From contig OY997589.1 in the NCBI GenBank assembly GCA_963921825.1, forward strand, positions 74,756,523 to 74,820,522: DNA of 64,000 nucleotides, in the 5' to 3' direction. This DNA comes from Erodium maritimum. Lineage: Eukaryota; Streptophyta; Magnoliopsida; Geraniales; Geraniaceae. A program made the translations under genes and the position numbers. The number at the start of each line of letters is the position of its first letter. Position 1 is the stretch's first letter. Of this stretch, positions 1 to 64,000 are shown piece by piece. The notes beneath the pieces were generated by a model. It had not been told where the DNA came from, ran no database searches, and saw only the letters and a program-made list of their open reading frames with translations.

Positions 1-996
1 GCCGGAAACCAATCGCTGAGTACGACTACCACAACGCTTCCAGGCCAGTAACATTATGGCACCGTACGAAGCAGTGTATGGTAGGTCGGGTCAGTTGCCC
101 AAACGGGGCACAGTTGAAGGTTAAAGAGTCGACCCTGATGGCCCTGAGTTGTTCGGGAAACGATTGGGAGATGGCGTGAATTATGAGCGATTGAGAACCG
201 CGTAGAGTCGACGCGGAAGCGCGAGGATAAGGTACGCACGAGGTATACAAACCCGTTCGGTCCATGGGGAATTGGTATTTGTGGTATCTTCAGTTTTGTG
301 GTACTTTGGATGGAACAACTTGTAAATTGATTCGATTGGTAGTATGTGAGCGAATATCGACGGTGAGCGCGATATCACTGGTTAGGTCACCTTCGATGAT
401 CAATCTGACCGTGTGTCACCTCTTGTAGAGTGCCGTCATAGTAAAGTCTGACGAGTTGGAGTCTCGAGGTGCGCACGCTTTCCGACAAGATGTTGATAAG
501 ATGTACTAACGCTCCGGACCGTGCAGTAAGTGTGAGATCCAACGTCGAGTTGTTTTGATTGCGTGTAGTTCCTTGTATTATCGTGTGTGGTTGGTCGTGA
601 CGTAACCACGTTTGGAGTCCGGTGACGATTGTCCGAGTAACGGGACGTGACACTTCTTTTGTTTGATTGTGTGTGCGATACTTGGTTAAGTGAAGTGAGT
701 AGTCGAGGAGAAGTGTCGGTGAGTTGGATCCGTTTTAAGTGCGATGTGAGAATAGTTCTGGTATGATACCTATACCGACGGACGGTTCCGGTATAGGATA
801 TCTTGACCAAACTGCGTGTGTCGGTGCGACGTCTCTACCGACGGAGGATTCCGGTATCGACTAACTGGTTTAAGTGTTTCCGTGTGCTTGAGGATTAATG
901 GACTGAGAGCTTTATTTGGACATTCCGTGAGATAGGGTCAAGTGGGGCGCGTTCGTTTTAAATTTCGAGGACGAAATTCTTTTAAGGGGGGTAGAC
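1..996 (+). pseudogene. Decayed 3' end of a Ty3/gypsy pol gene, with polypurine tract
   Basis: The first 100 bases encode the integrase-type block that reads MAPYEA(V/L)YGR in intact gypsy elements, but the reading frame breaks at once and no long ORF remains. The same block occurs on the - strand near 61880-61960, so this is a family relative of the element at the right end of the window. The segment closes with a strongly conserved stretch (AATTTCGAGGACGAAATTC) and a polypurine tract, AAGGGGGGTAGAC, ending at 996, directly before a TG-starting LTR. A perfect 9-bp stem (CCTATACCG / CGGTATAGG) lies at 769-797. Gypsy identity is well supported; nothing here is expected to be functional. Confidence 0.75.
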
Positions 997-1386
997 TGTA
1001 AAGACCGCCCCGGTTTAAAAGAATTAAAATATTAAATTTATTGATTTAAAGAGTCGTGGTTGGAAAACGAGGTGGAAATTTGGAGCGAGTACAAAATAAA
1101 AAGAAAAATAAAAAAAGAGGGAAAGGAGCATTGGTCCAGACCTGGGCCAGACTTGGGCCCAACCAGAAGGCGAGCCCAAGCCCAGCATGCGCGAAGCCAG
1201 GCCCAAAGCCACGCGAGCCCAACCCTAAACCCAACCCTTTTCATCGTCTTCTTCTACCTCGTCCACGCGCGACTCCCGAGGAAAAAACCAGCGCCGCCCC
1301 TTCTCCCTCTCTCCCTCTCTTCCTCTCGTTCTCTCTCGCATCCAGCCTCGCCATCGCCACGCCTCGCCCTCTTCTTCCCTTCTGAG
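997..1386 (+). repeat. Truncated 3' LTR of the gypsy element
   Basis: It begins TGTAAAGACCGCCCC right after the polypurine tract. It resembles the 5' end of the - strand LTR at 60480: TGTAAA start, A/T-rich stretch, then a stretch rich in GGGCCC-like words and CTCTCTC. No LTR end (GGGGCGTGACA) is found downstream, so the LTR is truncated near 1386. At 1388-1424 follows a short piece resembling the end of a Mutator-like inverted repeat (ATAGTTAGGGTAGTGAGATT). The small open frames across this region are not supported as genes. Confidence 0.6.
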
Positions 1387-1463
1387 TACGGGATAGTTAG
1401 GGTAGTGAGATTATCGGGATATGTTCATACGAGAAAAAACTAAATACGGAAAAATTAAAATAA

Positions 1464-3682
1464 GGGATATTTTCATCTCACTACCTAACTATGTGGTTTT
1501 TGTCATCTCACTGCCCTAACTATTTTTTGTGGCACCTTACTACCCTATAATGCCCTTTTTTCACTTTCATACCCTAACTATTTTTGTGGCATCTTACTAC
1601 CCTAGAATGCATTTTTGTGACAAAACTGATTTTTTAAAGAAATTATGAAAACCAATGGCATGCTTTTGAAAATTTGATTGTTTTTTATATAAGCTAGAAA
1701 AATTTATTGAAAAGATCGATTCCTTAAAGAATCAGAATGCCCTGATTCAAGAAGAAGCAGGGTGGCAACCAACGATAACAAAGGGGAACCAAAAGGCCAA
1801 GCCTTTTCTAAAAAGAAAACAAAGAGCAAAAAAGACAAAAGAAAAAACTCCATCAACGATGGTTTGTCGCATTCTTCTTCTTGGCAACCAATTCACGAAT
1901 TGCAGTCGATGCATCGGTACCATGCGACGAAGCTTTAACTTGAGTTTTTCCTTTGCCGATTTGTCAACCTACTTCCCAATATCGACAGGACGAACATATC
2001 TTTCCCGATCCAAAGATACATTTGGTTTACACGTCAAAGTGAAAATTTTCGTTAGATGCTTTAGGGGACGACTCACCCGCTTCTTGACTAAAGCATTCTT
2101 CCACGGCGACTGTTGTGGAGATTTGCCTCCAGCCGCACCAAGAACGTAATCTGACTGTGTAGAAACGGGTTGGGCCTAAGTTAACAACCCAGGAGCAGGC
2201 CCGCCTGACCCCACAACAATTACTTGTGCAGGCCCAGAAGTTGGCAAGCCTGAATTTTGTTCAGGCCAAAAAGCTCCAACACCCTTCTCTGCAAATCGAT
2301 CCCCATTTATAACCACGCCATAACTGGAGTCAACGCAATCCAACACCGCGATTTTTGGAGATGAAATCATAATTTGATCATCTGATACGAGAGGATCACG
2401 ACTTCCAGAATCAAATCCAATCTCAACAGAAGGATTTGAATTCGTTTGATACTCAGTCAACGTCGGCAACCAAAGGGTTTGAATCCGTTTTAACGCCGAC
2501 AACCAAAATCGACGAGTCCCCAGAATGACCTACAGAAATCATCCCTTCCAAGGTAGCGTCCTCCTCTGCAGATTTATCCTCTATTGAAACGAGCTCAACC
2601 GTCCTTAGGTGACCCTGTTTCTGAAATTCAGAAACAAAGACTATCCTCTGGTTTGAGTGCAGTTCCAATTCCGGCCGGCGAGTACCAATATCAGTCCGGC
2701 GATGCCAAGATGTGGCAACAAATAAAGTGTAACTATCGATCTTAAACCCGTTGAAGACCTCGCTCGCTTTAGCCGCTGCATCTTTTGAATCGATACAAAC
2801 AAAACCGAAATAACGATTGCTTCGGCTCGATCGTTTGGGAACGCTAATGGAATGATCGTACCAAAAGGATTGAACACATTTCGAGTCCATTCTTCCGACG
2901 ATTTGAACGGTAAGCTATTCACAAAAACCTCGTCCTCTTGTTCAACAAACCTGTTGTTTCTCACTGCCCGATGTCGACGGACGACCTTTGATGCTACCGG
3001 ATGCACCTCAGCGACCCTTTACAAATCCGTACCAACCCCGGAGAACTAATGACTCCGAATTGTCACATGAAGCAATGGCCTCAAACCCTGTTGCAACAGC
3101 AGAACCAGCAGGTGCTGCGACCCAAGCTCGCCTCCTCTTCCGTTTGGTACGGTGAAAAGGGACATGATCCGAAACGGGGATTGTCTCCGCTTCACGTTTC
3201 TTCTCCTTTGTCAAAACCTTTCGGTTCTTAGCCTTGGAACGCTTCTTTGATGCCCTGGAATCAGGAGCCTTCATCGAACTTTCCAAAATTGTTAACACAT
3301 GATTCAACGTCATCACGATTGACCCCAAAGCCACTGTCACCTCCGCCAAGAGCCCATTGACATATTTGGATCTCCGGCGAAGTCGTGATGTCGAGAGAGA
3401 AGAGAGAGGAGTCATTGGTCTAAGAACAGGAGCGCCTTTGCTTATTTCGTTGTTAGTTTGACTTCGGGTGCTGACTACTCGAAGGTTAAAAAAATTTGAT
3501 TGTTAGTGAGGGGTATTATGGACTTTTTAAGTGTTTTCATAAAAAAAAATAGATGGAAAATTGACAACGGGTATGAAAGTGAAAAAAAAACGCATTATAA
3601 AGTTATGAGGTACCACGAAAAATAGTTAGGATAATGAGATGAAAAAACCCACATAATTAAGACAGTAAGATGAAAATAACCT
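1464..3682. mobile_element. Non-autonomous Mutator-like element (Pack-MULE candidate)
   Basis: Long imperfect terminal inverted repeats are visible. The left end (about 1464-1640) starts GGGATATTTTCATCTCAC; the reverse complement of the right end (about 3570-3682) starts GGTTATTTTCATCTTAC, and similarity continues for more than 100 bp (shared words CCTAACTATTTTT, TATAATGC, TTTTTTCACTTTCATACC). The element is flanked by a perfect 9-bp direct repeat, TTAAAATAA, at 1455-1463 and 3683-3691, the target duplication length typical of Mutator-like elements. No transposase is seen. The interior carries a decayed RRM-type coding region on the - strand, so gene-fragment capture is likely. Length 2.2 kb. 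Confidence 0.75.
2176..3415 (-). pseudogene. Decayed RRM-protein gene fragment inside the MULE
   Basis: Read on the - strand, three overlapping frames together look like one broken coding region. The upstream part (3415-3008) is basic, with clusters of Lys/Arg. The middle part (3006 to about 2850) has an RNP2-like strand (EVFVNSLPF). After a frameshift near 2835-2860 the RNP1-like strand follows (NRYFGFVCIDS, then AAAKASEVFNG), so one RNA-recognition motif is split across two frames. The 3' part, to 2176, has no recognisable domain. The RRM could come from a host RNA-binding gene or from a plant LINE ORF1 of RRM type; I cannot decide. Frameshifts mean no functional protein as it stands. Confidence 0.6.
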
Positions 3683-3691
3683 TTAAAATAA

Positions 3692-4621
3692 CATCGACTC
3701 AACTTAGCAAGAGAGACTAAGTAATGCGAGAAACTAAATGATAAGCAAATGCGGACAAGCATGCCCTCATTCTTTTGCCATTGTCAATCATTCTTTTAAT
3801 AGTTTCACCATTGAAATGGAGCCAAAACATTGAAGAGCTCACTGTTGGGCTCAACCTGTGCAGTGTTGTAAATCTTTTGGTTGGATACATACATAGAATC
3901 ACGAGGACACACTGTCACTAGCTACAAATAACACATCCCAACAGTGTTCTATTCCGTAGGCTCAAGTATAGCCTTCCCAACTCCATGTGTTTATTGGCGT
4001 TTAAAATCACTCTTATAACGATGGAATTGGTGAGCGTTTCTACTTCTAGTTCTAGCATATATAATTCGGTGGTTATACTTATACTAGATTTTGATAAAAT
4101 GGGTACTTATTAATTAATCTCTCTCTTTGGTCTAATTGGCAATTATTAGTTGTTCGCTTATTAAAGACTTTTTGACCTCCATATTAACCGTCTCCTTCCT
4201 TTGAGTTTTAATTAGTATTTACTTTTCTCCTTCTCAAAGTCACAGGTCCTTTAATGGGGTTGCTCCAATTCCTTCTCTTTCTCTGCAAGGAAAGTAAGCA
4301 GTGAGGGAGTTTGGTGGGCTGGGGCTGTTCGAGGATGGTGCAGATCTGAAGAAAGCCTGAGGCTTTTGTTTCAGTCAGTGGAGACACAGACACCCATTTT
4401 ATCTCTTGGGTTTATTGAGTTGAACCAGAAGAAATCACACCACCCACCCTTTTGCTTTTTGAGCCTCTGCTTCTGGGAAGCTCTTGGTCACTTCTCAAGC
4501 TTTTATATTTGGTGCTGCTTGCTGGCAGTGGTTGCCTAATTCCTTGCTTGGAGAATACCTTTTCTTCTCTCTTGAGAACCTCTCAGACAGATTTGAGAAA
4601 CACAGAGAGAGATTTGTGGAA
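3692..4621 (+). promoter_or_regulatory. 5' flank and leader of the MAP65 gene
   Basis: No coding gene is seen. A TATA-like word CATATATA lies at 4056-4063, about 560 bp upstream of the MAP65 start; CT-rich and GAGAG tracts typical of plant leaders occupy 4420-4620. The TATA assignment is a guess; the transcription start would need RNA evidence. The left half (3692-4000) holds nothing I recognise. Confidence 0.35.
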
Positions 4622-5234
4622 ATGTTGGCTCTTAGGAGTCCTGTAACCAGTGTCCGAACTAGCTCTGCTTGTAATGCTTTGCTCAAAGAGCTTGAGGTAT
4701 TTCCTTTGCCCTTCTCCTCTATCTTTGTGCTGCTGTGCATTTTCTGCTCTTTCTGTGCTTGTTTTGTTGTCTCAATAGACTGGTGTTTAGGAAGAGAGAA
4801 TTCATTTGAGATTTTTCTAGTAACTTTGCTCTTTCATGATGGATGTTTTTGCCCCCAAGAAAGCTGGGCTTTGATGGTGCTGCTCTATGGGAGAGAAAAC
4901 ACAAAAGAACCCTTTTTTCTTCTGTTTCCATAATGATTGATGACTCTAGCAGAGCTATAATTGTGAATTGTTGTGTACATGATCTCACTGAAAATTTAAC
5001 TTCTTTTCTTCTTCATCTGCTGTGTAACATGTATATATATGCCTTTGGGGGATGGATTGTAGTTAAGTGATTAAGTATAATTCCTTCACCTATATTGCTG
5101 TGGGTTATATGCTTCTGTGAGCATTTTCTTGCTTCCTTTATGTGATTAAGTATAATTCCATCTGTAGAATAGTATAAGGTAGGTGATTAGTAGCTTTTGG
5201 TTGGCTTCTCCAATTGGGTTTTGTTCACGATAGG

Positions 5235-5276
<42 letters not shown>

Positions 5277-8200
5277 TACACATATATGTTTGTATGCTTC
5301 TCAGTTTTTCTGTAGCCATGGAGAAATGAGAAGCCAAATTTAACTGTTTTTCTATTTCTATGAGCAGCAAATATGGACTGACATCGGTGAGAGTGAAGCT
5401 GACAAAGACCGTATGTTTCTTGAACTGGAGAGGGATTGTTTAGAAGTTTACCGAAGAAGGGTTGAAGAGGCTGCCAATGCCAAGGCACGTCTCCGTCATT
5501 CCATTGCAGCCAAGGAAGCTGAGCTTGCTACTCTGATGGCTGCTCTTGGGGAGCTTCATCTCCAATCCCCGGTAAAGAGAAATCAACTTCACAATATCAT
5601 TTTCCCTTCTTTGTCTCTTGCATATGTTGTTGAAGTTAGGTTTCTCACTTTTTGCTATAATGGTAATATAAGCAACTTACCATTCAGAGAAAAATCTGTT
5701 TGTATTTGCATCAAACCGTTGCTGGTCTGATTCTTGTGTCGAAACATACAGATACAAACCGATAAAAGGTCCTCGCCTTTGAAAGAAAAGCTGGCGTCAG
5801 TCACGCCTCTGGTAGAGGATTTGAGGATGAAGAAAGAGGAAAGGATTAAGCAGTTTGCTGATATAAAGGCTCAAATTGAGAAGATCAGTGGAGAAATTTC
5901 TGGTAGTAACTATACTACTCCAGCCAGTTCCTTGACATTTGAAGAGGAGGATTTGTCATTACGAAAGCTCACTGAATATAAAACACTTCTTCACACTCTT
6001 CAAAAGGAGAAGGTATGATTCTTATTGCGGTTTTGGCGGTCTTATCTTCTAGTTTTGGGATAGTCTCCCTCAGCTGCCCCTAAGTATGCACCATTCTCAA
6101 CTAACTACCCTTAAGTTTAAAAAGTTTTTGACAACCCCCTTAAGTATTTTATACTCTCATTTTACACCAATTCCGTCTACTTTTTGTTGTGAAATGATGA
6201 AAATACCGTCGCGTAAAACTAGACTAAAAATACGGGTACTTCCATCATTTCACGCCCAAAACTTGATGGAATTGGGCTAAAATGAGATTAAAAAACGTAA
6301 GGGGTTGTCAAAAACTTTTAGAGCTTAAACGCAGTTAGTTGAGAATGGTGCATACTTAAGGGTAGCTGAGTGAGATTATCCCTATAGTGTTTAAAGGGCT
6401 CTTTGCGTCTCTTAATGTGGTAAAGTTAACATAGCTATAATCCATATATAACTTCTGGCTTTTTCAGTCTGATCGGCTTCACAAGGCATTAGAATTCGTC
6501 AATGAGGTGCATTGTCTATGTGGAGTTCTAGGGTATGATTTTGGTAAGACTGTCAGTGAGGTCCATCCAAGCTTGCAAGCAACAATCCCTGAAAAATGCA
6601 CAAACATCAGCGATGATACGTTACAAGGTCTACAGCTCACCATCAGTAAGTTGAAGATAGAAAGGAAAGCACGAATTCAAAAGGTGAGCACATACCGCTT
6701 AATCCTATACTCATGAAAATCTGTTCTGTTTAGTAAAGTCTTTCATGAATTGTAGCTGAAAGACATTGTAGCATCACTATTTGAGCTTTGGAAGTTGATG
6801 GATTCACCACAACAAGAGCGGTATAGATTTTCAAACATCACTTCTATTGTTCGGTGTTCAGAAACAGACATTACAGAAACAGGTGCCCTTTCGTTAGAGA
6901 TAATCGATCAGGTTTGGAAATATTCATTGTAGTTCTTGGTTGAGGCCTTGAGGGGTAAATCTGGATTGTAGATTTTTAAACTTAGCATGCAACTCATTTA
7001 GGCATCTGCTGAAGTGGAGAGGCTAGCTAGACTCAAAGCTAGCAGAATGAAGGAACTTGTCATGAAAAAGAGGCTAGAATTGGAGGAAATTTGCAAAATG
7101 GCCCATATTGAACCCGATACGAGCACAGCACCTGAAAAATCCAATGCAATGATAGATTCCGGTACTATTTTGTGCATTTTAATAGGGTTAATTGTAGATT
7201 GTTGTTGTGTACTATACATCTTTGGCACATAGCTATCCCCATTTTTAAACTTTTATATCCAGCTACCTGAACTTTAAACAAAATTGCAGATAGCTCCTTT
7301 TTGCCAGAAAATGCCCTTGACCGTAATCTTAATAGACTTCATAACCACCAAAAATATTTTGCTTAGATGTAGAAAACAGTTGAATAGATGTAAAAAGGTT
7401 CCTTAAAATCTAAAAAAAATCTAAAACTGGTACAAAGACGAAAAAATGGTCAAGGGCATTTTCGTCATTTTTTTGGTGAAAAAGAGCTATCAGCAATTTT
7501 TGAAAGTTTAGGTAGTTGAAAATCATGTCTTTTAACTTGGGGACAGGTATGTGCAATAGTATGCAATAGCTATCTGCAATTAATCACTTTTAGTGATATA
7601 AGTCATTTTCAGACATTATGCTTTGGAAAATGATCAACCATCATGAATGTTTCTCTCTCTTCTTAGGCTTGGTTGATCCGTCTGAACTTCTGGCGAACAT
7701 TGAAGCCCAAATAGCAAAAACAAGAGATGAAGCAGGAAATAGAAAAGAAATCATGGACAGAATAGACCGATGGCTTTGTGCTTGTGACGAAGAAAATTGG
7801 CTCGAGGAGTATAATCAAGTGAGTGGGGATCTTTTCTTGCTAAAAATATGTTACCCTATATAGCATCCATCTAGGTTGTCAGCTAAAGTGTTTTTGTTGA
7901 ATTTCAGGATCATAAACGGTACAGTGCCGGAAGAGGTGCTCACATTAACCTTAAACGAGCAGAACGAGCTCGAGTGACTGTTACCAAAATCCCCGGTACG
8001 ATTCTACTTAATTATGATGTTCTATTCGTAAGGCCAACACCGATCTTTGGAGATGACAAAAGTTACTATTTCCAGCAATTGTTGACAACCTGATACATAA
8101 GACACTGTCATGGGAGAACGAGAACAACAAGTATTTTCTTTATGATGGGGTGAGTTGCTACTTTGCAGCATGTGACTTGTCTGCAATTTTTCTGTCACGC

Positions 8201-8898
8201 CATTCCTCTTGTAAACAAGCTTTATCTGGTCATTTGCAGGTGAGACTCGTGTCAATATTGGAGGATTACAAGTTGAGCAGGCAACAGAAAGAAGTGGAGA
8301 AGAAGAGATACAGAGTAATTTTGCTTTACCCCTTGTGCATATTTAAGTAGTTCTAAGTATATTTTTCGAATAATTGCAAAAACTTGTCGCGTACAATCCG
8401 ATTTTTGCAAGGTGTTTTCACTTCATTTTCAGTGCAAAAAATTTACATAGTTGACAACAACTTTTTGCAATAAAACCAATATATAACAACTTGTTGCAAA
8501 AGTGTCATTTTTTTTTTGCAATGTATCACTATTTTTGTCTTTGGATGTTAGATTTGAAGAAAGTCGTTTTGCAGGAGCAGAAGAAGCTCCAAGATTTGCT
8601 CCTTACAGAAAAGGAATCAATTTATGGGTCAAAGCCTAGTCCTAGAAAAAACAGCAGCTTTAGGAAGCCAAATGGAAATGGATCCATGCCCCCAACACCG
8701 CGTCGAAACTCAGTTGGGTATGCAGCTAGTGAGGTGCACACGCCTCGGTCCTATTCTGGCCGCCAAAATGGATATTTCAAGGAGATGAGACGTTTGTCTA
8801 CTGCTCCACTCAACTTCGTTTCCATGCCAAAAGAAGACACAATGTCAATATATACCTCTGGTTGTGGTTCGGAGTTGGACTCACCTCCTCGAGTTTAA
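4622..8898 (+). CDS. MAP65: 65-kDa microtubule-associated protein (MAP65 / PRC1 / Ase1 family)
   Basis: MAP65 proteins dimerise and cross-link antiparallel microtubules in cortical arrays, spindle midzone and phragmoplast. Eleven coding exons fit GT-AG rules and join in frame: 4622-4696, 5368-5571, 5752-6012, 6468-6683, 6756-6911, 7002-7161, 7667-7818, 7908-7995, 8076-8149, 8240-8314, 8575-8898, giving 594 codons, normal for the family (roughly 550-700). The N-terminal half is coiled coil ([18 protein letters not shown], residues about 44-61). The conserved microtubule-binding block spans exons 7-8 (WLEEYNQ then [20 protein letters not shown], residues about 400-430). The tail, residues 488-594, is basic and Ser/Pro-rich with TPRRNS-type sites, a likely CDK or Aurora phosphorylation region. 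The start was chosen because it opens directly into the conserved [13 protein letters not shown] segment. The subfamily member is not resolved. Confidence 0.93.
5235..5275. repeat. Compound microsatellite (CT)n(CA)n in MAP65 intron 1
   Basis: About nine CT units followed by about eleven CA units, in the first intron roughly 95 bp before exon 2. Such tracts are length-polymorphic. Confidence 0.95.
6057..6382. mobile_element. Foldback MITE in MAP65 intron 3
   Basis: Left arm 6057 to about 6145 and right arm about 6295-6382 are reverse complements over roughly 85 bp (shared words GTATGCACCATTCTCAACTAACT and GACAACCCCCTTA allowing a few mismatches). Ends read GGGATARTCTC. The flanking 9-mers TCTAGTTTT and TATAGTGTT match at 7 of 9 positions, compatible with an aged Mutator-type target duplication. 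It does not touch splice sites (intron 6013-6467). Confidence 0.8.
7185..7587. mobile_element. Foldback MITE in MAP65 intron 6
   Basis: Left arm about 7185-7322 and right arm about 7448-7587 are inverted copies (GGTTAATTGTAGAT versus the complement of ATCTGCAATTAATC; ATGCCCTTGACC versus GGTCAAGGGCAT). The flanks share only TTTTARTR, so the duplication is uncertain. Superfamily not assigned. It occupies most of the 505-bp intron. Confidence 0.75.
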
Positions 8899-8916
8899 GC
8901 TTGGAAACATCAACCG

Positions 8917-9020
8917 GTGAGCTATTGTTCATCTCTAGTTATGTGCATGCACATATAAAGATCTCTCCTACATGGCAATGGCGTGGTTTAGATTATAAAG
9001 ATTGTTACTTACATGTGCAG
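8917..9020 (+). other. Probable 3'UTR intron of MAP65
   Basis: Eighteen bases after the stop codon the sequence reads CCG|GTGAGC, and at 9011-9020 it reads ACATGTGCAG followed by GCAGG, a good donor/acceptor pair. The exon junction would sit less than 50 nt after the stop, which normally does not trigger nonsense-mediated decay. Needs a cDNA to confirm. Confidence 0.55.
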
Positions 9021-9317
9021 GCAGGAACTTTGTGAATACGAGAAGGGATTGTACAAACTAGTGTACGAACTTAATGTGATTCTTTCACTTGGGGGTGTGA
9101 GTACTGACATTGAGAAGATCTGAACATGAAAAGGCTATGGAGTTGAAGGTGACATGGATAGGTGGTAGTAGTAGTAGTAGTTCGGAACATCCTTAGTCTT
9201 GTGTATTGAAACCTAGGAAACTAATATGATATTGTGATTTGTTGTTTCGTGGGTATGATCGTGTTCCAGTTTGGTGGTGATTATAGGTGAGGGTGTTGTA
9301 CTGATTGGTGAGCTCAA

Positions 9318-9323
9318 AATAAA
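9318..9323 (+). terminator. Candidate MAP65 poly(A) signal AATAAA
   Basis: First canonical AATAAA after the MAP65 stop codon, about 420 bp downstream, preceded by GT-rich sequence. Plant poly(A) signals are loose, so cleavage may lie elsewhere. Confidence 0.45.
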
Positions 9324-9469
9324 TGTAAGTGCCAAAGTTTCTCTTCTTATGTATGCTTCATGTGTATAGAATTTAGAGCTTATTCTGATATGTTCATGTC
9401 AATTTACAGCACAGACTGAACTCAGCCTTGTCATGTTTTTGACATTGTAGCTCAAAAATTGTGAAGATA

Positions 9470-9829
9470 TTAAGGTTATCCACAATGGCGTCGAAACGAG
9501 GTATAATTGTACCGTCGAATCGCACGGTGCGCAGGTTTCTGACGTCAAATCGAGTCAGCGTTGTTTATTTATTGTCGAATCTTCGAAATCTCCGAATCGA
9601 CGTCGAGGGATTTGAAGATTGAGGGCCTGTCGAATCGACGGATACGGGCCTTGTGAATAAACTGACAACGCGTGGCAATGATTTAAATGTTTAAATTAAC
9701 TTCGGCTCTTAAATATCCAACTCCCGAAGCTTCTTCTTCACGAATCCTCTACAACTTCACCACCGTTTGGGTTCTGTAGTGCTCCCTAGTACCATCCGAT
9801 TCAGGCAACTTGTTGTCATCTTCTCGGAG
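9470..9829. other. Left part of a Harbinger-type remnant, cut by an LTR insertion
   Basis: The sequence from about 9480 (ATCCACAATGGCGTCGAAACG) to the target duplication CGGAG at 9825-9829 has no ORF. It joins without a gap, across the solo LTR, to 16350 onward, where ORF1-like Harbinger debris is found. Assignment rests on that continuity. Confidence 0.35.
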
Positions 9830-10103
9830 TGTAAGAACCGCCCCCGGTCGATCCCGGTCGAACCGGTGAAGTCTGACGAAAGTTGACTTTCCACCGGAAA
9901 AGTCAACCGATGACTCCGGGAGTCATTCAGGACCTTTCCGGGACCCAAAAAGCTTAGCCGTCGTTACGGTTAGCTTAGTTGGGTCGTTTCCTTCTAAACA
10001 TGTAATTTGCGAAAAAGTCAAACTGGGGTTAAACTAGGCCTAATTAAGGACTAAACCAAATTAAATTATTTGAGCTGGATTTATTTTGGGGTAAAGGTGG
10101 ACA

Positions 10104-11132
10104 TAGGGGGTGTTCAAAAATCACCGGAACCGATTAAACCAACCGAAACCAACCAGAACCGGCACCGAAAAAATCGAAACCAGAAAAAACCGACGAAGAA
10201 CCGATTGGTAAATTTCCAAACCGCCCTTGTCTCGGTTGGACACTGGTTTTTTTTTCTGAAACCAGCGGTTAACCGCTTAGAACCAGACCGGACGTTGAGC
10301 TTCAAATCTGACAAAGCCGTTTTCTCTTTTTTGTTTGAGCCCAATTATTTTTTCAACATCAACCTATTTACTTTTTCAGCTCCAGCCCATTTCACTTAAG
10401 TACAACTAAATGATACAACCCAACTTATTTTAACCCAAATGTTTCCATATAAATACCAACACAACACTACACCCTTTTTCATCATCATGTTGTCGCCTCT
10501 CTCTCTCCTCATCGTCTCTAAGTCTACGCAACTATCATTTTAGTTCCATGTTTTGAATATTTCATCTCTATTCTCTTTGGCGTCTCTATTATTAAGATTT
10601 TATCTTTTTATTTTATAAAAACTTTTAAATTCCAGTATTTTATTTTGTAATTTTTTAAATCAGATCCATGTTAAAAGTTAAGAGTTCTTTTTCTCATCAG
10701 ATTCATATATGACTCATATCGAGATCCCGTTGACGAGGGTATTTGAATTTCTCAGTTTTAAAAGCGGGAAAGGGATGGAGGAAAGAATACTCAGTGCCAA
10801 CTACTATCCTCTTTATAGTCTCTGGGTTTCAATTGGTGTTCAAAGAATTCCGAAGCATTTTGAGTGTGTCGGAGAATTTGGTGAATCATGAGCAGATGAA
10901 AACGAGGAACAAGTGGGCCCTGATTTGAAAATGTTGGGCCCAATTAGTAGGCCCAATCAATTGGTTGGTCCGGTTTCAAACCGGTAACCAACTGAAATTT
11001 ATTACGGTAAAAACCAACCGGAGTAGCATTTTCCGGTTGCAGTTGCGGTTCTCAAAATTCACACCGGTGAAGTTTCTGGTTGGTTCATAAATTCTGTATA
11101 ATGATTGGTTAAACCAACCATGTACACCTCTA
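10104..11132. mobile_element. Non-autonomous hAT-like element
   Basis: Ends read TAGGGGGTGTTCA and the complement of TGTACACCTCTA, i.e. TAGRGGTGT-type hAT termini. The flanks carry an 8-bp duplication with one mismatch, GGTGGACA (10096-10103) and GGTGGACC (11133-11140). Subterminal regions are packed with AACCGG/AACCAACC words on the left and their complements on the right, usual for hAT transposase binding. No transposase is encoded. Inserted in gypsy LTR copy B. Confidence 0.8.
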
Positions 11133-11753
11133 GGTGGACCCCACATGAACATGTGTCCATGGTATCTTGGAGGGGAAGAAATAAGGGAGAAAGGACCAAA
11201 TAACCCCATTTTTGGACCATAAGAGACAAGGGAAAAGAGGGGGACAAATGGGTCATTACCAAATTAGTTTTTAGAGCCACAAAGAGCATTTTTCAGCTCA
11301 TTTCTCCTTGTTGGCCGAATTCCATAGAGAGAAGAGAGAAGTTGGAGAACTCCATTGCTTGAAGAAGAAGAAAGGGAGCTCCTTTAGTGGATTTTCACCT
11401 CCAACCTTCTCCAAACCTACTCCATCTTCTTCCTTTCCTAAAGGTTAGTACCCATTAAAACCTCCCTTGTTGAAGTTGTGTTGTGGGTTTGGGTAGGAAT
11501 TGCATGAACTAGTCTTAGATTCTAGGGATTTGAGGATTTGATGTTTAAAACTTGATTTATGAAGAGAAATTGAAGATTTATGATTGAAATCAAGAGAGTT
11601 TGTGTTGTTTTGATGAAACCCACTATGGGTCTTTGAGTATTGAGGGTTTTGAGACTGCTTTTGGAGGTTTTGGGGGTCAAAAATGGAGTTTAGAAGTTCT
11701 GGTTTCGTGGAGAAGAAGCTGGAGGAAGAAGATGGACGAATCTGTCCGGACCC

Positions 11754-11920
11754 GTCACAGATCCGTGACGGGGACCGTGACGGAAGACGTCACGGCTCCG
11801 TGACGGAGGCCGTGACGGCACACGTCACGGTTCCGTGACGTCACCCATGACGGGGAACTTCACGGTTCCGTGACCCGAACCGTCACAGAGTCCGTCAAGG
11901 CTCCGTGACCCGAACCGTGG
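11754..11920. repeat. 35-bp-period palindromic array in LTR copy B
   Basis: About five units, each with a 16-bp palindrome of the form GTCACGGNNCCGTGAC followed by about 19 bp. Variants seen are GTCACAGATCCGTGAC, GTCACGGCTCCGTGAC and GTCACGGTTCCGTGAC. TGACG cores of bZIP (TGA-type) sites recur throughout. The equivalent array of LTR copy A is at 42389-42522. Confidence 0.9.
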
Positions 11921-12130
11921 TAGATCAGATTTGGGCCTTTTGGGCCCATTTTGGTGTTTTCGAGTAATTAGGAAGGTTATCTATAACCGAGCCTTTTGGG
12001 GTTAATTGAGAATGTTTCCTCTCTAAAACCGCTCTTGAATTACTCTTAATTCTCGTATTACTTTATGATCTTAGACGTCGGTAACGAGCACGGCGGAGGA
12101 GGCTACTAGGCGACTCGCATTGACTAAGCG

Positions 12131-14971
12131 TGTCACGCCCCGAATCTGGTTTTGACCGGACTCGAGACGTGAACTCAGAAGTAATTAAGTAATAAAAGTA
12201 AGAAGGAATTAAATGAAATAAACATCATAATTTTAGTTTCAAAATAACAATTCCAATAAATATAACATGAGTCAACCCGCTCAAATCTGAACTATTTAAA
12301 ACATAGTTTAGTAAAGCAAAAAGGGTACGTCTCTAACACAAAACACTACCCGGACCCTCAACGAGCTCTCGAGCCCTGAGACGTCCTCTAGGCCTACTCA
12401 TCAGTGAAACCTGTAAAAACAGTAAACATGAAGGGGGTGAGCTTACGCTCAGTAGGAAAAAGTAGTAAAGTAAAAATAACCACCGCTTTGACAACAAAAG
12501 ACCTGATTAGTACGATTAATCAAAAGATACCATAATTAGAGATCAACAAGAATCGCAACACTTAATAAAATAGTAACTCAAAGGAGATCAACGGGGAGAC
12601 AGCTTATTCACCAATAGAACAACTAAAGAAACACACTAGTACCGAAATATAGATAATTTAAACCACTAGACTCCGATCCACACACAAAACAACACCTCAT
12701 ACCGGAATGCCCCTCGGTCAAGATGTCCTCCCGGAAATTCCCCCGAGTGGGACACATATCATCGGGCTCCCGGAAATGTCCCCAACTGGAACACATATCA
12801 TCGGGGTGAAACAAGTCTCTCCGGAACACGTAGCATCGGAGTGAGACAACAATATACCATGTCGGAATGTCCCTCGGCCTAGGTCTTCCCAGAACACGTA
12901 GCATCAGGGTGAAATAAGTCTTTCCGGAACACGTAGCATCAGATAAGACAATAATATACCATACCGGAATATCCCTCGGCCTAGGTCTTCCCGGAACACG
13001 TAGCATCGGGGTGAAACAACTATGTAACGATATCGGACCGGCATACCCCTTCGGTCGGATATCCTCCCAGAAACACCCTCGGGGCAAGCAAACAACAATA
13101 CACTCAATACCAAACAAACACAATACACCAAACTCATAGTATCAACCAAGCTTACCGACATGACTTACCAACCACGTCCCATCGGTCTATCACTCACCCG
13201 ATCATATCACAAGGCACAATCGTAAAATCATTCCACACAATCACTCAACCAATCATGTCACCAAATAATCATTCATTTCATGCTTATCATAATTCACCTA
13301 ATTTAATAAGACTCTTATGCTAATCAAAACATGGAACACGCATCGACATTTGAAGACTAAAGATCACAATCCAACACAACCACAATCAATCCTAAGGCTC
13401 GACATGGCCATTCTACCAGCACCACAATTTGCCAATAAATGAAAGTGGTTAAGCTAGTGAATCACATCCTACATGCAAACTAAGACTCGTCCGGTTATCA
13501 TTGTAATTGAAAGCGGTTATTCTAGTGAATCACATCCTATATGAAAACTAGGACCTTTCCGGTTATTATTATCCTATAGACATACTATTAGCATTCTTTA
13601 AATTAAGAGTGTAGTTTACTACTCTTCCCTACCTCGAAAACAAACAAATCCTAGTAGCTGACGACCTGGCTAGCTTCCTCCTCGTCCTCTCACGCGGTCC
13701 AAAGGCCTCCTCCTCCGTAGAGCTCGGGTCCAAGGTCTTGGATCACAATTAATACTATAATTAATAAGCAAACAAAGACGGTTTTAAAGTAAACTACCTA
13801 AATTAATTCTAATTACAAACACTAGGGCCAAAAGGTGAATTGGGCCCGAACTAGACCCAATTTGGGTGGCCCACAGATTTGGAACCAAGCCCGGCACCCG
13901 ACCCGGCCCGTGCAGCACACCGGCCCGAAACCAGGCACGGCCCGTGCGGCAGACCGGCCCAGGACCAGGCACGGCCCGTGCTGCAGACCGGCCCGGGACC
14001 AGGCACGGTCTGTGCTGCACGCCGTGTCAGACCCTGTCCCGGTCCGTGCGGCACTCCATGCCGGAACCTGGCCCGTTCTGTGCGGCGTTCCGTATCGGTC
14101 TGGACAGTGGCCCTTCTTCTTCTTCCCTCAACTTCATTTCCATGAAAATCAACATCAAAACTCCATTTCCAACACCATCAAACCTAAAAAACAATCACTA
14201 AAACCCTCAAACTTCAATCCCCAAAATGGGTTTTCTCCAAACATCAACAACCTATGGATTTCTAACAAAAACTTCACTAATCTTCAACAAAAAACACCAT
14301 CTAAGAACAATCAAAGCAAAACCCAAGGAAACCCACAATCCCAACTTGAATGAAAGAGTGATTTTAGAAGCTACTTACCTTGGAAATGGAAAGAGGATGA
14401 AGAAGAGATGATTTTGGAGAGGTTTGGTGAAGAAATCCCTTGAAAGTTGCTTCCTTTCTTCACTATCTTCTTCTCCAAGCAAAGTTGTTCTTCCTCCTCT
14501 CTCTTCCTTGCACTATTCGGCTACTAGGGGAAATAATAAGCTGAATTTGTTGCCTCAAGTGTATAAAACCTACTTGTGAGAAAAGTCCCTTTTACCCCCT
14601 TCTTCTAAATCCTTTCTTTAGGCACATGGGAGGGCAAATGAGCCATTAGAGGCCCATTTCTTCTCCTCCAAGCCACTTTTTACACATGTCCAGGTGGGGA
14701 CCACCTTGTCCTCAATTAAATCCAGCACAATTACAATTAACTTGTTTTAGTCGATAAAAAGTCTCTGTTTGACCGAATGTTGACTTTTCCATAATTACAG
14801 TCATTTGAAAGGAAACGGCCCAATTAAGCTAACCATAACGAAGGATAAGCTTTTTGGGCCCCGGAAAGGTCCCGAATGACTCCCGGAGTCACGGTTTACT
14901 TTTCCGGCAAAAAGTCAACTCACGCCAGTATTCACCGGTTCGACCGGGATCGACCGGAGGAGGTTCTTACA
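12131..14971 (-). mobile_element. Gypsy solo LTR (copy C), inverted inside copy B
   Basis: On the - strand it begins TGTAAGAACCTCCTCCGGTC at 14971 and ends GGGGCGTGACA at 12131. It is flanked by a perfect 5-bp duplication AAGCG at 12126-12130 and 14972-14976. Length 2841 bp, same family as copies A and B. On the - strand it carries a donor-like CCAAGGTAAGTAG with the junction at 14379/14378, the conserved CCTACTGAGCGTAAGCTCACC, and an acceptor TTTTTACAG ending at 12411. No coding region. Small frames inside are not genes. Confidence 0.9.
13866..14110. repeat. 34-bp-period palindromic array in LTR copy C
   Basis: Imperfect tandem units of about 34 bp (ACCGGCCC, then GGACCAGG, then CACGGCCCGTG and CTGCAG). 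The core CACGGCCCGTG is palindromic. It sits at the same distance from the LTR start (about 0.86-1.1 kb) as the GTCACGGNNCCGTGAC arrays of copies A and B, but its sequence is different. Confidence 0.85.
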
Positions 14972-15512
14972 AAGCGTTTGGATAGCATTTGAGGTAGAGA
15001 AAGTAGTGGATACCGGTTTAATTGCGGAAAGTTACTAGTATGCATATAAGTTTTGATTAAATGATATCACTATAGAATTGCATGTAGAATGTGAGGAACG
15101 AGTGAAATGAGGGATAGCTTGCGGGCCATGTCGTGCCCGTAGGTTTGGGAATTTCCGTGCTGTGGAATTGCATGTGGGCCATGTCGTGCCCTTAGGATTG
15201 CGTGTTGGTTGTGGTGTTATGATTGATGACTTGTGATGCTTGATATGTGGTTTATCCGTTGTTAGATTGAGGATCATGATATGGTATGCTCGGTATGATA
15301 TGTTGGTATGATCAGTCTGGTATGATATGTTCATTGTGACGTGAAATTTGCCTTGTGTTATGATCGGGTGAATGATAGACCGATGTAGTGTGTTCGGTAA
15401 GATTGGTTGGTTTGGTAAGCTGTTAATTGATCTATGACCGTGTGATATGTTTGAGATATTCGTGGGTGTGATCCGATACAATATGTTCCGAGACGAGGTA
15501 TTCAGGTACGAT

Positions 15513-15810
15513 ACCTACATCGAGGGGGTATGCCGGTGTAGGGTATCTAGGCCTATGGTGTTGTTCCACGTACGCGGTCCCCCGATGTTACTAGTTCCGG
15601 TACGATACCTACACCGAGGGGGTATTCCGGTGTAGGGTATCTAGGCCGAGGATGGTGTGATCCGTACCCCGATGTTGTGTGGTCCAGGAAGACATCTAGG
15701 TCGATGCTGTGTGGTCCGGTATGATGTATCGTGATTTGTACCCCGATGTTGTGTGGTCTGGGAAGATATCTAGGCCGATGCTGTGTGGTCCGGTACGATA
15801 TGGTTGAGCC
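15513..15810. repeat. Hairpin modules in LTR copy B
   Basis: Two hairpins of the form CCTACACCG-loop-CGGTGTAGG lie at 15513-15541 (one stem mismatch, CCTACATCG) and 15608-15636 (perfect). They are followed by repeated modules containing CCCCGATGTTGTGTGGTCC and ATCTAGGCCGATG. Corresponding modules occur in copies A and D and in the element at 1-996. Confidence 0.85.
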
Positions 15811-16349
15811 GAGCTGTGGACAACCGGCAACGTTCGGGGACTGCTATACGGGACGTGTGGTTGTTTTGTTGTGTGTTGTGTGCTTGATGATTGGATAAGT
15901 GACGTGAATTGAGTGTGATATTAGTCATGTAAGTATGGTTTGTGATTATGTGAATTCCGTGGATGTCGTTAGTTGTTGTGCCTTGCTAGTATGCCCTAAT
16001 TGGACGGTTACCCGTGGTGGTGAGCGGATAACTCATCACCTTAACTACTTTTTCCTACTGAGCGAAAGCTCACCCCTCTACTTTACTGTTCTACAGGTTT
16101 TGAGCAGGATATGATCTAGCGGGATTCTCGGAGCTTGGGAGCTAGTGAGAGTCTTAGTCTAGTATGGTTTAGAGACGTACTTTCTCTTTGTACTAAACTA
16201 TTTTATTGTGGTTTTGAGCTTTGACTCTTATGGTTGGAATTACTGTTTTGACGGTTATGTGAGGAACTCTTTATTTTAAATTCACCTTTATTATTATTAC
16301 TTTTAGTTCACGTCTCGAGTCCGGTCAAAACCGGATTTGGGGCGTGACA

Positions 16350-17700
16350 CGGAGTTTCGTTGACGTCCACCGATACCACCCTCGACTTCGTCAGCTGAAA
16401 TGGCAGGGTCAAAGAGCTTGCGGTACCCCCCGGATTTCACTTTGAAGATGACGTTTCGCCACCACCTAAAAGTCCCGAGGAAGTGCATGAAGAGTACTAT
16501 CGGAGAAACTGGCGGGTATGCGATTTCGTACCCGATTCACAACATTACGGTGAGGACGAAGCGGAGGGGCATTGAGGCCAAGATCCGGAGGAATATGTCC
16601 CGACGCCGCCTGATCAGCAGACTTTACCTACCACCCCTATGCGTAGCCGAAACCTAGACACATTGGGTTCATCCCCATTCCTCAGTGGAATGGAGTACGA
16701 AGTGCAAGGCATTCGGATACGGGATCGGGATCGGGGTCATGTCAATATTCTACGCGCAAGGCCTACACCAGGAAGACAGTCCCTACTTCACACCGTCCAC
16801 GACCAACTCCACCAACGTACCAGGTGATCGTCCCACCACCACCTCCAGTTGAGTCGAAGTCTGAGACTCCGGCTCTTCTCGTCGGTATCAGAAATGGACA
16901 CGGGTGCACGAACTGGCCTTGGTTTCAGCCTGGTTGAACAACTCCAAGAGCTCAAGTATTGGGGCTAACCAGTCGTCTGAGTTCTTTTGGCCGGACATCC
17001 ATTGTGGATTCGTCGAAATGACGAGCTAAGGAATTGGCCTGGAGCAAAATGCAAAGAATTGCAAGTAACATTGGAGCGTTACTAACTGAAAGGTGAAAAT
17101 GTTCCAAGGTTGTTGGTCGAAGTTCAAGCACATCTACCAATCTAGTAGATCCGATGAGCAGGTCACCGAGGATGCGGAGTAAGATTACGTGGAGAGATAC
17201 AGCCACGTCTTTGCTTGGAAGCACTAGTGGTATCTTGTGCGAGAGAAGCCATGTTGGCAGCATCGTTTCGAGAACGAGTTCTCGGCCACAACTGGTGATT
17301 TCATTGTGACTGATGGTTGGTGTACACCGAGAACTCCCGGCCTTAGCGACCCAATGTCTCAGATGGACATGCTAGTGGCCGCTGCTGAAGATGTCGATGG
17401 AAGACGGCTTGGACCAGTTCGAGGGCACCGGCCTATGGGTCGAATTGCTGCTAAGGTTAAGAAGATGAAGGGCTAGGGGGAGGGCAGCCTCAAAACAACC
17501 AAGCTCTGGCCGCTAGCTTGCAGGTCACCGAGCACGAGCGGACCGTCCAACAACAGGGCTTGGAGTCCCTTATGCAGGAGTATCGCTTACTCTAGGAGAT
17601 GGACACATCCAACATGGACCCGTAGGCAGCGGCTACCAATCGGTTGTTTCTGGAGGGCATGACCAAGAAGATGTCGGGGTTGGTCTGAGAAGTTGTTCAG
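16350..17700 (+). pseudogene. Harbinger ORF1-type (Myb/NAM-associated-like) remnant
   Basis: PIF/Harbinger elements encode a DNA-binding accessory protein besides the transposase; related plant sequences end in a lysine-rich stretch of the type RPMGR-AAK. Such a stretch is readable at about 17430-17460 (GHRPMGRIAAKVKKMKG, then a stop), preceded by a partner-like region from about 16950. The segment 17560-17690 still reads like the usual tail (LESLMQEYRLL, EMDTSNMD) but with in-frame stops. The frame is broken several times. Assignment is by recalled family resemblance, not alignment. Confidence 0.5.
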
Positions 17701-18060
17701 TTTTTTGTTGTAAATACCAAAATCTCGTTCATGTACTAGGCTTTTCAATTTAAACTATGTTATTTATGTTTCAGGATATTGAGGAGATTTATCGTTCTAT
17801 CGCACAACGCTAACAATATTCCACCAGAGCGTAACACCAACACGACCAACATTGCACCACAACCGTACAACCGAATTACGAGTACATTAGGGAAGCGGAA
17901 GAGGAATATTTAACCGAGCTTCTAACTCAAAACATTATATTTTGTTGTATTTTCCATTGATGACTAATATTTGTAATCCGAAAACTCTTTAAACATTCAA
18001 ACCCATCAATATTACAATAAAAAATCAACCCAAACACTACACGTTATGTATTCTAAGGCC

Positions 18061-18455
18061 AATCACGGTCTATTCGATGTTGTGTACACACAAAGACTAG
18101 ACTCGGCTCTTTGGACGAATCAACGTCTATTTGGGATGAACATTGATAGTCATCTGCAAAAAAGAACGATTTAGATCGGGATTAGACCGATTCAGTCTAA
18201 CCCCATGGTGGAAAGTCTAAGCATCAAATGTTTCTCATTATGATTGAGCATTGACTAAATTAAGGTTCCCCGTAGTACTCTCTATACATGACTAGAAACT
18301 GAAATTGCTACTAACCCTGATAATACAGTTAAAGACAAGTTCTTGCTATTACACTCAAAATCACATTTGATTCTATAGTTGCTGCAACCTTAATATGATC
18401 TATGATGTGTCCGAAAGTGATCAGATCATGGATGATAATTTAATAATCTGCGGAC
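18061..18455. other. Intergenic, nothing recognised
   Basis: A/T-rich sequence downstream (on the - strand) of the 200-residue gene. It probably includes that gene's 3'UTR and the worn right edge of the Harbinger remnant, but no clear poly(A) signal or inverted repeat could be fixed. Confidence 0.4.
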
Positions 18456-19308
18456 TCAAGGCTCGAACTTGTCGAGCTGCTGCAGCATTTGGAAGATGGT
18501 GAGATTCTGGGCTTGGAGAGGCGGCAGAGTAGGCATCCTCATCAGAGGGGTCAGTATATGGTCTCCGGTGCCGCCCGTCAGCGTGTGTTGCCTCTTGCGC
18601 ACAGCTCGTGGCGGTGGCGCCGCCGCCTGAGTGTCCATTCCTCCACCACCACGCCCACGTCTGGTGGCTGCCGGAGCTGAGTGGTGGTGGGTTCTCCTCC
18701 TCCAACTGCTCTCACCATGCTGCTCCTTCAGCATTCCTCCATCCTTCAAGTTATGAAACACAAATATGATTATTTTTCACACAAATGTCCAAGTCCTAAA
18801 CTTTAGGAAAAGCAAGATCCGACCCACAATGGAGATGAAAATGAGGATTACATTGATGACTGAGGACTCTTCCATGGGGCACTTGACGGGCCTATCTTCG
18901 TCGAGTGGCTCCATGGGATGTTCCAGAGGCCAGAACTCAAATTCAACTCCATGGTTTTGCTGCTGTTGTTGATGGGGATGCGAATCCATAACTCCTCTGT
19001 TCATGTGCTCTGCTTCCTCTACACTCTCGTCTATTAATTGGAGCTGGATATGCCCTGTGCCCTAAAGTAGCAAAAGAAAAAAAATCATCAAACCACACCA
19101 GAAAAGGACAGTGACCCATTTGAGATTGAAGCTTAAACTCCAAAACCCATTTACCCAAATTGTGAAAATCTTGAAGAGGGAGAGAGAGAGAAGAGTACTT
19201 TACCAGATCATCATCACTTGAGAACCCCATATAGCAGAGATGAGGAGAGGAATGTTGTTGCTGAGGTAATATTGAGGAAGAAGAAGACACAGAGAGTGTA
19301 ACTTTCAT
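18456..19308 (-). CDS. Unknown plant protein, three exons, 200 residues
   Basis: I do not recognise the family with confidence. Exons on the - strand are 19308-19204, 19061-18852 and 18743-18456; all junctions are GT-AG (CTG|GTAAAG, TTTAG|GGC, AAT|GTAATC, GAAG|GAT), all fall between codons and the reading frame stays open. Residues 1-35 are Ser-rich and end CYMGFSSDDDL. Exon 2 holds a Gln run (QQQQQ) and an acidic/proline block (LEHPMEPLDEDRPVKCPME) that looks conserved. Exon 3 has a basic region and ends in a possibly helical LTIFQMLQQLDKFEP. No signal peptide or membrane segment. A TATA box and GA-rich leader lie upstream. Intron phases and uninterrupted frames argue for a real gene. Confidence 0.75.
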
Positions 19309-19390
19309 TGAGAGAGACAGAGAGAGAAGAGGGAAAAAGAGATTAAAAAAGAAAGAAAAAGAGAGAGCATAAAAAGCAGCTAAGTAGTAG

Positions 19391-19399
19391 TATATATGG
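19391..19399 (-). promoter_or_regulatory. Probable TATA box of the 200-residue gene
   Basis: On the - strand the sequence reads CCATATATA about 85 bp upstream of the ATG at 19308. It is followed by a pyrimidine-rich leader that is (GA)n on the + strand at 19300-19365. Confidence 0.55.
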
Positions 19400-20412
19400 C
19401 TATGGCAAGGAAATTTATAGCACTGTGGGATCTCCTTGCACTGTACAGTAGATTCCCACAAAACTCTCTCTTTTCTTTTTTCCTTGGATATCAGAGACAG
19501 AGACCACTTTGTTTTTAACCTTTCTCTTTTCTTTATTCAGATCTTACACAGTCACAGTGACACAAACACACTCCTCATCCCTCTATATTTGTTTGGTTGG
19601 TTTCACTTTGGTGCTTTTGTGGGGATGCTGCAACAGTCCCATGGTTGAAAACTAAATGGCAACACTTTAAATTTTGATGCTTTTTATATGGAAATGTTGC
19701 AGAAAGCAAGAAACAATGGAGCTGTTGCTTTTGCCAATGGAGATATTGTAATTGTAAACCTAGCTGCTATACCAGAGAGAGTGTGAAACAGAGAAAAGAA
19801 GGGGAAAAGCACAACATGGATACATTTCTTGTCTGTAAAGTGAAGCCCAAATGTAGCAGAAAGCCAGAGGTAGCAGTAGAGAGACACTGTCTATAGTATA
19901 GGGGATAAGTCTACTCCTCTGAAACCTGCAATACTCATACGTGCGTCAACACGCGCGTGCTTGCTTGCAGAGCCATGCATGCGCACCAAAACACACACAG
20001 ATGTAGATACTGTATTTTAATCACATAGTGAAGTGAACATCTTGGTATTGAGTTGGTGAACATCTTGGTATTGAACTTGGTCACATATGGTTGGGCAAAT
20101 GAGTCTATTGGAGTCAAAAGGGTAAAGGAGTCAAAGATTGTAGCGTATGAATCTTGATTCTTGTCGCTTAATCATTTGATAATTACATCCTAAATCCTAG
20201 TTTATTGGGTAATGATAGGCCTATATATAGGAAGCTAGTGACACATTCTCTTGTTATGGGTCAAGTCCAAGGATCAAATTGGATCCACCAGACATGCATG
20301 TTAAGATTAGAGGAATTTACCGATAACAAGCTTGTTGTAAATGCTCACACTTCAAAGTTCACTGTCATGATCGGTAAAAGTCTAAATCATGTACTGATCT
20401 TCATGCCAGTAA
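19400..20412. other. Intergenic, promoter side of the 200-residue gene
   Basis: No gene, inverted repeat or structured element is seen. A near-duplicated phrase, GAACATCTTGGTATTGA, occurs twice at about 20036-20075. Short frames here have no support. Confidence 0.4.
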
Positions 20413-21560
20413 GAGCATCACCAATGTAGATAGCTCACTCTAGGCTACTCCGGGGTCATAGACGAGCAATAGTTCGATTGGACAAGAATTTTTCTTTTTC
20501 ATTACAGACTCGAAAGTGTTTGGTGATGAAAAATGCATTACCGATTAATTTATTTGATCGCAATTGAACAAAATCATTCAGCCGGTAATGATGTTCATTA
20601 TCGGCTAAATGATCTAATTCAGTCGACCAAGTTATGTAACAGATTTAAAAATATTTAGAAATCATGCACTCAAACGTACATTACGTTCAAATGAACCCGC
20701 AAATCCAAAACAACACAACAAGCAACAGTCTAATTCATTCAAACAAGAAATTAAAAGTGAAAATTAAATATAAATTGTTCAACGAAAGTAACAATAAATT
20801 ATCTAAAATAAAATAGTCGAAATGTGACCATCAAATGGGAATTAACTAGCCACGACGTCGACCTTTACAAAAGTCGGGGCCCTGCCATTTCATGATTTTC
20901 ATGAGTAAGGTGACTTGGTTAGTCAAACCTTCTTTCCATTCCATGTCTCGCTCCCTTTGCGCTTGGAACTCTTCTTGGCATTTCATATCCAGTTCCATTT
21001 CCTCGGTCATTACAACTAGCAGCTATTGTTGTTCCTGAATAACATGGGTGAGTTCGGCCACGTTCTGGGAAGATTTGGTGGATGCAGAGCTGGATGAACT
21101 GGCAAGATCCTTAAGCATCGGACCCTCACTTTATTCCCGAGTCCGGCCTAGAGTTGTCACTTAGATGTGCCGACCTTTTTGGTGATCGCGACAATCTCCA
21201 AGAGTTTCTTCTCCGTGGGGAGGGTGTCGTGCCATTGACATTAGACTTTTGCATGGATATGGTCGTAGTGGCTAAGGTCTCAGTGAAGTCCTCTTGGACC
21301 GTTAGGAACTTCTCCTAAGAGAATGGGAAAATGAAAGAAAATGGTTAATTTCTGGCAGTTATTGAAACATACAATTTAATTTATTGAATCAGTCTAATGA
21401 TGGAAATCTTACCCCACGTATCCTTGTCAGGGAGTGTGGATTGTTACGCGGGAAACACCTCAGTCCAGCGCTAATGTGAGGAATAAGGGACTCAACCGTC
21501 TTAGATGCTTTGTATGTCGCTGCATAGTTGTGTAACGAATGTTAGGTTTTGTTCCCTAGG
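20413..21560 (-). pseudogene. Second Harbinger-type ORF1 remnant
   Basis: The left edge reads TAA|GAGCATCACCAATG at 20410, the usual TAA target plus GAGCATC terminus of plant Harbinger elements. On the - strand about 21130-20850 the translation has an acidic/basic coiled region (EEMELDMKCQEEFQ, then RERDMEWKEGL and a QVTLLMKIM stretch) like the C-terminus of Harbinger ORF1 proteins, with in-frame stops. The right terminus could not be fixed. Confidence 0.45.
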
Positions 21561-21914
21561 ATAATCCACATGGAGATATTATAACGTCTTTGTGATTAAT
21601 AATAGTTGACAAACGTGGTTGTACTGTTAATGAAGCCGTGAACAAACTACTAATTCTTATAAGGTATTAGGGAACATTTCCCTCATAGAAGAACTCTTGT
21701 AGACAAAGGAGTAAATCTATTCACTCGTTCCTAGCCTAAACTGATAGTTAGAGCTAGTGTTTCTTTGACGAGAGGATCATGTTTTACTGATCATGCATAT
21801 AGAGATATGAAGTAAAGTCACAAATGCCAAATAGTTTGACATTAGACGACCCACCTTGAGAATACTCCATAAAAAAGAGACATGAGTATATCTCAATTAG
21901 CTAAGTGGTTCTTA
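21561..21914. other. Nothing recognised
   Basis: A/T-rich sequence between the Harbinger debris and the truncated copia copy; no coding or repeat structure seen. The junction with copia homology is near 21915. Confidence 0.4.
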
Positions 21915-22103
21915 GTCCAGTTTTACCCTCGAACATTTCTTCACTGAATACCGGAAGAATTAATCCTTCACATAAAGAAGATCCTCCATCTTTCCCCTCC
22001 AAACATGATAATTAGAACCATTCAGATTAACCATTCTACTTGTATTAGCTTCCATCGTTTAACACAGAAAACCCAATAAGCCAACCGGGCTCTGATACCA
22101 CTC
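21915..22103 (-). pseudogene. Primer site and gag start of a second, truncated copia copy
   Basis: This segment repeats, in the same orientation, the sequence at about 26628-26816: the gag start, the leader, and the initiator-Met primer site (complement of GGCTCTGATACCA at 22088-22100). On the - strand it directly follows the LTR at 22772-22104. It stops abruptly near 21915, so only about 190 bp of the second internal region survives. The arrangement is therefore LTR-internal-LTR-internal(partial). Confidence 0.85.
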
Positions 22104-22772
22104 TGATAGGGAGAATACCAAATAATAACAAATAAATGCAACACAGCGGAATCAATTCTCCCACACATATGCAAACCTTATAGGAAACCAACAAACAGAG
22201 CAAATGACCAAACACAATGCACACAATATTTAGTGTGGAAAACCTTCTCAAGACGAGAAGTAAAAACCACGGGACCCTCTAGGCCTCTTAATCATCCACT
22301 ATCAACTTTAATGGGTACACTATCTCTCTAATCAAATTAGAGGCATACACAATATCTCAACACAACCTAGTGTTGGAACTAGCAACAAAACTCAAGAAAG
22401 AAGAAGAGAAATCTCACCAACTTGGTGGCTCAACTTGCAGCTCGCTTATGTGAAAAACGAACCGTCAAAACCCAAATTCCACCGTCCACTTTTAATACCT
22501 ATATATGGAGATCATTCACTCCAAAAATCAGCATCATCGGACCTTGGATGAACCTCCGATCGGGCTCTTCAAACTGGCTGGTCGGACTGAAAATCTGCAG
22601 AAAAATCTGCACCTCTTCTTCTCTCTTTTGCTTCTCTCTCTCAACAATTGAGGCACTCACACACTTCCAAATATGATTTCTAATCCATATAGAAACCCTA
22701 TCATCCATTTGGGCTTAATTTTCCCCAAATGGGCTTTGGGCCTTGTTCCATTTAATTGAAACAAGCCCAACA
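22104..22772 (-). repeat. Shared LTR (left) of the tandem copia element
   Basis: Read on the - strand it starts TGTTGGGCTTGTTTC at 22772 and ends TATTCTCCCTATCA at 22104, 669 bp. Upstream on that strand is a polypurine tract GAAACGGGGGAGAT (plus-coordinates about 22773-22788). It differs from the right LTR at many positions, including a rewritten stretch near 22495-22520, so the element is not very young. It serves as 3' LTR of the full internal region and 5' LTR of the truncated one. Confidence 0.9.
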
Positions 22773-22785
22773 AATCTCCCCCGTT

Positions 22786-25700
22786 TCAATAAATGGAGGG
22801 CATTGCCATTCCGGCAATCTTGCAACATACCTCAAGCTTCTCCTGCGGTAGTGCCTTAGTGCACATATCGGATCCATTCTCATTCGTGTGAACTTTCTCA
22901 AACTCAAACAACTTCTCCTCAAGAGCATCTCTAAGCCAATGATACCTCACATCAATATGCTTCGACTTTGCATGAAATGTCGAATTCTTGCTCAAGTGGA
23001 TTGCACTTTGGTTATCACAATAGACCACATACCGCTTCTGCTTGAGACCAAGCTCTTGTATGAATCTCTTCATCCACAACAACTCTTTACATGCTTCAGT
23101 TGTTGCAATATACTCAGCTTCTGTAGTAGAAAGTGCGACACACTTTTGAAGCCTTGATTGCCATGAAACTGCTCCACCTGCAAATATCATCAAGTAACCG
23201 GAGGTGGACTTTTTGCTATCAACATCTCCTGCCATGTCTGAATCTGAGTACCCAACTAACATAGGTTCTCCACTTCCGAAAGTAAGTCTAAAACTAGAAG
23301 TACCTCGGAGATATCTCATAATCCATTTGACTGCATCCCAATGCACTTTACCTGGATTAGACAGAAAGCGGCTAACAACTCCAACTGCATGAGCAATGTC
23401 GGGTCTATTACATACCATAGCATACATCAAGCTTCCTACTGCCGAGGCATATGGAACTCTCTCCATGTCTTCCATCTCCTTCTCTGTAGAAGGGCTCTCC
23501 TTTGTGCTTAGCTTAAAGTGAGTAGCAAGAGGAGAGCTAACCACTTAAGCCTTGTCCATGTTGAACCTTTGCAACACCTTCTCAATATACTGCTCTTGTG
23601 ACATATACACCTTCTTCGCGCCTCGATCGCGAGAAATTCTGATACCAAGAATATTCTTCACAGGACCCAAGTCCTTCATAGCAAAAACCTGACACAGATG
23701 CTGCTTTAACCTGTCAACTCTAGAAATATTATTCCCAACAATCAGCATGTCATCAACATATAGCAATAATATGATAAAATCATCATCAGAGAATCGCTTC
23801 ACAAACACACAGTGGTCACACTTAGTTTTCTGGTAGCCTTGCTCCCCCATAACTGATTTACACTTCTTGTACCACTGCCTTGGTGCCTGCTTAAAACCAT
23901 AAAAACTTTTCTGTAGCTTGCACACATACTCCTCTTTTCCTTTACTGCGAAACCCTCTGGCTGCTCCATATAAATCTCCTTGTCTAAGTCACCATGGAGA
24001 AATGCAGTCTTCACATCCATCTGCTCAATCTCCAAATCAAGACTAGTTGCTAAACCCAGAACAACACGAATAGATGACATCTTAACAACCGGAGAAAATA
24101 TTTCATCAACATCAATACCTTTCCTCTGGCTAAACCCCTTGACCACCAATCTAGCTTTGTATCTTGGGCGTGAGGAATTCTCTTCCTGCTTTACTCTGTA
24201 CACCCACTTGTTCTTCAAAGCTCTCTTACCTTTCGGCAACTTAACCAACTCAAAAGTATGGTTATCATGCAATGACTTCATCTCATCTTGCATGGCCTCA
24301 ACCCACTCCTCTTTTTTCTCATCTTCAATGGCTTCTTCATAACTTTGAGGCTCTCCCCCGTCAGTTAGTAACACATACTCATCAACAGAATACCTTGAAG
24401 AAGGATGACGATCTCTATTAGATCTCCTGATTGGAACAACTGGTGGATCAACAGGTACTGGCAACTGCTCATGGATTTCATCATCCATCTCAACCTCTGT
24501 TGGAATGTCAACATTGCCTGTATCTTGTTGGTCATCCTGAACTTCATCTTCAACTTGACTTTGTAAACCTGCAGAAGGAACTATATCAAAGTCAATCAAG
24601 TCATCACTATATGGAGGAAGATCTACAACTTTCTCCATATCTTTAATGTTCTGATCTTCCATAAAAACCACATCGCGGCTTCTAACTAGCTTCTTCTGTA
24701 CATGATCATAAAACCTGTATCCAAACTCATCCAAGCCATAACCGATGAATATACACTGTCTTGTCTTCACATTAAGCTTAGACCTTTCATCCTTTGGTAC
24801 GTGCACAAATGCCTTGCACCCAAAAACTCTCAAATGATCATAGGAGACTTCTTTACCTGTCCAAACTCTATTTGGAACATCAAACCCAATAGGAACACTA
24901 GGTGTGAGATTTAACACATGTACCACTATACTCAAAGCTTCACCCCAAAAGGATCTCGGTAGTCTTTCTTGTGAAAGCAAACATCTCACTCTCTCAACAA
25001 GTGTCCTATTCATCCTCTCAGCTAATCCATTCAACTGAGGTGTTTTGGAGGTGTCTTTTGGTGTCGAATACCTTGATCCCTGCAATACTCATCAAAAGGA
25101 CCACAATACTCACCTCCATTATCTGTCCTGATGCACTTCAACTTCTTCCCAGTCTGTCTCTCAACTAGGGCATGAAACTGCTTGAAAACTCCAAGCACTT
25201 GATCTTTCGTCTTCAAGGTGTAAGCCCACAACTTCCTTGAATGATCATCAATAAAAGTCACAAAATAAAGTGCACCGCCCAATGTCCTTTTCGTCATAGG
25301 ACCACACACATCAAAATACACCAAATCAAGTATTTTTGGCTTTCTAGAAGAAGGAGATGATTTAAAAGAAATTCTTGTTTTCTTACCGGCCAAGCAATGT
25401 TCACACTTCTTCAATGGTGTGCAACTCATCCCCGGTAGAAGATTCTTCTTGCTCAACATCATCAATCCTTTCTCACTTATGTGACTAAGTCGAATGTGCC
25501 ACAATTCTGTTGTACCTTCACCTTCAACTGCATTAACAATGCCATTGTAAACTCTAGCTCGAGTAACGTACAACGAAGCACACTTGCTCCCTCTAGCAAC
25601 AACCATAGAACCTTTGGTGAACTTCCACTTGCCATCACCAAAGTGATGATGAAAACCTTCATCATCGAGCCTTCCTACAGATATCAAGTTCAAGCGAATG

Positions 25701-26768
25701 TCAGGAATATGCTTAACATTTTAAGAACCAAGAGTGTACCATTTTCCGTCTCCAAGCTCACATCTCGAACGCCAATAGCCTTTGACGTGTCTCTGTTTCC
25801 CATCTTAACACTCCCATAGTGACCAGATGTATAAGATGAAAAGAAATCCCTCCTCGATGTAGCATGTATACTGGCACCGCTATCTGCTATCCAACTGGTC
25901 TCTTGAGAAGCCAAATTGACAGTTTCTTCATCATCACATAGAACAAGGAACTCCTCTGTAATAACAACAACATTATCATCATCACCACCGCTATTGTGCT
26001 CCTTTCCCTTTCCTTTGTCATATTTGGTGTCTCTTTTAAATTTCCGGCAATGCTTCTTCATATGCCCCTTTTGACCACAATGATAGCACTCACCATCAGC
26101 AAACCGGTTCTTACTTTACTTCTGCCTCTGCCTTTCGGATCTCTGCTCTTACTCCTCCCTCTTTGTGTAGTAACCAAGACCTCCGTGTGTGAAGAGGAAC
26201 CCTGTGACTTTCTTCTCGTCTCTTCATTTAGAAAACACCCCTTAGCCATATCCATGCTAATAACACCATCTGGAGCCGAGTTAGACAATGACGTTCTAAA
26301 CGTCTCCCAAGAGTCCGGCAAAGTACCCAGAAGCCACAAACCTTGAACCTCATCTTCAAACTTGATACCCATTCCTGCAAGTTGATTAATAATACCCTGA
26401 AAAGCATTCAAATGATCTGTCATAGGACTCCCAACCTGATACTTCAAACTCATCATCTGCTTAATAAGAAACAACTTGTTATTCCCTGTCTTTCGAGCAT
26501 ACAACTGCTCAAGCTTGCTCCATAAAATGTGTGCATCTGTCTCTCCACTATCATGATTCAAAACATTATCATCAACCCATTGCCTGATGTAACCACACAA
26601 TTGGCGATGAAATAATTTCCAAGCACCATCAGTTTTACCCTCAGGCATTCTCTCACTGAATATCGGCAGATAATAATCCTTCACATAAAGAAGATCCTCC
26701 ATCTTGCCCCTCCAAACATGATAATTAGAACCATTCAGATTAACCATTCTACTTGTATTAGCTTCCAT
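22786..26768 (-). pseudogene. Ty1/copia Gag-Pol polyprotein (Tork/Tnt1-like), frameshifted
   Basis: Domains in order on the - strand: gag (from 26768, [17 protein letters not shown]), zinc knuckle (CYHCGQKGHMKKHC, near 26090-26050), protease (IADSGASIHA), integrase with the zinc-binding H/C region, both aspartates (YFDVCGPM, RTDNGGEY) and the glutamate (NGLAERMNRT), reverse transcriptase (MDVKTAFLHGDL, LLYVDDMLIVG), RNase H (LSTTEAEY, YCDNQSAIHL). Catalytic motifs are intact, but frames change near 26115, 25700, 25050 and 23920, and a stop lies at about 23545. The copy is therefore dead, although its parts are fairly well preserved. Lineage is judged from motif style only. Confidence 0.9.
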
Positions 26769-26800
26769 TGTTTAACACAGAAAACCCAATAAGCCAACCG

Positions 26801-26813
26801 GACTCTGATACCA
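26801..26813 (-). other. Primer-binding site (initiator tRNA-Met) of the copia element
   Basis: The - strand reads TGGTATCAGAGTC three bases inside the 5' LTR, matching the usual plant initiator-Met primer site with one change. Confidence 0.85.
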
Positions 26814-26816
26814 CTC

Positions 26817-27484
26817 TGATAGGGAGAATACCAAATAATAACAAATAAATGCAACACAACGGAATAAATTCTCCCACACCTGTGCAAACCTTATAGGAAA
26901 CCAACAAACAGAGCAAATGACCAAACACAATGCACACAAGATTTAGCGTGGAAAACCTTCTCAAGACGAGAAGTAAAAACCACGGGACCCTCTAGGCCTC
27001 TTAATCATCCACTATCAACTTTAATGGGTACACTATCTCTCTAATCAAATAAGAGGCATACACTATATCTCAACACAACCTAGTGTTAGAACTAGCAACA
27101 AAACTCAAAAAAGAAGAAGAGAAATCTCACCAACTTGGTGGCTCAACTTGCAGCTCGCTTATCTGAAAAATGAACCGTCAAAACCCAAATTCCACCGTCC
27201 AATTTGAAGAACTATATGTTGAGAACATTCACTTCAAAAATCAGCATCATCGGACCTTGGATGAACCTCCGATCGGGCTCTTCAAACTGGCTGGTCGGAC
27301 TGAAAATCTGCAGAAAATCTGCACCTCTTCTTCTCTCTTTTGCTTCTCTCACTCAACAATTGAGGCACTCACACACTTCCAAATCTGATTTCTAATCTAT
27401 ATAGAAACCCTATCATCCATTTGGGCTTAATTTGCCCCAAATGGGCTTTGGGCCTTGTTCCATTTAATTGAAACAAGCCCAACA
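26817..27484 (-). repeat. 5' LTR (right) of the tandem copia element
   Basis: It starts TGTTGGGCTTGTTTC at 27484 and ends CCCTATCA at 26817 on the - strand, 668 bp, paired with the LTR at 22104-22772. No target duplication can be matched, because the left side continues into another internal region. Confidence 0.9.
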
Positions 27485-28581
27485 CTACGACCATAACATC
27501 ATCAAGTGATCTAAAGCTAGTCATAACAAGATGGTTATAATAGTCATGTACATATATGGATACACATATGTGAGACATATGAGTGATGGTCATAAGGACT
27601 TGTCACTTGTATTTATGCAAGTCATATGTCATTAAAAAGAAGTTCTTGATGAGTAGGAGGTTTGTAATAGCAACATGGTCATGCGAGTGAAATGTCACCT
27701 ACATTCATCACTCACGTAAAGAGAATTTAAAAGACTGAATTAGAAAGGATGACAGTTTTATGCATATGTTTAGTCATGACATCGCCAAACGACAAGGGGA
27801 TAAGACTACTTAAGGTAATAAGACTTGAAAAAGAGATAGTCATTAATTTTATGACTTGGGTGGTCATGGACCTTGCTACAGAGTTACCCAGGACTTGTGA
27901 GTGAGACGATTGTTTCATTTCATTACCAACTTTACATGAATTTTAAAGGGTCACACACAAAGAGAAAGACCAACACGAAGTGAACGAAATGTGTTATAGA
28001 TTAAATAAACTGATGAGACATAGGAATTGATAACCGCACAGCCTTACTATCGGGCGATGACAGTTATAACCAGCCAACACATGCCCAATGGGCTTTCTGT
28101 TGGGCCTTAAAAAATATAACCCAACATACAACATTTGACAAACATATTTCACAAACTTTCAACTTAATTTCACAAACCTGCCTATTTTAGAGAATTCAAA
28201 CATTTAAACGCAAAAATTCCTAGAACTAATACCTCGTAATCATATATTTATCTTCTTACAAAACAGTACACGGTTTCAGAAACCATTTTTGTACAACACA
28301 AAGAGTTGAAGGACAAAAAATACAGTTTTGAGTAAACTACAATCAACCTATTACAACAAAAAATTCCTTCAAACTCATCAAAAGTCTTGAAATCTTTTAA
28401 AATCAAGATACCTGCCAACCAAAATACATAAAAGGATTAAGATTAATTTAAGTAAATTGATAAAAATAAGAATGATACAAAACATAAACTTAAAAAAGAA
28501 ACTAAAATATTACCATATAATTGCAAATCACATTATAGTAGGTACACTTATTAGGGTGACTAAGTCCTCAATTTCTGAAAA
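27485..28581. other. A/T-rich intergenic, nothing recognised
   Basis: No coding region or clear inverted repeat. Words such as CAATGGGCTTTCTGTTGGGCC near 28088 suggest more worn transposon sequence, but I cannot assign it. Confidence 0.4.
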
Positions 28582-29248
28582 TCAAATATAAACATATGTA
28601 AGAATAATAAGATAACAAAACATATCATACAACAAAATAATGTAAAACAAAAAAATATATAAAGATTCGAAATTACAATATACCATCATCTCTTGCATTT
28701 CTTCCATCTCTTTGACTAAAGAGGACAAAGATGTGGCTGCTGCTGGGTCATCCTTTAACCAATCTTTGGTACACAAAAGAGCTTGTACCATCCTAGCGCT
28801 CAAGGAACACATATGTGACTTGATTATCCTACTGCCCTCACTAAAAATACACTCATTAGGTACCAAGGTGATTGGAATTGCTAAAAGATCTCTAACAACT
28901 CTAGATATAATAGGGTACTTAGATTCATTTCTAGCCCACCAAGTCAAGAGATTGAAATCTGTCTCATCTTTTGTTCTCGGGTCATTGAGGTACCTCTCTA
29001 ATTCAGATGTACTAGTGTCAATTTCAGAGGTACACATCAAGTTATATTTTCAAATTTACGGTACTTGGACGATTTCTCAACAACACTCGAGGACAGTCCG
29101 ATTGTGTTATTGTTGGCACATCACTTGTACCATATTCTTTAGCATAATGGTCAAAAACATCATTGAGAGAAATTTTCTCACATGTAACTAAAATAGAATA
29201 ATGTTCAGTATAATACATTTCCTTTATTAAGAAATTCACATAGTCCAA
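28582..29248 (-). pseudogene. hAT transposase C-terminal remnant
   Basis: The frame 29040-28582 contains a typical hAT C-terminal dimerisation domain: LLTWWARNESKYPIISRVVR, LAIPITLVPNECIFSEG and LSARMVQALLCTKDWL. The upstream frame 29248-29042 (FLIKEMYYTEHYSIL) fits the preceding RNase-H-like region but is in another frame, so there is a frameshift near 29040. The N-terminal BED finger and catalytic core are absent. On the - strand the sequence ends in an A/T-rich tail with no transposon terminus recognised. Confidence 0.85.
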
Positions 29249-29679
29249 TTTCTTTTGGGGATCAATAATTGCTAAAAGGAATGTAATGTGTTTGGCTGGG
29301 TCGAGACTCGAGGGGTCTGAAATGCATTGAATGCATCTGACCTTAGTGACTCACTGTGTAACACGAGACGGCGAGACATCATCCAACGACGAGAATCGAT
29401 TCCTAAGATCGAACGATTGACGTTGATGATAGCAACGAGGTGGGATTGACAGAAACGTCTGGCGTGACATGGGCAACATGCTTGCATTTGGGCTTCACGG
29501 TTTGGGCATGTATACAGGCTAGCCCAAGCCTGCACATTGCTATAGTCTCGGCCGATCTGGTCACCAACAGTTCGTCACAACTCACACCGTTGACCAACCA
29601 TTGATCAGTCGGTTCAATTATTGTCAACCCATCTCTCGTCCGGGTAAGGCCGGTTTCGGATATTACGATGATGGGAATC
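29249..29679. other. Unassigned sequence between hAT remnant and LINE-like insertion
   Basis: Two open - strand frames (29535-29272, 29813-29403) show no recognised domain and no codon pattern that convinces me. Higher G+C than its left neighbour. It may be worn retrotransposon sequence. Confidence 0.3.
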
Positions 29680-29689
29680 AGCCCTATCT

Positions 29690-30553
29690 TTTTTTTTGAA
29701 ACGGGTAATCGGAGAAGTGCATTACTGCAAAAAAGTAACCAAACAAGGTAGAGCGTAACCGCCCAGGGTTCCAGATATTTTTCCGGACCGACCGTAGCAA
29801 GCACAGCGCTCATGGACCCATAAATATAGCCTACTTGACATCGTAGAAAAAAACTGAGGACATCCCCCTTACCGACGTCTCAAAACAACAAGACATAAAG
29901 TAAAAATTCCTACACAAAACAGAAATCAAATTGTTCAAACGATAAGCATAATAAATGAAAAGCGAACGGGAATACTGAGCTGTTGTTGCAGGCTGCCCGA
30001 GACCTCCCAGCACTGGATGTCCCGGGTCTGTAGGTATATACGCCAACATCGGCCAAACCCATCCCTGCCGGGTCGGATCATTCCTGCATAGGAGGCTGCC
30101 CTACCTCCACCTGCTTCACCTGGTCCTCCTCTATGTTGTCCGGCTTTCAAAGTTCTGGCGGGAGACTCGGGTGGTCCATCGACTTCTTCGGCCCAGGAGC
30201 TCGAGCATACAACTGCCTGCTCCTTGTCTTCAGGCTTGCCTTGCCTTTCTTCGGATGAGGCCTGCTTTCCCAAATGCCTCCTTGGGGTCTTTCTCATTCC
30301 TTGCTTGAATGTCTAGGGCATCTGCAAGACCATCTGGGCTGAGAGGACTCCCATCAGAGTGGACGTTAGCCAGGTTGTCAGACTTTGTAAAACCCGACGG
30401 CCCTTCACAGCTTTCTGGGGTCCTTCCTACATAATATTGACCACCTCTTCCAGGATAATCTTAGTCAGATTGTCAGACTTCGAATAACAGTCTGCAACAG
30501 ATACTCCGTCCTCCGGTGAGGCCTCCCTGGATCTACCAATAGGGTTCTCTGAG
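29690..30553 (-). mobile_element. Short LINE-like retroposed insertion
   Basis: It is bounded by a perfect 10-bp direct repeat AGCCCTATCT (29680-29689 and 30554-30563), and the left edge is a run of T, i.e. a poly(A) tail on the - strand preceded by CTTCTCCGATTACCCG, a phrase seen at plant LINE tails. Length 864 bp. The - strand frame 30297-29935 is rich in charged residues and Pro/Gly with no known domain. No reverse transcriptase, so a 5'-truncated or internally deleted copy moved in trans is likely. Confidence 0.65.
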
Positions 30554-30603
30554 AGCCCTATCTAATTACATATGATCTTGATGAGCTGTACCATCTTCAT
30601 TAA

Positions 30604-32704
30604 GAGCATGAACAACAGAAAGGACCTTGGTCAGGGAGTGGGAGTGCAGAACTTGTGCTGACTGGACAAAAGTCAGGGAGTGGGAGTGCAGAAAAGTGGG
30701 TGTTTTGCAACAGAAAGGACCTTGAGGTCCTGGGAGTGCAGAACAGTGCTGACTGGATTATTATTTGATATTTTCCTGTTTTATTTAATTCGTTATCAGA
30801 AACCGTTTAATTTAGTCATAATTTAAACAATTTTGGAAATAAATAATTAATGACAATCAAAAATTAATAAATTCAACACGAATATAAATTAACTTCAAAT
30901 GTTATTCAACCCCTTTTAATACAACCCAAAACAAACCAGCTCCAAGAGCACAAACGACTACTCGTCGTCATGGAAACCAGCTCCAAATCGATCCCATAAG
31001 TGCTCCATAAGATCTTGTTGTAGTTGATGGTGGATCTCAGGATTTAGGACACTTTGTTGAGCATCCACTCGTTGCTGGTATTCCAATGGCCCTCCGTGGT
31101 GCCATCGTTCCGGTGGTGTCCAATTCGGCATTTCTGGAGGTTGCGCCCACAACACCTCCTCCTCCCCATACTCGTACCGGTCGCGCTCATCCTCTACAAT
31201 CATGTTGTGTAGAATTATGCAAGTGTGCATGATATTAGCCAAAGTGTGTTTGCTCCAACTACGAGCGGGACGGGAAATGATGTGCCACCTTGCTTGAAGT
31301 ACTCCAAAAGCCCTTTCAATATCTTTCCGAGCACCTTCTTGCCATCTAGCAAACAACTTCTCTTTGGGCTCGTAGGGATGCCGAATAGTCTTCACGAACC
31401 GTGCCCATGCTGGGTAAATGTCGTCTACCAAGTAATAAGGTCGGTCGTACCGATGGCCGTTGATGTAGTACTCCACAGCTAGCTCACGGCCGTAGTAAGC
31501 GTCTTGGAATAAGTGGCTGTGGTTGAGGACGTTGATGTCGTTGTTCGATCCAGCCATCCCGAAAAATGCATGCCAAATCCATAAATCACGGGACGCTACA
31601 GCTTCAAGCATAATCGTCTTTTCCCCGTGGTGACCTCCCCGTCCATGGGCTCTCTGCTCTTCGGTTGGGCAGTTCTTCCACTTCCAATGCATACAGTCAA
31701 GACTCCCCGCCATTCCAGGAAACCCTCGGCTGTACCCTTCTCGGAGTAAGCGGTCCATGTCAGTCGGTGTGGGTGTACGCTCATACTCGGCTCCGAAGAC
31801 CTCAATGACGGCCTTGCAAAACTTACGTAAACATTCAAGTATGGTGCTTACCCCCATGCGCAGAGTTTCGTCCAGTGAATCGGCCGCGGACCCATACGCA
31901 AGCATCCGTATAGCGGCGGTGCACTTCTGTTCCGTTGATAACCCCGGCCGTGAGGCAGCGTCGAGCCTATGTTCGAAGTAGTCGTCGTGAGCCTTCATCG
32001 CGTTCATAATCCGTTGGAAAAGCGGTTTGCACATACGGAACCGACGCCTGAACATGTCAGGGCCGTATAGGGGTTGTTCGTCAAAATAGTTCGCCATCAA
32101 TTGGATGTGGGCTGCCGAACGACCTCTGTTAATCTCTCGGCGCATTGGTTCCCCACGGATGGCCCTCTAGACCCTTGGCATTACTGTCTGCATGTGCCTC
32201 TCCATCATCCGCCGGAATCGTCGCTCAACTGGCCGCATTTGGGCTGCCATCTACTCATATGTCGGCAGTTGGGCTGCCATCTCCGCATGCGTCGGCATCC
32301 GGGGAGCCAGCTCCTCGTACGTCATCTACTCAGCGTCAGACATAACCTCGTCGTCAGACATTTTCAACAATAGCGAGTAGGAAGTGAGAATGAAAGAGTA
32401 AGTAGAGAATGATTTGACAAAAATGAGGAATGAGGTTGGGTATTTATAGGGTTCATTTTATCTGATTTTTGAATTAAAAAAAAAGCCATTGGAGTTGACC
32501 GTTGCCAACGGTCGGGATACGTGGCGGCACCGGAGCCTGCCAGCGCAGGCCAGGGCGCGAGGGCGCGTCCACCGCCCTCGGCCAGCCAGAGGGGAGCGGG
32601 AGCGGGACCGCGATTTTTCGCGTCTGTAGCGGACCGGCCAGCGGCCGGCGTTCCCGGCGCGCGCGGAGCGGGGAGCGGGAGCGACCCGTTGTCCCTGCTC
32701 TGAC
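30604..32704 (-). mobile_element. PIF/Harbinger DNA transposon
   Basis: The transposase gene lies inside. Candidate termini are GAGCATGAACAAC at 30604 (after TAA 30601-30603) and, on the right, the complement of GTTGTCCCTGCTCTGAC, i.e. GTCAGAGCAGGGACAAC, before TAA at 32705-32707. Harbinger elements duplicate TTA/TAA. The termini match imperfectly, so the exact ends are uncertain. Only the transposase is present; the DNA-binding ORF1 that most plant members carry is missing, although ORF1 debris of the superfamily lies at 16.3-17.7 and 20.4-21.5 kb. The right 250 bp is very G+C-rich. A local duplication (GTCAGGGAGTGGGAGTGCAG) lies near the left end. Confidence 0.65.
30958..32145 (-). CDS. PIF/Harbinger transposase (Plant_tran type)
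   Basis: This open frame of 395 codons has the DDE triad in place: D150 (AGSLDCMHWKWKNCP), D203 (GMAGSNNDINVL) and E277 (KDIERAFGVLQARW), plus LVDDIYPAW and HTCIILHNMIVEDE, all standard for plant Harbinger transposases. It would cut and paste elements with matching termini in the nucleus, normally helped by ORF1. The same frame is open further upstream except for three TAG codons (32328-32326, 32253-32251, 32169-32167) after an ATG at 32361; translation of that 72-codon extension looks family-like (TYEELAPRMPTHAEM), so the true N-terminus is probably lost. The start at 32145 is the first ATG after the last TAG. Confidence 0.88.
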   Translation of the reverse strand: MRREINRGRSAAHIQLMANYFDEQPLYGPDMFRRRFRMCKPLFQRIMNAMKAHDDYFEHRLDAASRPGLSTEQKCTAAIRMLAYGSAADSLDETLRMGVSTILECLRKFCKAVIEVFGAEYERTPTPTDMDRLLREGYSRGFPGMAGSLDCMHWKWKNCPTEEQRAHGRGGHHGEKTIMLEAVASRDLWIWHAFFGMAGSNNDINVLNHSHLFQDAYYGRELAVEYYINGHRYDRPYYLVDDIYPAWARFVKTIRHPYEPKEKLFARWQEGARKDIERAFGVLQARWHIISRPARSWSKHTLANIMHTCIILHNMIVEDERDRYEYGEEEVLWAQPPEMPNWTPPERWHHGGPLEYQQRVDAQQSVLNPEIHHQLQQDLMEHLWDRFGAGFHDDE

Positions 32705-32815
32705 TAACATTTACCCAAAAACCATCTTTTAACGCAACAACTTTATTCCCACAACCCTTGTCTAGTTCCAAGGACGGCTGAATTAAAGGCTCCAATCAAC
32801 CTTTGATCTTCACCA

Positions 32816-33416
32816 ATTTGAATCTCTACCAAACTTGAACATCAAACTCCAGATGATTCTGCCATGCTCTCTTCAAACCAAAGTTGTAAAAAACGTTAGG
32901 CGCTAGTCGGGCGGGAAGGGGTCCTAGGCGCTAGGCGGGGATTAATCGGAGATTAATCGGGGATTAATCAGATTATTATTTTATTATATATTATCAAAAA
33001 TTATATTATACTATATAAAAAAATATTGATGATATCGAACATTAAATATATTAAAAAACATAAATATTCTACTAAATAGAAGTATCATACAATTCTTCAA
33101 ATTATATCAATAAGTATGACTATCAACTAGTATAATTTTATGGTTTTACTTGGTTTGTAGAAGGTTAGAAACTGTTTTTTAACTACGAATCCGACCCGAC
33201 GCCTGACCGACCCGTTCAATTAATCGGCCAGACGGTGATTAATCGGCCGAATAGGGGATTAATCGGTCATATTCCGCCCAAACGGCCTGGAGCGCCCTAG
33301 GAGGATAAATCGGATCGGCTTCAAACTCAATCGTAACTCCATCCCAATTTGAATCTCTATGGGGCTGATCTTCCAAGCTTGAACATCAAACATTCTGCCA
33401 TGACCTCTTCAAACTC
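32816..33416. repeat. Diverged direct repeats flanking a short unknown insertion
   Basis: 32816-32878 and 33349-33416 share CAATTTGAATCTCTA, CTTGAACATCAAAC, ATTCTGCCATG and CTCTTCAAAC in the same order. Between them lies a segment with repeated GATTAATCGG and GGCGCTAGGCGGG words at its left and complementary-looking words (GGAGCGCCCTAGGAGG) at its right, resembling a small foldback element. Class not assigned. Confidence 0.5.
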
Positions 33417-33684
33417 AATTGTAACTCCACCCCAAACACAGCAATCGCAATTTTACACATGCCTTAATCAGCAGGACCAAATATGGCAGGTAGAGAAACA
33501 TAGAGATGGCAGAGAGAGCTAAATTAGAACTATTATTTTTGGTACGATGTATTTCCGGTGAGCTGTTGGAAGGGAAAAAAAGGAATCTAAAACGGGGAGG
33601 GAAGAGCATGTTGGAGCAAACGCCCGGAGACAGGGAGAGAAGGGAAGAGAGAAGAGAGAGACCCCCACCCCGTAGATAGAGAAA

Positions 33685-36600
33685 ATGACGCTGTGGAAGA
33701 GGGCTGCCGGAGCCCTCAAAGACAAGAACAGCCTCCTGCTCGCCTCCCTCAACCCCTCCTGGCCCGGCGGAGCCACCGAAAATTCCGCCACGGAGAAGCT
33801 CCGCAGTCCGGAACTCCGAACCCTGGTCATCAAGGCCACCAGCCACGACAGAGACTCGATCGACTACAAGAGCTCCCACCGAATCCTCTCCTGCGTCCGC
33901 TCTTCTCCGCCCACCATCGAGGCCGTGCTGCTCGCCCTCGCCGCCCGCATGGGCAAGACCCGCTCCTGGCCCGTCGCTCTCAAAGGCCTCCTCCTCCTCC
34001 ACCGCGTCTTCTGCTCCTGCGACCTCCCCGTCGTCCGCCGCATCGGCCGCATCCCCTTCGACCTCTCCGATTTCCGCTCCTCCGACAGGAAATCGCCCGC
34101 CTTCGACGCTTTCGTCCGCTCCTACTTCGCCTTCCTCGACACCCGCTCCGCCCTTGTCTCGCAGCTCCACAACCCCAAGCGTCACGGCGAGACCCAATCA
34201 ATTGAGCGCGAGCTCGCCAATTTGGAAAAGTTCCAGAACCTTCTACACTATCTCCTCCAGATCAAACCCCAGGACAGTGGGATGCGCGTCTGCCTCATCT
34301 TCGAGGCCATGGACTGCGTCGTCCTCGAGGTCTTCGAGATCCATAGCCGGATCTGCAGCGGTGTCGCCGATGTACTCCACCGCGTCCACGCCGCCGGGGA
34401 ATCGGAGGCGGCGCTGGCTCTCAAAGTCATCCAGACGGCCACGAAGCAGGACGATGACCTCTCTGACTATTTCCAGAACTGCCACCGTTTTGGCTTCCTG
34501 AGAGGGCATGAGTTACCAAAGATGGAGAAGATACCCGTTGAAAAAATCAGGGAGATAGAGCGCATCGTTAGCGACCGCATAATCCCGGCAAAGGAAGAGG
34601 ATGGCGAGAAAGAGACAGTGGTAGTTGCTGACAAACATGATGAGGATCGGCCGGAGACGATCATAACGGATAAATGGGAGGTGTTTGATGATGACATGGC
34701 AATTCAACCATATCGTAGTGATGAAGTGACGATGGAACCATACCAAAACGATGATGTAGCAGTCAAACCATACCAAAGTGATCAAGTGGCGAGTGAATCA
34801 TACAAAAACGACGATGTAACTGCCAGACCGTGCCGATATGATGAAGTGGCGATCGAACCATACATAAACAACGGTGTAGCGGTCAAACCATACCGATATG
34901 TTGAAGTAGCGAACGAAACATACATAAAAGATGATGTAGCGGTCAAACCCTACATATATGATGAAGTAGCAACCGAACAATACAGAAAAGATGTAGCGGT
35001 CCGACCATACCAACATAATGAAGAAGCGATCGAACCATACAGAAACGACGATGCAGCAGTCAGACCATACAAATATGATGAAGTGGCGGTCAAAACATAC
35101 ATAAACGATGATGTAGCAGTCAAATCCAATCAACATGATGAACTGGAAACCGAACCATGCAGAATCGAAGATGTAGCGGTCCAACCATACCGAAATTATG
35201 AAGTGGCAATCGGACCATACAAAAACAAAGATGTAGCGGTCAAACCATACAGATATGATGAAGGGGCGATTGAACCATGCAAAAACAATGGTGTAGCAGT
35301 CAAACCATACCAAAATGATATAGTGGCGACCAAACCATACAAAAACGACGAGGTAACAGTCAAACCATACCGAGATGATGAAGAGGCGATCGAACCATAT
35401 AGAAACGATGATGTAGTGGTCAAGCAGTACCGATATGATGAAGTGGCGATCGAAACATACAGAAACGAAGATATAGCGGTCAAACAGAACACATATGATG
35501 AAATGCCGAACAAACCATACAGTAACGACGATGTAGCAGTCAAACCATACCAAAATGATGAAATGGCGATCGAACCATACAAAAACGACGATTTAGTGAT
35601 CAAATCAAACCGATACGATGAAGCTCCAATCAAACCACATGGAAACGACGATGTAACGGTCAAATCATACCAAAATGATGAAGTGGCAATCGAACCATAC
35701 AAAGACAATGATAAAAAAATCAAAGCATACCAAAATGTTGAAGAAGGGGCGACTGAAGCACATAGAAATGACGAGGTGACTCTCAAACCATACCACCATG
35801 ATGAAGTTGTCAAACCATACAAACACGACGGTGTAACGGTCAAACCATTCCAAAATGATGAAGTGGTGGTCAAACCATACAAAAACGACGATGTAGTAGT
35901 CAAGCCGCACAAATATGATGAAGTGGCGACCGATTCATGCAGAAACGACGATATAACAGTCAAGCCATACAATAAAGATGAAGTGACTGTCGAACCATAC
36001 AAAAATGACGGTGTAGCAGTAAAACCACACCAGCAGCAAAAAGTGGTGACAGATACATACAAAAACGAAAAAAACGACGATGTAGCAGTAAAACCACACC
36101 AACAGCAAGACGTGGTGACAGAACCATACAAAAAAGACGATATCACAATCAAACCATACCAAAATGATGACGTGACTATTGAATCTTGCAGATACATAAA
36201 TCATGATGTAGCGGTCAAACCATGCCAAAAGGTTGATGCAGCGAGCAAGTCATGCGAAAATGAAGGTGACAAGGACAAAAATGATGATGTAGCGGTTAAA
36301 CCATACCAAACTACCGACGTAGCGATCGAACCGTTCAGAAACGACGACCTAGAGGTCAAACCATATGTAAACAACGACGTATCAACTACACCATTCATAA
36401 ACGACGATGCATCGAGCAAATACAACGGCATAGCGGTTGCATTGTACCAAAATGATGACAAAGAGACCGAATCACACAAAAACGACGATCTAGTGGTGAA
36501 ACCATGCCGAAACATTGAGGTACCCGTCGGGTCATGCCGAAACGACAACGTAGTGGCTGCACCAAACCAAAATCATGATAGAGCGAGTGAAGCACACAAA

Positions 36601-36870
36601 AATGACGGCTTAGGTGCTGCACCATACCACATTTTTCATAGAGCGATGGAACTACACAAAATCTATGGCACATTGGTCAAACCAAGCCGAAATGTTAAAG
36701 TAGCAGCCAAATCAGACGGTGAGGAGAAAGACAAGGTAGCAATCGGACCACATGGAAACAACAACGTACACAAGACGAATGTAGAGAAGGAAGAAATAGA
36801 GCCGCTTGAGGAAATAGAACCTCCTAGTGAAGATAGAGACATGGCAGAGTCGGACTGGATAATGTTTTAG
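33685..36870 (+). CDS. ANTH-domain (AP180/CALM-type) protein with giant 20-residue repeat tail
   Basis: Plant ANTH proteins bind phosphoinositides at the plasma membrane or trans-Golgi and recruit clathrin and cargo. Residues 1 to about 300 match the short plant ANTH clade: start MTLWKRAAGALKDKNSLL, the lipid-binding helix region K50-ATSHDR with K62 and H65 (lacking the canonical PKxKH form), and HRVFCS, SYFAFLD, ICSGVADVL and LPKMEKIPVEKI segments. Residues about 300-337 are acidic and end in KWEVFDDD, where relatives stop or have short tails. From residue 338 to about 1012 follows a tandem array of 20-codon units (NDDVAVKPY + QNDEVAIEPY pattern). The last 50 residues are acidic (EEIEPLEEIEPPSEDRD) and end DWIMF. 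No DPF, NPF or clathrin-box motif was seen. One exon, start context AAAATGACG, no frame breaks in 3.2 kb. Confidence 0.85.
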   Translation: MTLWKRAAGALKDKNSLLLASLNPSWPGGATENSATEKLRSPELRTLVIKATSHDRDSIDYKSSHRILSCVRSSPPTIEAVLLALAARMGKTRSWPVALKGLLLLHRVFCSCDLPVVRRIGRIPFDLSDFRSSDRKSPAFDAFVRSYFAFLDTRSALVSQLHNPKRHGETQSIERELANLEKFQNLLHYLLQIKPQDSGMRVCLIFEAMDCVVLEVFEIHSRICSGVADVLHRVHAAGESEAALALKVIQTATKQDDDLSDYFQNCHRFGFLRGHELPKMEKIPVEKIREIERIVSDRIIPAKEEDGEKETVVVADKHDEDRPETIITDKWEVFDDDMAIQPYRSDEVTMEPYQNDDVAVKPYQSDQVASESYKNDDVTARPCRYDEVAIEPYINNGVAVKPYRYVEVANETYIKDDVAVKPYIYDEVATEQYRKDVAVRPYQHNEEAIEPYRNDDAAVRPYKYDEVAVKTYINDDVAVKSNQHDELETEPCRIEDVAVQPYRNYEVAIGPYKNKDVAVKPYRYDEGAIEPCKNNGVAVKPYQNDIVATKPYKNDEVTVKPYRDDEEAIEPYRNDDVVVKQYRYDEVAIETYRNEDIAVKQNTYDEMPNKPYSNDDVAVKPYQNDEMAIEPYKNDDLVIKSNRYDEAPIKPHGNDDVTVKSYQNDEVAIEPYKDNDKKIKAYQNVEEGATEAHRNDEVTLKPYHHDEVVKPYKHDGVTVKPFQNDEVVVKPYKNDDVVVKPHKYDEVATDSCRNDDITVKPYNKDEVTVEPYKNDGVAVKPHQQQKVVTDTYKNEKNDDVAVKPHQQQDVVTEPYKKDDITIKPYQNDDVTIESCRYINHDVAVKPCQKVDAASKSCENEGDKDKNDDVAVKPYQTTDVAIEPFRNDDLEVKPYVNNDVSTTPFINDDASSKYNGIAVALYQNDDKETESHKNDDLVVKPCRNIEVPVGSCRNDNVVAAPNQNHDRASEAHKNDGLGAAPYHIFHRAMELHKIYGTLVKPSRNVKVAAKSDGEEKDKVAIGPHGNNNVHKTNVEKEEIEPLEEIEPPSEDRDMAESDWIMF
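34696..36720 (+). repeat. Coding tandem array, 60-bp (20-codon) period
   Basis: About 33 units of 60 bp, each made of two related 30-bp halves: half A (consensus AACGACGATGTAGCAGTCAA, then ACCATAC) encodes NDDVAVKPY-like residues; half B (AATGATGAAGTGGCGATCGA, then ACCATAC) encodes NDEVAIEPY-like residues. Units are diverged, and the indels I saw are whole codons (for example at 34990, 35745 and 35805; an additional partial unit at 36061). No stop codon occurs. The array also keeps long open frames on the antisense strand, a by-product of the repeat. Confidence 0.95.
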
Positions 36871-37277
36871 TCGGGGGATTTGGAGTGTGATTACTATGTT
36901 TATACTCCTATGTCAAGTCGTTGAATCTAAGTTTTGTAGCCGTTGTTTTGTGATGAAATCTAGAAATGACAACATGTGAGTTTGTGTTCTGTATTTCAAT
37001 CTAATTTATGAATTTCTTGTATGACTTTGGAATGTCATGTCAACCAGATCTATGTAAAGGTCCACAAATATCTGATGGTGACAAACTTGTGTCCCGTCTC
37101 TCCGGTTCCTTCTCGGTCAAGATGGGCTTGTCGTGCCCAATTCCAAGTCCAAGGGCCAACATGTGTCCGGATTTTGTGTGACATTTGTGCGCAAAAGAAG
37201 ATATGCGTCTGTCTGAGTCCTAATGAATTAAATAAATGTATAATCTAAGCACAAATTTAATGTTTAATTGACTAAGT
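36871..37277 (+). terminator. 3' region of the ANTH-repeat gene, with AATAAA at 37231-37236
   Basis: T-rich sequence after the stop codon. The only canonical AATAAA before the LINE-like insertion lies at 37231-37236, 361 bp after the stop; nearer variants (TTTGTGTT motifs at about 36945-36985) could also serve. No other gene is seen. Confidence 0.4.
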
Positions 37278-37287
37278 AAGTAGATAT

Positions 37288-39484
37288 GAAACAATTCCGT
37301 ACTTTAATCAAAATCAGGTTGGTCGCAGCGCCTCCCTATTTCCCTCTGCTAGGGTTTACATTAGGGCTTGGTGTTTTGCGTTTTCTGCATCTGGCTTTCA
37401 TGGAGTTTTCGGGTATGGAGGGAGATGGAGAGCAAGCCGGCGATGGATACGTCCACTGGGGACCCTATTTGCCGGAGGAGAGTGCTGACGCCGTCGACTC
37501 AGACGCCGGCATGGATCGGTCGGACGTGGAGCCCGAGGAGGATCAAGAGAATGCTTCTGATCTGGAGCCACTGATGGCGGCGGCGACGGAGGGGATGGGC
37601 TTGCAGACGGCGTCGGGGCTGCAGGAGGAGCCCGTGCTCTCGGGGGAGCGGTGGACGCCAAGGTCAGGGACGCCGGTCGTCTGTTTCTCGGCCGGGGAGG
37701 AACCGGGATGGGTCCCGGGGGGAGGCTCCGCTCGGGGCCACCATGCCTCCGCCGCACGCCGGAGAGGGGGCCTCGGCCAAGGAAGAAGGTGGCAAGCCGG
37801 GTTGCTGTGGCCGGTGATTCGTTGCTGGCGCCGGTGGGGGAGAAGGCTATGCCGATCTCGATTTCTTCGGGATCGGCCAAGACGCCGGTAGACGTGCCGG
37901 AGGAGACACCGGCCGAGGTTGGTTGGCGCCGAAGTAAGGGGAAGGGCGTGGTAACTGAGGAGCCGGGTAGGGTTGAACGCCCGCCGGAGACGGGTCGTGG
38001 ATTCATGGGCGATGCCCGATGGGCGGCCACGTTGGGTCGTAAATCGGTATGGGCCCAGAGAGAAGGCGGCGATGTGGCCCGATGGGCCTAGAGGTTTGGG
38101 GCGGGTCGGACAGGTGAGGATGGTGGTTTGAGAGAGGGGGCCGGGGTCGGGCAGCACTATGGGGGTAACATTCGCCCGACCCAAACAGGAAAGTCCTATC
38201 CAACTCGGACGGGGGACCCATATACGGGGGGGAGTTGTCCTGTGGGGGGAGCAATGGGGCAACTGGACTCCCAAATGGGAGCTATGAGAATCAAGGAGGT
38301 GGTGGTGCCTGTCCAAGAGGTAACAGGACGGGGAAATACGTACCGTTTCGCTTTAGCAGCGAAGGTTCTGTCTACCAAGAAGGTATACTAGAAGTCGGTG
38401 GTGGCACGAATGGAGGACCTCTGGGGAATGAAAGTCGAGGCTAAACCCCTGGAGGGCGGTCTTGTGGCTTTCTTCTTCAGGTCTGCGAAGGAAAGAGAAC
38501 GGGTCCTGGTGGGTGAACCCTGGTCCTTTTGGGACTCTCTGGTATTGTTCACTGATCTACGGGCTCACATGCATGTATCGGAGCTGCAATTCCATCACTT
38601 CTCGGTGTGGGCGCGGGTTTCGAACTTGCCGGTGGGGGCGTGGATGAGGGATGTGGGCTTCAGGATTGGCAACACGCTGGGCGTTTGTCAAGGAGTAGAT
38701 GTAGACAAGAAGGGTCTCTGCTGGGGAGACTTTATGAAGGTCAGAATTCGGGCCGATATTCGGGTTCCACTACAAAGTCAACTCTGGTTCCGATTGTCGG
38801 TGTCTCAGGTTACTGGGAATCCAAGGACTCCTCCGAGGCGCGAGGTTATGGGGCGTTGGGGTCAACATGAGGTAGAGGGGGAGGAAGAGCCAGTAGGCTG
38901 CGTACCGCGAGACTCGACGCCGACACTGTCGGGGAACAAGAGGGCTGAGCGAGATGTGGACTCACCCGAGGATGAAGAATCAGCGGCGTCAAATGGGGCG
39001 TCTTCTACAGCGGCGGGGGGCTTCAAGCACCCTCGCCTCCAGGAATGAGTGCTGAGATGGCCAGGGAGAGGTTGGTCGAATGCACCTCCTCCCTGGTGTA
39101 TAGGTGGCAAGGGTACCACCAACAGTCGCTATGTTACTTTCCTACCACTTCGGAGTCAGCAATCCCGCGTTCAGGAGCCCTACCATTATCAGTCAAGGGA
39201 GGACGACGCACGCTGACTTACCGGGGGAGTAATAGGTCAACCACTGGTTGTTTATCCTCTGATCTGCTCGATCAGTATCTTATGGTTGTAGTATACTGTA
39301 TCGGTGTCCTTGGACGCTACCGCAGTCCCACCCCTCCGACCGCCCCGATGTCAAAGAGCAAAATTTACTTTCCTGCTTTTTTTGTTATTGTCATGTTAGT
39401 TTGGTTTTCATGTACGGTGCCTTGAGCTTCTGTAGGCAACAATATGCTTTTACATTAATAATGTTGTCGTTTCTCTCCAAAAAG
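37288..39484 (+). mobile_element. LINE-like element with ORF1 only
   Basis: It is flanked by a perfect 10-bp duplication AAGTAGATAT (37278-37287 and 39485-39494). The 3' end reads like a plant L1 tail (TAATAATGTTGTCGTTTCTC, then a short A-rich end). The interior carries a DUF4283-type ORF1 but no endonuclease or reverse transcriptase, so about 2.2 kb of ORF1 plus tail remains. Movement must have relied on another element's enzymes, or ORF2 was lost before insertion. Confidence 0.8.
37400..39048 (+). pseudogene. LINE ORF1 (DUF4283 domain), interrupted
   Basis: The clearest part is 38128-39048, a single frame except for one TAG at 38389-38391. It contains the DUF4283 pattern: AKPLEGGLVAFFFRSAKERE, VLVGEPWSFWDSLVLF, FSVWARVSNLPVGAWMRD, IGNTLGVC and VDKKGLCWGDFMKVRI. 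DUF4283 proteins are nucleic-acid-binding ORF1/Gag-like proteins of plant LINEs. The upstream frame 37286-37891 (acidic, GYVHWGPYLPEESAD) is probably the original N-terminal part, now out of frame. The zinc knuckle that usually follows is not evident; the C-terminus (about 38830-39048) is acidic and Ser-rich. Confidence 0.75.
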
Positions 39485-39494
39485 AAGTAGATAT

Positions 39495-41470
39495 TTAAAT
39501 CATTAATAAAATAAATATAAATTAGAAGCTGACCATCTTCTCAGGGTGGGTAATATGGGCTCTGCCTCCTGTCCTAACGGAGACTAGTCCTTTCAGAAGT
39601 TCCACAGTAGTTGTTCTAATAATCTTGACATTTAGTTTTAGATTCTGTGCAATATCCAAGTTAACATGTGTTCGTGTAAATCTCAAACAATCAGAACCTC
39701 ACACTCGGGGAAGAAGATTACAACAACAAATGCCACACTGGACCTAATCAACTAAACAAGAGAATTACCAGTTTCAAGAAAACAGAACGAACAACAACCA
39801 CCACAGCATGCAACCCAACATGGGTATATACAAGAAAAACAAGGTCTACTAACCAGGTTTTTCAAACATGAAGAACAAGAAAAAATAGGAAGATAGGTCT
39901 AATACCCTAATTTTCCAACCTTGAAGCTTAGAACAAAAAAATGAGGAGGTCTTAGTACCGAGATTTTCCGACCATGAAGAGCTAAGAAAACGACGACCCA
40001 GATTGCAATAGGTCCAAAGAAAAACCAAGTTGTCGACAACATCCAAGGTCAGCTCAATAGCGGACGAAGGAGCTCGAACTCAGTCCTCCGAAACCATTTC
40101 CGACTTACACCAAGAAATTACCCAAAATGGGAGGACCAATATTTCTACCGAGAATAAGCACAAACTTCCAAATAGACAGCATCAAGACATTACTTCCGAG
40201 ATCTGAGGTTGGATTTGAGTTGAGCGTTCCGAAACTGAGACTGGTGACCCCTCGCCGACCAACACCAGACGAGGACCCTAGAGGGAATGCCTGTAATTAT
40301 ACCGAGCAAAAATCAACCCGAACCCGAACAGTTCTATCACCAAAGCCAACATAGAAGCGCAACGCCACGACCGAGCTTCCAACATATACACTCCAACAAG
40401 CAGGCAATAATAAGTCAAGACGTTCGAAGATTTGAGGCTGAACACGAGATGAGCTTTTCGAAACCGAGACCGCTAACCGCTCGCTGACCAACACTAAGCG
40501 AGGACCCGAAGGAGAATACCTATAGTTACACCGAGCACAAGTCAGCCTACACCCTGACAAATCTGACACTAAAGCCTGGAGAGAAGCGGGATGCCACCAT
40601 TGAGCTTCCAACCGAACGCGACGACGAGGGACGATACTAGATTCACAATGAATAAAAGATTGAAACGATCAAGAAACGCTTCCCACGGTAAATCTGAATC
40701 AAACCGCTTGAGAACCATCACTAACGGGTTCTGAAAAAGCATAACTACCCTACTTTCACCACCACACCACCGACCGAAGACCGACCCCTCCACGAACTAG
40801 GGATCCGAGATTGAAACTCGAGCTGAGCGTCCCGATATCAAAATCGGTAACCCCTCCTCGGCCAACACCTAATGAGGACTTGAAGGGAAAAGCCTGTAAT
40901 AATACTAAGCACGAGCGAAATCAAACCCGGAGAAGCAGAAGAGACAGTCAGACAAACCGAGAAGCACTAGAGAGGAAGAAGAAGCCAACAAGGCCCTGCT
41001 CTGCCCAAACCAAACCTATACCGAATCTGACCTGGTGCTTTCCCTGAACCGGACTATAAGCCCTTGACCTGACCCGATCCAGGACCCGAACAACACCTAA
41101 CCCGAGCCAGATCTTGCCTCGTCCCTGTTAGTAGAAGTCGGTCCCAACTGAGATCCGAGGCGACCTCCACGCCAGAGCACCACCACCAAAAAGCAGCAAG
41201 AGGACGAGGAGAAACCGAGCTGTAGTCGACAGGGCAAACTCTAACCACACAACCGATCGAGCTTCGGCCACCCTCGAGCAGCAGGTGATAGGGCGAGCTC
41301 CTGCCACTCAACCCGACCGAGCTCCGGCCACACAACGAACTAGAAACCACATGAGCACGCAAGAGCTTGGGAACAACAAGTTCCGACCAAACCTGACCGG
41401 GACAAGGTCGAGACGAACAGAGAGAAGAGGAGGCTAATCGGATCTGGAGTGAGACACCGAAGAGAGAGAA
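39495..41470. other. Non-coding repeat-rich spacer before the gypsy LTR
   Basis: No supported gene. The left half (39495-40120) is A-rich and unassigned; the right half holds a diverged triplicated repeat (separate entry) and G+C-richer sequence up to the LTR start at 41471. The style resembles worn LTR or leader sequence of a retroelement, but no termini were found. Confidence 0.45.
40205..40945. repeat. Three diverged copies of a ~130-bp repeat
   Basis: Copies start near 40206, 40430 and 40805. They share, in order, a (T/G)TGAGC(G/T)T(T/C)CCGA-like start, ACCCCTCGCCGACCAACACC-like and GAGGACC words, GCCTGTAATTATAC-like and GAGCA(A/C)AA words. Spacing is about 224 and 375 bp, so intervening sequence differs. 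Confidence 0.65.
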
Positions 41471-42388
41471 TATAAGAACCTCCACCGGTCGATCCCGGTC
41501 GAACCGGTGAATCCTGACGAAAGTTGACTTTTTGCTAGAAAAGTCAACCAATGACTCCGGGAGTCATTCGGGACCTTTCCGGGGCCCAAAAAGCTTAGCC
41601 GTCGTTACGGTTAGCTTAGTTGGGCCGTTTCCTTTCAAATGACTGTAAATTTGGAAAAGTCAACATTTGGTCAAACGAGGACTTTTTATCGACTAAATCT
41701 TAAGTAATTTAAATGTGCTGGTTTTTCCTAAGGGCTAAGTGGTCCCCACTAGGACACTTGTCCTTAGTGTCTTGGAGGAGAAGAAATGGGTCTCAAAAGA
41801 CCCATTCACCCTCACATAAGCCAAAATACATGACTTGGACCTAAGGGGCATTTTGGACATTCATCAACTAGGTCTCTTGAAGCAATTAAAGCAACAATTT
41901 CAGCATTACACTAGTGCTAGTCGAAATTTAGAGAGAAAAGAAGAAGAGGAGAAGCAAAGGAGACTTGAAGAAGAAGAAGAAAGGGAGAAATGAGCAATTT
42001 AGAGTCAAGTTCTTCATCAATCCTTCTCCAAAACCCCAATACCCTCTTCATCTATCCATTTCCAAGGTAAGTAAACTCTAACTTTCCATTTTCAATCCAT
42101 TTCAATTCATGGGTTTTCATAGAAATGCATGAACTAGCTAGGTTTTTGAGTTCTATGGTGTTAGATGATATTTTAGAGAAGTAGATGATTGTTTTATGTT
42201 GAAATCACATGTTTTTGAGTTGGAAATCTCTTGGGTATTTAGAGTTTTGATGAATCCTACCTTGGGTAGTGAAGGATTGAAGTTATATGACTGTTTTGGA
42301 GGTTTTGTGTGACTGAAAATGGAGTTTTTGGACTGTTTTTCATGGAAAGGAGGCTGGAGGAAGAAGAAGGACGGAACTGGTCTGGGCA

Positions 42389-42522
42389 GTCACGGATCCG
42401 TGACGGGCACCGTGACGAGAGACGTCACGGCTCCGTGAGGGAGACTGTGACGGCACTCGTCACGGGTCCGTGACGTCATTCGTAACAGGGAGTCTCACGG
42501 CTCCATGACCCGATCCGTGGCA
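42389..42522. repeat. 35-bp-period palindromic array in LTR copy A
   Basis: About four units with GTCACGGATCCGTGAC (a perfect 16-bp palindrome), GTCACGGCTCCGTGAG, GTCACGGGTCCGTGAC and CTCACGGCTCCATGAC. It is homologous in sequence and position to 11754-11920 and at the same position as the different array in copy C. Confidence 0.9.
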
Positions 42523-42727
42523 GACCAGTTTTTGTCCTTTTGAATCCTTTTTGGGTGTTCTTCGTTTATTTCGAACGGTTATTTTGAACCAAACGGTTGG
42601 GTTTTTTTTAACCTAGAGGTATGTCTCGTGGTTAGTCTTTAATTATAGTTTTAATTGTGATCCAAGACTTTGGACCCGAGCTCGACGGAGGAGGATGCCC
42701 TTGGACCGTGTGAGAGGACGAGGAGGA

Positions 42728-44500
42728 TGTTGGGTCTCGATGTCGTGGACATGTTAAACACAAAATGCAGCGGAATATTAACCATGAAACAATCGAGATG
42801 AATCTACCAAATATGAAGAACAAGTCTGAAAATTCAGCAAAGGTTTGTGTACATCATATTTGCAAGTGCTTCATCTTTCAGCTCGTTTATCTCGCAAACG
42901 AACCGTTTAAATTCAAATCTCTTTGGTCAGATTGAAGACCCATATGTGGAGAACGTGCACTCCAAAAATAAGCTTCATCGGACATCGGATGAACCTCCGA
43001 TCGAGCTCTTGAAAGTGACTGGTCGGACAAAACTGTGCTGAAAATCAGCACCCTCTACTTGTCCGAAATTGGTTCAATAACACCAAACTTTGAATGACTT
43101 GAGCCCCTTGTACGCCTACGTATCCTTGAAGGAATCAAAGCCAACTTAGTTCTTGAGTTTGTAAACTCAAGAACATGCAACAATGGAACTTGGAGCTTCT
43201 TGGAGGAGTTTGCAAAGATGGGAGAGTAGCACACCTTGTGCTGAAAATTTTCTTCTCTTATTTGCATGTTGTGTCTTGCCAACACCCCTTGCATGTAGAC
43301 TTAAGTGGAAGAGGTCACCTCACTTAATCTACATCAAGTTGCCAAGTATCCATGATACTTTGCATGATAAACTTAATAAACTAAGCTAGTTTATTAACTA
43401 GTGGAAAGTGGGTCCAACCCACTTAGTTTAACAAGACCACTTAGTCAACCTTTGACCTTTGGTTCTTGTTGGGCCTAGCCCATGTGGGCCGGTCATGGGC
43501 CTTTCCTAAAAAGCTCATACCGAGCCCACCATGCTAGCCCGTCCACTATGGCAATTCCCGACACGACTCCCTCCAAGCCAATCCACTTGCGTTTTTATCG
43601 AGTTACAAACTTATGGTGTGACCCTTAGGTCTATGCATGTCGGTAAGAACAACGTAAAATCCCATTTTAATTGATCTTACTAATGTGGCGACTGACGAGA
43701 CTCAGTATCGCCCGACCCTGCATAACGAATCGATCCCTGTCGATTCTGACCTTTCAGTCGTCCTTGTCATTATCCCGTATCACTGATATCCCGATTGAGA
43801 TAAGGCATAGAGCCGTCATCCTTCTTATCCTCAATCACTGTTCCTTGATATGTGAGATGACTGATCCTTATGATATCCCATATCATGCGCATGGCCATGC
43901 TTTTCCCGTCAGTCACTCTCGATCAAGCGGCCGTGAACTAGATATCTTTCCCATACCGTAGTATGATGGATACATCCCTTAGCCGCCTATCATGTCACTC
44001 ATGCAGTCATTCCCCAAGCCAATCCTGGCCGTTATGGAAGCCCAGTCACGGTGCAACGTTGGGCTTTCAGGTCAAACTTGGTTGTTTACTACATAGCAAT
44101 CATATAGACTCCTCGGTCTAAGGATACCTGACAAGCAACGACTCTGAACATGTTCATGACTCAATCTATGGAACATATTCAGGTCGGGTCGTCCAACATC
44201 ATGTCCCACACATGATGTCTATGATCAGACTCCAGAAACCTTTCCAATGACCAATAGAACGTAAGCCATCAAGAGTCATCTTTCATACTAGTCGCTTCTA
44301 GCGAAGACTATTGACTAGGGACCCCGTCGAGTGTGATCCATCCTGATCTATGGTTCTATTCGCATAGTGGGCATAGATCGGAAACACATACGACTTATTA
44401 CTCCAGCACTTAAGTAATATAACAGCCGCTTTGTTATATTTCCAACAATGATATTTACATTTGGACATTTACGATTGGGCTACGAGCATAAATGCTAACA
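42728..44500 (-). mobile_element. Copia solo LTR, nested in gypsy LTR copy A
   Basis: On the + strand it starts TGTTGGGTCTCGATGTC and ends ATGCTAACA, flanked by a perfect 5-bp duplication GAGGA (42723-42727, 44501-44505). At 1773 bp it is a diverged relative of the LTRs at 47483-49160 and 54250-55937, whose element codes on the - strand, hence the strand given. No internal region remains. Confidence 0.92.
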
Positions 44501-45164
44501 GAGGAAGCTAGCCAGGTCGTCAGCTGCTAAGAGTATTTAAGCGTTGGAGAATTCAAGGTAGGGAAGAGTACTAAACTCCACTCTTAATTTAAAGAATGCT
44601 AATAGTATGCCTATAGGATAATAATAACCGGAAAGGTTCTAGTTTGCATATAGGATGTGATTCACTAGAATAACCGCTTTTCAATTACAATAATAATCAG
44701 ATGAGTCTTAGTATGCATCTAGGTTGTAATTCACTAGTTAACCGCTTTCAATACTTTGGGAAATTGTCATGCTGGTAGAATGGCTATGTCGAGCCTTAAG
44801 ATTGCGTGTTGGATGTACTTAATGATGATTTTTCGTCCTTAATATCGATGCATGTTTCATCCTTAGGTTATTATCTAAGTCACACTAAACTAGATGAATT
44901 ATGATGATTGTATGTGAATGGTTGATCGGTGTCATGATTGATTGAGTGAATGTTGATTGTGCCTAATGGTATGATCGGGTGAGTGATAGACCGATGGGAC
45001 GTGGTTGGTAAGTCATGCCGGTAAGCGTGATTGATAATATGAGTTCTATGTGGCGTGTTTTGTTAAGATTGTTGGGTTTGCTAAGCCGTGGTTGAACTAT
45101 GACTTTATGATGCGTGTTATTCTCTTGATGTGTGTTCCAAGAGGAGTTGTATTACGATATGGTA

Positions 45165-45590
45165 CCTACACCGAGGGGGTATGCCGGTGTAGGGTAGTAC
45201 CTAGGCCGATGGTTTGTGTTTTGGCACGAGGTGTCATGTTTATACCCCGAGGGATTTTCGGGAAGATCGATGGTGTATTTCGGTATTTTGTATTACGTTG
45301 TTTACCCCGAGGTGTGTTCCGGGAAGACATCTAGGCCGATGGGAATTCTGGTATGAGGTGAGGTTGTTTACCCTGAGGGGGTTGTTTACATCTTGCTTCA
45401 CCGCGAGGGTATGTGTTCCTGTGGGAGCATTTCCGGGAGGACATCTTGCTTCACCCCGATGATCTATGGTCATTTGGGGACATTCCCGGGAGCCCCGATG
45501 ATATGTGTTCCCTTAGGGACATTTCCGGCAGCCCCGATGATATGTGTCTCCTCTGGACCGAGGGGCATTCCGATATGATACATTGACTAT
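45165..45590. repeat. Hairpin and GC-module array in LTR copy A
   Basis: Perfect hairpin CCTACACCG-loop-CGGTGTAGG at 45165-45193. It is followed by modules built on CCCCGAGG, TTCCGGGAAGACATCTAGG and CCCCGATGATATGTGTTCCC words, the last repeated near 45457, 45495 and 45535. Confidence 0.8.
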
Positions 45591-46135
45591 TTGTGGATCG
45601 GAGTATTGTGGTTTAAATTATCTATGTGGCGTTACTCGTGCTTTCTTTAGTTGATTCTATTAAAGAATAAACTGTATCTCCATTGATCTTCTTTGAGTTA
45701 CTATTTTATTAAGTATTGTAATTCTTGTTGATCGCTAATTATGGTATCTTTTGGATAATCGTACTAATCGTGTTTTTATTGCCAAAGCGGGGGTTCTTTT
45801 TACTTTACTACTGTTTCCTACTGAGCGTAAGCTCACCCCCTTCTTGTTTACTGTGTTTACAGGTTTCATTGATGAGTAGACCTAGAGGTAGTCTCAGGGC
45901 TCGGGAGCTTCTTGAGGTTTCAGGTGATTTGTTGTATTAGAGACGTATTGCCCTTTTGTATCAAACTCTATTTTCCGTTATTCTATTGGAACGAGCGTTT
46001 GACTCTTAACTTTGGATTCGAATTATGTTTTACTCGGCGGTTACATTGTTAAAATTCCTTTTTATTTATTATTTATTTATTATTCCTAGTTCACGTCTCG
46101 AGTCCGGTCAAAACCGGATTTGGGGCGTGACAATT

Positions 46136-46148
46136 TGGTATCAGAGCC
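46136..46148 (+). other. Primer-binding site (initiator tRNA-Met) of the gypsy element
   Basis: TGGTATCAGAGCC lies three bases after the end of the LTR, the standard plant initiator-Met primer site. It fixes the element as + strand. From here to 47162 is untranslated leader with no supported ORF. Confidence 0.92.
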
Positions 46149-47162
46149 TGATTTCATTTTGAAATTGTTTTTCAAAACCTCGGACCGTACGTCAACTAGG
46201 TGGGTAGAGTTAGGTTGTTAATGTTCTAGTGTTTGGTTACGCGAATCGGAAATGTCCAAGCGTAGATTCGAGACGACAGGAGTCTCGGATGTTGAAGTGC
46301 CTTCTTTGAGTCTTGCTTTATTTTGCGTTATATTTGTACTTGGGTTGAACTGTTATGCCGATCGGTTGAGATTAAAGTCGGTTTGGTGAGCGATGCTCGA
46401 CTTTGTTTTTGACGTGTTTGTTGAACGATCGTTTATTGATTTGCCGCCTTGGTCGGCCGTGGAGTGATTGGTTGGGTCGAAATGTTGACTTGGCCGGGTG
46501 GTAATCGAGTAATTACCGAAACCCGAGGGGTGTAATTACGATGTTTGCTGTGTACTTTTCGTACTGAATGCTTTGTGCAGTTTGATTATTGGATGTCTCG
46601 CTTAAGCGGATGGTTAGTGGAATTTACGAACGAGTCATGCCCAAATTTCTGCAAAACTGAAGTGTTTGTACTATCACTTGTTGACTCAGGGGCGCCACTG
46701 TAGTCGAACATGATAGGGGGATGTCAAGTGGTTACAACGAGATTCGGGGACGCCTGAATCGGGTTGTAACGACGCAAGATCGACATGAATGTTGTGATAT
46801 AAAGAGAAAGGTGTTGAGAACCTGTGAAATGAATTAATGCAAAGACTTGCGGAATTGTTTTGCGTTGTGATCTGTACCCCATTCTATGGGAAGATACCCG
46901 ACCGAGGTGTATGCCGGTCCAGTATGTTGTTTGTATGACTTGTTTGAAACTGTGCCTCCTGTGGGAGATGGTGGAATTGTGTGGTTGATTCTGTGAGACG
47001 CACAAGTATGCGGACTTCTCTACTTATATTAAATATTATATGACTATACTAAGACTAAGTATACTGTTGGTCCAAGTATGACCCTGTGAAACGCGTGTGA
47101 AGGTTACTGTTTTAATCGAGCTGCTTTATTCAAAACTAAGAAACTGAACATGTGCGTTATCC

Positions 47163-47482
47163 ATGCGGCGGGTATACGACATGGCTCATACCTACATTCC
47201 GAGAGGCTCTAGAGGTCGCCCAGCTGGGGGTCAGAGACAGCCTCCTGCCATTGAGCAGGCAGGGGCAGCGAGTGCCCAGGGTGCTACCTTTACGGAGCAC
47301 GAGAGAGATAGGGCTGGACCGTCAGGGTTACCACCCAGAGTTCCTCCGGTCGCAGAGCCGACCCAGGCGATCCCTCTGGAGGAGGTAGTTCGCGCAGTTC
47401 TCGCGGCGATCAGCGCCCAGAGGGAGACTGCATCACCGGAACCTGAGACCGTGCCTGCTGCCACTGTAGCCACTGTTGTGAG
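47163..47482 (+). pseudogene. Gypsy gag, N-terminal piece, before the copia insertion
   Basis: The frame begins at ATG 47163 (a second ATG at 47181 opens MAHTYIPRGSRGRPAGG) and runs to the insertion point. The start parallels the - strand gag near 63920 (SRVYRPGGTRNRPA). It holds a Pro/Gln-rich leader and EEVVRAVLAAIS. The frame resumes in phase at 55943 once the copia element and its duplicated GTGAG are discounted. As it stands, translation enters the copia LTR and stops at 47546. Confidence 0.85.
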
Positions 47483-49160
47483 TGTTGGGTCTCGAGGTAA
47501 GGTTGGAGATGAACCAACTCGCAGCGGAAAATCAAGAGACGATTAAAACCATGAAACAACTAACAAAGAATGGATTCACAAGAGAAAAATTCAGCACTAG
47601 TTCTTACCAAAACAAGAACACCGGTTAACGAATGATTGGCTTGAGTCTCCAAGACGCCTACGTATCCACATGGGAATCAAAGCCACGTAGTTCTTCTCTT
47701 TGAGGACTCAAGAACACAAAAATGGAGGTGGAAACTAGCCAAACCCGAAATGGCCATGGAAGAGGGAGAGAAAATGTGTTTCCTATTCTTGTCTTGTGTT
47801 TGTTATGTTGAAAAAAGATGACTTAAACATAACAAAACCCATACTTGTCCAACTAAAGGCATGGGACAAGTATGATGTCAAGTAAGATGTAAATAGGACA
47901 AAGTATGGCAAGACAAGATTGGGTTAGGTGGTGAATCACCAACAACTTAATCCTTGTCTTGCTTACTTAGTACTAATTAATCAAGACTTGATTAATTACT
48001 TCCATGGGCCTTGGTTGCATGTGCCTTTCATGGGCCTCTTGGAACATGGCCCGTGGCCATTTCCAACGAGGTCCCGTGATTCGCTCATCGCCTCCATGCC
48101 ATCCATACCGGAAATGTCCAACATTATCCGACGCGATCAATCCCAAGACTCCAAGCCTTGTCTCGATCTGTGAAGTCCTATTCACTTACGGGCACATGAC
48201 CCAAAACCCAGTTTTGGTCATGTCCCGAGACAACTCCCTTTTGGCCATTCTCCATAAATGTGTCAATGAGTTTCATCCTCCGGTGTGACCCTTAGGTTTA
48301 TGCATGTCAATAGATCAACGTAAAATCCCATTTTACTTGATCCTATTTAAGTGGCAACTAACGATACTTTAGTATTGCCTGACACTACATAACGAATCGA
48401 CCCTATCGATTCTAACCTTTCCGTCGTCCCTGTCATTATCCTTTTATCTCCGATATCCTGATTGAGATAAGGCATAGAGCCGTCATCCTTATTATTCTCA
48501 ATCACCGTTCCTTGATATGTGAGATGACTGAAGATATGATACCCAGTATAATGTGCATGGTCATGCTATTCTTCCAGTCACTCTCGATCAAGTGGCCGAG
48601 AACCGATATCTTTCCCATACCTTAGTATGAGGGATAAATCCCTTAGCCGTCTTTCGTGTCACTCATGTAGCCCGTCCCCAAGCCAATCCTGGCCGTTATG
48701 GAAGCCCTGTTACGGACAACGTTAGGCTCAGGTCAAACTCAGTTGTTGACTACATAGCGATCACAAAGACTCCTTGGTCTAAGGATACATGACAAGCTAC
48801 AACACTGAATATGTTCATGACTTAATCTATGGCACATATTCAGGGCGGGTCGTCCAATATCATGTCCCACATGATATCTATGATCAGACTCCGGAATCCT
48901 ATTCCAATGACTAACAGAACGTAAGCCATAAAGAGCCATCTTTCATACTAGTCGCTTCTAGTGAAGCTTTGTTGACTAGGGACCCATCGAGTGTGATCTA
49001 TCTCGATCTATGGTTCTATTCGCATGGTGGGCATAGATCAGAGCACACATCGATATATTACTCCAACACATAAGTAATATAAAGCCGCTTTAATTTTATT
49101 GCTAACGATGATATATACATTTGGACATTTAGGATTGAACTACGGGCACTAAGACTAACA
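47483..49160 (-). repeat. 3' LTR (left) of the 8.45-kb copia element
   Basis: 1678 bp, from TGTTGGGTCTCGAGG to GACTAACA on the + strand. It differs from the right LTR by a 10-bp indel (TGAAAACCAA present only in the right copy) and about ten substitutions that I could spot by eye. Two short frames inside occur identically in both LTRs and are not genes. Confidence 0.95.
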
Positions 49161-49311
49161 ATCTCCCACTTGCCCTAGTTCCAATCTAAACTCCAATATG
49201 TCCCCATCGACTTTACATGTCTAACATGTTCAGGCAGTGACACTGCCTTAGTCAAAGGGTTGGCTATGTTATCATCTGTTGCAATATCGGTTATCTTCAC
49301 TTCACCTCAGT

Positions 49312-52300
49312 TCAGTATTTATCTGATGAGGTGGATACGCCGCAGTACATGTTTGGATTTGTTATACGATCTAGGCTTTTAGCTTGCGCAATGGCCCTTG
49401 TGTTGTCGCAAGATGGATTCACCGGGCTGGATGGGTTTTTAATTACACCCAGCCCTGCCATGAATTTCCAAATCCACATAGCCTCCTTAGCTGCCTCTGC
49501 AGCATCCATGTACTTGGCCTCTGTCGTAGATTCGGCAATGGTATCTTGCTTTACGCTTTCCCAGCTAAAGCTCTGCCATTCAGCGTAAACACATATCCTG
49601 ATTGACTTCTAAAGTCATCTGGATTTGTCTTGGAAAACTAGCGTCTACTCTGATTCTTCGACGACTAGTTCAACATCATCTTTCCCCCGGGTTAGAATGA
49701 TGTCTACTGGTACAACATAAGGCTTACGAGACGTCTGGTCTCATACATGTCATGGCATATATGATCGATCCTGCCCCCAGGCGCATAGGATTCTCATCAT
49801 CCTTTTCAGCTCATCAGGTGTCTTAGGACACTGAGTCTTGCTGAGATGAATGCCATGACTAGTGGCTAAGAGTCCTTTCTTTGAATCGAGCATTAAGAAC
49901 CTACTCAATGCCTTGTTCACATAGGTTCCCTGACTTAAATCCAAGACCCTCTTGGTGCGATCTCTACATATCTTAATCCTTAAGATATGAGAAGCATCGC
50001 CTAAGTCCTTTATTGAAAAACACTTCCTCAACCAAGCTTTAGTCTCGTGCAAGGTTGGGATGTCGTTTTCAATGAGAACCAGAAAGGTAATATTGCTCCC
50101 ACTAGCCTTCTTATAAACGCAAGATTCATCCTCGTTCTTGATTAAGTCAAATCCAATTACAGCTTCTTCAAAACGAAGGATCCAACTCCGAAAAGTTCGT
50201 TTCAATCCATAAATGGATTTCAACAACTTATAAATCTTTCCTTTATTCTTCGGATCGTCAAAACCTTTAGGCCGAGACATACAAACGTACTCAGTCAAAT
50301 TTCCATTTAGGAAAGCGGTTTTGACATCCACTTGCCATATCTCGTAATTATGATACGCAGTTATGTCAAGAAGAATTTGGATCGATTTTGACCATAGCCA
50401 CTAAGGAGAAGGTTTCCTCATAGTCAATCCATTGGATCTGCCTATAACCTTTCGCCACCAGTTGAGCTTTGTAGGTCAGAGGGTTGCCGTCCATGTCCAT
50501 CTTCACCTTGAAGATCCATTTGCATCCTATGGTCCTCACACCATTGATGGGATCAACCGGTTCCCAAACTCGGTTGTCTGACATGGATTGCATTTCCTCC
50601 CTCATGGCTCCCAGCCATTACTCGGAGTTGGGCCCATCCACGACTTCCTGAAAGGTGGCTGGATCATCGTGATCCCCCATGACTTCATTGTCACCTCCGG
50701 ATACCATATCTTGGAGGTGGAAGATTGATCCTTTCAAATCGCCTTGGACCTTCCGGAATTGTAACAGGAATTGGTTCTTACTCTACGACAATCTCTGGCT
50801 CCTTTCTACTGGGTTGCCAATTGGTTTAGACAGATCTGTACCATCCTGAATTTCTTCGAGATGCACAGTCCTCCCAATGACGTCTTTGGAAACAAAACTT
50901 CTTTTCCATAAAGACCCCACCCCAAGCGACGAACACCATGTTCTCACTGGGATTGTAGAAATAGTATCCCCTTGTTGCTTTGGGATACCACACGAAGGTG
51001 CATATCTCAGATCTTGGTTCGAGCTTAGTCGAAACCAAATGTTTCACATAAGCCTCGCAACCACAAATCTTTAGGAAGGACAAAGCGGGCATCATCCCGT
51101 ACCATTTTTAAAATGGTGTCCCTTCCACACCATTCGTCGAAGCCCGATTCACTATGAATGCGGTCGTCTCTAGAGCAAAACCCCTAAAAGAGATTGGGAG
51201 ATCAGTCCAACTAATCATGGAACAGACCATTGTCTAACAATGTCCGATTTCTCCGTTTGGCTACACCTTTCAACTACAGTGACCTAGGAGGAGTCCATTC
51301 CAAAAGGATCTCATTCTCTTTTAGATGATCTAATAACTCTGTGGTCAAGTATTTTCCACCTCGATCCAATCGAAGTGCCTTAATACCTTTGTCGAGCTGG
51401 TTTTCTACTATAGTCTTAAACTCTTTGAATTTATCAAAAGCTTCAGACTTATGTCTCACCGAAGAGACATAACCATATTTACTGTAATCATCAGTAAATG
51501 TGATAAAGTAGTTAAAACCCCTCCTGGCAAGTGAACTTATTGGTCTACACACATTCGAGTGTATCAGCCCCAATAATTCACCCGCCCTTTCATCGCGATC
51601 GATAAAGGGCACTTTAGTCATTTTGCCCATCAAACAAACCTTGCACCTATCGATCGAATGGAATTCGAATGAACCTGAAAGCCCGCACTTCTGAAGTGCT
51701 GATAGGCGTTTCTTGTTTATGCGACCCAAATGACAGTACCATAACAGAGTTAGGTTTAAATCGTTGGATTTAGACCTCTTGGTATTAACGGAATATATAG
51801 AACTTGAGGCATTGTTACCCATATCTAATATGTACAATCCTCCAACCATGTCAGTACTGGTATAAAACATATCATTGCATAGAACATTGAAAACTCCATT
51901 TCCAATATTAACATTATATCCTTCCTTGTCAAACACGGATACAGATATAATATTCCTACTAAAAGTAGGTATGCAATATACATTATACAATACTAAGACA
52001 AGGCCTCTTGGCAAAGCAAGACTCATGGATCCTACAGCAGTTGCCACAACTCTGAGGTCCATTTCGTGCTTTCCAAATCTCTCCTACTTTCAGCCACCAT
52101 ATATTAGTGCATGTGTGAGATTCAGTCATGGTATCTAATACCCAAGAATCTTTGGAAGTAGAGAGATGTAGCTCTATAGAGTTAATACCGAATGAAGGCA
52201 CGATCCCACCGCCCTTCCTTAGATCATCCAGGTTTCCTGATGAAGGCGCAGTCCTACTGCCCTTCTTCAGATCATCCAGGCTATTTGATGAAGGCGCAGT

Positions 52301-52691
52301 CCCACTGCCCTTCTTCAAATCAGCCGTGAACTTCCTGTAATCCCGGTTCCAATGACCAGGCTGTTGGCAGTAGAAGCAGACATTCTCAGGTGTCTCATCT
52401 TTCCTGCCAAGTGCGCATGGGCCCAGCCCTTGCCACTTCCAATTCCCTTGTTGACCATCAGAATATCCTTGGATCCCAGATCCCTGAGATATTCTTCTCA
52501 GCAGCTGATGACACTTCATGTAACTCTGATATGGTCTTAGAGACAGCCTTGTCAAGGACATATTCTTTGCGTTCAGACTTGAGGACTATCCTCAAAATTC
52601 TGTACCAGTCCAAATAGTTTGTCCCATTTAGCTTGACCCTGTCAAGAATGGTTTTTAATGACAAACTATTAATGTTCGCTGAATTTGCCAT
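49312..52691 (-). pseudogene. Copia Gag-Pol remnant with lost catalytic residues
   Basis: Domains on the - strand: gag (from 52691, LNGTNYLDWYRILRIVL); zinc knuckle CFYCQQPGHWNRDY, with the last Cys replaced by Tyr; protease WVLDTMTESH, where DTG has become DTM; integrase with the first aspartate site reading IHSNVCRP (Asp to Asn) and LDRGGKY; reverse transcriptase MDVKTAFLNGNL, then FLVL running straight into IENDIPTL, so the YVDD active-site segment is deleted; RNase H only as a C-terminal fragment (AAEAAKEAMWIWKF, 49509-49312). Several frame changes and gaps between domains. This copy cannot make working enzymes. Confidence 0.9.
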
Positions 52692-54249
52692 TTGATCTAC
52701 AACAGATAAAATTCAATCAGTAAACTGAATAAATTTTATGAAGATCAAGCTTAAACACCAACAATCAATTCTAAACCTTTAGAATCTGAAACCAAGATCC
52801 TTGATTCACTCGATTAAGCTGAACTAATGCTCACCACTTAATCGAGCTATGTAGGTAGGACTCCATCCAATCACATCCAATGTGACTCTTGGCTAGGGTA
52901 TGTACTTATGTACACGACTTACCCTATCTGTTACCCTAGCTCAACCTCAGGCCGAGAATCGTAGTCGGGTCCACCAATTTTCAACTATGGCTCGTCACTA
53001 TGTAGGTGCTCCGCTAATGCGCACGACACCCACATATGTCGTCCAAACCTACTACCCCGCTTCCCCATGGATGCTCCGCTAATGCGCATGACAACCATAG
53101 GACGGGGAGGTAGTAAGGTGTTGATGATTGGGAGGTATCGGACATGACCCGCTTTTACTTGTCCAGTTGTGTTCAAAACTTTGGCACATCCTAGATGCGA
53201 TGAGCACATCAACTACATTCCAAATGCAATGATGCCTCAAATTACATCCAATGTAATTCTTCCTTTGAACCCGTCAACTACATCCAATGCAATGACGGTT
53301 CTAAGGGTTCACACACAAGGATTAAAATTCCAATTTTATCTTTGCATGTGAGGTGATATGCTCGGTAAATAAAGTTAAGCATGCAATTCTAAAACACATA
53401 GAATTAATCATGCATAAACTAAACCAAGCATAAAGCGATAAATGTGCACATAATAGCCCCCTAAACTAACTCCCACTAGCTTCTTGAGCTCCACCGACTC
53501 CAAGCCGATGCCAACACCCGAAAAGCCACCAAATGACCTTTTCGCCATTTCTTCGTCTTGAGTAAAATATTACAATTTAATACACGACTCGCAGGTCGGG
53601 AATAAATAAATATTACAAATAAGTGGTTCGACGACCACACCTTGAAAGAATAATTACACGCTAACTCTAACGGCTCGCAGGCCGTGAAAAGCGATAAATA
53701 ATTAAATCGAGCTCGGGGCTATTATGTACACCATGCCAACATCACATCACACATCGTGTTATCAAACAAGAATGTTATCAAACATCATGTGATTTTCCGG
53801 TTTTAATTAATAGCCAAGTTTCGAAATTTTTTTTGATGCTCGGTTTATCGAAACCGTTCAAAAATGAAACTTTTGAACATTTGATCTTCGAGTTCGTCAT
53901 GACGGTTCCAAACTCGTCATAACTAACAAAACGGTTTAGCATTGGCATATCAACCATCCAATGGTCATTCTTAGCCTAGCTCCGTCCAACGGAGCCCCGT
54001 TCGGTCCCGGTTTCGGCTCCCCGAGAGTCCCGCTCCCGAGACCCGAAAAATCAAAAAAAATTTCAAAATTTCCAGATTTGAAATAATTTTCAAAAATTCA
54101 TTTTACATGCATTAAATCCATAAACAATAATTTAAAACATGTTATCAAACAATTTAGCAAAATAACATGCCAAAAACGAAACTTCAAGCAAAACCGAAAC
54201 TTTGAACACCGTCTTGTGAATCCCGAAGGTAGCACGGCTCTGATACCAC
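52692..54249 (-). other. Untranslated leader of the 8.45-kb copia element
   Basis: This is 1.56 kb between the primer site and gag, with no ORF support. It contains a direct repeat GCTCCGCTAATGCGCA at about 53008 and 53070, bracketed by inverted CCTACTACCCCG / CGGGGAGGTAGTAAGG, and two copies of an ACATCCAATG(C/T)AA phrase near 53248 and 53281. The long leader may hold packaging signals. Confidence 0.6.
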
Positions 54250-55937
54250 TGTTGGGTCTCGAGGTAAGGTTGGAGATGAACCAACTCGCAGCGGAAAATC
54301 AATGAAAACCAAGAGACGATTAAAACTATGAAACAACTAACAAAGAATGGATTCACAAGAGAAAAATTCAGCACTAGTTCTTACCAAAACAAGAACACCG
54401 GTTAACGAATGATTGGCTTGAGTCTCCAAGACGCCTACGTATCCACATGGGAATCAAAGCCACGTAGTTCTTCTCTTTGAGGACTCAAGAACACAAAAAT
54501 GGAGGTGGAAACTAGCCAAACCCGAAATGGCCATGGAAGAGGGAGAGAAAATGTGTTTCCTATTCTTGTCTTGTGTTTGTTATGTTGAAAAAAGATGACT
54601 TAAACATAACAAAACCCATACTTGTCCAACTAAAGGCATGGGACAAGTATGGTGTCAAGTAAGGTGTAAATAGGACAAAGTATGGCAAGACAAGATTGGG
54701 TTAGGTGGTGAATCACCAACACCTTAATCCTTGTCTTGCTTACTTAGTACTAATTAATCAAGACTTGATTAATTACTTCCATGGGCCTTGGTTGCATGTG
54801 CCTTTCATGGGCCTCTTGGAACATGGCCCGTGGCCATTTCCAACGAGGTCCCGTGATTCGCTCATCGCCTCCATGCCATCCATACCGGAAATGTCCAACA
54901 TTATCCGACGCGATCAATCCCAAGACTCCAAGCCTTGTCTCGATCTGTGAAGTCCTATTCACTTACGGGCACATGACCCAAAACCCAGTTTTGGTCATGT
55001 CCCGAGACAACTCCCTTTTGGCCATTCTCCATAAATGTGTCAATGAGTTTCATCCTCCGGTGTGACCCTTAGGTTTATGCATGTCAATAGATCAACGTAA
55101 AATCCCATTTTACTTGATCCTATTTAAGTGGCAACTAACGAGACTTTAGTATTGCCTGACACTACATAACGAATCGACCCTATCGATTCTAACCTTTCCG
55201 TCGTCCCTGTCATTATCCTTTTATCTCCGATATCCTGATTGAGATAAGGCATAGAGCCGTCATCCTTATTATTCTCAATCACCGTTCCTTGATATGTGAG
55301 ATGACTGAAGATATGATACCCAGTATCATGTGCATGGCCATGCTATTCTTCCAGTCACTCTCGATCAAGTGGTCGAGAACCGATATCTTTCCCATACCTT
55401 AGTATGAGGGATAAATCCCTTAGCCGTCTTTCGTGTCACTCATGTAGCCCGTCCCCAAGCCAATCCTGGCCGTTATGGAAGCCCTGTTACGGACAACGTT
55501 AGGCTTAGGTCAAACTCAGTTGTTGACTACATAGCGATCACAAAGACTCCTTGGTCTAAGGATACATGACAAGCTACAACACTGAATATGTTCATGACTT
55601 AATCTATGGCACATATTCAGGGCGGGTCGTCCAATATCATGTCCCACATGATATCTATGATCAGACTCCGGAATCCCATTCCAATGACTAACAGAACGTA
55701 AGCCATAAAGAGCCATCTTTCATACTAGTCGCTTCTAGTGAAGCTTTGTTGACTAGGGACCCATCGAGTGTGATCTATCTCGATCTATGGTTCTATTCGC
55801 ATGGTGGGCATAGATCAGAGCACACATCGATATATTACTCCAACACATAAGTAATATAAAGCCGCTTTAATTTTATTGCTAACGATGATATATACATTTG
55901 GACATTTAGGATTGAACTACGGGCACTAAGACTAACA
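54250..55937 (-). repeat. 5' LTR (right) of the 8.45-kb copia element
   Basis: 1688 bp, near-identical to 47483-49160. On the - strand it starts TGTTAGTCTTAGTGCC and ends CGAGACCCAACA, followed after one base by the primer site. Confidence 0.95.
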
Positions 55938-55942
55938 GTGAG

Positions 55943-57355
55943 GCCGAGTCAGGCTGACAACTACACGACACAGGCTCTTAGATATTTCCGCAGGCTGGGC
56001 ACACCAGTCTTCTTCGGGGAGTCAGACCCCGAGGCAGTTGAGAGATGGCTGGAGCGGATCACCCGAAACTTAGATACATCGAGAGTATCGGATGGTCACC
56101 TAAGGGTATCTTTTGCGACATTTCAGCTAGAGGGGGAGGCGTACCACTGGTGCCAGCATGTGCAGACCAGGGTTGGAGATGACTTCCAAATGTTTGGCGA
56201 ACTGTTCCTGGAGCAGTACTTCCCTAGATCAGTCCGAGATGACCGACTCCAGCAGTTCCTGGAGCTGCGACAGCGAGGGATGTCTGTATCGGAGTATGAG
56301 GCGAGGTTAACATCCTTGTCTCGTTTCGCACCAGAGATGGTACAGACCGAGGAGAGCCGCTGCAGGCGATTTGAGAGAGGACTCATCCCGTCTATCGCGG
56401 ATCGAGTCATTACCTTCAGGATGGAGGAGTACTCTATACTAGTGGACCAGGCACTAGCAGTAGAGAGGCACTTTCGAGAGACCGTTAGGGCGTGGGAGAT
56501 CAGGCCGAGGCCGAGTGGCTTCCTGAGGCCGTCCGAGGGACGGGATCCGAGGAGGCAGAGGACCTCAGGATCTTTTCAGCCACAGCTCCTGTCTGGTGGT
56601 ATGCGCCGAGTCGGAGCAGTATCGTCAGTTGGACCTACCCCGGTAGCGCAATTGTGCCCCTTGTGCAGGCAGCTGGGCCACCTAGCCCGAGACTGCCCGT
56701 GGAGAAGCGGACCTACAGATTGTCAGAATGATTGTCCGCCGAGGTTCGTGGAGAGACCGCGTGCTGATGAGAAGACGTGCTACCAGTGCGACCGACAGGG
56801 ACACCTCTCCTTCGCGTGTCCTGACCGAGTTGGAGGAGCGCCAGCGCCGAGACTTCAGCAGGCGCAGCCTCGCCAGGCACCATATGTCCGCCCGCGTTAG
56901 ACCCAGACTCCGAGAGCCCCACGCCAGGCGGCGATCGCACCAGCTCAGAGACATCAGCAGAGGGTCCCACAACAGATGATCCTTCCACCACCCCTGAGAG
57001 GAGGACCTCAGGCTCAGCAGGGTCGGGTGTATGCCGTCACTGGCTCGCGAGCAGAGGGACGCCACTCCGGTCATGAGACCACTCAGGGTACGTGCTTGCT
57101 TTATAATTCCTGGGCGTCTTTCTTATTTGATACTAGGGATTCACATTCTTTCATCTCTTCTACTTTTGCTGATCTATTGGGGTTGAGGGTAGAGACGTTG
57201 AGTCAACCTTTATGTCTTGATACCCCGGTTACGGGAGATGTGGTCCTGAGTACTGTATGTCGTAGCTGTGAGATTCGAGTGGCTGATTGCCCTTTTTATG
57301 GTGACTTGCTTGTGTTGGACATGGCTGCTTTTGACGTGATCTTGGGGATGGACTG
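55943..57355 (+). pseudogene. Gypsy gag C-terminal piece and protease start, cut by an LTR
   Basis: It continues the gag of 47163-47482 in phase. The retrotransposon gag domain is clear (FFGESDPEAVERWLERI, ATFQLEGEAYHWCQ, LFLEQYFPRSVRDD), followed by two CCHC knuckles, CPLCRQLGHLARDC and CYQCDRQGHLSFAC. A TAG at 56898-56900 interrupts, then the same frame continues through RVYAVTGS into a protease-like domain whose active site reads FDTRDSHSFIS instead of D(S/T)GA-SHSFIS, and into AAFDVILGMD, where the - strand LTR at 57356 cuts it. Reverse transcriptase, RNase H and integrase are not in the window. Confidence 0.88.
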
Positions 57356-60300
57356 TGTCACGCCCCAAATCCGGTTTTGGCCGGACTCGAGACGTGACCT
57401 GAAATAATCGAGATAAAAGTAGTAAACTGTAATAAATTCTTTTAAAGCCGAAAGCGAGTCCAAATTATTTCTCAATAATTCAATCCAAAATTCAGATATA
57501 ATGTCAAAACTTGACAAGTAACATAAGGTAAATAAAGTTCAACAATGTGGACCATCACATCTCTAATACAACCCTCAAAACATCCGGAAGCTCCCGAGCC
57601 TCGAATTCCCCAGATCTCAAGTACACCTGTACACACAACAAATAGACAAATAGGGGTGAGCTTACGCTCAGTAGGGAAAATCGTATACAACTTTAACCTC
57701 CAAGTTTAACAATAACACTACTTTAGTTCGATGTCACAAAGTGCTTAAAACCTTTAGACCAAAAGATAAAATAAACAAATAAAAAGAAACGATAACAATA
57801 GCGCATTCTCAAGGATAACAATAACTTCCCAGAGAACAAATAGAGAACATTATAATAAAATAGAAAATCATCACAACTGGAAACGAGTAAACACTATTAA
57901 TCAATGAAAAAGCTATGGAATCAGTGTAATGAAATAGTATCGCTTTTTCAACGATAACAGTAACTTAAAAGATTCCATAAAAATACTATAACGAATCATA
58001 ACTCATTAAAATAGGAGCAATTAATATCACGCCAACCACTCGCTTTCTCAAGCCTCCGATCCATGGGTAGATTCTGGGATCACATCGGTTCCCATATTCC
58101 GATCCACCAGAGTATCCATATCATATCAGATTTTCCCTCGGTCCAGAGGAAGCACATACATCGGGGCACCGGAAACCATCCCATAGGGACACTCATCGTC
58201 GGGATTCTCGGAAATGCCTCCAAATGACCATGTGTCATAGGGAACCAAGGTAGTGCTCCCGTAGGACGCATACACTTGGGTGAAGCCACAGTAACCATTA
58301 CTTACATAGTAATCCAACCAACTGTCCCGAGAAGTCCATCTCCAATAACCAATGCCCTCAGGCTCCAAGAATCAATGCCCCGTAGGTTCCAATAACCAAT
58401 GCCCTCCGGCTCCAATCATTCCCACACCGGACTCCTCAACGGTGTGGGTGACATACCCAATCACCATTAATCATTTCTCTTCCTACACCGGACTCCTCAA
58501 CGGTGTAGGTACCATAGCGTATCCACAATAATCATTATCTCATCCTACACCGGACTCCTCAACGGTGTAGGTACCAAACCGAACAATCAAATATCTCAAG
58601 AACATGAATAAGGGAAAGCACACTATAACATATCCATCAATCAATGCTTATCGAAACACACCTTCACCATAACACACCAAAGACAATCATTTACTCCTTC
58701 CACTTACCGTATACTTACCTGTCACGAACCATCGGTCCATCGATCACCTGATCGTGCCCCTTTGGCACAATCAGTCATACTCGATCATCCGTTCAAACAA
58801 GCAATTAATCACTACTCAATCAATCAATCAATCAACCAATCATTCAAGCATTCAAGTTCAATCATTCAAACATTCAAGCATGCGTTCGATCTAGTTTCAA
58901 TAGACTCTTGATTATCCTAATAACTAGCAACCAAGCATGTGAACCTAGCACAACAACTAATCTGAGAGCTCATCACGACCTCTCTACCAGTAAATCAATT
59001 CCCAAGTATTGAAAGCGAGTTACACTAGTTATTCTCATCCTAAGCATGCATTCTAGACACATCCGGTTATTAGTAATTGAAAGACGATTATTCTAGTTAT
59101 TCGCATCCTATATGCAACTCTAGGACCTTTCCGATTTTATTAACCTAACATGCGTTCTAGTATAGAAATACTCGAGTAGTTAGGATTTCCCCTACCTTGT
59201 GGTCTTCCTCTAATAATACTCTGATGAAAAGCTCGAGTGGCTTCTCCTCCGTTCTTCACACGGGTCCCGGAGTGGTCTTCGTCCTTCTAGCTCTGTTCCA
59301 AGCCCTTGTTCTCGGGCGAAGTCCCGTCTAGGTTTGACAAATAAAACGTCCAATCAAAACCAGTAATTGTCCAAAGGTCCACTGATTTATCCAAAATTGT
59401 CTTTTAAATTCTCACCTTGAAATAATTTAATCAGTTAATTAATCTGATTTTAAAAAAAATAATTTTATTAAAGCTGGGTTGACCCGGATCCGACCCGGAT
59501 CCAAGCCCAAACCCGAGTTCAGACCCGACCCGGTCCGAATCCAGACCCACTGTCGAGCCTGGCCTGGCCCGCGAGGTGTATAGGCCCCAAGCCCGTCTTC
59601 TTTGTCGTCCGTCCCGAGGCCTGTGTGTGTGGCCCGAGTCACCCGGCCCAATGTCTCTTCCAAGCCCAAAGCCCACAGCCTCTACCCCGAGCTCGTTCAA
59701 CTCCGGTGAGCTTCGCCTGTTCCGGCCACCGTCTCCTGCGACGACAACACCCAGAACTCGCGCGACGAGCCGGCGGAGCTAAGGAAAAGGACGGCGGAGT
59801 TCGGCTGTGGTTAGACGAGGACTAGGGCGTCAGGTACGGCGTCAGGAATCGAGCTTCGCTCAGATCTAGGGCTCGAGACATCACCGACGTCGGTTCTGTC
59901 AGCAACTGCTCGTATCGAGCTCAAAAAGGTGCAGATCCGGTCGATACAAGGTCGGGGAAGTAGAACACAGGCGAGGGAAAGCTCGATTTAAGCCCGGAAG
60001 GGCGAACCCGAAGGGAAAGGTTGCCGGCGATACTCTCCGTCCGCGCGCGAGCTCGGCTTGCGGACGGCGATGAAGCCTCAGGTGAACGCGACCGAGAGGA
60101 TGGAGACGAGGGTGAGGGTGAGGTAGAAGAAGGAGAAGAAAGGGGAGGAGCTCCGGCGATAGTTCGCGAAGGAGACGCCGGCGAGAGCTCGAGGTTGAAG
60201 AGAGAGAGAGGCTTCGTGCCTCGGGTTTCTTGTGTGATTTCTGAGAAGTCGAGACGGCGCTGGAGGTTATAGTGCGTGCTAGGGTTTGGGAGTGGACTGG

Positions 60301-60480
60301 GTGCGGTTTGGGCCTGTGCTGGTCCGGCCCAAACTCGATCCTGCCTGGTCCAACAGTCCTAACTCATCCCAAAATCCTTCTTTTTTTTTATTTCGAACCT
60401 CAAATTCCACTCGTTGCAAAACTCTACCCCACGTTTCAACTTTCCAATTATTGCCCTTTAGAATTAAGTGGGGTTTTACA
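57356..60480 (-). repeat. 3' LTR (copy D) of a - strand gypsy element
   Basis: On the + strand it starts TGTCACGCCCCAAATCC, abutting the interrupted protease frame, and ends GGGGTTTTACA at 60480, followed by GTCTACCCCCCTT (a polypurine tract on the - strand). 3125 bp. It shares the LTR end and the CCTACTGAGCGTAAGCTCACC block (about 57655-57680) and a TGTGTACAG acceptor-like end (about 57625) with copies A-C, but its 5' half differs. The 5-bp left flank is GACTG; the partner lies outside the window. Confidence 0.88.
58421..58571. repeat. Three hairpin modules in LTR copy D
   Basis: 58421-58448 (CCCACACCG/CGGTGTGGG), 58482-58509 and 58544-58571 (both CCTACACCG/CGGTGTAGG), each with the 10-nt loop GACTCCTCAA and a spacing of about 61-62 bp. 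The first shows a paired stem change relative to the others. Confidence 0.95.
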
Positions 60481-61990
60481 GTCTACCCCCCTTAAAAGAA
60501 TTTCGTCCTCGAAATTTAAAACGCATGCGCTCCTCCTGATCCTATCTCAGGGAACGTCCTGCTCACGACTCACAAGCGAGAGATCCGCGGTGTACTCCCG
60601 CTGTTTGGGAAACACGCGAAAGCTGCTAGGCAGCGACTCTAGTCTTGCCTAAAGATCTTAAAATGTTCGATAAGCTGCGGGGCCAACTTGCCTCCGACGC
60701 GGTCGAACCGCTAAAAGTCCTTCTTAGGCTCACTTTCAGAAATACGCGCTCACCGACTGTAAACTCCAGAGGTCTGCGCCTTCTATCTGCATAACTCTTT
60801 TGCCTGCTCTGCACGGTCTTTAACCGTTTCCGATTTTACGTACAAACATTTAATCATACTTCACTAGATCACGCTAATTTCTCAGACGCCATACTTTGCG
60901 AGAAAAACAGTCTTCCTCAACAATTCGCAATCCAACGCGAATTGTCACCCTTAGCGGTGCAAAACCGCCTTACCCAAAACTTCACGAAAACACGTGCAAC
61001 GTTTCACCGACTCAAGAATACCGAGTAACAACACAAGTCGAGAAACATCTAAACACTTAAGAAAACTAAGGTGAGGATCTCGATATCCCACACCGGAAGT
61101 TCCGTCGTCAACGGTATTCGGCTGGAAATCTTACAAGTCAAACAAAGTAGGAACCACACACAAACGTAACTCAACCAAATTCTCCTTAGTGATCGCCACG
61201 GGATTAACCCCAACAGAACTCAAACACTAACAGGTCACACCTGGTAAAACCTTTCAAGATTCTCGACCTGATAATGATTCAACCAATCATCAAGTATCAA
61301 GATTCTAGAATAAGGACAAACTAACAAATCTCAACTACGGTCGATCACGAAAGTTAACCAACTTGCTATAATTCTCTTACCGCCGATACCAGTTCACACT
61401 TCTGACAAAACCATCTTACAAGTCGCTTCGTATAAGTCATTGTATCTGCGAGACAGCGGCTCTCAAACCTGGTGCACGGTTCCGTACCACCACGAACTCT
61501 ACCAACATCTTGTCGGACGAACGACGCACAACAACAAGAACGGTGGAACCTCGCACTGGCACTATAGCCGAAAGTAGGCGTCCTTCAAGACACCAAAATG
61601 AACGTATAATAATCACACTCGACAGCGAAACACAAACCAAGATGTATCAATAAAGTTTATCCCGATCGGTGGTAATCCTTATACTGCTGACACTCGTTCA
61701 CGAGCTGTCGATCAAAACACTTATAGTCAAGTCCACCCAAGTCACCCCATAAGGAGTAATCATCATGCACTGAGATCTCGATAATTTGAACAGTTCAGAA
61801 ACCAGCGCGGTTCCATCCATAGTTCCTCGAACAACTCAAAACCAACAATGATTAACCCTTAACTTTCCATGTGTCCATGCATGGCACAAAATCCGACCTA
61901 CCACACACGCTTCGTTCGGTGCCATCTTGTTATTGGCCTGAAAGCTTGTGGTAGTCGTCCTCGGCCATCTTTTGCCGGGTTTCAACGTGA
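60481..61990 (-). pseudogene. Gypsy pol 3' end: integrase C-terminus remnant
   Basis: The - strand frame 60814-60626 carries the typical post-integrase segment SRQKSYADRRRRPLEFTVG followed by ERVFLKVS. At about 61960-61880 the - strand shows the MAP(N/Y)EA block also found at position 50 of the window. Between and after these the frame is lost. The segment next to the LTR is the conserved AATTTCGAGGACGAAATTC plus polypurine tract. Confidence 0.75.
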
Positions 61991-62857
61991 GGTGCCCTCA
62001 CTTCTATGGCGTAACCTTATGGTTATTCTTAGTCCTCGCGGGACGTTTGGCGTTCGTTCTTCTCTTGCTGGCAAAGGTACACCTTGGTACCCGGTTCTCG
62101 TTTTCCGTATTCTTCTCTGCTGGGAAAGTTGTCTGAACTACTCTCGATGTTATTCGCCTGTTCCGCGTGAACTGGCGGAAAACCGTTTAGTCCCTCCGGG
62201 ACGAACGTAGGGAGCACATTCTAATCCTATCTCTTAAGTACGACACACACTTGTGCAGCTTTTTGCTCGTTAAACGGGATTTTGAAACAAAATCGCCTTG
62301 AAGGTTCGAATCTTATGACCTAAACCTTCTAGCGGAGGTAGAAGAAACTGGAGATTACTACTCCTGTAGGTTATGGGCCCACCACGCTTCCGCTGCGCTA
62401 CTCTGATCTTATCATTGCTTGGTCATCTCTGGTGACCGGTCGGACCGTTTACTGGTCAAGGCTGCAGCCTTTCACTGCTCGGGCATTCGCGGTCGATAGC
62501 GTTCGACGAACGTCTGATGTTTCACCAGTCGGTTCTTAAAACTCGATTCTCACCATCGAAGAAGGAAAAGAGCTTCTCGTACTACTAGGTCTGTTACTCG
62601 TCTTTCAAACCCAAACTGGCGTTTGTTGGTACTATCGCACCTCTGGTCGGTGTGTTTAAGATACGGGTGGCTTACCAGTTTGAAACTCGATCCAACAGAA
62701 AATAATCACGAAAACAATACGACCAAGTGTAAAGCTCAAGTGTTAGTAAACACAATCCACAATGTACATCGTAAACGGGAACTCTAAGCGATCTCGGGAT
62801 CGGTATCAAGTCCCTCAGCTCGGGGCCCGGCAATCGCGTATGCTCGGCCCTGCTGAA
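61991..62857. other. Deleted middle of the - strand gypsy element
   Basis: Only about 870 bp separates integrase debris from gag debris, so protease, reverse transcriptase and RNase H are largely gone. No recognisable motif remains. Confidence 0.5.
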
Positions 62858-63933
62858 TCAGGAGTCCTCTTCTCGGTGGTGGTGGAAGAATCTGCTGCTG
62901 CGATAGCATGTCCTCTTATCAGCCCTCGTAGGCCGACCTACCGGACGGTTTGTGGATCCAATGCTCCATGGGCAGTCCCGGCCCAGATGTCCACACTGTT
63001 TGCACGAAGGACAAAACTGTGCCACCGGGGCAGATCCAACCGACGCTACTGCCCCAACCCGTCGTGTCCCATTGGACTGGGTCCGTGGTTGAAATAATCC
63101 TGAGGTCATATGCCTCTTATTATTGCGACTCCTTGAAGACCTTAGGAAGTCACTCGGCCTCGGCCTGGTCCTTCGCGCTCTAGCGGTCTCCCGAAGATGC
63201 TTCTTAATCCTCATCCTGAAGGTAATAACTCGATCCTTGACAAACGGGGTGAGTCCTATCTCGAACGCCTGTGGCGGCTCTCCTCGGTTTGCACCCTCTC
63301 GGCGCGAAGCGGTACAGGAACGTGAACCTCGCCTCATACTTAGAGACGGTTATCCCTCTCTACTGCATATCCAACAACTACTGGTGTTGGTCCTCTCGAA
63401 CGGATCGAGGGAAAGATACTGTTCCAGGGACAATCTAATGAACAGCTAAAAGTCACCTCCAACCCTGATCTGCACATGCTGCCACCAGTATCATGCTTCT
63501 CTCTCAAGCTGAACGGTCGCGAAAAACATTCTCAGATGACCAACCGAATACTCTCGAATTAACAAGGTTGCGGGTAATGCACTCCAACCTCACTACAGCT
63601 GCCTCGGGGTCTGAACTCCCGGGATTGATTGGCGTACTCAAACTACAACAATTTTTGAGAGCCGGGCCGTGTTGCTGTGCATCTGTCCTGGCCTTCCGAT
63701 AGTAACGGCGTCGGCCGTAGGCACAGACTCTGGTGCCGGTACTGCAGTCTCATGCTGAGCGCTGCAGGTATTGCGCGAACCACCTTATCCATAGGGGTCG
63801 CCTGTGGAGGCCGCACCCTGGCGCTCGCTATCTCTGCCAGACTAACGGCTGGTGTCTGGCTCTGCCCCATAGCGGGGCGATTCCTGGTCCCGCCCGGACG
63901 GTAAACACGGGACATCTCGTGCGCTCGTTGCAT
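62858..63933 (-). pseudogene. Gypsy gag remnant, - strand
   Basis: 63933-63643 gives the gag N-terminus (SRVYRPGGTRNRPAMGQ and MDKVVRAIPAALS), parallel to the + strand gag at 47163. After a gap, 63337-62858 gives the C-terminal part (FEIGLTPFVKDRVITFRM, RRVGAVASVGSAPVAQ) with one intact CCHC knuckle, CPSCKQCGHLGRDC, and a second that is broken after TCYRSS. The central gag domain between them is not open. The 5' LTR lies beyond the window. Confidence 0.8.
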
Positions 63934-64000
63934 TTAAAACGTAAGTACTCATAACTCAATTTAACTCAAGTGGTTCGATTTATCATAAAAGGGAGGTTCT

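Follow-up and report, generated by a model that had tools for sequence, protein, structure and literature searches.

Animal AP180, also known as SNAP91, joins an ANTH domain to a long disordered tail built of repeats. According to PMC5694535, 12 repeats make up the C-terminal region of AP180, each about 23 aa long and bearing one DLL or DLF motif, and the disordered tails of AP180 (569 aa) and epsin are reported to bend membranes via steric pressure (PMC4515776). In NPF-rich plant ANTH proteins, an N-terminal ANTH domain precedes a C-terminal region that bears interaction motifs; in rice these motifs are NPF and DLL, and the genes have 14–15 exons, while introns are few or absent in the rice ANTH group without NPF (PMC8076639). 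Long plant ANTH proteins do exist: OsANTH15, the largest in rice, reaches 863 aa (PMC8076639). In Arabidopsis, At1g25240 has been grouped with PICALM9-10 (PMC3473312); PICALM9A/B are found mostly at the plasma membrane and on nearby vesicles, and both split-ubiquitin yeast two-hybrid and BiFC assays showed them to interact with AP1G2 (PMC9301471). The motif WxxF is described as an AP-2 alpha-ear motif that is C-terminal in NECAP 1, for which the binding has been demonstrated (PMC3794858).

The gene reported here lies in a 64-kb stretch of Erodium maritimum DNA (the window), and its product can be set beside each of these systems. It shares with the At1g25240-type plant ANTH proteins, its nearest relatives, the ANTH domain (37–46% identity in the 120 matches listed of the 135 from an ANTH-led search), an ITDKWEVFD-type motif behind that domain and a D[LW]IxF-type end, but it continues for 727 residues after the WxxF where these relatives continue for 16–96 (n = 119 among the matches listed). 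With animal AP180 it has in common an ANTH domain followed by a long, probably disordered tail built of repeats, but the repeat unit is a different one, and the DLL/DLF motifs or clathrin boxes that an AP180-type tail carries within its repeats were not found by pattern scan (0 DLL, 0 clathrin boxes), DLF likewise being absent from the translated protein. The NPF-rich plant proteins show the same order of ANTH domain and C-terminal region; unlike the rice members, the window gene encodes neither NPF nor DLL, and one exon is enough for it. The window protein also shares a C-terminal WxxF with NECAP 1, but it lacks the PHear domain, and its WxxF is recognised by sequence alone. The gene represents a genuine expansion of the tail within an adaptor family already known; its origin can be traced, and no relatives of the tail were found among the candidates scored in the searches made. 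Its tail was apparently built independently of that of AP180, within a short-tailed plant subfamily.

The reading frame and its family

The window gene is a single ATG-to-stop frame of 1061 codons plus the stop that requires no intron (Table 1). The initial annotation had proposed that one uninterrupted frame joins an ANTH domain to a 20-residue tandem array and a short acidic C-terminus, and this description was borne out by the domain search, by a TRF period of 60 and by the length of the frame; the ANTH profile PF07651 scored 162.3 bits against a gathering cut-off of 21.5. An AF2 model of the protein, made from an alignment of 22 sequences, has ten-residue block means of 67–97 across residues 41–300, and Foldseek searches with this model returned AP180 and CALM ANTH structures as the best matches (TM-score by target 0.82 for 1hx8_B and 0.84 for 3zyk_B, top PDB matches), consistent with a predicted ANTH helical fold. 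A search of solved structures by sequence with the window protein gave nothing at E 0.01. Over residues 304–1061 of the model, pLDDT is below 50 at every residue except one.

Table 1. Features of the ANTH gene in window coordinates
Feature	Position	Strand	Evidence
Whole ORF	33685..36870	+	own-genome match at 100% (contig C2)
ANTH domain, residues 44-296	33814..34572	+	PF07651, E 1.5e-47
Post-ANTH motif ETIITDKWEVFDDD, residues 324-337, WxxF then acids	34654..34695	+	WxxF in 119/120 relatives listed
Tandem array, residues 336-1035, 35 units of 20 residues (~70 decamers)	34690..36789	+	TRF and wrap-around alignment
Acidic end segment, residues 1036-1055	36790..36849	+	ORF translation, wrap-around alignment
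C-terminal SDWIMF, proposed counterpart of the family PDLI[ST]F	36850..36867	+	relatives' ends, L002 alignment

The lipid-binding signature of ANTH domains is worded as KAT(X)5/6P(X)3[KR][HY] in PMC8076639. Set against this PIP2-site signature, the window ANTH domain has KAT at 50–52, K62 and H65 and lacks the proline, which occurs at that position in 0 of the 22 aligned rows. In a protein tree of 32 rows, consisting of the window ANTH domain and 31 of the 120 relatives listed, the window protein falls without resolution inside a group of 25 rows, and its end branch measures 1.48 against a median of 0.44.

Of the 120 matches listed, 22 carry the label At1g25240, the sole Arabidopsis locus to be named among them; the remainder have general names or none. 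A WxxF occurs past residue 250 in all of the listed relatives but one, the exception (P0045) being only 318 residues long, and a median of 49 residues follows it (119 relatives among the matches listed), in agreement with the initial annotation's statement that plant ANTH proteins of the short type normally end soon past the domain. "Short tail" is used here as a description of the relatives found and has no published definition; the window protein, with its WEVF so far from its end, falls outside it. A pattern [PNS][DN][LFWI][IL]x[FLVSW] lies at most 3 residues from the end in 105 of the 120 relatives listed, and the tails after WxxF contain NPF in 52/119 and DPF/DPW in 10/119. The absence of DPF and NPF from the window tail had been remarked upon from the start, and the pattern scan agreed, with 0 matches in the window protein for NPF, DPF/DPW, DLL and the clathrin box. 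A pair of WxxF motifs, WEVF331 on one side of the tail and WIMF1058 on the other, had been overlooked: WEVFDDD directly precedes the array, and SDWIMF closes the protein, with W in place of the family L. On the basis of its closest relatives, its WxxF and its C-terminal DLIxF-type end, we class the protein as a PICALM9/10-like (At1g25240-type) member. We would like to note that one Hibiscus syriacus protein (P0002), named 65-kDa microtubule-associated protein 6, carries both PF07651 and PF03999 and perhaps represents two genes merged by annotation.

Layout and origin of the repeat array

TRF called the array at 34719–36174 (period 60, 24.2 copies, 72% matches), with overlapping rows of period 30, and wrap-around alignment placed the number of units slightly above the "about 33 copies" first given, the 20-residue tandem unit itself being upheld. 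Within the array's first 1.5 kb, DNA self-identity is 0.69 at lag 60, the highest of the lags tried, and 0.59 at lag 30. The consensus of the 20-residue unit is DDVAVKPYQNDEVAIEPYKN, made of two decamer halves; the decamer is the basic unit of the array, and the residue before Pro alternates between K and E from one half to the other, being K or R in 27/35 first halves and, in second halves, D or E in 22/35 and K or R in 9/35. With a net charge per residue of -0.07 and a mean hydropathy H of 0.384, below the boundary of 0.437 on the disorder side of the charge-hydropathy plot, we infer that the array is a disordered, weakly acidic polyampholyte. AF2 block means of 28–40 over the array, with no secondary structure, are weak evidence on this point because no relatives align to the tail. 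Weak Pfam matches within the array (Crb2 Tudor and two others) fell below the cut-off and were discarded.

The initial annotation had proposed a new kind of tail, and the protein searches gave no relative that has it, the tail-only search giving nothing up to E 10 among 7997 candidates scored; in all of the database searches the candidates were the best sharers of 5-letter words within length limits. The full-length search gave 1 match, covering 32% of the query, and no relative with such a tail, and in the ANTH-led search (450 residues) the alignments of the 120 matches listed cover at most 84% of the query and none has the tail. Comparing the tail to 121 fetched proteins with phmmer produced no match. 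Elsewhere in the window, the best blastn match to the array had E 0.39, and one tblastn match had E 8.7. Among the open-licence PMC papers listed on ANTH tandem repeats, plant PICALM/ANTH proteins, WxxF or disordered tails, and intragenic repeats with endocytosis, no title or start of an abstract reports such a tail, which is weak evidence that none has been described.

A search of the genome with the window gene, in which all 26 candidates were scored, gave 13 matches. Besides the window gene these comprise three close paralogs, one short fragment at 74% and eight ANTH matches that are weaker. The closest paralogs lie on other contigs, with most of the ANTH part covered, at 63% (L002), 56% (L003) and 48% (L004) identity, or 57%, 52% and 45% in separate alignments. 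A tail-only tblastn search found no array match in L002–L009. L002 and L004 have ORFs with normal ends and no array; in L003 (1146–2364) the WEVF/PDLITF tail is out of frame with the ANTH part, and this gene perhaps contains a single intron, a difference from the window gene, L002 and L004. On another contig, L009 (G000:C4, 2702–2828) is a 127-bp ANTH-gene fragment with 86% DNA identity, and no array match was found there.

The tail of L002, WEVFDDDIATMEPGTTTGNESYMAEGDQLINF, has 28 residues after WEVF and a related C-terminus: its end, ...SYMAEGDQLINF, aligned to the end of the window protein, ...RDMAESDWIMF, with a score that only 4 of 5000 shuffles reached (last 14 against last 13 residues). 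For the same last 13 residues of the window protein, 214/5000 shuffles did as well with the end of L004 and 123/5000 with that of L003. The initial annotation had taken the ANTH domain to be fused to its tail. Instead, the repeats grew inside the gene, between two of its own conserved tail motifs, since these motifs flank the array and the form seen in the paralogs is unexpanded; on the same grounds, a foreign tail joined by fusion was rejected.

The L004 protein runs WEVFEDTAIVPFEHDDMDKE..., with one decamer of the array pattern, EDTAIVPFEHDDM, directly after WEVF and in the same register. Its in-register match to three versions of the unit was equalled by 0, 1 and 3 of 10000 shuffles, and, with the leading acids removed, by 4, 1 and 4 of 20000, against 17059 for the reversed control; an unanchored alignment was equalled by 253/5000. 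L002 gave no clear in-register match (217 to 1020 of 10000 shuffles; 9080 to 11545 of 20000 minus the leading acids), L003 has no in-register decamer in the test minus the leading acids, and unanchored alignments were equalled by 781/5000 shuffles for L002 and 4622/5000 for L003. Comparing L002 to the start of the array gave 364/5000 for protein and 46/3000 for DNA. In relatives at large, the ungapped best match to the unit averaged 18.50 against 18.68 in shuffles, and an anchored test flagged 36/119 relatives against 40/119 with a reversed-unit control, which also flags many relatives probably because their tails begin with acids. Among the relatives and paralogs examined, only L004 stands out in these seed tests, and its single decamer is likely the seed of the array. 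By this account the ancestor would have carried a single copy of the decamer; amplification would have followed in the window gene, and loss or erosion in L002. The gene illustrates unusually clearly how a tail of this kind can arise: one paralog still shows a single copy of the likely seed decamer, and the old tail survives at its two ends.

Constraint on the array and its possible role

Over the 700 codons of the array there are 0 stops in the coding frame, and the other frames hold 51 and 74 (forward) and 14, 9 and 34 (reverse). Neutral simulations produced a mean of 15.3 stops on a star tree (0/2000 runs stop-free), 25.3 on the full unit tree (0/1000), 16.9 on a half-length tree near the observed divergence (0/1000) and 11.6 on a 0.3-length tree below the observed divergence (4/1000). 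Silent divergence between units (pS 0.46 for all pairs, 0.38 for neighbours) is about that between the window gene and L002 over their 318 shared codons (pS 0.42, dN/dS 0.39), so the array does not look like a very recent burst; its frame, open despite this divergence, seems to have been kept for a long time. Within the array, dN/dS is 0.63 for all pairs, 0.72 for neighbours and 0.62 against the consensus (bootstrap 0.52–0.74), and the ratio of nonsynonymous to synonymous change does not lie clearly below that of a neutral null matched for spectrum, 240/2000 runs being at or below the observed ratio. Residue choice within the units is nearly free of constraint, which fits a role of bulk and length better than a specific multivalent motif. 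Selection appears to keep the open frame, composition and length and not the exact residues.

Our preferred reading, held tentatively with a probability of about 0.45, is that a PICALM9/10-like adaptor expanded a decamer behind WEVF and that the array may act as a disordered spacer or crowder between the end motifs. The decamer right behind WEVF would have expanded to about 70 copies, while the motifs WEVF and SDWIMF and the ANTH domain are still recognisable. The ANTH domain would dock onto the membrane, and WEVFDDD and the terminal DWIMF would, by analogy, be short hydrophobic-acidic motifs of the type that binds AP-complex ear domains. The 700-residue array would be an entropic spacer and crowder between both, long enough for the terminal motif to extend across the coat, and it may exert a lateral steric pressure on the membrane like that of the disordered AP180 tail in animals. 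With the 0.38 nm per residue used for disordered tails in PMC4515776, the contour of 727 residues is about 276 nm, against 216 nm for the AP180 tail. The long ANTH branch, which also fits relaxed constraint, and the partial PIP2-site signature both count against this reading. We are doubtful of the further proposal that this is a convergent AP180-like protein made by decamer amplification, in which an array with no binding motif in its repeats works via size and reach alone and copy number tunes coat geometry or the reach between the two end motifs.

A bulk-and-length role predicts weak residue constraint, and neutral tolerance predicts the same. A serious rival, though we consider it unlikely, is that the array is a tolerated coding minisatellite that expanded by unequal exchange in a redundant paralog and that the tail is useless, with selection acting only against frameshifts and stops, which would cost the protein its C-terminal motif or its stability. 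The array dN/dS of 0.6–0.7, inseparable from the neutral spectrum, the persistence of three sister genes without an array and the long ANTH branch would all be expected under such tolerance; it accords less well with a 700-residue tail that is stop-free at paralog-like silent divergence, and the dN/dS of 0.39 between the window gene and L002 indicates that the gene overall is constrained. Bulk and many binding motifs usually occur together in the long disordered tails of endocytic adaptors, which makes their effects hard to tell apart; a natural pair of genes with and without the array, both end motifs being recognisable, could separate them.

The initial annotation proposed a multivalent scaffold or condensate role for the array, which is possible as a prediction. 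In its sticker-and-spacer form, Tyr at near-regular 10-residue steps would make the tail condense at endocytic sites, either by itself or together with TPLATE/AtEH condensates, and this we regard as improbable. The array does have 53 Tyr in 700 residues, 10 being the commonest spacing (18/52 intervals), with 33% charged residues and a disorder-type composition, and plant AtEH1/2 condensates are reported to recruit accessory proteins (PMC7615741). However, Tyr occupies its two consensus positions in only 19/35 and 23/35 units, Arg is scarce (25 against 68 Lys), there is no NPF as a tie to EH domains, and we infer that the K/E alternation would favour solubility. It is very improbable that no long protein exists, the array being spliced out, untranslated or misassembled: GC3 does drop from 0.69–0.86 in the ANTH part to 0.33–0.49 in the tail, but one frame is stop-free where the other five have stops, this frame continues into the family C-terminal motif, neighbouring units match at only about 72%, which makes a duplication artefact unlikely, and the contig that carries the gene is 87 Mb long.

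Sequences around the gene

An open transposase ORF (Plant_tran PF04827, E 3.5e-92; DDE_Tnp_4), which we take to be of the PIF/Harbinger type, lies at 30958–32145 on the minus strand, some 1.5 kb upstream of the ANTH gene, and a DUF4283 ORF (38398–39048, plus strand) lies about 1.5 kb downstream of it. ORF pieces of a Copia-type retrotransposon, comprising gag, SH3-like and reverse transcriptase, lie at 23799–26768 (minus strand), and separate Copia-type pieces with gag-pre-integrase and integrase core lie at 51274–52062 (minus strand). A Ty3-type gag with a zinc knuckle is present at 55938–56900 (plus strand). Two short arrays of a 35-bp unit, at 11753–11919 and 42389–42475, have in common a CCGTGACGG / GTCACGG core and are dissimilar to the ANTH array.
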